Origin: a virus
DNA: 34,442 bases
Strand: one strand, 5' to 3'
Virus record (IMG/VR): IMGVR_UViG_3300017714_005106
Location: 1-34,442 of that record
The notes below the pieces were generated by a model. That model was not told the DNA's origin and made no database searches. It saw only the letters and a program-made list of their open reading frames with translations. This document shows, piece after piece, positions 1 through 34,442 of this stretch. The first letter of the stretch is position 1. Each line of letters begins with the position of its first letter. The position numbers and the translations under genes were made by a program.

Positions 1-2
1 CT

Positions 3-125
3 ACAAAGTATACGAAGTATGCTGTTGTATTGTGGCCAGACAACTATGACACTCACGAGTTAACACGGGAACTTACGTTAGCAAGTGACTATTTTGAAGT
101 GAGAAGTGAATATGAAGGTTGGTGA
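3..125 (+). CDS. C-terminal end of a small MKxGD-family-like protein (5' end outside window)
   Basis: An open frame runs from the window edge to TGA at 123-125 and encodes about 40 residues ending in YEGW. The pattern (VVLWPDNYD, then a charged stretch, then SDYFEVRSE) resembles the ends of the MKxGD SH3-like proteins found elsewhere in the window, which finish with a strand such as DLEVI. The stop codon lies 14 nt inside the next gene and is part of its Met-Lys-Val-Gly-Asp codons. Function unknown; the start is not visible. Confidence 0.6.
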   Translation, partial: TKYTKYAVVLWPDNYDTHELTRELTLASDYFEVRSEYEGW

Positions 126-348
126 TATGGTCAGGTTTGCCCTTTGGGAAGATCTTGAAGATGTTAACAATTGGTCGACTACGCCAAAGAAAAGAATCGG
201 CCTACTTGTCAAGTACGATAGTCTTATGAAGACGGCTTCTGTTTTATGCGAAGACAAAGTTGTTAAAGTGAGAGCTCAGCTTGTTGAAAAAGCTGGAAGA
301 AAAGATATTGAGATGTATCAAGGGGAGAAAGAAAATGCAGAGCAATGA
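112..348 (+). CDS. MKxGD-family small protein, predicted SH3-like barrel
   Basis: 78 aa. ATG at 112 is preferred over the in-frame GTG at 106 because paralogs begin at MK(V/I/P)GD. The MKVGDMVRF start is followed by a short variable loop and then alternating hydrophobic strands (RIGLLVKYD, TASVLCED, KVVKVRAQLVEKA), as in a small five-strand barrel of the KOW/SH3 type. The start overlaps the upstream stop by 14 nt. No catalytic residues are seen. The fold is inferred from pattern and the function is unknown. Confidence 0.75.
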   Translation: MKVGDMVRFALWEDLEDVNNWSTTPKKRIGLLVKYDSLMKTASVLCEDKVVKVRAQLVEKAGRKDIEMYQGEKENAEQ

Positions 349-517
349 TAGCTTTTGGAGCTTTATCTATTCACGTACCTTCAACGGTATTCTTGCATTA
401 GCAAACGGATATTTTTGTTTTAACAGTTTAAACCACGGACATTACGGCTGGGCAGTTGTAAGTGGTTTCTTTTGTTGGTTAATGGCAAAGCAGTATTTCG
501 ATAAAGGTAAAAGTTAA
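335..517 (+). CDS. Small membrane protein
   Basis: 60 aa, ATG at 335 behind AGGGGAG with good spacing. It overlaps the 3' end of the preceding gene by 14 nt. Two hydrophobic stretches (FNGILALANGYFCF and GWAVVSGFFCWLMA) suggest a helical hairpin in the membrane, with a short Lys-rich tail. It ends just before the first CGTGCAAA promoter and so is probably the last gene of its operon. No family recognised. Confidence 0.65.
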   Translation: MQSNDSFWSFIYSRTFNGILALANGYFCFNSLNHGHYGWAVVSGFFCWLMAKQYFDKGKS

Positions 518-557
518 TTTGACAATCGTGCAAAAGTACTGTGATTTAGGGTATAAT
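518..557 (+). promoter_or_regulatory. Class I phage promoter 1 (CGTGCAAA box)
   Basis: TTTGACAATCGTGCAAA at 518-534, 18 nt after GTGCAA, then TATAAT at 552-557. The apparent TTGACA (519-524) is 27 nt from the -10 hexamer, too far to be a normal -35. GTGCAA (528-533) occupies the -35 position. The same arrangement recurs seven more times. The transcript would begin near AAGGAATGAGG and lead into the gene at 621. Confidence 0.85.
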
Positions 558-620
558 AGTAATATAAGGAATGAGGAATTAATCCTGTATTGCTTATAAC
601 AGAAACCCTGGAGAATGTAT

Positions 621-1403
621 ATGCCTCGCAAGTCCCGTAAACTACGTCTTGAGCAAGCAGTACAACTATGCGATGCATGGTCAAACTCTGCTTTTCGTAA
701 CGACTGGCGCCACCGCTTTATCATCGATATGGTCGGAAAACTTACAGCAGATAAAGGCACTAGCACAAAGCAACGTAACTGGCTTGATAGCCTCATAGAA
801 GAAGGTGTTCCATCACCTGACAGTAAGAACCCAGAGCTTAGTAAGCGTATTGAAGCTGCAATCGCTACCTATGAGCCTCATTTAGATACTTTTAGGTGGG
901 AACTTGGCGTTCTTAAAGACTTTCTACCAAGAGTTATTGTTGGTAGGTCACTATCTGAAAAGCAGCTTTCACTCCTTGAAAGACTATTGACTGAATCAGA
1001 GCAAGTTGCTTCTGGAAACATCTGGGCTCCGACACCTGAAGAGTCAAAAAACATAGCAACAGCAACATTGCTTTACAGAGGGTACTCACCAATGTGGAGA
1101 TCAGAACGTCCAGCTGTTCGAAGAGCTGCGGAGGCTTGTGAAAGGTTCCTTGCAGATGGTGGGTTTATCAAGCAAGGTGATGTAAAAAAGCTTCTAAAGG
1201 CGGTGTCTGGACGGTTGAAGCTGGTGAATAATCCAAGGTTTAAGACTGGTGACATTGGAAAATACAATTTTGGAGGTGAAGTCCAGCGCCTTGTATGTAT
1301 GTCAGATGTTCGCGTTACTACCGACGGTGCTATCGTAAATGACTGGCTATGCCCAGATGGGACAATGAAAACCGCCCATGCTGATAGGATTTACAAACGA
1401 TGA
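621..1403 (+). CDS. Conserved-looking phage protein of unknown function
   Basis: 260 aa. ATG at 621 is chosen over the in-frame ATG at 615 because GGAG at 610-613 gives 7-nt spacing to 621 but only 1 nt to 615. The N-terminus is basic (MPRKSRKLR). Two similar helical motifs are visible: STKQRNWLDSLIEEG near residue 50 and SEKQLSLLERLLTESE near residue 115. The last 70 residues look beta-rich (FKTGDIGKYNFGGEV) and contain a KTGD segment like the MKxGD family. It is the first gene of the operon driven by promoter 1. I do not recognise the family. Confidence 0.75.
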   Translation: MPRKSRKLRLEQAVQLCDAWSNSAFRNDWRHRFIIDMVGKLTADKGTSTKQRNWLDSLIEEGVPSPDSKNPELSKRIEAAIATYEPHLDTFRWELGVLKDFLPRVIVGRSLSEKQLSLLERLLTESEQVASGNIWAPTPEESKNIATATLLYRGYSPMWRSERPAVRRAAEACERFLADGGFIKQGDVKKLLKAVSGRLKLVNNPRFKTGDIGKYNFGGEVQRLVCMSDVRVTTDGAIVNDWLCPDGTMKTAHADRIYKR

Positions 1404-1588
1404 GTAAACAATACAAGGGCATGTGGGTATACGTTAAGTCTACAGACGGAGCCAAGACCAGAGCAAGACTTATAAGTGTACTTGAAGAAAGTGTCGAGAT
1501 TAAGTATCCGCATATAGGCGGCACGTTTACGTTCAGCCGTGATGCTGTTGTTGATGAAAAAGGCGAAAGGCTTAAGTACGATGGATGA
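1400..1588 (+). CDS. Small protein, possible SH3-like barrel
   Basis: 62 aa, ATGA overlap with the preceding stop indicating translational coupling. Strand-like segments (MWVYVKSTDG, KTRARLISVLEESVEIKYPHIGGTFTFSRDAVVD) suggest an all-beta fold. It lacks the MKxGD start but resembles that family in size and pattern. Function unknown. Confidence 0.65.
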   Translation: MSKQYKGMWVYVKSTDGAKTRARLISVLEESVEIKYPHIGGTFTFSRDAVVDEKGERLKYDG

Positions 1589-1787
1589 AGCTTCTACTAT
1601 TAAAGTTGGTGATGTTGTATTAGACTCTGCTTATGGAATGTCTGGTCTTGTTGTAGAGTTAAACCCTAGATGGGTCGATTCAGAATCTGGAGAGGATCAC
1701 ACGTGGCAGTTTGGCGTCTTATATGAAGATGGACAACTGGGATACGCTGATAGCTATGAGCTAACCCTTATAGGAGATAAAAAATGA
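1581..1787 (+). CDS. MKxGD-like small protein (IKVGDVV variant)
   Basis: 68 aa. ATG at 1581, overlapping the previous gene by 8 nt. The family motif appears six residues in (IKVGDVVLDS), followed by SGLVVELNP and WQFGVLYEDGQLGYADSYELTLI, the usual barrel-like pattern ending in a strand. It is translationally coupled by overlap. Function unknown. Confidence 0.7.
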   Translation: MDEASTIKVGDVVLDSAYGMSGLVVELNPRWVDSESGEDHTWQFGVLYEDGQLGYADSYELTLIGDKK

Positions 1788-1951
1788 TTACAGATTTTAA
1801 GAACAATTTTTGTGCTTGGTTAGGGACCAAGCTTATTAATTTTGCTTGTAAAGAGTGGATGCCACTCTCAGCTAAGGCTGCATTTTTTAAGATTGGCTGC
1901 TGGCTTCATAGTTGTGATGTAAGTAAGGATGGAATGTATGAAAGCTGGTGA
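1784..1951 (+). CDS. Small protein of unknown function
   Basis: 55 aa, short but well placed: ATG at 1784 overlaps the preceding stop by 4 nt (AUGA) and has AGGAGATAAAA upstream. The protein is aromatic- and Cys-rich (FKNNFCAWLGTKL, FACKEWMPL, IGCWLHSCD) and ends in YESW. Its TGA is supplied by the MKAGD codons of the next gene, the same junction seen at position 125. No family recognised. Confidence 0.55.
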   Translation: MITDFKNNFCAWLGTKLINFACKEWMPLSAKAAFFKIGCWLHSCDVSKDGMYESW

Positions 1952-2171
1952 TCTTGTCAAGGATAAAAAAACTGGATCCGTTGGTATCATAGCGAACGCT
2001 TGGATTGATGAAAACGATAAGACATCTGTGATCGTTGAGTTCTTAGAAAAAAAAGATATTGCCGTTTATTGGTCTCCTGGAATGTTTCATGATACCCCCG
2101 GTGACGATCAAAATCATGACGGTAACCTATATCACACTGACATCCTGGAGTTGCTTGATGACGATGATTGA
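1938..2171 (+). CDS. MKxGD-family small protein
   Basis: 77 aa. ATG at 1938 is chosen over ATG at 1929 because AAGGA at about 1925-1929 gives proper spacing and MKAGDLV matches the family start. GSVGIIANAWIDENDKTSVIVEFLE follows the common barrel pattern. It ends with an acidic tail (LLDDDD). The start overlaps the upstream stop by 14 nt and the end overlaps the next gene by 8 nt. Confidence 0.75.
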   Translation: MKAGDLVKDKKTGSVGIIANAWIDENDKTSVIVEFLEKKDIAVYWSPGMFHDTPGDDQNHDGNLYHTDILELLDDDD

Positions 2172-2340
2172 AGTAATACCTGCTTTTGCAATTGCTGCCG
2201 GCGCGTACGTTCTGGCAAGGCTAGTCGGCTGGTCTGAAGAGAGCAGGAATAAAAAGATCGAACAAAGAAAAGAAGCAGACCGACAAGAGCAGATTGCCGC
2301 TCTTTACGGAAGAGTAAATAAAGACTCAACATCTAGTTGA
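2164..2340 (+). CDS. Small single-pass membrane protein
   Basis: 58 aa, ATG at 2164 overlapping the preceding stop. An N-terminal hydrophobic helix (VIPAFAIAAGAYVLARLVGW) is followed by a charged helix rich in Glu, Lys and Arg (EESRNKKIEQRKEADRQEQIAAL). This layout fits a membrane-anchored helix. No family recognised. Confidence 0.6.
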   Translation: MIEVIPAFAIAAGAYVLARLVGWSEESRNKKIEQRKEADRQEQIAALYGRVNKDSTSS

Positions 2341-2711
2341 GAGAAAGAGAACAATTGGCATTTTGTGTTAAAAATGAAAATGGTAAAATTGATAAAAGAA
2401 AAACGAGGGCTCTTGAAAAAAAGCTAGCAAAATCATGCAAGAAGATTGCGCAAGTAATCTTTGATGAAGTTGGGTCGTTCGTTACAGATGCGAAGGCTTA
2501 CGACGTAGATGAAAGTTTTTGGAGAGCTGCGTCGCACAGAGCGATGTTAACACTTCATAAGGACGATTTTGATGTCTGGTTGTCTGCTGAGTTTGGTGAT
2601 CTTTTTGGTGACCAAGATCTAAAAGAGCCTAAGACAATTAATACGTGGCTAGATATCGAGCGATTACAAAAGGCTAAAGAGAAATGGGAACTGAAGAGCA
2701 ACAAGAAATAA
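2337..2711 (+). CDS. Unknown protein, TTG start
   Basis: 124 aa if TTG at 2337 (overlapping TGA of the preceding gene) is used. TTG at 2355 is an alternative start with a GAGAAAGAGA stretch ahead of it. The protein is basic at the N-terminus and helical, with a Trp-rich segment (ESFWRAASHRAML, FDVWLSAEFGDLF, INTWLDIERL). It overlaps the next gene by 28 nt in another frame. Function unknown. Confidence 0.6.
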   Translation: MREREQLAFCVKNENGKIDKRKTRALEKKLAKSCKKIAQVIFDEVGSFVTDAKAYDVDESFWRAASHRAMLTLHKDDFDVWLSAEFGDLFGDQDLKEPKTINTWLDIERLQKAKEKWELKSNKK

Positions 2712-2890
2712 GGGCTGGCGATTTAGTAAAGCTATCACTCGAGTTTATATCTGAGAATTTATCGACAGGGCTAGTAACCAAAGTTCTTGTGCCTTATGAA
2801 GAAGTCGAAGTATATTGGAACGAAAGCTTTCCACAGGAAAACGAATACGTGTCTCAATTAGTTGTGGTGCAAAAGGCCACTAAGGCTTGA
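2684..2890 (+). CDS. MKxGD-like small protein (IRAGDLV variant)
   Basis: 68 aa. The family motif lies at residues 9-15 (IRAGDLV), followed by LSTGLVTKVLVPYEEVEVYW and YVSQLVVVQ. ATG at 2684 is preceded by AAAGAGA. Its last 11 nt overlap the end of the minus-strand lipoprotein gene, so the two genes converge with no terminator between them. Confidence 0.7.
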   Translation: MGTEEQQEIRAGDLVKLSLEFISENLSTGLVTKVLVPYEEVEVYWNESFPQENEYVSQLVVVQKATKA

Positions 2891-3839
2891 TTACGTATCC
2901 TGCCTCTACCAAGCTGCCACCGCCAGGTATGATAGAGAATATTATGGAGTTGCTTGGTTCATCGTAGCTCCAATCATGGTTCGGCAGCCCGTCAATAAAC
3001 ACTCTAATCGTATCAGGAATAGGTTTGTGACTTAATTCAAGGTATTCATAAGGCTCTATTTGGGAAGTCGCATCAGCAACCCCTGGAGCCCAATCATCTG
3101 AACATATATCTACCACTGTTCCAAACAAAATGTTTGTTGCGTCAATGTACGCTAGCCCTGCCTGTGACCCTGGTGAGCCAGGGCATAATGAGTCTTGGCT
3201 TTCTTTCATTACTATACTGGCGAGATAAACGTTCCCAAACCTTCGAGGTACGTACCATCCTATAAAGTCATGTGACCCTACAAGAATGTCACTTTGATCA
3301 TCTTCGTCGCTAACGAATACAACCAGCAGCGCTGCATCATGACGCATCCAAGAAGCTGCGTACGGGTTGTGTTCAATATATTCAAAAACAGAGTCAAACC
3401 CTTTTTCGTTTGGACCTGATAGCATCGCTCTGTACATGTCCTCAGCGTCTATTATCGTGTCACCTGGGACCAGAGGAAACTGCTGCTCTATTACAGATTT
3501 GTTAGGGTCAGTCGGAATCATTACTAGCCGCCAACCGCCTAAAGGTAAGGCATTCATCATGTGGTCTATACCTGCGAGCAGGTTGTCTTGATACTGGCTC
3601 ATTGAGCCGCTAGTATCTATAACCCATATAATGTCGACACCATCGACTGCTCTTACTTGGACGAATGAATCAACCCATATTTCCACTTCTTCAGCTGGTG
3701 TACCGGTCGGAATTGGAACCTCAACCTCTATATAGACAGGTACCTCCACCGTCTCTGGGTCTTTATAAACCAGCATGTAGTCGCCTTCGCGGCAGCCACT
3801 AATCAAAACAAAAAATATTAACATGAAAAATTTGAACAT
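2880..3839 (-). CDS. VWA-domain lipoprotein
   Basis: 319 aa on the minus strand. The start at 3839 is chosen because GAGGAG sits 8 nt upstream and the protein then begins with a lipoprotein signal peptide (MFKFFMLIFFVLISGC, lipid Cys at residue 16). A von Willebrand A domain follows: IIWVIDTSGSM gives the DxSGS metal-binding motif (D75, S77, S79), and later LLVVFVSDEDDQSD fits the second acidic site. VWA domains bind Mg or Ca and mediate protein contacts. The protein is predicted to be anchored in the cell envelope. It is one of only two minus-strand genes and is probably acquired cargo acting on the host surface (adhesion, exclusion of other phages, or unknown). Confidence 0.85.
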   Translation of the reverse strand: MFKFFMLIFFVLISGCREGDYMLVYKDPETVEVPVYIEVEVPIPTGTPAEEVEIWVDSFVQVRAVDGVDIIWVIDTSGSMSQYQDNLLAGIDHMMNALPLGGWRLVMIPTDPNKSVIEQQFPLVPGDTIIDAEDMYRAMLSGPNEKGFDSVFEYIEHNPYAASWMRHDAALLVVFVSDEDDQSDILVGSHDFIGWYVPRRFGNVYLASIVMKESQDSLCPGSPGSQAGLAYIDATNILFGTVVDICSDDWAPGVADATSQIEPYEYLELSHKPIPDTIRVFIDGLPNHDWSYDEPSNSIIFSIIPGGGSLVEAGYVIKP

Positions 3840-3980
3840 AAGGAGAACTCCTCTTTTCTTAACTATACTCTCATACCTTAATGACAAAAAAGTTTTTTCA
3901 TATATAATATTGTCTATTTTCCTTTATATTTAAAGACAGGTGGGATAAACAAACGGTCTGTGCCCACTTTAAAACAAAAT

Positions 3981-4028
3981 GAGACTGGCACATTTTTTTG
4001 TTTGTATACAAACGCATTTGCCAGTCTC
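3981..4028. repeat. Nested inverted repeat ahead of the tagged-gene array
   Basis: Two perfect 10-bp arms, GAGACTGGCA (3981-3990) and TGCCAGTCTC (4019-4028), enclose a perfect 14-bp palindrome GTTTGTATACAAAC (4000-4013). It lies 30 nt before the first tagged gene and in the 218-nt gap between divergent transcription units. It could be an operator, a processed RNA hairpin or a terminator. The rest of the gap (3840-3980) is A/T-rich and must hold the start signals of the lipoprotein gene, but I cannot place a convincing promoter. Confidence 0.7.
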
Positions 4029-4057
4029 TTATTAGAAGAATTTAAGGTGAGTGCAGA

Positions 4058-4285
4058 ATGAAAATCACAAAAAATCAATTAAGAAGAATCATTAAAGAAG
4101 AACGTGCTAAGCTTATTAAAGAGGCTAGCTATCGTCACCCAAAAACTGGTGAAAACTTGTTCTTAATGTTAAATGATGTTGTCGATAAGATGTTAGATCA
4201 AGGTATGGATACCGTGGAATTAGCTAATGAGCTACGTGGATTGGCTGATGATGTTGAAGACTCTAAACCCATGATGGAAAGATAA
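4058..4285 (+). CDS. Tagged-family protein 1
   Basis: 75 aa, first gene of the array, with AAGGTGAG ahead of the ATG. The tag MKITKNQLRRIIKEE is followed by RAKLIKEA, giving an IKE|A tripeptide at residues 20-22 that fits the T4 prohead-protease pattern (I/L)xE|A. The body (residues 23-75) is an acidic helical stretch containing LDQGMDTVELANELRGL, a helix-turn-helix hairpin also seen in array members 4, 8, 9 and 10. Capsid targeting is inferred; function unknown. Confidence 0.85.
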   Translation: MKITKNQLRRIIKEERAKLIKEASYRHPKTGENLFLMLNDVVDKMLDQGMDTVELANELRGLADDVEDSKPMMER

Positions 4286-4286
4286 C

Positions 4287-4613
4287 ATGAAAGTCACAAA
4301 AAACCAACTTAGAAGAATCATTCGAGAAGAGAAAGCTAAACTTCAAAAGAAGCAGCTTAAAGAATCTGTTACAGACATGCGACATTACGAAGATATGATT
4401 GAAGACGCAGCCTTTAATATTTCCGAGCAATTCATGTCAGACATGGGTGGTATGTACGAAGAAGAGCCTGGGGCATTTCAACAGTCTGTTCAAGAATGGA
4501 ACAAAGAGACCTTGAAAGCAAGCAGCGACTTGGAACGACGAATATCATTGGCAGTAGCTAAAGCAGTACAAGCGGTTGAGCAAGATCTCCATGATGGACA
4601 ATACTCAAATTAA
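4287..4613 (+). CDS. Tagged-family protein 2
   Basis: 108 aa, 1 nt after the preceding stop. The tag is MKVTKNQLRRIIREE; the (I/L)xE tripeptide comes slightly later than usual (LKE|S at 24-26) after a KKQ insertion. The body is helical and Met/Glu-rich (YEDMIEDAAFNISEQFMSDMGGMYEEE) and ends in a long amphipathic helix (ERRISLAVAKAVQAVEQDL). No known domain recognised. Confidence 0.85.
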   Translation: MKVTKNQLRRIIREEKAKLQKKQLKESVTDMRHYEDMIEDAAFNISEQFMSDMGGMYEEEPGAFQQSVQEWNKETLKASSDLERRISLAVAKAVQAVEQDLHDGQYSN

Positions 4614-4622
4614 GGTAATATA

Positions 4623-4832
4623 ATGAATATCAAAAAAAGCCAAATAATACAAATCATTAAAGAAGTTATGTCCGATGGTGAGGCAATTGGTGCAACCACC
4701 CAGTCTTTAGTTGGAGCTCTTAAACGATGTGGCTTAGGCGCTGAGCGTAGCCCTACCATCGATGATGAAATTTACATCATGACCGGTGAAGCAGAGGGTA
4801 TTACAATTAAAGTACTTAGGAGAGGAAGGTGA
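4623..4832 (+). CDS. Tagged-family protein 3 (most divergent tag)
   Basis: 69 aa. The tag is degenerate (MNIKKSQIIQIIKEV) but keeps the spacing of the hydrophobic residues and the IKE at 12-14. The body differs from its neighbours: ERSPTIDDEIYIMTGEAEGITIKVLRRG looks like beta strands rather than helix. It carries a single Cys. It may be an old member, or a protein with a different role that uses the same targeting signal. Confidence 0.75.
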   Translation: MNIKKSQIIQIIKEVMSDGEAIGATTQSLVGALKRCGLGAERSPTIDDEIYIMTGEAEGITIKVLRRGR

Positions 4833-4837
4833 AGGTA

Positions 4838-5074
4838 ATGAAGGTTACAAAAAACCAGCTTCGAAGAATTATTAAGGAAGAGCGGGCGAAGCTTCAAGAA
4901 CAATCTACTCCGACCGCTGGAATGACCGGAATGGAAATTGAGCCGTCTATAGAAGCGATTGAAGAGATATTGAACGGTTTATATGACGATGGGCTCACGA
5001 ATGCTGATCTCATTCAGTTGCTTGAAGGTATTATCTTGGACATCAACAGAGGCTTCGTAGGAGAACCAACATGA
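4838..5074 (+). CDS. Tagged-family protein 4
   Basis: 78 aa. ATG at 4838 is used rather than the in-frame GTG at 4829 because the tag MKVTKNQLRRIIKEE starts there and an AGGAGAGGAAGG region lies upstream. LQE|Q at residues 19-21 closes the tag. The body contains LYDDGLTNADLIQLLEGI, the helical hairpin shared with members 1, 8, 9 and 10. The end overlaps the next gene by 4 nt (ATGA). Confidence 0.85.
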   Translation: MKVTKNQLRRIIKEERAKLQEQSTPTAGMTGMEIEPSIEAIEEILNGLYDDGLTNADLIQLLEGIILDINRGFVGEPT

Positions 5075-5358
5075 AAATTACAAAAAGACAACTAAGAAGA
5101 ATTATCAAAGAAGAAAAGGCTCGTGTACTTTTAGAGCAAGCTGGCAATAATGAAGCATTGATTTTAGTAGATGCTATTCAATATGCAGTTTATGATTCTC
5201 TTGATGAAGAAATGGGGATTAAACCTGAAGAGCTTGAGGCCGTAAAAGAATCCTTACTGTCAAAGCAGGCTGAAATTTCAGAAGCAATTAACATTGCTTT
5301 TGAAGACTACTCAAGAAAACTCGCCATGTCCGGCGGTAATGCAAAACCAGTAAGGTAA
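5071..5358 (+). CDS. Tagged-family protein 5
   Basis: 95 aa, coupled by ATGA to the gene before. Tag MKITKRQLRRIIKEE with LLE|Q at residues 20-22. The body is helical and acidic (ALILVDAIQYAVYDSLDEEMG, LEAVKESLLSKQAEISEAINIAFEDY) with a basic, Gly-containing end (GGNAKPVR). No known domain recognised. Confidence 0.85.
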   Translation: MKITKRQLRRIIKEEKARVLLEQAGNNEALILVDAIQYAVYDSLDEEMGIKPEELEAVKESLLSKQAEISEAINIAFEDYSRKLAMSGGNAKPVR

Positions 5359-5370
5359 AGGTAGCATAAG

Positions 5371-5688
5371 ATGAAAATCACAAAACAACAACTTAAGAAA
5401 ATTATTAAAGAAGAAAAGCAAAAGCTTATTGTTGAAATGAACCCAATAGCAAATGCTGAGCGCACATTAAGCATGTACGCCGACGTTTCTAACGTCGATA
5501 CCTTGACAACCGCAATACAGGACATTCTGGCGGGTGTTGAGATGGCTGCTATCGATGACGGTCTTGAAGAAGATGAAGCTGAGGAAATGGCCGCTGATGC
5601 CGCGTTACTTGCTGTCGCTCAGGCTTTCCAAGCTACAGGTTTGATTGCTGAATACGACGCAATATACAAAATGATACAAAGAGGGTAA
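5371..5688 (+). CDS. Tagged-family protein 6
   Basis: 105 aa. Tag MKITKQQLKKIIKEE with IVE|M at residues 20-22. The body is unusually Ala/Glu/Asp-rich (AAIDDGLEEDEAEEMAADAALLAVAQAF), so a basic head is joined to a strongly acidic helical body. The start is 12 nt after the previous stop, with AAGGTAG ahead of it. Confidence 0.85.
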   Translation: MKITKQQLKKIIKEEKQKLIVEMNPIANAERTLSMYADVSNVDTLTTAIQDILAGVEMAAIDDGLEEDEAEEMAADAALLAVAQAFQATGLIAEYDAIYKMIQRG

Positions 5689-5694
5689 GACGTA

Positions 5695-5958
5695 ATGAAA
5701 ATCACTAAACGCCAGCTCATAAGAATTATTAAAGAAGAGAAGTCCCGAATTCTTAAAGAGCAACAAATGATTTCTGACCCAGAGGTTATGGAGATGCTTG
5801 AGGACGGCTTAGCAATGATCGCACTTGATATGATTATGAACCGCGGTAATGAAGCGCTAAAAAGCGAAGTCATGCAGTACGTAATGGATACCAGTACGAA
5901 TGACCCAGAAAGAGTTGAGGCCGCGATGCAAACGCTGGCTCGCAAACATAACTTATAA
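5695..5958 (+). CDS. Tagged-family protein 7
   Basis: 87 aa. Tag MKITKRQLIRIIKEE with LKE|Q at residues 20-22. The body is Met-rich and helical (VMEMLEDGLAMIALDMIMNRG, then EALKSEVMQYVMD, then ERVEAAMQTLARKHNL). Start 6 nt after the previous stop, with GAGGGTAAG upstream. No known domain recognised. Confidence 0.85.
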   Translation: MKITKRQLIRIIKEEKSRILKEQQMISDPEVMEMLEDGLAMIALDMIMNRGNEALKSEVMQYVMDTSTNDPERVEAAMQTLARKHNL

Positions 5959-5966
5959 GGACTATA

Positions 5967-6167
5967 ATGAAAATCACGAAAACCCAACTTCGAAGAATCA
6001 TCAAAGAAGAGAAGTCCAAAGTTCTGGCTGAGCAATCATTACTAGACTTAGATGATTATAAAATGCTTGAAGATACAGTTTTGGGAGCTATTGAAAATCT
6101 TGTAAGAAGTGGCTATACGAGAGAAGATGCAGTACAAGCCCTACAGACGATTGCGATGGATGCATAG
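5967..6167 (+). CDS. Tagged-family protein 8
   Basis: 66 aa, the shortest member: almost only the tag (MKITKTQLRRIIKEE, LAE|Q at 20-22) plus one helical hairpin (LGAIENLVRSGYTREDAVQALQTI). It shows the shared hairpin in its minimal form. AAGGACTATA precedes the ATG. It overlaps the next gene by 1 nt (TAG/GTG). Confidence 0.85.
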   Translation: MKITKTQLRRIIKEEKSKVLAEQSLLDLDDYKMLEDTVLGAIENLVRSGYTREDAVQALQTIAMDA

Positions 6168-6415
6168 TGAAAATCACAAAACGACAACTCAGAAGAATTA
6201 TTAAAGAAGAGAAGGCCAAGCTCCTTAAAGAGCAAGATATGCCAACTTCAATGATCGTAACAATGGTCGAAGAAGCCGATCTAGAGTCTGTTTACGATAT
6301 CGTGGCCGAAAATAATCTCAGCGATGGTATGGAGGTACCTGCTGAAATTGTTCATGCGATCGCTGACGGTCTTAGAAAAGCTGCTAACACGTTTACTAAA
6401 GAACAGGGGCTATAA
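6167..6415 (+). CDS. Tagged-family protein 9
   Basis: 82 aa, GTG start overlapping the preceding TAG by 1 nt; the start is fixed by the tag itself, translated MKITKRQLRRIIKEE. LKE|Q lies at residues 20-22. The body carries NNLSDGMEVPAEIVHAIADGL, a variant of the shared hairpin, and a basic-helical end. Coupled to both neighbours. Confidence 0.85.
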   Translation: MKITKRQLRRIIKEEKAKLLKEQDMPTSMIVTMVEEADLESVYDIVAENNLSDGMEVPAEIVHAIADGLRKAANTFTKEQGL

Positions 6416-6654
6416 TGAAAATCACAAAAAGACAACTCAGAAGAATAATCAAAGAAGAGAAAGCTAAAATTCAGGAGCAGTCTAGATTCGGGCTTAGTCA
6501 AGAAGATGAAAAAGTAATGACTGCGCTCATTCTAGATTTCTCTAATAAGTTTTCCGCCCTTATGGGAAAGATGTTGGCCGACGGGATGAGTCCTGAGGAC
6601 GTTGAAGAAGCAATATCCATCGCGCGCAACGATAACAATCTGGACATGCAGTAA
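6415..6654 (+). CDS. Tagged-family protein 10
   Basis: 79 aa, TAATG overlap of 1 nt. Tag MKITKRQLRRIIKEE with IQE|Q at residues 19-21. The body has two helices: EDEKVMTALILDFSNKFSAL and LADGMSPEDVEEAISIARND. The second is the shared hairpin with a clear DG(M)S-turn. The tag DNA is nearly identical to that of the two following genes. Confidence 0.85.
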   Translation: MKITKRQLRRIIKEEKAKIQEQSRFGLSQEDEKVMTALILDFSNKFSALMGKMLADGMSPEDVEEAISIARNDNNLDMQ

Positions 6655-6965
6655 TGAAAATCACAAAAAGACAACTCAGAAGAATCATTAAAGAAGAACT
6701 TCTTAGAGAAGCAGCTGATCCTAAGGTTGATGAAGTTGCAGCCGTAGTACAGGCCGCGGTCGACTCCGGTTCATCTGCTATTATGGACATGGCTGGCAAG
6801 CTTCAAGCAGCTGGCCACAATGCTGAGTACTTGAGTGGCGCGGGCATGAGAATGGTTCAAATTCCCCATGGCAGAGGAAACATAGTCGTCATATCAAAGA
6901 ACGCAGTTGAGCCTGACGGAGATACAGTTATCGTTGGACCTTATGCTATAGGAGTAATGGGATGA
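6654..6965 (+). CDS. Tagged-family protein 11
   Basis: 103 aa, TAATG overlap. The tag MKITKRQLRRIIKEE runs directly into LLREAADP, placing LRE|A at residues 17-19, a canonical prohead-protease pattern. After a helical stretch (DEVAAVVQAAVDSGSSAIMDMAGKL) the body turns to strands (RMVQIPHGRGNIVVISKNAV, DTVIVGPYAIGVMG), so this member probably has a small alpha/beta fold unlike its helical neighbours. Confidence 0.85.
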   Translation: MKITKRQLRRIIKEELLREAADPKVDEVAAVVQAAVDSGSSAIMDMAGKLQAAGHNAEYLSGAGMRMVQIPHGRGNIVVISKNAVEPDGDTVIVGPYAIGVMG

Positions 6966-7264
6966 AAATCACAAAGAGACAACTCAGAAGAATCATTAAA
7001 GAAGAGAAGGCTAATATCCTTAAAGAGCAAGGACCTCAATTTGATAGTGAGGTCGGAGCTGAGGTTATGGCAGGACTCAAGGCAGACGGTTCTTTTAAAG
7101 CGATTCAAGCTTTAGCAACTCAAGCAGTAAAAACGCTAGAGGACGGTACCGAACATTTAGATATGCCTCTTATGGATGCTGGACTTAATGAACTAGCAAT
7201 GGACATTAGAAAAGCAGTTGAACTGTTAGATAAAATTAGAAGCGCAGCATACGACTTAAGATAA
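6962..7264 (+). CDS. Tagged-family protein 12
   Basis: 100 aa, ATGA overlap with the preceding stop. Tag MKITKRQLRRIIKEE, then LKE|Q at residues 20-22. The body is helical (KAIQALATQAVKTLEDGTEHL, GLNELAMDIRKAVELLDKIRSAAYDL), compatible with a helical bundle or coiled coil. No known domain recognised. Confidence 0.85.
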   Translation: MKITKRQLRRIIKEEKANILKEQGPQFDSEVGAEVMAGLKADGSFKAIQALATQAVKTLEDGTEHLDMPLMDAGLNELAMDIRKAVELLDKIRSAAYDLR

Positions 7265-7274
7265 GGGCAAAATA

Positions 7275-7772
7275 ATGAAGATTACCAGAAGCCAGCTTAG
7301 GCGAATCATTAAAGAGGCAGTATCTGGATCAGAGCCACAAGCGCTATATGATCGATTAAAAGAATTAGAGGGTGAATATAGTTCTCATTTCTACCTTTTA
7401 GATCGATTAGGCGAAGAGGTCTATTCAGACGCAATGAATCTTTTGCAGGATATGCACCAAGAAGACAAAAGCTATAACAACTATGGTAACTTTTTAGCAA
7501 TTGTAAGGAAAAAACCTTACGGTATTCAGCCTTCCAGTGCTCATAAGCTTTGGTTTGGCCCTAGTGGTCGAGGTGGTCCACTGGTGATAAAGCTGCAAGA
7601 TATGTCACAAGAAGTAAAAGAGTATAAAGATCTAAAAGGTCAATTTAAGTCTGTTAATGCCACAAGCCAGTCAGATGCTGTGTATGGTCGAAAGAGAACG
7701 AATATAATTCATGAACCAACAGGCACTGTAATAAATAGCTCAACCGACCGTAAAGGCAGCTTAGGAACATAA
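7275..7772 (+). CDS. Tagged-family protein 13
   Basis: 165 aa. The tag is short: MKITRSQLRRIIKE followed at once by AVSGSEP, giving IKE|A at residues 12-14. The body is larger and less helical than most, with a coiled segment (ALYDRLKELEGEYSSHF) and a C-terminal half rich in Gly, Ser, Lys and Tyr (GIQPSSAHKLWFGPSGRGG, DAVYGRKRTNIIHEPTGT). It may have an individual activity, but no catalytic motif stands out. Confidence 0.8.
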   Translation: MKITRSQLRRIIKEAVSGSEPQALYDRLKELEGEYSSHFYLLDRLGEEVYSDAMNLLQDMHQEDKSYNNYGNFLAIVRKKPYGIQPSSAHKLWFGPSGRGGPLVIKLQDMSQEVKEYKDLKGQFKSVNATSQSDAVYGRKRTNIIHEPTGTVINSSTDRKGSLGT

Positions 7773-7773
7773 A

Positions 7774-8085
7774 ATGAAGATCACAAGAAAACATCTCCGA
7801 AGCATTATTAAAGAATCTCTTAAAGAAGCCGGTGGTTACCGTGAGTACGGCGAAGATGAAATGGTGAGAGATTCAAGAGCCGGCTCCATGGGCGAAACCC
7901 AACCAATGAAGGTTGACCCCAAAGAGATTCAACAAACGGTTGCTGACATAGCGAACGAACCAGTTTTTAGAAATGCAAAAGCTGAAGACATAGCCGAAGC
8001 CGCGATGGATCAACTTGGTGATCTGAGTGATGAGGCTTACAACATCGCGTGGGGAATAGCAAAAGACATGGGGTTTCCAGCATGA
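7774..8085 (+). CDS. Tagged-family protein 14
   Basis: 103 aa. Tag MKITRKHLRSIIKES with two candidate sites, IKE|S (12-14) and LKE|A (16-18). A Gly/Asp-rich linker (GGYREYGEDEMVRDSRAGSMGE) leads to a helical C-terminal part (AEDIAEAAMDQLGDLSDEAYNIAWGIAKDMG). ATGA overlap with the next gene. Confidence 0.85.
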   Translation: MKITRKHLRSIIKESLKEAGGYREYGEDEMVRDSRAGSMGETQPMKVDPKEIQQTVADIANEPVFRNAKAEDIAEAAMDQLGDLSDEAYNIAWGIAKDMGFPA

Positions 8086-8582
8086 AGATCACAAGAAAAC
8101 AACTCCGAAGCATTATCAAAGAAGCAATGGACGTTGTCAACGTGGAAACTGGTGAAGTTTTGACATTCGGCGATGCCGAAAGAGATGTGGCACCTGATGC
8201 TGCTGTTCCTGATCTGGTCAAGCGTCTCGGTCTGAGCATGAGTCCAAATGGTACACTCTCAAATGCAGACTTTGATAAGTTAGAGCAAGAGACGCTTGGT
8301 AAGCAGGATAGAAGATACAACAAGAAGATTTTTGCAAAAAGCGAAGCAGACCGCGAACGACTTGATATCGATAGACTGCTTCAAAGACTCAGGTATTGGG
8401 CCGAGGACACTTTCAAAGACTACGCGGCTGATAATCCAGACTCTGAACTGCAGGATATCGCTTACGATCTCGCTGATGCCTGGGAATATGAATTTGAGGC
8501 TGATGAACGAGAAGAGCTGATGTGGCATTTTGATGGTAGCCTTAACGATCTTAAGGTTTACGCTGCGGAAAGCATGGGGTGA
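8082..8582 (+). CDS. Tagged-family protein 15
   Basis: 166 aa. ATG at 8082 is fixed by the tag MKITRKQLRSIIKEA and by the ATGA overlap. IKE|A lies at residues 12-14. The body has a beta-like start (VVNVETGEVLTFGD) and then acidic helices (DRLLQRLRYWAEDTFKDYAAD, ELQDIAYDLADAWEYEFEADEREELMWHFDG). No known domain recognised. Confidence 0.85.
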   Translation: MKITRKQLRSIIKEAMDVVNVETGEVLTFGDAERDVAPDAAVPDLVKRLGLSMSPNGTLSNADFDKLEQETLGKQDRRYNKKIFAKSEADRERLDIDRLLQRLRYWAEDTFKDYAADNPDSELQDIAYDLADAWEYEFEADEREELMWHFDGSLNDLKVYAAESMG

Positions 8583-8586
8583 TAAA

Positions 8587-9840
8587 ATGATGATCCAAGG
8601 TGGACAAGGTCCATTACCAAAAAGAATATTCGAGGCAGACTACGTAACAGGAGTTTTAGGGATTGATCTCCCGCTTAATGAGTCGTACCCGTATTCTCCA
8701 GCTATGCAAGAAAGAATTATAGAGGAGCAACTTGTTCTTGAAGGGTTCTTTAGCGATTTTAAAAAGCTAGGTGGCGATACAAAGAATGCAGCATTAACCT
8801 TACGATATATCATGGGTGATTCTAAAAGACTTGAACAGTACGCTGGGATCGTAAAGAAGTCCATGAAAGAATTTTATGAAAACGTTGTTGAGTTTCTTGA
8901 AGGCGTAATCGAAGGCATCACTGGGCTACCTGATCAAATCACTGATAAGATTGCAAAAATTCTAGAGTGGGCGAAAAAGCTTGTCGAGAAGGTAAAGAAG
9001 CTTGCAAAGGCTGCATTAGGAATGTCCGGCTGGAAAGGCGCTATGCTAGTGTCTGGTGCACTGGTCGGAATTGGATTTGTGTGGTCTCAGGTTAAAGATG
9101 TGGCGCCTGATATAATGGACGGCTTAGCTAAGGTTAAGGAATTCGTTGCAGATAAAATAGGTAAATTAAAAAAGGAGTCTGTTGAGATGCTTACAAAGGT
9201 AAGCCTTCTCGAAGCTAGCAATGTTCTTGATCTGATTATAGAGCAAGAAGAAAGTATGCTAAAGAAAGCAGCAGACAAAGTTAAAGAAGTCATGCAGCCT
9301 CTACTGGCTAAAGCAAAAGAAATGGGTGTTGATGCTCTTAAAGGATTAGCAGTTGAAGCTTTAACTGGCGCATTAACCGGTGGAATTGCATCAGCGTTCC
9401 AAGCTTTACAAAAAGTCTTTGGCGGCGCAAAGCTAGTGTTTGAGTTTCTTGGTGGTCCACTAAAGAAATTTGTAGCAATGATGAAGGGTGATGTTGATCC
9501 GAAAGAAGAGGCTGCTGAAGCTGCTTCTGGAGAAGATGACCCAACAGAAAAAAATGAGAGTGTTAATATGGAAATGAATGAAAAGAAGCTTAGAGAGCTA
9601 ATTAGAGAAGCACTAAAGGAAAACTACAACTCAATGTCTCCAGCTGGAAAAAGCTTGGCACAAAGAGCAAAGAGAATGTTCTCTAAAGACTATCCAGGCG
9701 TTAAAGTAGGTATTAACACTCGTGAGGGCTGGATTACAGTTAATGGAAAGAAAGCAGTCAATATGTCACAAGCATCAGGAAGTCCTATGCAGGTTGAAGA
9801 CGTTATTGATAAAATGAAGCAATCACACTTAGGTCGCTAA
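8587..9840 (+). CDS. Large untagged array protein with amphipathic helices and an internal tag-like segment
   Basis: 417 aa, ATG at 8587 after GGGGTGATAAA. It has no N-terminal tag but starts with PLPKRIFEA, giving IFE|A at residues 14-16. Other (I/L)xE tripeptides are LLE|A (207-209), IIE|Q (217-219) and IRE|A (339-341). A long Lys-rich amphipathic region (120-145) is followed by a hydrophobic stretch (GAMLVSGALVGIGFVW, 151-166) and a second Ala/Gly-rich one (261-274). An acidic linker leads to MNEKKLRELIREALKEN (330-346), similar to the tag helix, and a small basic C-terminal domain. It may be an internal head or DNA-ejection protein able to touch membranes (inference). Alternatives are a tail or scaffold component. 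Confidence 0.7.
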   Translation: MMIQGGQGPLPKRIFEADYVTGVLGIDLPLNESYPYSPAMQERIIEEQLVLEGFFSDFKKLGGDTKNAALTLRYIMGDSKRLEQYAGIVKKSMKEFYENVVEFLEGVIEGITGLPDQITDKIAKILEWAKKLVEKVKKLAKAALGMSGWKGAMLVSGALVGIGFVWSQVKDVAPDIMDGLAKVKEFVADKIGKLKKESVEMLTKVSLLEASNVLDLIIEQEESMLKKAADKVKEVMQPLLAKAKEMGVDALKGLAVEALTGALTGGIASAFQALQKVFGGAKLVFEFLGGPLKKFVAMMKGDVDPKEEAAEAASGEDDPTEKNESVNMEMNEKKLRELIREALKENYNSMSPAGKSLAQRAKRMFSKDYPGVKVGINTREGWITVNGKKAVNMSQASGSPMQVEDVIDKMKQSHLGR

Positions 9841-9859
9841 AAAAGGAAAAGGTACCAAA

Positions 9860-10330
9860 ATGAAGATCACTAAAAGACAATTGATGCAAATCATCGCAGA
9901 AGAAAAGAGCAAGATCAACGAAGAAACCGTTGGTGTTGAAGACGCATCACAGACAGCTGATGCTTTCGGTGGTGGTGAGGTTGAAGAAGAAGTATTCGTC
10001 GATGGAGATGAAGACACTTTGTTAAACCAAAATGAAAACCCAGGGGCACCACCCGCTGTAATGACAGTCGCTGAAAAAAGAGATAGGCTTAAGTCTAGAC
10101 TTCGCAAGATTGTAAAAGAGCAAGCCGGCGAAGGTGGCGGACTTCCTAACCCAACTGACTTGGCTAAAAAGCTGTCTTCTGCTGGGGCAGAAGCGACTAT
10201 GGACTTCTTGTCAGATTTAATGAACAGAGTTTCTTTCGGAGCTGCGGATCAGCCAGAAGAGACTGTTGAAGAGCCAGTTCTTCCTCCAGAGCTTCCTCCT
10301 GTTGATGACGTTCCACCTGAGGGTATGTAA
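9860..10330 (+). CDS. Tagged-family protein 16 with a second internal tag-like helix
   Basis: 156 aa, with AAAAAGGAAAAGG upstream. Tag MKITKRQLMQIIAEE with INE|E at residues 19-21. After an acidic region (GGGEVEEEVFVDGDEDTLL) comes a second basic helix, KRDRLKSRLRKIVKEQ (73-88), that mimics the tag. The end is Pro/Glu-rich (PVLPPELPPVDDVPPEGM). The layout suggests fusion of two cassettes. Confidence 0.8.
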   Translation: MKITKRQLMQIIAEEKSKINEETVGVEDASQTADAFGGGEVEEEVFVDGDEDTLLNQNENPGAPPAVMTVAEKRDRLKSRLRKIVKEQAGEGGGLPNPTDLAKKLSSAGAEATMDFLSDLMNRVSFGAADQPEETVEEPVLPPELPPVDDVPPEGM

Positions 10331-10710
10331 TGAAAATATCAGAGAGCAACGTTAGAAAAATAGTCAGGGAAGAGTTGCTCCGATTAATGGAGCAAGAAGA
10401 GCCAAAAGCAAAAAAGCTTGATGATCTTGAATTTAAGTCCAGCGAAAGATCTGCTTACGAACAATGGGCATCAAGTAATGGTCATATATCTCCAGAAGTA
10501 CAGTCAGTGTTGGTTAGTTATCTGATCGACCAAGGACTTGAAAAGCATCATGACCTGCATGATAAGCTCGCGAAAGAGCTAGGGTTTTCTCATGATAATA
10601 TTATGGCTGCATTAGAGAACAGACTTCCAAAAGAGGAAGATGAAGAGACTAAGCAGTCAAGTAAAATACTTGATCTGGAAAGAGTAGTAGAAGAAATCTC
10701 CAAACTTTAG
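10330..10710 (+). CDS. Tagged-family protein 17, last of the array
   Basis: 126 aa, TAATG overlap with the preceding gene. The tag is degenerate (MKISESNVRKIVREE) but ends in LME|Q at residues 19-21. The body is helical, with HHDLHDKLAKELGFSHDNIMAALENRL, and the C-terminal helix is acidic. No clear terminator follows; 10711-10786 holds a TATAAT at 10731-10736 without a convincing -35 and a small CTGG/CCAG hairpin. Confidence 0.8.
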   Translation: MKISESNVRKIVREELLRLMEQEEPKAKKLDDLEFKSSERSAYEQWASSNGHISPEVQSVLVSYLIDQGLEKHHDLHDKLAKELGFSHDNIMAALENRLPKEEDEETKQSSKILDLERVVEEISKL

Positions 10711-10786
10711 TCCAAAAGGTACTTCACCCTTATAATTCTTTACGATATATTTAGTCTGGTAGAGCCAGGTCTCGCAAGGAAGTAAA

Positions 10787-11080
10787 GTGAAGGTATCAGC
10801 ACTAGCACCGGGAATGCTTTTAGAGCCAATACAAGAATATGCTTGGCTAGAGATACCTTGGACTGGCTCTTCTGGCGAGTTCTTAGGTAATTACCTCAAA
10901 GCAGTCCCGCTAAGGACCCAAACAGACGATCTGAAGCTTCGTAATGAGTCAGTACTATATTTAGGTACGATAGACGGTACCGTGTCTCACGCGACCCCAG
11001 GGAAGCAAGTTGTTTTAGCTTGGGGTAAGAAGCTAACCATTGATCCTCAAAGCTGGCGTTACATACATTTAAAATGCTAG
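10787..11080 (+). CDS. Small protein, possibly a divergent SH3-like member
   Basis: 97 aa, GTG start with AAGGA 7-8 nt upstream. The N-terminus (MKVSALAPGMLLEPIQEYAWLEIPW) and later strands (SVLYLGTIDG, KQVVLAWGKKLTIDPQSWRYI) suggest a beta barrel related in style to the MKxGD proteins (APGMLL in place of KVGDLV). It lies just after the tagged array but has no tag. Function unknown. Confidence 0.7.
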   Translation: MKVSALAPGMLLEPIQEYAWLEIPWTGSSGEFLGNYLKAVPLRTQTDDLKLRNESVLYLGTIDGTVSHATPGKQVVLAWGKKLTIDPQSWRYIHLKC

Positions 11081-11084
11081 CGGG

Positions 11085-11113
11085 TTGTACACAAGCCACG
11101 TATCATATACAAT
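11085..11113 (+). promoter_or_regulatory. Class II promoter (TTGTAC, 17 nt, TACAAT)
   Basis: TTGTAC at 11085-11090, 17-nt spacer, TACAAT at 11108-11113. It lies directly upstream of the gene at 11150. The same TGTA-type -35 occurs ahead of several other short transcription units. Predicted from sequence only. Confidence 0.5.
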
Positions 11114-11149
11114 TTTATTGTGAGTTCATTTATAGGCAATAGGATGATA

Positions 11150-11425
11150 ATGAGTCGTGAAAAACCTACAAAATTCAAAATTTCTTCATCTGAAGGCGCC
11201 ATTGTGTTTAAAGACAATGGCGTTGAGTTTTATTACCCTTCCGAAGGTGCAATCGAATTAAGGGAAACATTTGAGTTTTTAACATTCGCTTTGGTCAAGC
11301 AAGACTGGATGGCTGAATGGTATGAATATCTTAACGCTGCTGAAGCATTGGCAGACTTAGCGGGTTCAGAGGAAAAGGCTCCTACTCTTAGAGTTATAGA
11401 AGGTGGTAAAAATGATGAAAGTTAA
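11150..11425 (+). CDS. Unknown small protein
   Basis: 91 aa. ATG at 11150 is preferred over the in-frame GTG at 11120 because AGGA at 11141-11144 gives good spacing and the longer form would begin close to the predicted promoter. The N-terminal half looks beta (KFKISSSEGAIVFKDNGVEFYY); the middle is an aromatic helix (LTFALVKQDWMAEWYEYLNAAEALADLAG). It overlaps the next gene by 14 nt. No family recognised. Confidence 0.7.
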   Translation: MSREKPTKFKISSSEGAIVFKDNGVEFYYPSEGAIELRETFEFLTFALVKQDWMAEWYEYLNAAEALADLAGSEEKAPTLRVIEGGKNDES

Positions 11426-11615
11426 TCCAAGAACACAAAGAAACATTGTATTTGTCGTATTCTTAGCTATTCTAGGTTTTGTGTTCTTTCCTTTATTCAA
11501 TTCTAGCGTTGGTAATTCTGACGTGAACGTGATTGCTGTCCCAAGCAATGGCAAGATTGAAATTGGTCAAACTGTACAAAATACAAAGAGTCAAGAAAAT
11601 ATTTCCGAAAAGTAA
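11412..11615 (+). CDS. Small N-terminally anchored membrane protein
   Basis: 67 aa, ATG at 11412 with AAGGTGG upstream. A basic start (MMKVNPRTQR) precedes a hydrophobic helix (NIVFVVFLAILGFVFFPLF), then about 38 polar residues predicted outside the cytoplasm. No family recognised. Confidence 0.65.
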   Translation: MMKVNPRTQRNIVFVVFLAILGFVFFPLFNSSVGNSDVNVIAVPSNGKIEIGQTVQNTKSQENISEK

Positions 11616-11647
11616 ACTTACAACTTTATAAGATCGGGACCGCACAA

Positions 11648-12169
11648 TTGCACGACTGTAATACAGAGATTAAAATTGCTTTTTTTAAAGGTGACAAAAA
11701 AAGCTGGATGCATCGCTTTATAAGATGGTATACAAAAAGTCCGTATAGCCACGCTGAATTAATAATGCCTGACGGCGAAACGTGGGTTGGGATTAGCCCG
11801 TTTTTAACATCACATGTTGATGAAAGAATACGAAAAACTTCTGACATTAACCATGAGCACTGGGACTATCTAACTTTCAGCCTTAGCTGGAGAGAGCCAG
11901 TTAAGAACTACCAGCTTGATCAATTACGAAAGTTTATTAGCAAGACTATGGGCTCAAGGTACGATTGGATAGGCATGATTTTATCACACCTTAGTCCTTA
12001 CGTAATAAAAAAGAGGGATAAGTGGTATTGCTCTGAATGGATTGCCCATGCTATGGTAAATTCTAGAGTTGTTATGTGGGATGACTTGCACTTGTACGAT
12101 ACACCTGATATGTCTCCAGGTAGGCTATACAATACGTTATCTAGATTAGCAAATAAAGATGTACAATAG
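11648..12169 (+). CDS. NlpC/P60-like (YiiX/YebB-type) cysteine hydrolase
   Basis: 173 aa, TTG start at 11648; no strong ribosome site is visible, so the exact start is uncertain. SPYSHAELIMPDGETW (His35) and DKWYCSEWIAHAM (Cys128 in the CSE motif) match the His-first, Cys-later order of the permuted NlpC/P60 branch. Such enzymes cleave peptide or amide bonds in cell-wall peptides or lipids. A role in lysis or in host-envelope modification is inferred. It lacks a signal peptide. Confidence 0.7.
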   Translation: MHDCNTEIKIAFFKGDKKSWMHRFIRWYTKSPYSHAELIMPDGETWVGISPFLTSHVDERIRKTSDINHEHWDYLTFSLSWREPVKNYQLDQLRKFISKTMGSRYDWIGMILSHLSPYVIKKRDKWYCSEWIAHAMVNSRVVMWDDLHLYDTPDMSPGRLYNTLSRLANKDVQ

Positions 12170-12187
12170 CCCCTGCGCATCTATAGT
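12159..12187 (+). promoter_or_regulatory. Class II promoter (ATGTAC, 17 nt, TATAGT)
   Basis: ATGTAC at 12159-12164, 17-nt spacer, TATAGT at 12182-12187. It starts within the last codons of the upstream gene and would give a leader of about 45 nt to the isomerase gene at 12239. Confidence 0.5.
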
Positions 12188-12238
12188 ATAAGGTAAGTGA
12201 TTGAAAAAAGCTATTAGATTAGCGAAAAAGGAGAAATC

Positions 12239-12670
12239 ATGAGTGAGACTGTAAAGAGCGGTCAAGTTGTTAGTGTTCATTATGTTGGTACTCTTGAAGA
12301 CGGTACTATTTTTGACGAATCACGTGGACGTGGTGAACCAATTAGTTTTCAAACTGGCACGGGCCAAGTTATTGCAGGATTCGATCAGGCAGTCATTGGG
12401 ATGCAGGTCGGCGAAACTAAAACTATCGAGATCGCGTCAAACGATGCGTATGGCGCCCGAAACGATGAAGCTATCCAAGATGTTCCTCGTGAGGCGTTTC
12501 CTTCAGAGATGGAGATTACTCCTGGAATGCAAGTTCAAGGTGACGGACCTAACGGGTCCTTTCCAGCGATTGTTACAGAGGTAAGCGATTCAACGATTAC
12601 TGTTGATCTAAACCATCCTCTTGCAGGAAAGAATCTTAACTTTGAAATTGAAGTTACAGGTCTAGAGTAA
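12239..12670 (+). CDS. FKBP-type peptidyl-prolyl isomerase, SlyD-like
   Basis: 143 aa behind AAAAAGGAGAAATC. The FKBP core is clear: VSVHYVGTLEDGTIFDES, then PISFQTGTGQVIAGFDQAVIGM, then DAYGARND. The insert between VPREAFP and VDLNHPLAGKNLNFEIEV is the SlyD-type flap, and NHPLAGK is a hallmark of that subfamily. It lacks the His-rich metal tail of E. coli SlyD. Such enzymes speed proline isomerisation and act as chaperones in the cytoplasm. It lies about 700 nt from hsp20, so the two may form a folding-aid module. Confidence 0.93.
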   Translation: MSETVKSGQVVSVHYVGTLEDGTIFDESRGRGEPISFQTGTGQVIAGFDQAVIGMQVGETKTIEIASNDAYGARNDEAIQDVPREAFPSEMEITPGMQVQGDGPNGSFPAIVTEVSDSTITVDLNHPLAGKNLNFEIEVTGLE

Positions 12671-12732
12671 AAAAGGTTTAAGCCGCAGGAAGGCACGGGC
12701 TGAAATTGTTCTAATAGGTGCCTAACCCATTA

Positions 12733-12745
12733 ACACACACACACA
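12733..12745. repeat. Short (AC)n tract
   Basis: Six AC units directly upstream of the AAAGGAG ribosome site of the gene at 12758. Length change here would not alter the spacing between ribosome site and start codon. The rest of the 87-nt gap holds no clear promoter. Confidence 0.6.
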
Positions 12746-12757
12746 AAGGAGAATAAA

Positions 12758-12961
12758 ATGGGTGATAAAAATAAGAGTGGTTACGAACTACGAAGTGATT
12801 TGCTAGGAATGGCAATGGGAATTTGTCAGGAGCGCGTTTCACGTGCATTTGATAATGAGCATATGAAGCCTGAAGGGCAGCGACAAGCAGTCGCGCCGTT
12901 TACGACTGAAGATGTTATTGCTGAAGCACAAAAACTTTACGATTTCGTGCAAAGTAAGTAA
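12758..12961 (+). CDS. Small helical protein, conserved-looking
   Basis: 67 aa with a strong AAAGGAG site. Highly charged, helical: GYELRSDLLGMAMGICQERVSRAFDNE, then FTTEDVIAEAQKLYDFVQSK. The TTEDVIAEAQKLYDFV ending resembles small proteins common in marine T4-like phages as I recall them, but I cannot name a family. It is followed by an intrinsic terminator. Confidence 0.75.
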   Translation: MGDKNKSGYELRSDLLGMAMGICQERVSRAFDNEHMKPEGQRQAVAPFTTEDVIAEAQKLYDFVQSK

Positions 12962-12986
12962 GTAACTTTTCAAACCCAAAAGGGAG

Positions 12987-13016
12987 GGGGCACCTTGAAA
13001 AGGGTGCCCCTTTATT
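12987..13016 (+). terminator. Intrinsic terminator
   Basis: GGGGCACC (12987-12994), 8-nt loop, GGTGCCCC (13003-13010), followed by TTTATTTTA. It closes the transcript of the gene at 12758. The start codon at 13019 lies within the T-rich tail. Confidence 0.85.
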
Positions 13017-13018
13017 TT

Positions 13019-13273
13019 ATGATTGAATTTATAATAGCTATTTTGATTTTCGCTGCAGGTTGCTATGTCGGTAACAGGTTTTGTCATATGACGTATGACT
13101 CTCTCCCTTGGTCCACGTTAAAATGGCACCAAGATTCCCTTGGGTATCGTCCGGCAGTTAATGGCACAGTAGTAAAGAAAGATGAAAAAGCGTTTATTTG
13201 TTTACGCATATCAACAGATCACCTTGAGCCCGGTCAAGCTTTACTTATTAATCACGATGATGATGAAGAGTAA
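13019..13273 (+). CDS. Small membrane-anchored protein
   Basis: 84 aa. ATG at 13019 is preferred to TTG at 12995 because the latter lies inside the terminator hairpin. The hydrophobic start (MIEFIIAILIFAAGCYVGNRF) is an anchor or signal helix, followed by a soluble part with GYRPAVNGTVVKKDEKAFICLRIS, likely strands. No clear ribosome site is seen, so expression by reinitiation or read-through is possible. Function unknown. Confidence 0.55.
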   Translation: MIEFIIAILIFAAGCYVGNRFCHMTYDSLPWSTLKWHQDSLGYRPAVNGTVVKKDEKAFICLRISTDHLEPGQALLINHDDDEE

Positions 13274-13280
13274 TTTTTTT

Positions 13281-13309
13281 ATGTACAATTCTGATTTGTT
13301 GATTATTTA
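13281..13309 (+). promoter_or_regulatory. Possible class II promoter for hsp20 (weak -10)
   Basis: ATGTAC at 13281-13286, 17-nt spacer, TATTTA at 13304-13309. The -35 matches the other class II sites but the -10 is poor. The 80-nt leader contains a short ATAAC/GTTAT hairpin. Confidence 0.35.
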
Positions 13310-13389
13310 TTAAACAGATGGCGGGGATGCCATAACGGATCCCGGTTATCTAGTAGTTAACTCGCTTATAAATAAAGGAGAAAAGCAAC

Positions 13390-13836
13390 ATGAACACTAC
13401 ACAACTCACGCGTATTAATACGCGACGTGTCCCAGGCCTTTTAGGTCGTACGGTCTTTGACGATATTTTTGATAGTTTTTTTACTGACGTGCCAACGTAC
13501 GTTAAGCAATCAACCACAGGTTACCCCGTGACTGATATCTATAGTGATGAAGACGGAAATACAGTAATGGAATTTGCGCTGGCGGGCTTTTCCCGTGATG
13601 AGCTTACAGTTGATGTAAAGCCAGAAGAGCGTAGCCTTACTGTAGCTGCCACCTCATCTACGGATGAAGGTAAAACAGAGCGGCGCATCGCTAGACGAAG
13701 CTTTAAGAAAACGTATGTCAATTATAATGACGATTTGGATCTCTCCAAGTCTGCGGCTACATTTAAGGACGGCTTATTGTCGGTTGTAGTTCCACGCAGG
13801 CCTGATGCTGAGCCACTATCGATTGACATCACGTAA
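13390..13836 (+). CDS. hsp20: Small heat-shock protein (Hsp20/alpha-crystallin)
   Basis: 148 aa, AAAGGAG 11 nt before ATG. Short N-terminal region with FDDIFDSFF, then the alpha-crystallin domain from about residue 42: YPVTDIYSDEDGNTVMEFALAGFSRDELTVDVKPEERSLTV, and the diagnostic FKDGLLSVVVPRR near the end. It binds unfolding proteins in the cytoplasm. Hsp20 genes are typical of marine T4-like phages (cyanophages), where they are thought to help virion assembly or host survival. A strong terminator follows. Confidence 0.95.
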   Translation: MNTTQLTRINTRRVPGLLGRTVFDDIFDSFFTDVPTYVKQSTTGYPVTDIYSDEDGNTVMEFALAGFSRDELTVDVKPEERSLTVAATSSTDEGKTERRIARRSFKKTYVNYNDDLDLSKSAATFKDGLLSVVVPRRPDAEPLSIDIT

Positions 13837-13860
13837 AGCTTAGTCACAGTCGAACGGGGG

Positions 13861-13890
13861 AGGGGAGGAGCGAAAGCTCCTCCTCTTTTG
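13861..13890 (+). terminator. Intrinsic terminator after hsp20
   Basis: A purine/pyrimidine stem (13861-13871 with 13876-13886) closed by a GAAA tetraloop and followed by a short T run (13886-13889). Stem core GGAGGAGC/GCTCCTCC. Confidence 0.9.
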
Positions 13891-13891
13891 T

Positions 13892-13919
13892 TTGTACAAA
13901 TCCAATATTCTTTTATAAT
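13892..13919 (+). promoter_or_regulatory. Class II promoter (TTGTAC, 16 nt, TATAAT)
   Basis: TTGTAC at 13892-13897, 16-nt spacer, TATAAT at 13914-13919. It sits immediately after the hsp20 terminator and 32 nt before the next start codon. Confidence 0.65.
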
Positions 13920-13951
13920 CTATCTGCAGTAAATCTTAACAAGGATAAATT

Positions 13952-14251
13952 ATGATTAAAGAATGTAAGCATTGCGGATGTGAGTTTAACATAAAGTCTC
14001 AGGCAAAGAAAGAAGCCGGTGGTTATATAAATGAATGTCCAGACTGCGTAGAAGACCGGGGTGGGGATAACACACCTGTAATCAGGGGCTTCGTTGGCGG
14101 CGCTGAAGCTAGCGCTCCTCTTCATATTTTAAAGTTTAAAAACAATAAAGACGCAGAAGCTTATAGCAAGGCATGGAATACCAAGCCGGCATGGAACAAT
14201 GCAAAGCAGTCTGTTTCTGATGTTAAGTTTGAAAAGATTTCTGAATCTTAG
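13952..14251 (+). CDS. Zinc-finger-like small protein
   Basis: 99 aa, AAGGATAAATT before ATG. N-terminal CKHCGC and a second pair CPDC (residues 5-8 and 29-32) make a likely zinc ribbon. The C-terminal part has ILKFKNNKDAEAYSKAWNTKPAWNNAKQ, a small alpha/beta segment. Probably cotranscribed with the GIY-YIG gene 13 nt downstream. No family recognised. Confidence 0.75.
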   Translation: MIKECKHCGCEFNIKSQAKKEAGGYINECPDCVEDRGGDNTPVIRGFVGGAEASAPLHILKFKNNKDAEAYSKAWNTKPAWNNAKQSVSDVKFEKISES

Positions 14252-14264
14252 TTAAGGGACCAAC

Positions 14265-14582
14265 ATGAGCGAAAAGCTGTGGTGGATGTATGTAGTTAGT
14301 TGTAGCGATGGTACGCTGTACACGGGTGTTACCACTAACGTTTCTAGAAGGATCAAAGAACATAACGGTTCAAGTCGTGGAGCAAAATATACTCGCTCTA
14401 GACGTCCTGTCAAACTAGAGACTGCCCTTATATTTGCTAATAGATCTGAGGCTCAAAAAGCAGAGTATTCATTTAAGCAACTTTCTAGAGATGCGAAGCT
14501 TTCCTTTATTGAGTCATATTGTCAGGTTTGTAGATGCGTCGGCTGTGACTGTGAAAGACAGTTTGGTTTTAAACCAGCTTAA
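14265..14582 (+). CDS. GIY-YIG nuclease, YhbQ/UvrC-N type, with Cys-rich tail
   Basis: 105 aa. WMYVVSCSDGTLYTGVTTNVSRRIKEHN carries the GIY/YIG-equivalent tyrosines and the catalytic Arg. GAKYTRSRRPVKLETALIF and SEAQKAEYSFKQLSR match the single-domain YhbQ family, which nicks DNA. Unusual is the C-terminal CQVCRCVGCDC, a CxxCxCxxCDC motif also found at 16285-16407 and probably metal-binding. Confidence 0.88.
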   Translation: MSEKLWWMYVVSCSDGTLYTGVTTNVSRRIKEHNGSSRGAKYTRSRRPVKLETALIFANRSEAQKAEYSFKQLSRDAKLSFIESYCQVCRCVGCDCERQFGFKPA

Positions 14583-14585
14583 AAT

Positions 14586-14625
14586 TTAGATAATCGTGCA
14601 AAGCCTACCACACTTATGGTATAAT
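14586..14625 (+). promoter_or_regulatory. Class I phage promoter 2
   Basis: TTAGATAATCGTGCAAA at 14586-14602, 18 nt after GTGCAA, then TATAAT at 14620-14625. The leader contains GTGGG and CCCAC arms that can form a hairpin. Drives the gene at 14684. Confidence 0.85.
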
Positions 14626-14683
14626 ATATTCATAAGGTGGGGAAGGAATAGCCCAAGCCCACAACTAGTAGAGAGAAACAGGT

Positions 14684-15109
14684 ATGTCTTCACCCGTAGT
14701 CATTCGAATTAACGCCAGAAAAATGCAGGAAGTAAAGTCTCTGCACGCTGATAATCGAAAGATTGCTGCGATTAAACTTATTCGGTCGAGTGGGGTAGCT
14801 TACGTCGATGGTGCAGCAATGGAGAAAATTGGGCTAAGGGAAGCTAAGCACGCGCTAGAATACGAAACTAGAACGCTAGACCCTGCAATCAGGCCTTGCG
14901 CAGTGCTGTCAACTTTTCCTCGTATTAAAAAGATCGTTCTTGATATCGGAGAAGACGCTGATATTGAATGTGATCTTGATGGACTACAGCTTCGTTTGCT
15001 TAATGGACTAGACACTTTACCTCTTGGCGCTTTAGGTCCAGCTATGGACCTTATGCAATATCTTCGTGACTTTGAAGCAGAAAACCACAACATTTCGGAT
15101 AAGCTATAA
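14684..15109 (+). CDS. Protein with ribosomal L7/L12 C-terminal-like segment
   Basis: 141 aa. RKIAAIKLIRSSGVAYVDGAA followed by KIGLREAKHALEYE (residues 25-60) resembles the L7/L12 C-terminal domain pattern (KIxVIKxIRExTGLGLKEAKxLVE) that recruits translation factors. The second half has alternating strands and helices (KKIVLDIGEDADIECDLDGLQLRLL). It is the lead gene of promoter 2. The similarity is by eye and the role is unknown. Confidence 0.75.
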   Translation: MSSPVVIRINARKMQEVKSLHADNRKIAAIKLIRSSGVAYVDGAAMEKIGLREAKHALEYETRTLDPAIRPCAVLSTFPRIKKIVLDIGEDADIECDLDGLQLRLLNGLDTLPLGALGPAMDLMQYLRDFEAENHNISDKL

Positions 15110-15288
15110 TGTCATTTATAATGATAGTGCTAACGCTATTTTCTATCTTGTGGCTTTTTGGCGCACAGTTTAGGGACTTATTTGCTTTGTTCGCAGGATA
15201 CGTTTTTGCGATTGGCTTAATCTGGCTACTCTGGGTTGGCGCAGTCTATTTTATACTCGTTAAGCCTTTAGTTACGTTTTTTGCTTAA
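15109..15288 (+). CDS. Small two-helix membrane protein
   Basis: 59 aa, TAATG overlap with the preceding stop. Almost wholly hydrophobic: IMIVLTLFSILWLFGAQF and LFALFAGYVFAIGLIWLLWVGAVYF. Possibly holin-like in size, but there is no supporting context beyond the transglycosylase 2.5 kb downstream. Function unknown. Confidence 0.65.
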   Translation: MSFIMIVLTLFSILWLFGAQFRDLFALFAGYVFAIGLIWLLWVGAVYFILVKPLVTFFA

Positions 15289-15294
15289 CAACAT

Positions 15295-15323
15295 TTGTAA
15301 ACCTTTAATCAAGATCTTATTAT
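15295..15323 (+). promoter_or_regulatory. Class II promoter for uvsE (TTGTAA, 17 nt, TATTAT)
   Basis: TTGTAA at 15295-15300, 17-nt spacer, TATTAT at 15318-15323, ahead of the AAAGGAG ribosome site of the gene at 15339. The short leader would place the start site close to the ribosome site. Confidence 0.45.
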
Positions 15324-15338
15324 AAAAAAAGGAGACTT

Positions 15339-16274
15339 ATGACTATTCAACTTGGCTATGCATGTATCAACATGACGCTTCAAAAAAATGAAAAAGTTCA
15401 ATGCAACCGTGGTATGATCAAACGTACTTTCAAGGCTAAAGGCATCGAATACGCTAGCGAGCTAGCGCTTATCAACGTCAAAGGTCTAAAGCGCGTAATC
15501 GAATGGAACAATGCAAACGATGTCAAGGTGTACCGTATGACATCTTGCTTATTCCCGTGGTTTTCAGAGTATGATATGTTTGATTTACCAGACATCGATC
15601 AAATCGCTGATGTCATGGCTCAAGCAGGCAAGATTGCTATGGATGCAGGTCAGCGTCTAAGTTTTCACCCTGGCCCATTCAACGTTCTTGCTTCGCCTAA
15701 TGAAAGTGTTGTGCTAAAAACAATCAAAGAACTAAATGATCACTCTGCGCAAATGGATCTAATGGGTCTTCCTACTTCTCCTATGGCTAAAATCAATATT
15801 CACGTTGGTGGCGCTTATGGCGAGCATGACAAAGCTCTAGCTCGCTTTTGTAAAAACTTTCTTCGGTTGTCCCCCGGGGCGCAAGCAAGGCTTACTGTCG
15901 AAAACGATGACAAGGCTAACTTGTATTCTACAAAGATGCTGGTAGAAGGTGTATCTAACAAGGTTGGTGTGCCCGTTGTGTTCGATAGCCACCACCACGA
16001 TCTTGGTCCACAAGATCTAGATTATCACGATGCGTTTTATCTTGCACGGCAAACGTGGCATGACAGAGGTGCCAAGCAGCAGTGTCACCATTCAAACAGT
16101 CGTAAAAATTATGAAGATGAAACAGTGAGTCGGGTTGCACATTCAGACTGGTATTATACTCCATTCGAGTATTACGACGAAGATGTTGATGTTGTGCTAG
16201 AGTGTAAAAAGAAAGAGCTAGCTCTTATGAAATACAAGCAAGATTTTTTGTTAGAGCAATCTAATGCTGCATAG
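15339..16274 (+). CDS. uvsE: UV-damage endonuclease UvsE/UVDE
   Basis: 311 aa with AAAGGAG at normal spacing. TIM-barrel UVDE family: LGYACINMTL at the start, the FPWFSEYD region, RLSFHPGPFNVL (His110), KINIHVGGAYGEHDKAL (His155), LTVENDD (Glu188), VVFDSHHHDL (Asp216, His218-220) and CHHSNSR (His250/251), which supply the metal ligands. The enzyme nicks DNA 5' of UV photoproducts, starting an excision pathway independent of photolyase and UvrABC. Full length for the family. In a phage it would protect or repair viral DNA in sunlit water. Confidence 0.95.
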   Translation: MTIQLGYACINMTLQKNEKVQCNRGMIKRTFKAKGIEYASELALINVKGLKRVIEWNNANDVKVYRMTSCLFPWFSEYDMFDLPDIDQIADVMAQAGKIAMDAGQRLSFHPGPFNVLASPNESVVLKTIKELNDHSAQMDLMGLPTSPMAKINIHVGGAYGEHDKALARFCKNFLRLSPGAQARLTVENDDKANLYSTKMLVEGVSNKVGVPVVFDSHHHDLGPQDLDYHDAFYLARQTWHDRGAKQQCHHSNSRKNYEDETVSRVAHSDWYYTPFEYYDEDVDVVLECKKKELALMKYKQDFLLEQSNAA

Positions 16275-16284
16275 GAAAAGAAAC

Positions 16285-16407
16285 ATGAGACAATCGATAA
16301 TTTTAGCAGCAAGCTTTAATCTTTTACGCCGTAAAACAGAACCAGATGATGATCCTTGTATAGCATGTGGCTGTACACCTTGTGATTGCGGCTGGGGTAA
16401 CTATTAA
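16285..16407 (+). CDS. Cys-rich microprotein with CxxCxCxxCDC
   Basis: 40 aa, preceded by GGAAAAGAAAC. After a short hydrophobic helix (SIILAASFNLL) and a basic-acidic linker, the C-terminus is CIACGCTPCDCGWGNY. The CxxCxCxxCDC pattern repeats exactly that of the GIY-YIG protein ending at 14582. Metal binding likely; partner unknown. It ends 6 nt before the tRNA. Confidence 0.6.
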   Translation: MRQSIILAASFNLLRRKTEPDDDPCIACGCTPCDCGWGNY

Positions 16408-16413
16408 ATGTGC

Positions 16414-16489
16414 GCGGGAATAGCTCAGTTGGTAGAGCACCACGTTGCCAACGTGGATGTCGCGGGTTCGAGTCCCGTTTCCCGCTCCA
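16414..16489 (+). tRNA. tRNA-Gly (anticodon GCC)
   Basis: 76 nt. Acceptor GCGGGAA pairs with TTCCCGC, D-arm GCTC/GAGC, anticodon stem CCACG/CGTGG around TTGCCAA (anticodon GCC), and T-arm with TTCGAGT. CCA is encoded (16487-16489). An 8-T run follows directly, which may help end transcription. Its presence fits a large phage. Confidence 0.97.
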
Positions 16490-16497
16490 CATTTTTT

Positions 16498-16526
16498 TTG
16501 AACAAATCGTTAAATGCTTTTAGAAT
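16498..16526 (+). promoter_or_regulatory. Sigma70-like promoter (TTGAAC, 17 nt, TAGAAT)
   Basis: TTGAAC at 16498-16503, 17-nt spacer, TAGAAT at 16521-16526, just after the tRNA and upstream of the SAP-domain gene. Confidence 0.5.
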
Positions 16527-16558
16527 TGTGTAACAACTTAAGGAGTTAAATTTAAGTT

Positions 16559-16762
16559 ATGAATTGGTTTACTAAGATAAAGACTATGTGTGGCTTTGGA
16601 GAAAATGCAAAAGAAACTTCTGGTGTAGAGACGCCAGAGGCCTCGCCAGATCACAGCAGCATGAGAGTGGCAGAACTTAAGGCCTTAGCAAAAGAAAAGG
16701 GCGTGAAGGGGTACTATAAGCTTAAAAAGGCTGAACTTATTGAGGCGTTAAACAACAGCTAG
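16559..16762 (+). CDS. SAP-domain small protein
   Basis: 67 aa; AAGGAG lies about 13 nt ahead of ATG, longer than usual. The N-terminal part is unstructured. Residues 34-66 (SMRVAELKALAKEKGVKGYYKLKKAELIEAL) match the SAP / Rho-N helix-extended loop-helix fold, which binds DNA or RNA. Likely a small nucleic-acid-binding accessory protein. Confidence 0.8.
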   Translation: MNWFTKIKTMCGFGENAKETSGVETPEASPDHSSMRVAELKALAKEKGVKGYYKLKKAELIEALNNS

Positions 16763-16782
16763 TATAAATAGAGGAGGCTATG

Positions 16783-17025
16783 ATGGCAACAAGCAGAAGT
16801 ATAAAAAGAGCTGCTGATCGCAAAAGAAAGAAAGAGTCAAAAAAGGCAATGGGCGCCGTTTCAAATAAGCTAAACAAAATGCCTAAGTCTTGTGACGAAT
16901 GCGATAAGCCGTTTATAAAAGGTGACTCCGCGTGTCTAGAATGGAAGATAGCCGTATACGATGATGGGCCTGTGAATCTTGTATGTCCAGACTGTGTACC
17001 TGAAAGTGTAAAAAGCCAGCTATAG
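16783..17025 (+). CDS. Zinc-ribbon small protein
   Basis: 80 aa. ATG at 16783 is preferred over ATG at 16780 for spacing from AGGAGG (16772-16777). A very basic N-terminus (SRSIKRAADRKRKKESKK) is followed by CDECDKPFIKGDSACLEW and VCPDC, a four-Cys zinc site. Probably binds nucleic acid. No family recognised. Confidence 0.75.
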   Translation: MATSRSIKRAADRKRKKESKKAMGAVSNKLNKMPKSCDECDKPFIKGDSACLEWKIAVYDDGPVNLVCPDCVPESVKSQL

Positions 17026-17087
17026 TCTTTTCTATATCTTTAAAATACTTATGGGTGTGAATACTAACACTCGCATAGGTATAGAAG

Positions 17088-17426
17088 ATGACTTTAGCGC
17101 TTATTATCAGCATCATGGTTGGACTAACCTTACTGATACCCATGTGTCTTTTAAGAGCCAAAGAGTCAGCTTCATCGCTTAAAAAGAATAGACAATTTTA
17201 TAAGGAAGTCTCAGAAACCTTAGCAAGGCCTGAGGTTTCTATAATTGTCCAAAGATTAATTTTTGATGAAACTTTCGCTGTAGAATCTAAGTCTTCTAAG
17301 AAAAGAAAAATTCTAAAGCATAACTTACTTCTTACTAGACTTAAGGTAGTTGTGCCTGATGATAACGTCCGAAAGGCAATACATGCGTTTATCTACAACA
17401 AGCGATCAAGAACTAGAAAAGGATAA
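17088..17426 (+). CDS. Membrane-anchored unknown protein
   Basis: 112 aa. N-terminal hydrophobic helix (LALIISIMVGLTLLIPMCLL) then a basic cytoplasmic-type region (SSKKRKILKHNLLLTRLKVVV, ending RSRTRKG). Weak GAAG ribosome site. It overlaps the next gene by 44 nt in another frame. Function unknown. The 62-nt gap upstream holds an imperfect inverted repeat (ATGGGTGT/ACACTCGCAT). Confidence 0.65.
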   Translation: MTLALIISIMVGLTLLIPMCLLRAKESASSLKKNRQFYKEVSETLARPEVSIIVQRLIFDETFAVESKSSKKRKILKHNLLLTRLKVVVPDDNVRKAIHAFIYNKRSRTRKG

Positions 17427-17787
17427 TCCTGAATGGATGAGGGAAATGATTGATGATCCTGATGATGCGATAGTTAAACTTTATCGAACTGATAGCTGGG
17501 TTAGAAACTTCATGGTAAACTGCTTCGATATTTACGGAGGCCCTAAATATTTTCGTAGTTGTGCTAGCGTTGATGATGAGTACTACTACACATTCGCATC
17601 TATGTTATTAGTAATTGCAATGAAAGAGATGCGCGAAGATTGGGAAACTTTAAAGTCTGAAGAAATTGAGCCGATAGAAGCTGCCTATCAATTTGCAGAG
17701 ATTTACTTTACCAGAAAAGGAGAACACTTACTACCTCCTTTTGGACATGGTGCAGCAACAGATTTAAATGATGAATATGAATATTGA
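17383..17787 (+). CDS. Unknown acidic protein
   Basis: 134 aa, ATG at 17383 with AAAGG 7 nt upstream. Acidic and aromatic, mostly helical: AIVKLYRTDSWVRNFMVNCFDIYGG, YYTFASMLLVIAMKEMREDWETL, IEAAYQFAEIYFTRKGEHLLPPFG. No known domain recognised. Confidence 0.75.
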   Translation: MRLSTTSDQELEKDNPEWMREMIDDPDDAIVKLYRTDSWVRNFMVNCFDIYGGPKYFRSCASVDDEYYYTFASMLLVIAMKEMREDWETLKSEEIEPIEAAYQFAEIYFTRKGEHLLPPFGHGAATDLNDEYEY

Positions 17788-17797
17788 GAGATAGATT

Positions 17798-18310
17798 ATG
17801 AACTTTTATATTTTGACATTTTGTGCGGTATTTTCGGATCCAAGCTTTTATATGAGCGACTATCGACAAAAGCAAGTTTGTTCTTACGCCCCCATTGTAT
17901 TGGAGGCTGCTAACGCAAATAATATAGACCCATTTTTACTCGCAGGACTAATCACTGTTGAATCTAATTGGAAGAAAAATGCAGTAAGCAGCGCCGGCGC
18001 ATGCGGCCTAACTCAAGTGATGCCAAAATACACAGGAAATATCACCAAAAAGTACACATGTGATCAGCTTAAGAACCCTAAGACATCAATCTTTGCAGGT
18101 GCAAAAATATTGAGCTGGTGGATTCGTAAGTACGGTAATGGCGATATTCCTACAGGGTTGTGCGGATACTATTCTGGTTTTAGATGCAAGCCTAAGATCA
18201 ATAAGGGCGGCGCCTTTTACTACAAAAAAGTATTAGCTCAAAAACAAAAGATACAAAGCATCTATAATGTTAAAAAGGCCGGTGCTAATAACGCACCTGA
18301 AAGTGAATGA
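17798..18310 (+). CDS. Lytic transglycosylase (SLT/lysozyme-like domain)
   Basis: 170 aa. A hydrophobic start (MNFYILTFCAVFS) may be a signal or anchor. The SLT core follows: IVLEAANANNIDPFLLAGLITVESNW (catalytic Glu55), then VSSAGACGLTQVMPKYTG and a later GLCGYYSG. Members cleave the glycan strand of peptidoglycan without water, forming anhydro-muropeptides. Two extra Cys pairs suggest disulfides and a periplasmic site of action. It may serve as endolysin, or together with the VWA lipoprotein gene that starts 7 nt downstream. Confidence 0.9.
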   Translation: MNFYILTFCAVFSDPSFYMSDYRQKQVCSYAPIVLEAANANNIDPFLLAGLITVESNWKKNAVSSAGACGLTQVMPKYTGNITKKYTCDQLKNPKTSIFAGAKILSWWIRKYGNGDIPTGLCGYYSGFRCKPKINKGGAFYYKKVLAQKQKIQSIYNVKKAGANNAPESE

Positions 18311-18316
18311 TGGCAT

Positions 18317-20362
18317 TTGCGAACTTTAACGATCATAGTTTTTTTGCTTCTCACAGGCTGCAGCGATACTGTTGATGTCGTTGCAGACGCGTCTTCTCCG
18401 TCTATAATATCCATAGACGCGGCTACCTTTCCTGATACACAAATAATAGATATCATTACTCCAGATGCGTATGTTGATCCGTGTATCAATATATCCAGTG
18501 GTGATGAACTATTTTGTGAGTGTAAGCCAGAATGTTGTCAAACGCAAATGTGGTATTGCCCACCCAGTGGGTTAGGAATAACCGCTGCTGAAATCACAAT
18601 GAATATTTGTGATGATAACCTCGAGGTCTGCGATCGCTCTATAGACATGACATGCCCTCCGAATGAAGTGTTGTCTAGAAGCAGTTGTAATACAGTTTTG
18701 GAATGCCCTCCCGGAATAGACAATAGAATAACAATAACCGTTCAGTGTGAAATAGAGGGAGTGCAAGGGCAGCAAGAAATACTTTGCACAAAGGGTAACA
18801 TAACATACGGCGAATGTGTTATCTGTGAACCAAGAGAAGAAAGATGTAATTATCAAGATGATGATTGTGATGGGATTATAGATGAACAACAAAGAAACGT
18901 TTGTGGTACATGTGGACCAGTGCAATCTGAGATTTGTGACAACGTCGATAATGACTGCAATGGATCTGTAGACGAAGACTTGATAAGAGAGTGTAATACA
19001 GCATGTGAAAGAGGACTTGAGGTTTGTCAAGCTGGTAACTGGATATCATGTACAGCAAGACAACCTGCAGAAGAATCTTGCGATGGAGCAGATAACGATT
19101 GCGATGGCAGAGTTGATGAAGAACTTGAGTGTTTATGCAACGAAGAAGACGTAGGCGTTCTAGTCCCATGTGCAGAGCCGCCACTTTTATGCGGTCAAGG
19201 GTTTAAGACATGTGAATGTGCTGACCAAGACTGTTTAGAGTATGTCATGACTCCTTGTACAGCATTGTGTAATTACATTCCTCAACCGCCTGATCAAGAA
19301 TGCAACGTCAATGTTGGTATATTGGTGCAGCGTGAAGAGTGTAACAACTTCGACGAAGATTGTGATCAGCTGATAGATGAAAATCTCATACAAGAATGCT
19401 ATACAGGAGATCCCGACCTTTTATTTACAGGAGTTTGTTCTCCTGGCGAAGCAATATGTCAAAATGGGTCGTGGGGAAATGAATTAAATGGCGCTTTTCA
19501 AATTGGTATATGTCTAAATGAAGTTTTACCAAGCCCTGAAATTTGTGATGGATCTGATAATGACTGTGATGGCGAGGTTGACTATGGGAATAGCATTAGA
19601 GACACAGACGTCCTTTTTGTTTTAGACTGGTCTGGATCAATGGACGAAGAAATAGAAGCTGTAAGGATAGCATTGGCTCGTTTTGCGCAGCAGTTCGCTG
19701 CTGAAGAAGTGCTACAATGGGGGTTGATAATAGGTCCTAAAGAAGACACACGACCGTCAATACAAAATTTAATAAAAGTCGTAGACATATCACCCTTTAA
19801 TCAATTTCTTGATGGGTTTGCAGCCTTAGGTAACGAAGGGATGGATACCGGTTCTGAGATGTTAAAAGATGCGATTTATCTCTCTATAGATAACATCACC
19901 GCAAACAGAACTGTAGATGTTAGAGCTTCAGAGTGGACGGAAAATATTAACTCGATACCAGAAAAAGAGAGGTTTTCTATATCCTGGAGAGATAATGCTC
20001 ACCGTATCGTCATTGTATTTTCTGATGAAAACCCGCAATCATTTTTAAGGCCACCGATCACAGATGATAAATTGGTAGAGGCGCTAAGAGGTACTGTTGA
20101 TTTTAAGTTATACGCTTTTGTGCCGATAGACAGAGATGGCGATCAATGGATAGATATTATTTTAGCTGGTAAGGGAGGCAGGTTTGAGCTAACATCAAAT
20201 CCCGTGAGCATGTACAATAATTTAATGTCTATAATCGATGATGCTTGTTTACCAGATCAAGCACCTGACGAAGAGCAAGCCAAGATGTGTCTTCCGAAAA
20301 ATGATCTGCTTTTAAATCTAAGACCGAAGTTTATGCCGGCAACTTTGAACACTTCTAGATAA
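18317..20362 (+). CDS. Lipoprotein with MopE-type Asp/Cys repeats and a C-terminal VWA domain
   Basis: 681 aa, TTG start; no upstream ATG lies in frame. Signal peptide with lipobox LLTGC (Cys15). Residues 55-340 are Cys-rich. Five repeats of CDxxDNDCDGxxDE type lie at 177-190, 207-220, 255-268, 342-355 and 410-423; this motif occurs in MopE-like surface proteins and is thought to bind Ca or Cu. The VWA domain (about 428-650) starts DVLFVLDWSGSMDEE, with MIDAS D437, S439 and S441. Such architectures are common in Myxococcota-type bacteria. It should be displayed on the cell envelope and is very unusual for a phage. A role in adhesion, receptor masking or superinfection exclusion is speculative. 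Confidence 0.92.
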   Translation: MRTLTIIVFLLLTGCSDTVDVVADASSPSIISIDAATFPDTQIIDIITPDAYVDPCINISSGDELFCECKPECCQTQMWYCPPSGLGITAAEITMNICDDNLEVCDRSIDMTCPPNEVLSRSSCNTVLECPPGIDNRITITVQCEIEGVQGQQEILCTKGNITYGECVICEPREERCNYQDDDCDGIIDEQQRNVCGTCGPVQSEICDNVDNDCNGSVDEDLIRECNTACERGLEVCQAGNWISCTARQPAEESCDGADNDCDGRVDEELECLCNEEDVGVLVPCAEPPLLCGQGFKTCECADQDCLEYVMTPCTALCNYIPQPPDQECNVNVGILVQREECNNFDEDCDQLIDENLIQECYTGDPDLLFTGVCSPGEAICQNGSWGNELNGAFQIGICLNEVLPSPEICDGSDNDCDGEVDYGNSIRDTDVLFVLDWSGSMDEEIEAVRIALARFAQQFAAEEVLQWGLIIGPKEDTRPSIQNLIKVVDISPFNQFLDGFAALGNEGMDTGSEMLKDAIYLSIDNITANRTVDVRASEWTENINSIPEKERFSISWRDNAHRIVIVFSDENPQSFLRPPITDDKLVEALRGTVDFKLYAFVPIDRDGDQWIDIILAGKGGRFELTSNPVSMYNNLMSIIDDACLPDQAPDEEQAKMCLPKNDLLLNLRPKFMPATLNTSR

Positions 20363-20378
20363 AATCCTATTATTGAAC

Positions 20379-20570
20379 ATGAGTATATCAGTGGGTGACA
20401 CAATCATGCTGGTGTCAGAATGGCACGACATCGTAGGGCCTGAGTCTGCCATCACTGGTCTTGTTCTAGATAAAGACGAAAAAACATGTCCTGCTCATCT
20501 TACAATTTTTTTAGGCAAAGATTCTATTGTCAAGGTTTACGAAGATCAGGTTGCTCTGTTGAACTGCTGA
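20379..20570 (+). CDS. MKxGD-like small protein (ISVGDTI variant)
   Basis: 63 aa, ATG at 20379. ISVGDTIMLVSEWHDIVG, ITGLVLDKDEKTCPAHLTIFLG and SIVKVYEDQVALL give the barrel-like pattern. No ribosome site is visible, so the start is less certain (TTG at 20373 is in frame). Confidence 0.6.
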   Translation: MSISVGDTIMLVSEWHDIVGPESAITGLVLDKDEKTCPAHLTIFLGKDSIVKVYEDQVALLNC

Positions 20571-20587
20571 GCAATATATTTAGTCTT

Positions 20588-20995
20588 ATGGCTAAAAGAA
20601 AAAAAAGAAGTAGAAAAACTAAGTCGAGAAAGACGAAGCTGTGGAGTAAAAGTTCAGAATATCAAAGACTTGATGGTACTATGGTTTCTATGGATAGCAG
20701 TTGGGAAGTTGCATGTGCAGTAAAGCTAGATGAGCTAGAAGTTTCATGGGTCAGAGATCCTGATATGAAGCTTTTTTATAGAGATCGTAAGCTAAGGGAA
20801 AGAAAGTATATTCCCGACTTCTATCTACCGGACTATGATATCTATTTAGAAGTTAAAGGATATTGGACCGATGCCGCGAAATGGAAGATGAGAGACGTAT
20901 GCTCAAGAAACCCTGGAAAAATAAAGATTCTGGAATCATTAGAAGAGATAGACTTATTAGACATAGAGATGTGCCCATCAACAGGAAGTCTTTAA
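20588..20995 (+). CDS. PD-(D/E)XK-type nuclease
   Basis: 135 aa. Very basic N-terminus (MAKRKKRSRKTKSRKTK). Then MDSSWEVACAVKLDELEVSWVRDPDMKLFY, and the catalytic pattern RKYIPDFYLPDYDIYLEVKGYW (PD, then E-V-K). This is the layout of small phage nucleases related to TnsA-N, Vsr and homing-type enzymes. Likely cuts DNA; specificity unknown. ATATATTTAGTCT directly precedes the ATG in place of a ribosome site; the same 13-mer occurs at 10745-10757. Confidence 0.85.
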   Translation: MAKRKKRSRKTKSRKTKLWSKSSEYQRLDGTMVSMDSSWEVACAVKLDELEVSWVRDPDMKLFYRDRKLRERKYIPDFYLPDYDIYLEVKGYWTDAAKWKMRDVCSRNPGKIKILESLEEIDLLDIEMCPSTGSL

Positions 20996-21000
20996 GTACA

Positions 21001-21213
21001 ATGAAGGTTGGGGATTTAGTTCACTATATTAAAGATGCACCAAGAAGACCAACAGATTGCGGAGTTTTTCAAAGGTGCTTTGGTCTGGTTCTAGAGATAT
21101 GTGATAAATCAAATGAAGCCGTGATTATGACTGGAGAAACGTTTCACTCGGTAGATATAAGCACGGTAGAAGTTGCTTTACCTGATAGTTGGTTTATAAA
21201 GTCAGCTCGATAA
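21001..21213 (+). CDS. MKxGD-family small protein
   Basis: 70 aa, ATG at 21001, 5 nt after the nuclease stop. MKVGDLVHYIKDAPRRPTDCGVFQ, then FGLVLEICDKSNEAVIMTGETFHSVDISTVEVA, the full family pattern. No other domain. Confidence 0.78.
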   Translation: MKVGDLVHYIKDAPRRPTDCGVFQRCFGLVLEICDKSNEAVIMTGETFHSVDISTVEVALPDSWFIKSAR

Positions 21214-21261
21214 ACAATACCTTTCGTGCTTCTATTATTAATGAATCTAAGGAGGTAACAA

Positions 21262-21660
21262 ATGAAAAGAGCAATGTTCATAGGTAGATGGCAACCATTC
21301 CATAGCGGCCATAAGTGGCTAATCGACGAAAAATTAAATGAAGGCACACCTGTTTTGGTTTGTGTTAGAGATATTCCTTCAGATTCTAATAATCCATTCA
21401 CCACTAAGCAGACGATGCATATGATTGAAACTGTTTATGATGATGCCGATGTAGTCGTAATGTCAGTACCTGATATAGAATCTGTGAACTATGGTAGAGG
21501 TGTTGGCTACGACATAGTTGAGCATAATCCTCCGAGTGATATTAAAGGCATTTCAGCTTCTCAAATTAGAGAGCAAGTTACAGAAGGAGAAGACGAATGG
21601 AAACAAAACGTCGACCCTAAGATCCAAGGAATTGTTCACAGTCTTTTATTGAGAAAATAA
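21262..21660 (+). CDS. HxGH-type nucleotidyltransferase (NMN adenylyltransferase-like)
   Basis: 132 aa with AAGGAGGTAACAA. FIGRWQPFHSGHKWLI carries the HxGH signature (14-17) and ISASQIRE (97-104) is the second (ISxSxIRE) motif. These bind ATP in the cytidylyl-/adenylyltransferase superfamily. Short like archaeal-type NadM, so NMN to NAD is plausible, but other substrates (phosphopantetheine, glycerol phosphate) cannot be excluded. NAD synthesis by phages can counter NAD-depleting defences. Ends just before promoter 3. Confidence 0.88.
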   Translation: MKRAMFIGRWQPFHSGHKWLIDEKLNEGTPVLVCVRDIPSDSNNPFTTKQTMHMIETVYDDADVVVMSVPDIESVNYGRGVGYDIVEHNPPSDIKGISASQIREQVTEGEDEWKQNVDPKIQGIVHSLLLRK

Positions 21661-21661
21661 T

Positions 21662-21700
21662 TTAGACATTCGTGCAAATTTTATGGATTTGTTATATAAT
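21662..21700 (+). promoter_or_regulatory. Class I phage promoter 3
   Basis: TTAGACATTCGTGCAAA at 21662-21678, 17 nt after GTGCAA, then TATAAT at 21695-21700. The leader has TGGTC/GACCA arms. Drives the gene at 21752. Confidence 0.85.
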
Positions 21701-21751
21701 AATAATGTGGTCGGGGGTCCTTGACCAATTTGTTAACCCATTAGGAGTCTT

Positions 21752-22234
21752 ATGAAAGTACTTTTTCTACATGGCCTTGAGTCAAAGCCGGGCGGATCAA
21801 AAGCCAAGCACTTAGCAAAAGCCGGATATAAGGTTTTAAACCCAGCGCTTCCAAGAGAAAGTTTTGCGGAGTCTGTTGCGATTGCACAAGAAGTTATCGA
21901 CAACGAGATGCCTGATTTGGTTATTGGCTCCTCACGAGGTGGAGCTGTTGCGATGTCTGTAAGCACAAGGGGTGCTGGTCTTATTTTAATTGCTCCTGCT
22001 TGGAAAAGGTTTGTGGATGAAGATAGGATGAAAGAATTTAAAGTGAGAGTTGATTCACAAAACACTATAATTCTTCATTCTGATCATGATGATCTTGTTC
22101 TTCCTCAAGATAGTGATTACCTCTCTGAGTCATTCGGTGTTAAGAAGGTTTGCGTTGGTGAGAGCCACAGAATGAGCGATCCTGAGGCTTTAGAGGCGTT
22201 ACTTGATATTACTAAGTGGTTGGCAAAGAGGTAG
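21752..22234 (+). CDS. Alpha/beta hydrolase, YqiA/UPF0227-like esterase
   Basis: 160 aa behind TTAGGAG. VLFLHGLESKPGGSKA (oxyanion region), VIGSSRGGAVAMSV (nucleophile Ser61 in GxSxG), HSDHDDLVLP (acid Asp) and GESHRMSD (His139) make a full catalytic triad. The small size fits YqiA-type esterases. Substrate unknown. It leads the operon of promoter 3. Confidence 0.88.
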   Translation: MKVLFLHGLESKPGGSKAKHLAKAGYKVLNPALPRESFAESVAIAQEVIDNEMPDLVIGSSRGGAVAMSVSTRGAGLILIAPAWKRFVDEDRMKEFKVRVDSQNTIILHSDHDDLVLPQDSDYLSESFGVKKVCVGESHRMSDPEALEALLDITKWLAKR

Positions 22235-22241
22235 CAGAAAG

Positions 22242-22454
22242 ATGAAAACAATCGCGTTATCGCTTTGCATGATACAAGGAACTGTTGATTCAAAAAATCA
22301 CGGTGAGGTATTGTTTGAGGTTCATTCTGCAGATAATAAGGAGGTAGAGTTTATGTCAGTTTCAAATAACCTGTTACCTCCAGACATTAAAGAAGGTGAC
22401 AAGATATATCTTACTGTTCTTACAGACGAAGACACGATGAAGTATTGTCACTAA
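22242..22454 (+). CDS. Small beta-rich protein
   Basis: 70 aa, ATG at 22242 preceded by AGCAGAAAG. KTIALSLCMIQGTVDSKNHGEVLFEVHS and EVEFMSVSNNLLPPDIKEGDKIYLTVLTDE suggest an OB- or SH3-like barrel; KEGDKIYLTVL resembles the GD strand of such folds. Function unknown. Confidence 0.65.
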   Translation: MKTIALSLCMIQGTVDSKNHGEVLFEVHSADNKEVEFMSVSNNLLPPDIKEGDKIYLTVLTDEDTMKYCH

Positions 22455-22509
22455 ATTTATAAACAACCTGACATATATCTTTATTGTTTTAAAGGCATAG
22501 GAGCTAGTT

Positions 22510-22722
22510 ATGGGATTTAGAACTGATCTTCGTGAAATTATTGAGAGAGCGCTTGCAGAGTTTTCAGGTGAGCAAATCAACTTATCTTCAAAAGCTGCGA
22601 GAGAAGCAATTGCATATCGAGTTGCAACAGACGTTCTTAAGTTTCTACCAGACCCTGAGCAAGATAAAAATGAAAGTCAGGTACCTATTAATGAGGATCC
22701 CGGACAATTCTTATGGGACTAA
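22510..22722 (+). CDS. Unknown small helical protein
   Basis: 70 aa, ATAGGAGC upstream. Helical: TDLREIIERALAEFS, SSKAAREAIAYRVATDVLKFL, then an acidic tail. Its last 10 nt overlap the next gene. No family recognised. Confidence 0.7.
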   Translation: MGFRTDLREIIERALAEFSGEQINLSSKAAREAIAYRVATDVLKFLPDPEQDKNESQVPINEDPGQFLWD

Positions 22723-23102
22723 GGTCCTGTGGGGAATGCACTGAGTGTTGTAGTCTTTTAGAGATTCCAACTATAAATAAAAAGCCGAAAACAAAATGTC
22801 CAAACGTTTGTTCGGCGGGATGCTCTATATACTCATCTAGACCTCAAGAGTGCGGAACGTTTGAGTGCGGCTGGCTTCAAGGGATAACAGGCCCAGGACA
22901 GAGACCTGACAAGAGTGGTATTATGACGTATAGTATCCCACACCCAGAGTTAGGCGATGCACTTTTGGTCATAGAGCTAAAAGAAAAGGCTTTTTCAAGA
23001 AGGTCTGGATTACGGGATCGCTGGATAAAGTTTGCGCATAAAAAAAGAACAGCAGTTATTCTTTATAATTTCGATGGCACTGCAACTGCAATGGTACCTT
23101 GA
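22713..23102 (+). CDS. YkgJ-type CxxCxxCC putative metal-chelating protein
   Basis: 129 aa. SCGECTECC (Cys6, 9, 12, 13) is the CxxCxxCC motif of the YkgJ zinc/iron-chelate family, followed by CPNVCSAGCSIYSSRPQECGTFECGW, which supplies the remaining Cys ligands. Family members are thought to hold a metal centre and to act in protein maturation or modification; exact role unknown. Starts inside the end of the upstream gene. Confidence 0.82.
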   Translation: MGLRSCGECTECCSLLEIPTINKKPKTKCPNVCSAGCSIYSSRPQECGTFECGWLQGITGPGQRPDKSGIMTYSIPHPELGDALLVIELKEKAFSRRSGLRDRWIKFAHKKRTAVILYNFDGTATAMVP

Positions 23103-23260
23103 GATTGAACAGAATATTTGACATCATAGACGATCTAGATCAAATTGCATTTCTTGCTGTAGCCGCGACGGCGATTGGTGTTGGTACATGCTGGGCTGTT
23201 TCTAAGGTTTTGGCTAGCAAAATAATAAATAGAAATAATTTTGAAACTCGTGCAAAATAG
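23099..23260 (+). CDS. Possible small membrane protein
   Basis: 53 aa from TTG at 23099 (TTGA overlap) or 51 aa from TTG at 23105. Helix (IAFLAVAATAIGVGTCWAVSKVLA) after an acidic start. Its last codons run through promoter 4, which is compatible with a small terminal gene. No clear ribosome site, so this is tentative. Confidence 0.4.
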   Translation: MRLNRIFDIIDDLDQIAFLAVAATAIGVGTCWAVSKVLASKIINRNNFETRAK

Positions 23261-23279
23261 TGCGAAAATGTAGTATAAT
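23240..23279 (+). promoter_or_regulatory. Class I phage promoter 4
   Basis: TTTGAAACTCGTGCAAA at 23240-23256, 18 nt after GTGCAA, then TATAAT at 23274-23279, followed by the shared ATAAGGAATGGGGAA initial region. Drives the gene at 23329. Confidence 0.87.
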
Positions 23280-23328
23280 ACTATTATAAGGAATGGGGAA
23301 TACACCTCACTTTATAATGGAGTTTATC

Positions 23329-23760
23329 ATGGCTAAAGTTAAAGCAGGTTTCAAAGCTGGAGATATGGTCACCGTCAAGGAAGAAGCATTCGGAGACGAT
23401 TGGAAACCCGGTGTTGGTTCTTTCACAGAAGATCATGTCTATGCAGATTACCACGTTACAGCTGAAGATACTCAAAACTGGCGTAACGAAAGGCGTAAAG
23501 CCAATGAAGAAGCTTTGGCCGCTGGTGAAGATACATTCAGCATTAACTTCGATTGCGCCGGAGAAAGTCGTCTTCCTCCCCAAGGCGGACGAACTAAGCT
23601 CTACCGCGGGACTGCTTATCGAGTACTTCGCGCACGGTGTCGTGAAAGCTTTAGCTACTATAATGCGACTGGTGGTTGGACAAAGTTGTTGGACCTCAAC
23701 ACCGGTCGAGAGGTTTTTATCAAGATGACCAAACTTGAGAAAGTAAGTATTGGTGCTTAG
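23329..23760 (+). CDS. MKxGD-related larger protein (FKAGDMV variant)
   Basis: 143 aa, ATG at 23329 with TGGAG spaced for it; an in-frame ATG at 23293 falls in the leader. VKAGFKAGDMVTVKEEAFG at the start, then ADYHVTAEDTQNWRNERRKANEEALAAGED and a basic beta-rich end (RTKLYRGTAYRVLRARCRES, LLDLNTGREVFIKM). Looks like an enlarged barrel. Leads the operon of promoter 4. Confidence 0.72.
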   Translation: MAKVKAGFKAGDMVTVKEEAFGDDWKPGVGSFTEDHVYADYHVTAEDTQNWRNERRKANEEALAAGEDTFSINFDCAGESRLPPQGGRTKLYRGTAYRVLRARCRESFSYYNATGGWTKLLDLNTGREVFIKMTKLEKVSIGA

Positions 23761-23780
23761 GCACCTGAAAGGGCATTTAA

Positions 23781-24089
23781 ATGTCGAAGGTATTGTTAAG
23801 TCTTGTTGACCAGAAATACAAGAAAAAAATTAGCTCATCAAGAGATCAAATCATAAGAGATCTTAGGTCAGAGGTTTCTGGATATGAGGTCAACTTTTTA
23901 TGGAATAGCAGATATGAGAAGCCTTCAAAAGTATATCATATGCAAGGTCAAATCGTATCAGCTGGATTAGACGCAAAAAATGAGATTACACTTGTAATCG
24001 AGTTTGAAAATCCAGAAACAAACTCTTCAGAAAAGGTTGTTAGGTATATCAACGAACTTAAGTGGGCGGCTTTTCATGAAACTGCTTGA
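23781..24089 (+). CDS. Unknown protein
   Basis: 102 aa, GAAAGGGCATTTAA upstream. A basic helical N-terminus (SLVDQKYKKKISSSRDQIIRDLRSE) and a beta C-terminal half (VYHMQGQIVSAGLDAKNEITLVIEFE). Overlaps the next gene by 14 nt. No family recognised. Confidence 0.7.
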   Translation: MSKVLLSLVDQKYKKKISSSRDQIIRDLRSEVSGYEVNFLWNSRYEKPSKVYHMQGQIVSAGLDAKNEITLVIEFENPETNSSEKVVRYINELKWAAFHETA

Positions 24090-24354
24090 TGCGATAAATG
24101 AGCTTAAGCTTTGGGATTATAAAAAGATTGATCTTCATGCGCGCTTAGAAGAGAAAGAGATATTTATTGACTGCTCATGGAAGGAAGGTATGATGATCGA
24201 ATATGATAAAAAAACTGGGGAAGTATCATGTCCAGGAGCGATCAATGTAGAAATAGATCCCGAACTTTTGTGGGAAGACCCTGAAAACTCAGTTTCCAGT
24301 ATTATAGAAATAGCTGTAATTAAAGCTAGAGCAGCATCTGTAAACCTACCTTAA
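24076..24354 (+). CDS. Unknown acidic protein
   Basis: 92 aa, ATG at 24076. LLDAINELKLWDYKKIDLHARLEEKEIFIDCSW is followed by a strand-turn-strand region and an acidic helical end. Coupled to the upstream gene by overlap. No family recognised. Confidence 0.7.
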   Translation: MKLLDAINELKLWDYKKIDLHARLEEKEIFIDCSWKEGMMIEYDKKTGEVSCPGAINVEIDPELLWEDPENSVSSIIEIAVIKARAASVNLP

Positions 24355-24366
24355 CATTCATATAAT
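24338..24366 (+). promoter_or_regulatory. Class II promoter for the SET gene (CTGTAA, 17 nt, TATAAT)
   Basis: CTGTAA at 24338-24343, 17-nt spacer, TATAAT at 24361-24366, 22 nt before the SET-domain start codon. A separate promoter suggests the SET gene can be expressed apart from the upstream operon. Confidence 0.5.
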
Positions 24367-24388
24367 AGTATTGTCACAAGAGTGAGCT

Positions 24389-24709
24389 ATGACCTATAGA
24401 CCAATGCCAGAAAAAACAAAGCTATCTCAAGGAAAAGAGGGGATGGGCGTGTTCGCTGACCATCGCATATCTGCTGGGGAAGTTATTGGTTTAGGTCATG
24501 TTAAAAGGTCCTCTGAGCCTGATGGATGGCTTAGAACACCATTGGGCGGGTTTATTAACCATTCCCTAGCGCCAAATTGTCAGGCTCAGCTTAGGGATGA
24601 CGAGATTATTATTATAGCGCTCAAAGATATATCCGAAGGTGAAGAACTAACGGTTTTTTATTGGCTGGACTCTTACAAAGTTCCTATTACTACAGGACAA
24701 TGGAGATAA
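24389..24709 (+). CDS. Minimal SET-domain protein (putative lysine methyltransferase)
   Basis: 106 aa. EGMGVFADHRISAGEVI has the GxG and the following strand of SET domains. GGFINHSLAPNCQ (55-65) matches the (R/x)FINHSCxPN SAM/lysine-channel motif, and ISEGEELTVFYWL (81-93) matches GEELTxDY with Tyr91. There are no pre-SET or post-SET regions, as in the 119-aa viral vSET. SET enzymes transfer methyl from S-adenosylmethionine to protein lysines. Target could be a host or virion protein. The Asn-His-Ser triad is intact, so an active enzyme is plausible. A possible alternative is a non-enzymatic SET-like binder. Confidence 0.85.
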   Translation: MTYRPMPEKTKLSQGKEGMGVFADHRISAGEVIGLGHVKRSSEPDGWLRTPLGGFINHSLAPNCQAQLRDDEIIIIALKDISEGEELTVFYWLDSYKVPITTGQWR

Positions 24710-24710
24710 A

Positions 24711-25115
24711 ATGTGGAAATCGATATTCATACCTCTTATCATTTTTCAAGGTATTGGCATCTTGTTTTTTATTCTTGTATGCATAGGACTTCAATGTGTA
24801 CCATCAGGTAATGAGTTCAACAATACACAGAATGATTCGTCTATCGATTTGAATAAAGCACAAAATATAGATCTAGAGAAATGTCTCAAGATGTTTGAAG
24901 AAATACTCGCGATACAACAAAGTAGAGATGTGTTAGGCGTTGCAATGGGAAAGTCGACTGATGACTTTAACGCTGGTAAGATTGGCAAAAATAAGTATCG
25001 CGAAATAAGATTCGATTGGCTTACAAAAGAAACTAAGCTAGCAAGCGATGTCAACAAGCTTTACACAGTCGCGTATAGCAAGAATTGCTTTGATAAAGTT
25101 GAACAAACACTATAA
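24711..25115 (+). CDS. Membrane-anchored unknown protein
   Basis: 134 aa, directly after the SET gene stop. N-terminal helix (IPLIIFQGIGILFFILVCIGLQC) then a soluble helical region with two Cys (DLEKCLKMFEEILAIQQ, LYTVAYSKNCFDK). Predicted outside the cytoplasm if the helix is an anchor. No family recognised. Confidence 0.7.
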   Translation: MWKSIFIPLIIFQGIGILFFILVCIGLQCVPSGNEFNNTQNDSSIDLNKAQNIDLEKCLKMFEEILAIQQSRDVLGVAMGKSTDDFNAGKIGKNKYREIRFDWLTKETKLASDVNKLYTVAYSKNCFDKVEQTL

Positions 25116-25142
25116 AATCAAAAACCTACCCTGGAGCTGAAG

Positions 25143-25247
25143 ATGCAATTTCTTCGTATTAAAGAAAAGCTTATTATTATAACTGCTTTTTTAACTCTAA
25201 ACGCTTTTTGTACTTGGCTAGTTATTGAGCTGGGAGGTGCGTTATGA
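25143..25247 (+). CDS. Single-helix membrane microprotein
   Basis: 34 aa with CTGGAG 6-7 nt ahead. Basic start (MQFLRIKEK) then one hydrophobic helix (LIIITAFLTLNAFCTWLVIEL). Good ribosome site but no homology recognised. Confidence 0.5.
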   Translation: MQFLRIKEKLIIITAFLTLNAFCTWLVIELGGAL

Positions 25248-25260
25248 AGAGTGTAAGCGG

Positions 25261-25455
25261 GTGAAGAAAGGAGACATCGTTATATGTCTTCACGACCAAG
25301 CGCCAGATCAAACCAGTTCGTCAGCATTCGGTATAGTTGTTGGCTTCAACAAAAAAGGTGAAGGCGGCCACGACTTCGTACACGTTCTCATCGACAAAGA
25401 AGTCCGCGTATACATGTTTTGTGATCTCCAGGTTGTTAAAACAACAACAAAATAA
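25261..25455 (+). CDS. MKxGD-family small protein, GTG start
   Basis: 64 aa. GTG at 25261 is chosen because the family start (translated MKKGDIV) lies there; an in-frame TTG at 25225 would add 12 residues overlapping the previous gene. AFGIVVGFNKKGEGGHDFVHVLIDKEVRVYMFCDLQVV is a full family pattern. Ends just before promoter 5. Confidence 0.68.
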   Translation: MKKGDIVICLHDQAPDQTSSSAFGIVVGFNKKGEGGHDFVHVLIDKEVRVYMFCDLQVVKTTTK

Positions 25456-25466
25456 TATACAATAGT

Positions 25467-25506
25467 TTTGAAACTCGTGCAAAAGGATGTCAAAATATGG
25501 TATAAT
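25467..25506 (+). promoter_or_regulatory. Class I phage promoter 5
   Basis: TTTGAAACTCGTGCAAA at 25467-25483, 18 nt after GTGCAA, then TATAAT at 25501-25506. The leader can form GGGGAA/TTCCTT. Drives the SWIM-domain gene and the MKxGD genes behind it. Confidence 0.87.
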
Positions 25507-25558
25507 ATTAATATAGAGAGTGGGGAAAAGGTTCCTTGCTAAAACATTGGAGATTAAT

Positions 25559-25834
25559 ATGGAATGGATTAAATGGAAACGCGGTGGTGAATGGGTAGAT
25601 AACGATGAAGGCTACCACTACGCCTATTGCTACACTTGCGCTAGCAAGACAGAGCATGACCTTCGGGAATGTATTCCATGTGGTGACCGCGCTGCCCGTC
25701 GAGCTGTAAAAGTTCGAAGTGTGGCAGTCAGTGGTTATGAGGTTAAGGTTTATCCTAACGGCAATCGCTATTGCTCTTGTAAAGGATTTCAGTTTCGTAA
25801 AACCTGTAAGCACATTGGGATGGTGTCTGCATGA
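25559..25834 (+). CDS. SWIM-type zinc-finger protein
   Basis: 91 aa, ATG at 25559 with TGGAG. Residues 72-85 (YCSCKGFQFRKTCKH) match the SWIM pattern CxCxnCxH. An earlier pair of CxxC motifs (24-27, 38-41) gives a second zinc site. SWIM fingers bind DNA or proteins. Here the finger stands almost alone, so it is probably an adaptor or nucleic-acid binder. ATGA overlap with the following MKxGD gene. Confidence 0.82.
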   Translation: MEWIKWKRGGEWVDNDEGYHYAYCYTCASKTEHDLRECIPCGDRAARRAVKVRSVAVSGYEVKVYPNGNRYCSCKGFQFRKTCKHIGMVSA

Positions 25835-26025
25835 AGCCAGGAGATATTGTAAGAAATAAAAATTCAGAGTCTGGAGAAACCGGTCTCTTCATGGGACTCC
25901 GGGTTTTCGATAGCAATTATGAATGTGCTGAAGTTATGTGGTTTGATCGTAACGCGCCAAACGGTGAGCGTATCAGTACGATTCAAACAAGTTTGATTGA
26001 GACGGTGATTAATGAAAGTCGGTGA
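25831..26025 (+). CDS. MKxGD-family small protein
   Basis: 64 aa, ATGA overlap with the SWIM gene. MKPGDIVRNKNSESGETGLFMGL, CAEVMWFDRNAPNGERI and a final SLIETVINESR. The NESR end is encoded by the start of the next gene (14-nt overlap). Confidence 0.8.
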   Translation: MKPGDIVRNKNSESGETGLFMGLRVFDSNYECAEVMWFDRNAPNGERISTIQTSLIETVINESR

Positions 26026-26266
26026 TTTCGTAGGTCAGATTATTAACTCATGGACCTACCATAATCCTGGAGCTTCAGCGGATATGCGCCGAGAATTGTT
26101 TGGAGATGATGGTCCATTGCCAATTGGCATTGTGGTCGGTATCGAGCAAAACTACCATCCCTCGAAAGGTGCACCGGATCCGCTTGATAGAAAAGTCCTT
26201 GTCTTGAGAGAAGAGGGGCAAATAGAAAAGTACGCAGCATGCAGGTTAGAGGTGATAAGTGCTTAG
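26012..26266 (+). CDS. MKxGD-family small protein
   Basis: 84 aa. MKVGDFVGQIINSW then a long loop with charged and Pro residues before PIGIVVGIEQNYH and RKVLVLREEGQIEKYAACRLEVI. Starts 14 nt inside the preceding gene and overlaps the next by 8 nt. Confidence 0.8.
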   Translation: MKVGDFVGQIINSWTYHNPGASADMRRELFGDDGPLPIGIVVGIEQNYHPSKGAPDPLDRKVLVLREEGQIEKYAACRLEVISA

Positions 26267-26450
26267 TAACTTTAAACCCGGCCAGATCGTAGAACTTAGA
26301 ACTAACAACACATTCGGGCGGTCACGCTTAACGTGCGGGACAGGTATCGTGGTTAGTGTCGAAGATTATTGGGTCAACGTATCATGGTCATGGGCTGATG
26401 GTAAAGTTGGCAAAAATCACAAAATAGATCTCATATTAGTTAACAAGTAG
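26259..26450 (+). CDS. MKxGD-like small protein (FKPGQIV), GTG start
   Basis: 63 aa, GTG at 26259. NFKPGQIVELRTNNT, GTGIVVSVEDYWVNVSWSWADGKVG and HKIDLILVN follow the family layout, with Gln replacing the Asp of the GD pair. Overlaps the previous stop by 8 nt. Confidence 0.7.
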   Translation: MLSNFKPGQIVELRTNNTFGRSRLTCGTGIVVSVEDYWVNVSWSWADGKVGKNHKIDLILVNK

Positions 26451-26465
26451 AACAAGGAAAAAGTA

Positions 26466-26627
26466 ATGGAAAACATTCTTAATATTGAAAACTGGATTAT
26501 TATTGGACAAGCGATGTGGAAGATGTTTACATTCTTCTGGCCTGTTGTTTTAGTTGGTACAGTTGGTATGTACCATGTATATCGATCTGAAAAAGAAGAA
26601 GAGGAGTTGAGAAATGAAAAATGTTAG
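26466..26627 (+). CDS. Small single-pass membrane protein
   Basis: 53 aa with AAGGAAAAAGTA upstream. Helix (FTFFWPVVLVGTVGMYHVY) flanked by an amphipathic start and a charged tail (RSEKEEEELRNEK). Overlaps the next gene by 14 nt. No family recognised. Confidence 0.55.
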   Translation: MENILNIENWIIIGQAMWKMFTFFWPVVLVGTVGMYHVYRSEKEEEELRNEKC

Positions 26628-26841
26628 TGTATATCAGGCTGCAGGCCTGACCCCAGAAATGATTAAGAAAATGCCACGATATCTTGCAGGTGTTGAAGAC
26701 TTTTACGGTACACCAGCGTATACTAAGTTGTATGAGTATTTTGCTTTTGAAGCATGTACGATGCCATACGGAGTTGCGAAGGCACGTACCGGTGATCCGG
26801 ACTCCTGGATACTTGATGAGGTGGTTAATGAAACCCGGTGA
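26614..26841 (+). CDS. Unknown small protein
   Basis: 75 aa, GAGGAG ahead of ATG. VSVYQAAGLTPEMIKKMPRYLAGVEDFYG, then YTKLYEYFAFEACTMPYGVAKARTGDP. Helical. The C-terminus NETR is encoded by the start codons of the following MKxGD gene. No family recognised. Confidence 0.7.
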   Translation: MKNVSVYQAAGLTPEMIKKMPRYLAGVEDFYGTPAYTKLYEYFAFEACTMPYGVAKARTGDPDSWILDEVVNETR

Positions 26842-27013
26842 TCTAATCCAGTTTCACCAAAATGGTGAAGTTATGATTTGCCTGGAGCTATTTAATGGAC
26901 ACTCTTGTCATCCCTATACACAGGTCACAGCCTTGGCAGAAGGCGGTGTAATCGTGAAAAGTACAGTCTGTAATTTTAAAGTTATTGATACACATATCGT
27001 GGAGAAAAAATGA
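26828..27013 (+). CDS. MKxGD-family small protein
   Basis: 61 aa, ATG at 26828 inside the previous gene. MKPGDLIQFHQNGEVMICLELF and GGVIVKSTVCNFKVIDTHIV follow the family layout. ATGA overlap with the next gene. Confidence 0.78.
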   Translation: MKPGDLIQFHQNGEVMICLELFNGHSCHPYTQVTALAEGGVIVKSTVCNFKVIDTHIVEKK

Positions 27014-27222
27014 CCGTAGTACCTACCAACGCCGGTATCGGAGGCGTCCCAGATTACTATTCAGTATACCTCAGCTGGATGTCTCATTATAAACAAACAG
27101 GTGAAAACAGAAGCAAGGTTATGGCTTTTCATTACGCTCGAGTTGCTGAAGATATGGGACAATGCATGATTGAAGAAGAGACTACGATTACAGATAGCTT
27201 TATAGGGGGGCAAGTAAATTGA
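27010..27222 (+). CDS. Unknown small protein
   Basis: 70 aa, ATGA overlap. VPDYYSVYLSWMSHYKQTGENRSKVMAFHYARVAEDMGQCMIEEE is helical and aromatic-rich. It overlaps by 4 nt with the TTG start of the HELGH protein, and may be its partner. No family recognised. Confidence 0.7.
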   Translation: MTVVPTNAGIGGVPDYYSVYLSWMSHYKQTGENRSKVMAFHYARVAEDMGQCMIEEETTITDSFIGGQVN

Positions 27223-27557
27223 AGGTACGAACAAGCTTGTTAGATGGAAAGACTACAGTCGTAGAGATTGAGGACGGAGACAAAGGTCCTCTGGTCAAGA
27301 TGCTAGATAATAAAGGACATGGCTTTGCGGTCTTTGGAGAGGGCATTCTGGAGCCCTTAGCAGTGGTTGACGCTAGACCACTAAAGCACGATTGGTTTAC
27401 ACATGATCACTTGATTGCAGTTGAGGCTCATGAGCTAGGACATATTAATAAATCTTCAAATGATGAAATCGTTGCCGAACGTGAAGCCATTAGACTTCTT
27501 AGCGCAACCGGTCATGATGTTGCTGCAAGCCTCTTACTTGATAGAGGCATTGTGTAA
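27219..27557 (+). CDS. Small HExxH zinc-metallopeptidase-like protein
   Basis: 112 aa, TTG start with an AGGGGGG stretch upstream. After a beta-rich N-terminal part (TTVVEIEDGDKGPLVKMLD), residues 64-94 (HLIAVEAHELGHINKS, then EIVAEREAIRLL) give HExxH (His71, Glu72, His75) and a downstream glutamate as third zinc ligand. This is the core of small gluzincin peptidases (ImmA/IrrE or SprT-like in size). Target unknown. Confidence 0.75.
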   Translation: MKVRTSLLDGKTTVVEIEDGDKGPLVKMLDNKGHGFAVFGEGILEPLAVVDARPLKHDWFTHDHLIAVEAHELGHINKSSNDEIVAEREAIRLLSATGHDVAASLLLDRGIV

Positions 27558-27560
27558 TTA

Positions 27561-27755
27561 ATGAAGATCGGTGATTTTATAAAATATGAGCATTCCGGTG
27601 CTTCATGGACAGGGTGGGTTTTAGGTATAGAGAAAGAGCCACTATACGGTCATGAGATAGCTACAATCTGGAGACCTAATTGTCCTGTAAGCATTCTTAC
27701 TTGGCCGATCTGTAAAAGTCGAGTATCCGTCGAGGTGATGAATGAAGATCGGTGA
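27561..27755 (+). CDS. MKxGD-family small protein
   Basis: 64 aa. MKIGDFIKYEHSGASWTGWVLGIEKEP, EIATIWRPNCP and SRVSVEVMNEDR. The NEDR ending is encoded by the next gene's start. Confidence 0.8.
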   Translation: MKIGDFIKYEHSGASWTGWVLGIEKEPLYGHEIATIWRPNCPVSILTWPICKSRVSVEVMNEDR

Positions 27756-27957
27756 TTTAGTTCAGTTTACAAACGTCACAAGTGTCTATACAAAATGGTT
27801 TTACAGCCACATCGGAGTTGTAGAAAAAGTCAGGATAAACTCAAGCGGATTGGCGTTTTGTTCTGTTAAGTGGTTACAACCTGTCAAATATTTCCGAAAG
27901 CATACTAGCACATCCAGCCTTAAGCAAAGTCACTTCACAATTATTACAAAGGAATAA
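27742..27957 (+). CDS. MKxGD-family small protein
   Basis: 71 aa, ATG at 27742 inside the previous gene. MKIGDLVQFTNVTSVYTKWFYSHIGVVEKV, FCSVKWLQPVKYF, then HFTIITKE. Full family pattern with a basic surface. Confidence 0.8.
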   Translation: MKIGDLVQFTNVTSVYTKWFYSHIGVVEKVRINSSGLAFCSVKWLQPVKYFRKHTSTSSLKQSHFTIITKE

Positions 27958-27959
27958 AA

Positions 27960-28025
27960 ATGAGTTGGTACGATAAGATCAAAAAAGCTATTGAAGATAT
28001 GAATTTTTTCAAAGGAAAAAAGTAA
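27960..28025 (+). CDS. Possible 21-aa microprotein
   Basis: A 21-codon frame (MSWYDKIKKAIEDMNFFKGKK) with an excellent ribosome site (AAAGGAATAAAA) and a 1-nt TAATG overlap with the next gene. Amphipathic basic helix. Very short, so expression is only suggested. Confidence 0.4.
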   Translation: MSWYDKIKKAIEDMNFFKGKK

Positions 28026-28195
28026 TGAAGTGTATTGGTAGAAAGTGGATGGTATATTATATCAACACAGAAGGCTATAGGGAAGGGAGCGAGTACATTG
28101 AAGCTAGTTCACGTGAAGAGGCGATCGAAACTTACAAAAGATACTTTAACGTGCAGCATGCTGAATGTAAGGCAGTTCCAGTCTTTGGTAAGTAA
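28025..28195 (+). CDS. Unknown small alpha/beta protein
   Basis: 56 aa, TAATG overlap. KWMVYYINTEGYREGSEYIEASSREEAIETYKRYFNVQHAECKAVPV has a strand, a helix beginning SSREEAIETYKRY, and a strand, a pattern seen in small phage proteins that start with a VYY(I)-type strand and an A(S)SxEEA helix. Function unknown. Confidence 0.65.
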   Translation: MKCIGRKWMVYYINTEGYREGSEYIEASSREEAIETYKRYFNVQHAECKAVPVFGK

Positions 28196-28226
28196 GCTAC
28201 CATATTTAACTTTATAAGGGGGTGCC

Positions 28227-28409
28227 ATGAGATATGAAACTGTAGTTGAAACAACTTCTGACGGTCAGCTTGTATTAAGACTAGTTCTTGTTCAGGATGA
28301 ACCGAGTGTACATGAAAATGAAGAGTACAATCAAGAAAGAGGGGTTATAATAATTAATCCAGTTGAAGATGAAGAAGAAACCCCGGGAGTGATTACCTGG
28401 CAGATGTAG
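28227..28409 (+). CDS. Unknown acidic beta-rich protein
   Basis: 60 aa, AAGGGGGTGCC ahead of ATG. RYETVVETTSDGQLVLRLVLVQDEPS then an acidic end (VEDEEETPGVITWQM). No family recognised. Confidence 0.65.
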   Translation: MRYETVVETTSDGQLVLRLVLVQDEPSVHENEEYNQERGVIIINPVEDEEETPGVITWQM

Positions 28410-28417
28410 TAGGGCCC

Positions 28418-28687
28418 ATGAAATCTTGTGAGTTTATTAGAATCGATAATCCGTATGAGCCAGAACAGGAAGAGATACAATGTGTCTGGGTCCAAAGACC
28501 AACCTCTTGGCCCGGCGGTTGGGCTAGACATTGTTGGTTAAAAAAGCACTTTGGTAAAAGAGCGCTTTACATTGCTTCTCCAGAAGGTTGGGAAAAACTT
28601 TGTAAGAACAATGAAGTCATGATATTAGTTGAAGAAAATGGCTTGTACGTAGAAAAGAAAAAAGATGGTGGCGCTACTACTAGCTAA
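28418..28687 (+). CDS. Unknown small protein
   Basis: 89 aa. Trp- and Cys-containing (IQCVWVQRPTSWPGGWARHCWLKKHFG). The second half is charged (GWEKLCKNNEVMILVEENGLYVEKKK). Overlaps the next gene by 23 nt. No family recognised. Confidence 0.65.
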   Translation: MKSCEFIRIDNPYEPEQEEIQCVWVQRPTSWPGGWARHCWLKKHFGKRALYIASPEGWEKLCKNNEVMILVEENGLYVEKKKDGGATTS

Positions 28688-28973
28688 TTTATTAATGATT
28701 CCAGACTGTCCTCGCTGGATCAGCGATCAACTCGAGAATGTTGCTCCGCCAGGAGTGTCTTTAAGCAATAAACAACTAGCAAAAAATAGACTTAGATGCT
28801 ACCACACTGTGGTTGCACCTTGGAGATTAAAATGCGAAAAAATATCTCCTAAAAACGTATGTGATGAAAAATTTGAGGAGTGGCTGTCTAACAAGTTTAT
28901 GGTCGCTTCTGGAGACGTAAGCTGTCCTGATCATATAAGGAAGACCTTGATGATTAATGTTAGAGAGAGATAA
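28665..28973 (+). CDS. Possible secreted Cys-containing protein
   Basis: 102 aa. Start MVALLLANLLMIPDCP looks like a short signal or anchor. Five Cys are spread through the rest (RLRCYHTV, LKCEKIS, NVCDEKF, VSCPDH). It precedes the pilin-like gene and may act with it outside the cytoplasm. No family recognised. Confidence 0.6.
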   Translation: MVALLLANLLMIPDCPRWISDQLENVAPPGVSLSNKQLAKNRLRCYHTVVAPWRLKCEKISPKNVCDEKFEEWLSNKFMVASGDVSCPDHIRKTLMINVRER

Positions 28974-29367
28974 GTTGAATCGAGGATTCGCTCTTGTAAC
29001 AGCTTTAGTGATGGCAGCGATCATTGCGTCGACAGCAATGTTGTTACACTCTATGGTTACGGTTGATTTACAAATTACAAGAAATGTATTGCTAAGCTCT
29101 AAAGCTCTAAGCGCCGCAAAGTCAGGTATGGCTCATTTTTCTGCAATGGGATATCACTACGAAGATGTAAGTAGATTAGGCGTGATACAAATATCAGGAC
29201 AAACAACTAGCCGTGAAAAGTATATTGTGACAGCAGTAGCTGGAGAAGAGCCGTTGTTTTACGTAAGAAGTGTTGGAAAATATGAAAAAAGAGGAAAACC
29301 TATTTCCTCTGCAATCGTTAACGCAACGTTTAAAAGCTTTTGGGTAAAAGATGAAAATCTTAATTAG
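28957..29367 (+). CDS. Type IV pseudopilin-like protein (PilX/GspK type)
   Basis: 136 aa from ATG at 28957 (TTG at 28975 is an in-frame alternative). MLERDKLNRG is a prepilin-type leader followed by FALVTALVMAAIIASTAMLLHSM, the hydrophobic pilin helix. ITRNVLLSSKALSAAKSGMAHFSA matches the PilX N-terminal pattern (NxxxSxxAxxAAxAGL). The usual Glu5 is absent, as in GspK and PilX tip proteins. The globular part is beta-rich. It would need host prepilin peptidase. It may modify host pili, which often serve as phage receptors. Confidence 0.78.
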   Translation: MLERDKLNRGFALVTALVMAAIIASTAMLLHSMVTVDLQITRNVLLSSKALSAAKSGMAHFSAMGYHYEDVSRLGVIQISGQTTSREKYIVTAVAGEEPLFYVRSVGKYEKRGKPISSAIVNATFKSFWVKDENLN

Positions 29368-29851
29368 CTCTTGTGTTTATGGAAATGCCGTTAGATGGAA
29401 CGGGAGTAGTAAACTTAATGAATCTATAAAGCAGTGGGCTAACGTACATGGTTTTGAGCTTATTCCTATTTGTCCTGAAAATGATTTATTCGGCACACCT
29501 CGCAAACCTATCAGACTAACTTATGAGGATAATGAAGTAAAAGGTATGATGGGTGATAAGAACGTCTATCCTGCGCTTAATGAGAAATGCAAGCAGATAC
29601 TAAGGAAGTACTCAGATGCAGTAGGCTATATCGGTATAGCTGGTTCTCCGTCATGTGGTATTTCTGTTGGGGTTAGAAATTTAGGAAAGACGCAAAAGGC
29701 TCCAATGCATATACACGCAACATTTCCTACAACAGAGATTAACTCTCTTAAAACCGCAAAAAATAGGATGATGTTTCTCGATAGAATTGTGAAATATATC
29801 ACTTTTGGATCAAGACAACGCCTTAGTCGCAAGGTCGATGCTCAAGACTAA
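29351..29851 (+). CDS. DUF523/TudS-family protein (thiouracil desulfurase-like)
   Basis: 166 aa. KILISSCVYGNAVRWNG (Cys8), LIPICPENDLFGTPRKPIRL (Cys41) and AGSPSCGISVG (Cys102) are the three conserved blocks of the DUF523 family. Known TudS members bind an iron-sulfur cluster through these Cys and desulfurate thiouracil. Possible role in thionucleobase or modified-tRNA base turnover. Its last 42 nt overlap the end of marC on the other strand. Confidence 0.85.
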   Translation: MKILISSCVYGNAVRWNGSSKLNESIKQWANVHGFELIPICPENDLFGTPRKPIRLTYEDNEVKGMMGDKNVYPALNEKCKQILRKYSDAVGYIGIAGSPSCGISVGVRNLGKTQKAPMHIHATFPTTEINSLKTAKNRMMFLDRIVKYITFGSRQRLSRKVDAQD

Positions 29852-30427
29852 AGAGTTGATCAGCATTTTCATTCCTATAGCTATTAGAAGGATACCGAAT
29901 ACTCTTTCTACTATTGTTATACCTACGATACCAAGCTTTCGCTGGATCCAGTCTGCGGATTTTAAAAATATATAGATAACGATAGCATTTAGAATGATTC
30001 CAGATATGATAACTACGTCCTGCTGATCTTGTGTTAACGATATAATCGTAGATAAAGTACCCGGTCCAGCTATAATTGGGAATGCAATCGGAAAGATCGT
30101 TGCAGGAATAGGCTCTTGTTCAGGAGGTGACTCAATCCCTAGTACCATTTTTACGCCGAAATATAGTATGAGCATCGCCCCGGCCAAAGCAAAATGAAAA
30201 GTCTCTATCCCTAGAAGACTGAATAATGTTTTTCCAATGAAAAGTATCGATATCATAATAATCGTTGCTATTATCGTAGACTTTCCAGACTCTATTTTTC
30301 CATTTTCTTTTCTTAAACGTATAACAAGGGGTACGTTACCCGGCATATCAATTACAGCAAATAACGTCAAAAACACAGTCAGTACGCTAAGTGCATATTC
30401 CATTAAGTGCATTTCAAAAGAGAACAT
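29810..30427 (-). CDS. marC: MarC-family integral membrane protein
   Basis: 205 aa on the minus strand. The start at 30427 is chosen because TGGAG lies 6 nt upstream of that ATG; the in-frame ATG at 30439 has no ribosome site. Six hydrophobic helices are visible (ALSVLTVFLTLFAVIDMPGNVPLVI; IIATIIMISILFIGKTLFSLLG; FHFALAGAMLILYFGVKMVLG; IFPIAFPIIAGPGTLSTIISL; VVIISGIILNAIVIYIF; ILLIAIGMKMLINSL). PIAFPIIAGPGTLS is diagnostic of MarC/UPF0056. Function of the family is unclear; it is a cellular gene, so this is probably transferred cargo. Confidence 0.92.
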   Translation of the reverse strand: MFSFEMHLMEYALSVLTVFLTLFAVIDMPGNVPLVIRLRKENGKIESGKSTIIATIIMISILFIGKTLFSLLGIETFHFALAGAMLILYFGVKMVLGIESPPEQEPIPATIFPIAFPIIAGPGTLSTIISLTQDQQDVVIISGIILNAIVIYIFLKSADWIQRKLGIVGITIVERVFGILLIAIGMKMLINSLVLSIDLATKALS

Positions 30428-30535
30428 ATTACGCTCCATTCATTAAGTGAAGGGTAACTATAAGTAGTCAAAGTGGAAGTTAATCGAATGTTTTATTGTT
30501 TACTTTCGTGTCACATCTTTGTCACTTTATTTTGT

Positions 30536-30575
30536 TTTGACAATTGTGCAAAAGGCTGTAAAACCGTGGTATATT
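30536..30575 (+). promoter_or_regulatory. Class I phage promoter 6
   Basis: TTTGACAATTGTGCAAA at 30536-30552 (the only copy with TTG in place of TCG), 18 nt after GTGCAA, then TATATT at 30570-30575. Drives the gene at 30631. The rest of the 203-nt gap (from 30428) is A/T-rich and should hold the unrecognised promoter of marC. Confidence 0.82.
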
Positions 30576-30630
30576 ATTACTATAAAGGGTGGTAGCAACT
30601 CTTTTAAAACAGAAAGAAAGGAAGGTCAAA

Positions 30631-30936
30631 ATGACTAACCAAACTAAGATTGGAAATCGAAAACTTAAGCCAGGAGACCGAGTTGTTCAATCTCGATCAA
30701 TCCAGTATATGGCCCCCACGGGCGGTGGGAGTGGATTTCCCTGGAGAGTTGTAAGAGTTTGGGATAGAGGAGAAATGGCTAAATTAGAATGGGTCGGTTA
30801 TGATGACACTGAGAGTGGTGAATACGCTCATGCCGTTTCTACACGATATTTGGTTAAATCGGAAGAGCTTTCTCCGACAGAAGAAGTAGAGCTAACGCTT
30901 CCCTTAACAGAAGAAGTAACGTTGGCTAAGATTTAG
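30631..30936 (+). CDS. MKxGD-related protein (LKPGDRVV variant)
   Basis: 101 aa, ATG at 30631 with AAAGGAAGG. GNRKLKPGDRVVQSRSIQYMAPTGGGSGFPWRVVRVWDRGEMAKLEWVGYDD: longer loops, same strand order. Acidic end. First gene after promoter 6. Confidence 0.75.
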   Translation: MTNQTKIGNRKLKPGDRVVQSRSIQYMAPTGGGSGFPWRVVRVWDRGEMAKLEWVGYDDTESGEYAHAVSTRYLVKSEELSPTEEVELTLPLTEEVTLAKI

Positions 30937-30947
30937 GGATAATGATA

Positions 30948-31166
30948 ATGAGTCTTAAAAATGAAGACGTTAAAGTTGGTGATTTAGTTTTATTAAAGCC
31001 AGAGATGATGTTAATTCATCCTCACGGTCCAGCGCTTGTCCTAAAGATAAATAATTCAGGTGTCGAAGGCTTGTGCGAGGTCATGTATTTGAGTGATCGC
31101 TACGTCACATCCGCCCATGTTGAGATGGATATTGAAAAAATTGTTGTTATAGAAAATGAGGTTTAG
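30948..31166 (+). CDS. MKxGD-like small protein (VKVGDLV variant)
   Basis: 72 aa. ATG at 30948 gives better spacing from TAGGGAT than ATG at 30942. NEDVKVGDLVLLKPEMMLIHPHGPALVLKINNSGVEGLCEVMYLS and IEKIVVIENEV. The His-Pro-His loop is a local oddity. Confidence 0.75.
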   Translation: MSLKNEDVKVGDLVLLKPEMMLIHPHGPALVLKINNSGVEGLCEVMYLSDRYVTSAHVEMDIEKIVVIENEV

Positions 31167-31167
31167 T

Positions 31168-31263
31168 ATGAAAAAGATTAGTTTTAAAGATTTCGCCACT
31201 GCAACTTTAGTTGCTGCTGGGTATATGTTCGTAACTTTTGGTTTGATGGCTGTTATAAAATAG
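31168..31263 (+). CDS. Single-helix membrane microprotein
   Basis: 31 aa: MKKISFKDFATATLVAAGYMFVTFGLMAVIK. A basic start and one transmembrane helix. It begins 1 nt after the preceding stop. No family recognised. Confidence 0.5.
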   Translation: MKKISFKDFATATLVAAGYMFVTFGLMAVIK

Positions 31264-31279
31264 AAAGAAAGAAGAACAC

Positions 31280-31543
31280 ATGAAGTATTATATTTTAGCT
31301 TTAGCGCTATTTGGGTGTGGAGAAGAGTTTGTTGAAGTCCAAGGAGAATGTCAACCTTATAACGACAACTATTCTCATACAGTGATTTATTGTGGGGAAC
31401 CTACGCAGGATAACGTTGAGAATGTATTCACGCTTTGCAATCCTCGTAGCGCAGAACCACAAGATTGTGTGGGGGATCTTGCGTTGATGGACTTAGCTGG
31501 CGGTTGCTTTGCAGCGAATGTCTGTTGGAGCTTACAACAATGA
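31280..31543 (+). CDS. Small lipoprotein
   Basis: 87 aa. MKYYILALALFGC is a short lipoprotein signal (lipid Cys at 13). The mature part is acidic with several Cys (GECQPYNDN, IYCGEPTQ, TLCNPRS, DCVGDLAL, GCFAANVCW), likely disulfide-bonded in the periplasm. Small phage lipoproteins often act as spanins or in superinfection exclusion; no direct evidence here. Confidence 0.72.
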   Translation: MKYYILALALFGCGEEFVEVQGECQPYNDNYSHTVIYCGEPTQDNVENVFTLCNPRSAEPQDCVGDLALMDLAGGCFAANVCWSLQQ

Positions 31544-31641
31544 CTATAACAGTAGTTTGGATTTTAACAGCAATTATTTGTGGTACAACTGTAGCACTTT
31601 TACTTCTTACAGGAGGGTGGGAAGACGATGACGATTCCTGA
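31540..31641 (+). CDS. Single-helix membrane microprotein
   Basis: 33 aa with ATGA overlap: MTITVVWILTAIICGTTVALLLLTGGWEDDDDS begins with the helix and ends with an acidic tail. Overlaps the following gene by 14 nt. Confidence 0.5.
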   Translation: MTITVVWILTAIICGTTVALLLLTGGWEDDDDS

Positions 31642-31804
31642 AATTGACGATGAAGACTGGTACCCCGTGACTTTAGAGTTTACAATCCCGGGAACCGATG
31701 ACTTTCACAGAATAGATTGCCTCGACAAAAAAGAGGAAGAAGATGCGTTATCTTGGATGTACGAGCATTGCGGCGAAGATTTTGATGAATGGGAATGGCG
31801 ATAA
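31628..31804 (+). CDS. Unknown very acidic small protein
   Basis: 58 aa, AGGAGG 9 nt before ATG. IDDEDWYPVTLEFTIPG, then HRIDCLDKKEEEDALSWMYEHCGEDFDEWEWR. Strongly acidic and Trp-rich at the end; DNA mimicry is imaginable but unsupported. Last gene before promoter 7. Confidence 0.6.
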   Translation: MTIPEIDDEDWYPVTLEFTIPGTDDFHRIDCLDKKEEEDALSWMYEHCGEDFDEWEWR

Positions 31805-31808
31805 TTTT

Positions 31809-31848
31809 TTTGATAATCGTGCAAAAGCTTACTGAACTATAGTATAAT
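31809..31848 (+). promoter_or_regulatory. Class I phage promoter 7
   Basis: TTTGATAATCGTGCAAA at 31809-31825, 18 nt after GTGCAA, then TATAAT at 31843-31848, with a short leader to the gene at 31875. Confidence 0.87.
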
Positions 31849-31874
31849 ATTATTATAGAGAGTAAGGAGCCAAC

Positions 31875-32222
31875 ATGGCACGGAAGAAAAGAAGCGATAG
31901 AAATCACATTATTTATCAAATCGTTGCTCCTAATGGAGAACGGTATATTGGGATTACGTTCGTACGAGGTCGTGCTTTTAAACGCTCTGCAAAAATCCGC
32001 TGGGAAGCTCACGTAAGAAACGCTCTGGACTATGGAAGAGAAAATCTACTCAGTATTTCTATCAGAGAGCATGGTGTAGAAAACTTCAATAGGGAAATCA
32101 TGGAAGTGATCAGAGGCAAGAAAGAAGCTCATAAAAGAGAACGAGAGCTAATCGCGGTACTTAAACCAGAACTAAACATGGAAGGAATGGGTCGCAAAGT
32201 TAACAGCCGCCCGAAGGTGTAA
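31875..32222 (+). CDS. GIY-YIG-like nuclease
   Basis: 115 aa, AAGGAG upstream. NHIIYQIVAPNGERYIGITFVRGRAFKRSAKIRWEAHVRNAL carries the GIY-like and YIG motifs and a downstream Arg/His. LLSISIREHGVENFNREIMEVI and KRERELIAVLKPELNMEGMGRK match the GIY-YIG homing-endonuclease core (Glu and the LNMxxxG ending). Homing or free-standing nuclease. No intron is visible nearby. Confidence 0.83.
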   Translation: MARKKRSDRNHIIYQIVAPNGERYIGITFVRGRAFKRSAKIRWEAHVRNALDYGRENLLSISIREHGVENFNREIMEVIRGKKEAHKRERELIAVLKPELNMEGMGRKVNSRPKV

Positions 32223-32223
32223 T

Positions 32224-32457
32224 ATGAAGTTATTAAAAATCAATCCTCTAAACGCAATTTTTCTGCTCGGGAATCTTGCTCTGGTCACAATCGCTTATAC
32301 GACATACAATGAGGCGCTAGAAAAAGAAGACGCTTTTGCAGAATGCATTGAAGAAGTAACAAATAAGTGTAGCGGAGTTATCTCTTATGCAATTGCTTTA
32401 GAGGGTGAGAATGCCAGACTGAACTCTAAAGTTGGGAAGTGTAATGAAGATCGGTGA
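32224..32457 (+). CDS. Small membrane-anchored protein with helical tail
   Basis: 77 aa. N-terminal helix (LNAIFLLGNLALVTIAYTTY) then KEDAFAECIEEVTNKCSGVISYAIALEGENARLNSKVGKC. The single helix plus short coiled tail recalls inner-membrane spanins, but the evidence is weak. The NEDR end is encoded within the next gene's start. Confidence 0.6.
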   Translation: MKLLKINPLNAIFLLGNLALVTIAYTTYNEALEKEDAFAECIEEVTNKCSGVISYAIALEGENARLNSKVGKCNEDR

Positions 32458-32656
32458 TATGGTAAAGGTATCTTATATCGTTGAAAAATCGGAAGGCAAA
32501 AAGTTCTTCGGTACTATTGTTGATATCGAGGAAGTAACAGATTTATTTAGCGAAAAGTACGCGATCACTGAGGTCACGACATACGTCCGCGTTCTTGTTG
32601 ACGGCGAGGTTAAAACGTTTACAGCTGATGAAGACTATATCGAGGTTATAAAGTAA
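32444..32656 (+). CDS. MKxGD-family small protein
   Basis: 70 aa, ATG at 32444. MKIGDMVKVSYIVEKSEGKKFFGTIVDIEEVTDLF, then TTYVRVLVDGEVKTFTADEDYIEVI. 14-nt overlap upstream, 1-nt overlap (TAATG) downstream. Confidence 0.8.
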   Translation: MKIGDMVKVSYIVEKSEGKKFFGTIVDIEEVTDLFSEKYAITEVTTYVRVLVDGEVKTFTADEDYIEVIK

Positions 32657-32856
32657 TGATTGCTATTTGTAATGAATGCTGGAATGAATACAGCGTTAAG
32701 CGTAAGAAGCTAGGGTATAAAACCTGTCTAGACTGTGGTGAAGCAAATGCTAAGATAGAAGTCACAAGAAGGTCAAAGTGCGTTGCGCCGGCCTTTAATA
32801 AAGGTGCATATCAGTACATAGGCACTATCGATGACGCAAAGAATATAGGGAAGTAG
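32656..32856 (+). CDS. Zinc-ribbon small protein
   Basis: 66 aa. ICNECWNEYSVKRKKLGYKTCLDCGEANA makes a C-x2-C...C-x2-C zinc site (residues 5-8 and 24-27). The end YQYIGTIDDAKNIGK is polar. It probably binds nucleic acid or a protein partner. No family recognised. Confidence 0.75.
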   Translation: MIAICNECWNEYSVKRKKLGYKTCLDCGEANAKIEVTRRSKCVAPAFNKGAYQYIGTIDDAKNIGK

Positions 32857-32859
32857 CAC

Positions 32860-33069
32860 ATGAATATTGGTGACTTAGTGATTAGAAAACTGCCTCTAGA
32901 GGGCTGGAAACACCAACCCGCTAAAGAGCAAAGGGATAGACTTGGTTCCGGTATCATTCTGTCAAAGGAGATGGCGGGTAACCCAATACATCCTTGCGTA
33001 ACTGTTTATTACCCTAAGACTAAAGAGGTATATGATATCGCTGAAAGCTTAGTCGAGGTAGTTAGGTGA
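32860..33069 (+). CDS. MKxGD-family small protein
   Basis: 69 aa. MNIGDLVIRKLPLEGW, then LGSGIILSKEMAGNPIHPCVTVYYPKTKEVYDIAESLVEVV. GTGA overlap with the next gene. Confidence 0.8.
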   Translation: MNIGDLVIRKLPLEGWKHQPAKEQRDRLGSGIILSKEMAGNPIHPCVTVYYPKTKEVYDIAESLVEVVR

Positions 33070-33290
33070 AGGTGGGCGATTTGATAAGGTATAGATCCCG
33101 GAAGGCAGGAGATGTTCCTATCAATGAAGTAGCTTCTAACCTAAGAGGGTGGGGTGAGCACGGGATTATTTTAAAAATATGTGAAGATTCCTTCGGTTGG
33201 GATTATAATGAACCTGCAGTTGATTATATGACAGCTAACGGAGATATCGTCCGGGCGCGCCAAAGTGATCTGGAGGTAATCAAAAAATGA
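33066..33290 (+). CDS. MKxGD-family small protein, GTG start
   Basis: 74 aa, GTG at 33066 fixed by MKVGDLIRYRSRKAG. GEHGIILKICEDSFGWDY, AVDYMTANGDIVRARQSDLEVI complete the pattern. ATGA overlap downstream. Confidence 0.8.
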   Translation: MKVGDLIRYRSRKAGDVPINEVASNLRGWGEHGIILKICEDSFGWDYNEPAVDYMTANGDIVRARQSDLEVIKK

Positions 33291-33634
33291 AAAGTAAGAT
33301 CATACACTACGTTGCTTATAACGACGACTATGGCGGATTTGGGGTATCAAGAAAATGTGCTCAATTTATGGCTGACAGGGGCTGCGAAGATGCTCAAGAA
33401 ATGCTTTCTTTAAGCGATGAGGATGAAATATGGGTAGGCCACCTAAGCGGATATCCAAGACATGACCCGCTTCTTATTCTTGCTATTAAAGAGCTTGGTC
33501 TTGAGGCTGCTAGTGCTCAAGGTTCAAGGCTAGCAATCCATAAGCTACGCGGTAACAAATACTACATTGATGAGTATGATGGCGCTGAGTCTGTTGTAGA
33601 GCCTCACTCAATGCAGTGGGTGGAGATAAAATGA
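33287..33634 (+). CDS. Conserved-looking phage protein of unknown function
   Basis: 115 aa. IIHYVAYNDDYGGFGVSRKCAQFMADRG, then RHDPLLILAIKELGLEAASAQGSRLAIHKLRGNKYYIDEYDGAESVVEP. The YNDxYGGFG(L/V)S and RHDPxL and YxIDEYDGxE blocks look like those of a small protein found in many large phages and in some eukaryotic giant viruses. Function unknown. Confidence 0.8.
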   Translation: MKSKIIHYVAYNDDYGGFGVSRKCAQFMADRGCEDAQEMLSLSDEDEIWVGHLSGYPRHDPLLILAIKELGLEAASAQGSRLAIHKLRGNKYYIDEYDGAESVVEPHSMQWVEIK

Positions 33635-33771
33635 AACCGGAAGTGACGTCATTATTCGAAAGATATCAAGAGATTCAAATCCCTCCAGGACATGTATTCT
33701 GGAAGCTACTTTTGGTATTTGGCATTTTGATGTGGCTTCACGCAACGTTCTTGAGAAAAGACGATGAGTAA
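33631..33771 (+). CDS. Small single-pass membrane protein
   Basis: 46 aa with TGGAGATAAA before ATG. FERYQEIQIPPGHVFWKLLLVFGILMWLHATFLRKDDE: a soluble start, one helix and a charged tail. Overlaps the next gene by 8 nt. Confidence 0.58.
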   Translation: MKPEVTSLFERYQEIQIPPGHVFWKLLLVFGILMWLHATFLRKDDE

Positions 33772-33994
33772 ACAAGAAGAAATACGTATTGGAGATATTG
33801 TAGACTTTTACGCCAACTCATGGGTCTTTAGTCATCCAGAAGATAGTCTTAAGAACCCGGGTGTAGTACTAAAAGTTGAAATGAGAGAAAGACAAAATAA
33901 GCCTGCAATCGGATATAATCAAAGAGCTTATACAATACTATGGGCTAACAATACGGTCACGTCAGAGCACGCATGTTACGTTAAAAAGCGCTAA
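33764..33994 (+). CDS. MKxGD-like small protein (IRIGDIV variant)
   Basis: 76 aa, ATG at 33764. EEIRIGDIVDFYANSWVFSHPED, then NPGVVLKVEMRERQ and RAYTILWANNTVTSEHACYV. The FYANSW loop resembles the IINSWTYHNP loop of the paralog at 26012. Confidence 0.75.
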   Translation: MSKQEEIRIGDIVDFYANSWVFSHPEDSLKNPGVVLKVEMRERQNKPAIGYNQRAYTILWANNTVTSEHACYVKKR

Positions 33995-34023
33995 CAAGAA
34001 ACCCCAAACCACGGAGATAAATC

Positions 34024-34206
34024 ATGAACTGGCTTATGTCACTATTAGGAATAGGCGATCCATTGAGCAAAAAGAAGAGAGAGCTATCGAATATTCAGAC
34101 CCAAGCAATGATTGCCCAACGAAATGGTGATCTTAGGACTTACGCAAAGCTTACTGAGAAAGCCCAAGGTATTGAAGACGAAATCATTAAACTGCAAGAA
34201 AATTAA
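34024..34206 (+). CDS. Small helical protein
   Basis: 60 aa, CACGGAGATAAATC upstream. A hydrophobic start (MNWLMSLLGIGDPL) and then a long helix (KKKRELSNIQTQAMIAQRNGDLRTYAKLTEKAQGIEDEIIKLQ), probably a coiled coil. The start resembles small membrane-associated phage proteins. No family recognised. Confidence 0.68.
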   Translation: MNWLMSLLGIGDPLSKKKRELSNIQTQAMIAQRNGDLRTYAKLTEKAQGIEDEIIKLQEN

Positions 34207-34212
34207 AAAAAA

Positions 34213-34252
34213 ATAGACATTCGTGCAAACTACCTTGATTCCATGGTATTAT
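34213..34252 (+). promoter_or_regulatory. Class I phage promoter 8
   Basis: ATAGACATTCGTGCAAA at 34213-34229, 18 nt after GTGCAA, then TATTAT at 34247-34252, followed by ATAAGGAATAAGGAG. Drives the gene that runs off the window edge. Confidence 0.83.
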
Positions 34253-34278
34253 AAACTATAAGGAATAAGGAGTACAGA

Positions 34279-34442
34279 ATGTACAAAACAAATAAAAGAA
34301 ATTTCGATATCACTATGAAACAAGCCGGCCGCTCTAAGTGGTTCGTTGCGGTTCACGTCAAGGAGGACGGCGAGCGTATTGTTTACACTCGTAACAAGCT
34401 CAGTTCCCTTAAGGCTTTCATCAAAGCTAAAGGTGACACCCC
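34279..34442 (+). CDS. 5' part of an unknown gene (cut by window edge)
   Basis: 54 codons visible, AAGGAG before ATG. FDITMKQAGRSKWFVAVHVKEDGERIVYTRNKLSSLKAFIKAKG: a basic alpha/beta start. The 3' end lies outside the window, so length and family are unknown. Confidence 0.7.
   Translation, partial: MYKTNKRNFDITMKQAGRSKWFVAVHVKEDGERIVYTRNKLSSLKAFIKAKGDT

Follow-up and report, generated by a model that had tools for sequence, protein, structure and literature searches.

A tandem array of small phage genes sharing an N-terminal tag, a candidate capsid-targeting sequence

Layout of the tagged array and its leader

The window analysed here is the whole 34,442-nucleotide stretch of IMG/VR record IMGVR_UViG_3300017714_005106. 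Between positions 4058 and 10710 it carries 17 back-to-back ORFs on the + strand, each of which opens with a variant of the consensus MKITKxQLRxIIKEE (Table 1). The first-pass annotation had described an array of this extent, with products of 66–166 aa, intergenic gaps of −4 to +19 nt and differing bodies joined to one tag; the ORF coordinates agree with it in each respect, and by BLAST the bodies in the window are mutually unrelated. The tag, which reads from its sequence as a basic amphipathic helix, is clear in 15 of the 17 ORFs and divergent in the other two, at 4623–4832 (MNIKKSQIIQIIKEV) and 10330–10710 (MKISESNVRKIVREE). The likeness between tags is far above chance: a 24-residue profile gives E-values that reach 1e-10 to 1e-13 per genome. 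The ORF at 9860–10330 has in addition a second tag-like helix, LKSRLRKIVKE, at 10088–10120. T4-type late promoters (TATAAATA) showed no enrichment.

Table 1. Coordinates of the array and its leader in the window. Sites are [LI]xE motifs, given with the residue number of the E and, after the slash, the residue that follows; orthologs are in phage records G022 and G006.
Feature	Position	Strand	Length	Remarks
Two-hairpin leader	3939..4031	+	93 nt	just 5′ of first tagged gene
Tagged ORF 1	4058..4285	+	75 aa	site IKE22/A; G022 ortholog 142931, 82%
Tagged ORF 2	4287..4613	+	108 aa	site LKE26/S; body family of 9
Tagged ORF 3	4623..4832	+	69 aa	divergent tag
Tagged ORF 4	4838..5074	+	78 aa	site LQE21/Q; ortholog in G022
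Tagged ORF 5	5071..5358	+	95 aa	site LLE22/Q
Tagged ORF 6	5371..5688	+	105 aa	site IVE22/M; G022 ortholog, 65%
Tagged ORF 7	5695..5958	+	87 aa	site LKE22/Q; orphan body
Tagged ORF 8	5967..6167	+	66 aa	site LAE22/Q
Tagged ORF 9	6167..6415	+	82 aa	GTG start; site LKE22/Q
Tagged ORF 10	6415..6654	+	79 aa	site IQE21/Q; orphan body
Tagged ORF 11	6654..6965	+	103 aa	site LRE19/A; G006 ortholog, 54%
Tagged ORF 12	6962..7264	+	100 aa	site LKE22/Q; G022 ortholog, 64%
Tagged ORF 13	7275..7772	+	165 aa	site IKE14/A; orphan; only basic body
Tagged ORF 14	7774..8085	+	103 aa	sites IKE14/S and LKE18/A; orphan body
Tagged ORF 15	8082..8582	+	166 aa	site IKE14/A; body family of 6; G022 and G006 orthologs, 58%
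ORF without N-terminal tag	8587..9840	+	417 aa	
Internal tag copy, 417-aa ORF	9574..9621	+		
Tagged ORF 16	9860..10330	+	156 aa	site INE21/E; second tag-like helix; G022 ortholog, 57%
Tagged ORF 17	10330..10710	+	126 aa	divergent tag; site LME21/Q; G022 ortholog 150150, 61%

The leader consists of a first hairpin, P1 (GTGGG/CCCAC), an invariant stretch, GTCTGNGCCCACNNTAAAANAAAATG, and a second hairpin, P2 (ATGAGACTGGCA/TGCCAGTCTC), the arms having been matched by hand across six sequences. A pattern search located it in six independent phages, each time directly before a tagged array: beside the window, these are G022 with its near-identical relatives, G014, L105, L112 and L263, the last with a small cysteine-rich ORF between leader and first tagged ORF. 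The invariant core occurs in seven stretches in all of IMG/VR and heads a tagged array in each. Pairing in both hairpins survives base changes: P1 closes with G-T, G-C, A-T or C-G (G014 has one mismatch), and P2 shows compensatory changes from A-T to G-C, from C-G to T-A and from T-A to C-G. Comparison with Rfam gave no match above the curated cut-offs. Our guess is that the leader regulates the transcript of the array.

The 417-aa ORF among the tagged genes had been called untagged. It does lack an N-terminal tag, but an internal copy (MNEKKLRELIREALKE) precedes its C-terminal domain. The same domain is found as a separate tagged ORF in L105 (MKITKRQLRKLIESYNSMSPAG...), and in the G022 homolog of the 417-aa ORF, which sits amid tagged genes, the equivalent position is taken by a tag of another class; tag and domain thus travel as a unit. 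Up to four tags are present in a single ORF elsewhere (L112:3696-4952). The 417-aa ORF is helix-rich, with a tape-measure-like composition and a weak PHROG match; a direct scan found no relative, and a comparison with isolated phages returned one match, which was insignificant.

A second class of tag was recognised in a further array of G022 (102.2–108.3 kb), where ORFs open with M(x)LLREYI(R/K)E(L/I)LxE and the bodies match GNAT, HAD-type hydrolase and metallopeptidase families weakly or in part. Tags of this class number 8–13 each in eight of 19 records. The LLREYIRE of these tags resembles the start of T4 IPII and IPIII, MKTYQEFIAE/A as read from AF158101, a likeness that need not mean homology.

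Distribution of the tag and the bodies behind it

At least 118 IMG/VR stretches matched a degenerate nucleotide pattern written for the tag. With the same pattern, 84,980 prokaryote genomes (257 Gb) yielded five matching stretches, all of them MAG contigs. One of the five equals viral record L052 in length (101,404 bp) and had been binned as Halobacteriovorax. Judged from these matches, the tag is phage-specific and widespread. Profile searches counted 5–41 tags per genome across 19 long records; the uncultured phage LR756508, of 484 kb, has 11, Flavobacterium phage immuto gave one match, T4, Mel-JY01, RM378 and P-HM1 gave none, and no cultured phage checked had more than one. Among the papers searched, none was found to describe this tag.

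The 406 unique tagged ORFs from the window and the at least 118 IMG/VR loci fall into 268 body clusters, 206 of them single, and 13 of the 17 bodies in the window are related to a body from another phage. The first-pass annotation had named as the contrary outcome a motif lying within one folded domain with conserved bodies. This was sought and not found, given the number of body clusters and a predicted model of the ORF at 8082–8582 in which the C-terminal half is confidently helical while the tag helix is of low confidence and detached. Fold searches with two models, this one among them, gave no credible match, and neither Pfam nor PHROG scans of the tagged ORFs in the window gave a significant one. 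Tagged bodies outside the window include a GNAT acetyltransferase that passes the Pfam cut-off and an EF-hand-like protein that falls short of it. In the window, 16 of 17 bodies are negatively charged and the tags carry +1 to +7.

The tags are also alike at the nucleotide level. Identical codons were used in 807 of 1350 same-residue pairs, compared with 555 expected from codon usage, and adjacent tags are identical at up to 43 of 45 nt. Tag likeness within a contig was 0.583, compared with 0.537 when labels were shuffled (maximum of 500 shuffles, 0.552), as would be expected if tags either have to match a partner specific to the phage or are spread by recombination. It could be argued from the codon and nucleotide likeness that the shared start is a recombination hot spot or duplicated segment that spreads genes and has no role in the protein. 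We give this reading hardly any credence: the protein sequence of the tag is kept across distant phages and occurs internally, and constraint at the level of residues is evident.

Head-core genes and cleavage-type sites

The T4-type prohead protease gp21 (PF03420) is encoded in 19 of 32 tagged records and the T4-type capsid protein gp23 (PF07068) in 18 of 32. Both are present in 18/18 tagged records of at least 140 kb (17 records above 140 kb and G008, of 142.7 kb; G015, of 102 kb, was set aside where it also matched), and the tagged records without gp21 or gp23 are all shorter than 140 kb. An S78-type protease is absent from all 32 and was ruled out. When records were instead picked by gp21 only, regardless of the tag, eight of 17 had tagged ORFs; the tag is thus common, though not universal, in the group. 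The window itself has no head gene, and its T4 type is inferred from its collinearity with G022, which has homologs of gp20, gp21 and gp23: the window is largely collinear with positions 139–177 kb of that record, mostly at 45–80% identity. The location of the array differs: in the window it is flanked by the genes at 3887 and 10787, whereas in G022 it lies at 141.0–144.7 kb, and only the ortholog of the ORF at 10330 stands apart from the rest there, at 150.1 kb.

A small protein with a tag-like N-terminus is encoded behind gp21 in all 19 gp21-bearing records. In one lineage the N-terminus reads MAK(M/I)(S/T)(R/K)xxLKxLVKECLxEILxE(A/G), a form that a profile located behind gp21 in 75 of 80 gp21 loci, and a second small protein next in line has a similar start, LTPALLKKLVxEEKxxxxE. 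In the other lineage it reads MKKSELKNIIKECVKEVIFEEG or a close variant. The genes lie between gp21 and gp22/gp23, the position that head core genes occupy; gp67 and gp68 adjoin gp21 in T4. PHROGs has no family for these proteins, so that we call them core proteins from their position.

The gp21-adjacent proteins and the array tags find each other in profile searches. A profile of ten gp21-adjacent N-termini was used to rank 1853 six-frame ORFs, taken from G022, G006 and the window; the two true proteins came top, followed by 36 tagged ORFs before any untagged one. The matches to tagged ORFs, with E-values from 0.0013 up, are short and individually weak, and collectively they are unlikely to arise by chance. 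In the reverse direction, the array-tag profile found the gp21-adjacent proteins with E-values down to 3.1e-5. Fully tagged ORFs, moreover, directly adjoin gp21 in G013, G017, G025, G026 and G031. The protein at the gp22 position in G022 has a net charge of −55, and the charges of tag and body would fit docking on an acidic core.

T4 gp21 cuts at L/I-X-E, and the internal proteins of T4 have N-terminal targeting propeptides of 10–19 residues (PMC9026906). With one ORF taken per body cluster, an [LI]xE with its P1 E at residue 17–27 was present in 162 of 260 bodies, compared with 38 ± 5.6 in shuffles; equal-sized windows within the body gave 24–33, near shuffle level. An amphipathic helix would by itself raise L..E spacing too. 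Almost every ORF has a site at residue 14, though the search itself partly imposes it. A second site accompanies 145 of 203 KEE tags, compared with 11 of 40 KE[ASG] tags (p=3.3e-7); A, S or G at residue 15, as in the latter, would suit cutting at 14. Every one of the 17 tagged ORFs in the window has at least one [LI]xE site, with the border site at residue 14–26.

These two sets of observations bear on whether the tag acts in the head at all. Basic amphipathic helices can bind membranes or acidic partners, and the tag might accordingly be a localisation helix in the infected cell, directed to a membrane or to a host or phage machine and unrelated to the head. We regard this as very improbable, since it leaves unexplained both the motif on gp21-adjacent proteins and the cleavage-type sites at the border.

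The main doubt is rather about the bodies, which could be cargo for delivery or disposable parts of the core. Tagged proteins could be parts of the prohead core (scaffold) that serve assembly or control of head size and are mostly degraded by gp21 without being delivered. The tag is, after all, common to gp21-adjacent proteins where T4 has its core proteins gp67 and gp68, the bodies are mostly acidic, the sole modelled one is helical, and T4 core proteins are cut into fragments (PMC9026906). However, the ~40 tags of some genomes, the fast turnover of bodies and the orphan bodies are unlike structural parts, some bodies are enzyme-like, and [LI]xE sites concentrate at the border while body windows stay near shuffle level. 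On balance, we consider core parts an unlikely account of the array.

A candidate cargo-loading locus and its known counterparts

The tag is common to proteins whose genes lie between gp21 and the scaffold and capsid genes, prohead-protease-type sites lie at its end and the phages are T4-type; together these point to the prohead as its place. The first-pass annotation had read the tag as a delivery signal for cargo, and our analysis supports that reading and narrows the destination to the prohead. With the tag tied to the head interior, the unrelated bodies are probably loaded as cargo. We therefore propose, with good though not full confidence, that the array serves a T4-type phage as its cargo-loading locus and that the tag is a capsid-targeting sequence (CTS) removed by gp21; packaging, cleavage and injection are inferred from sequence.

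The scheme would run as follows. The basic amphipathic helix of ~15–22 residues at the start of each ORF would act as the CTS and dock the protein on the prohead core, presumably built on the very acidic scaffold protein at the gp22 position. A gp21-type protease would then free the body inside the head by a cut after [LI]xE, either at the tag or shortly behind it, and the body could be ejected from the head into the next host. Free swapping of bodies behind the tag would give a large and changing set of virion cargo, which may have an anti-defence or take-over role. It is conceivable, though we hold it only tentatively, that all this forms one modular loading system of environmental T4-type phages, with two tag classes (MKITKxQLRxIIKEE and MxLLREYIRELLxE), dozens of interchangeable cargo proteins, multi-tag ORFs cut in the prohead and expression controlled by the leader.

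Provided that this reading of the tag holds, head cargo can be listed from sequence for a large group of uncultured phages, at up to ~40 proteins per genome. Hundreds of unannotated ORFs would become candidate injected effectors or anti-defence proteins, the packaging of foreign proteins would gain a second natural head-targeting tag, and the leader would point to dedicated control of cargo expression.

Three known systems invite comparison. In phage P1, a reporter reaches the head with no more than the N-terminal 30 residues of DarB, in a study that found no consensus among the Dar proteins (PMC9024508); in contrast to the phages here, P1 has no array of small tagged genes and is of a different type. 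The ejection proteins of phiKZ and SPN3US likewise have inner-head N-terminal propeptides cut by a prohead protease (PMC5694885), but these are mostly long, the phages belong to a different group and the phiKZ motif is S/A-X-E (PMC9026906). Membership of this type was rejected, the border motif here being [LI]xE at residue 14–26.

The internal proteins of T4 are few, and only a minority have a known function. The T4 CTS, carried by IPI, IPII, IPIII and Alt, is the closest parallel: a short N-terminal propeptide on unrelated small proteins with highly variable bodies, ending in L/I-X-E, in a phage with T4-type head genes (PMC9026906, PMC3012670). The array has one short N-terminal sequence on unrelated proteins with L/I-X-E at its end; T4-type gp21 and capsid genes are present in its relatives and absent from the window fragment. 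Membership of the T4 families IPI–III was rejected, as T4 has no match to the tag and the bodies in the window have no significant Pfam or PHROG match. The tags themselves differ (MKITKxQLRxIIKEE here, MKTYQEFIAE in T4), and most bodies here are acidic whereas T4 internal proteins are described as basic (PMC9026906). Unlike in T4, the arrays are long and co-oriented, with up to ~40 tagged ORFs per genome, internal tags occur in fused ORFs and a conserved leader precedes the array. Most likely, then, as far as sequence comparison can tell, the array works like T4 capsid targeting, but on a larger scale and through a tag that looks unrelated.

Leader of the tagged arrays

A two-hairpin leader is conserved, with compensatory changes, across the window, the largely collinear phage record G022 and four further DNA stretches (L080, L105, L112 and L263); every copy found lies at the start of a tagged array. 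It had no match in Rfam. In the window, it is directly preceded by the gene for a secreted-looking 335-aa protein; the DxSGS motifs of this protein and of another secreted-looking one, of 681 aa, resemble von Willebrand A domains, and both have relatives in G022 and in phage record G006.

Leaders, secreted-looking proteins and second array
Feature	Location	Strand	Remark
Two-hairpin leader	window 3939-4031	+	
Two-hairpin leader	L142:954-1042		G022 copy
Two-hairpin leader	L080:228-309	-	
Two-hairpin leader	L105:9217-9306	-	
Two-hairpin leader	L112:1438-1522		
Two-hairpin leader	L263 about 3546-3636	-	
335-aa protein	window 2880-3887	-	DxSGS motifs
681-aa protein	window 18317-20362	+	DxSGS motifs
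Second array	L140:2201-8344 (G022 102.2-108.3 kb)		co-oriented ORFs

A second tag class

ORFs of a second G022 array share the tag MxLLREYIRELLxE, which differs from the first; their bodies weakly resemble GNAT, HAD hydrolase and metallopeptidase families. Tags of this type number 8-13 in each of 8 of the 19 records searched.

A possible host, and head genes

A tagged phage contig measures 101,404 bp in both L179 (contig PBIO01000025.1 of a Halobacteriovorax MAG) and viral record L052; from this equal length, the L052 contig appears in that MAG, a possible host hint.

Several records seemingly carry a small bS21 (RpsU)-like protein within the head gene cluster (e.g. L154:3198-3479), as does Microcystis phage Mel-JY01 (L172:5110-5337, annotated RpsU). 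Phage records G002 and G003 have two gp23-type capsid genes in tandem (L155:5611-9466 and L156:5770-9651), possibly encoding shell and vertex proteins.
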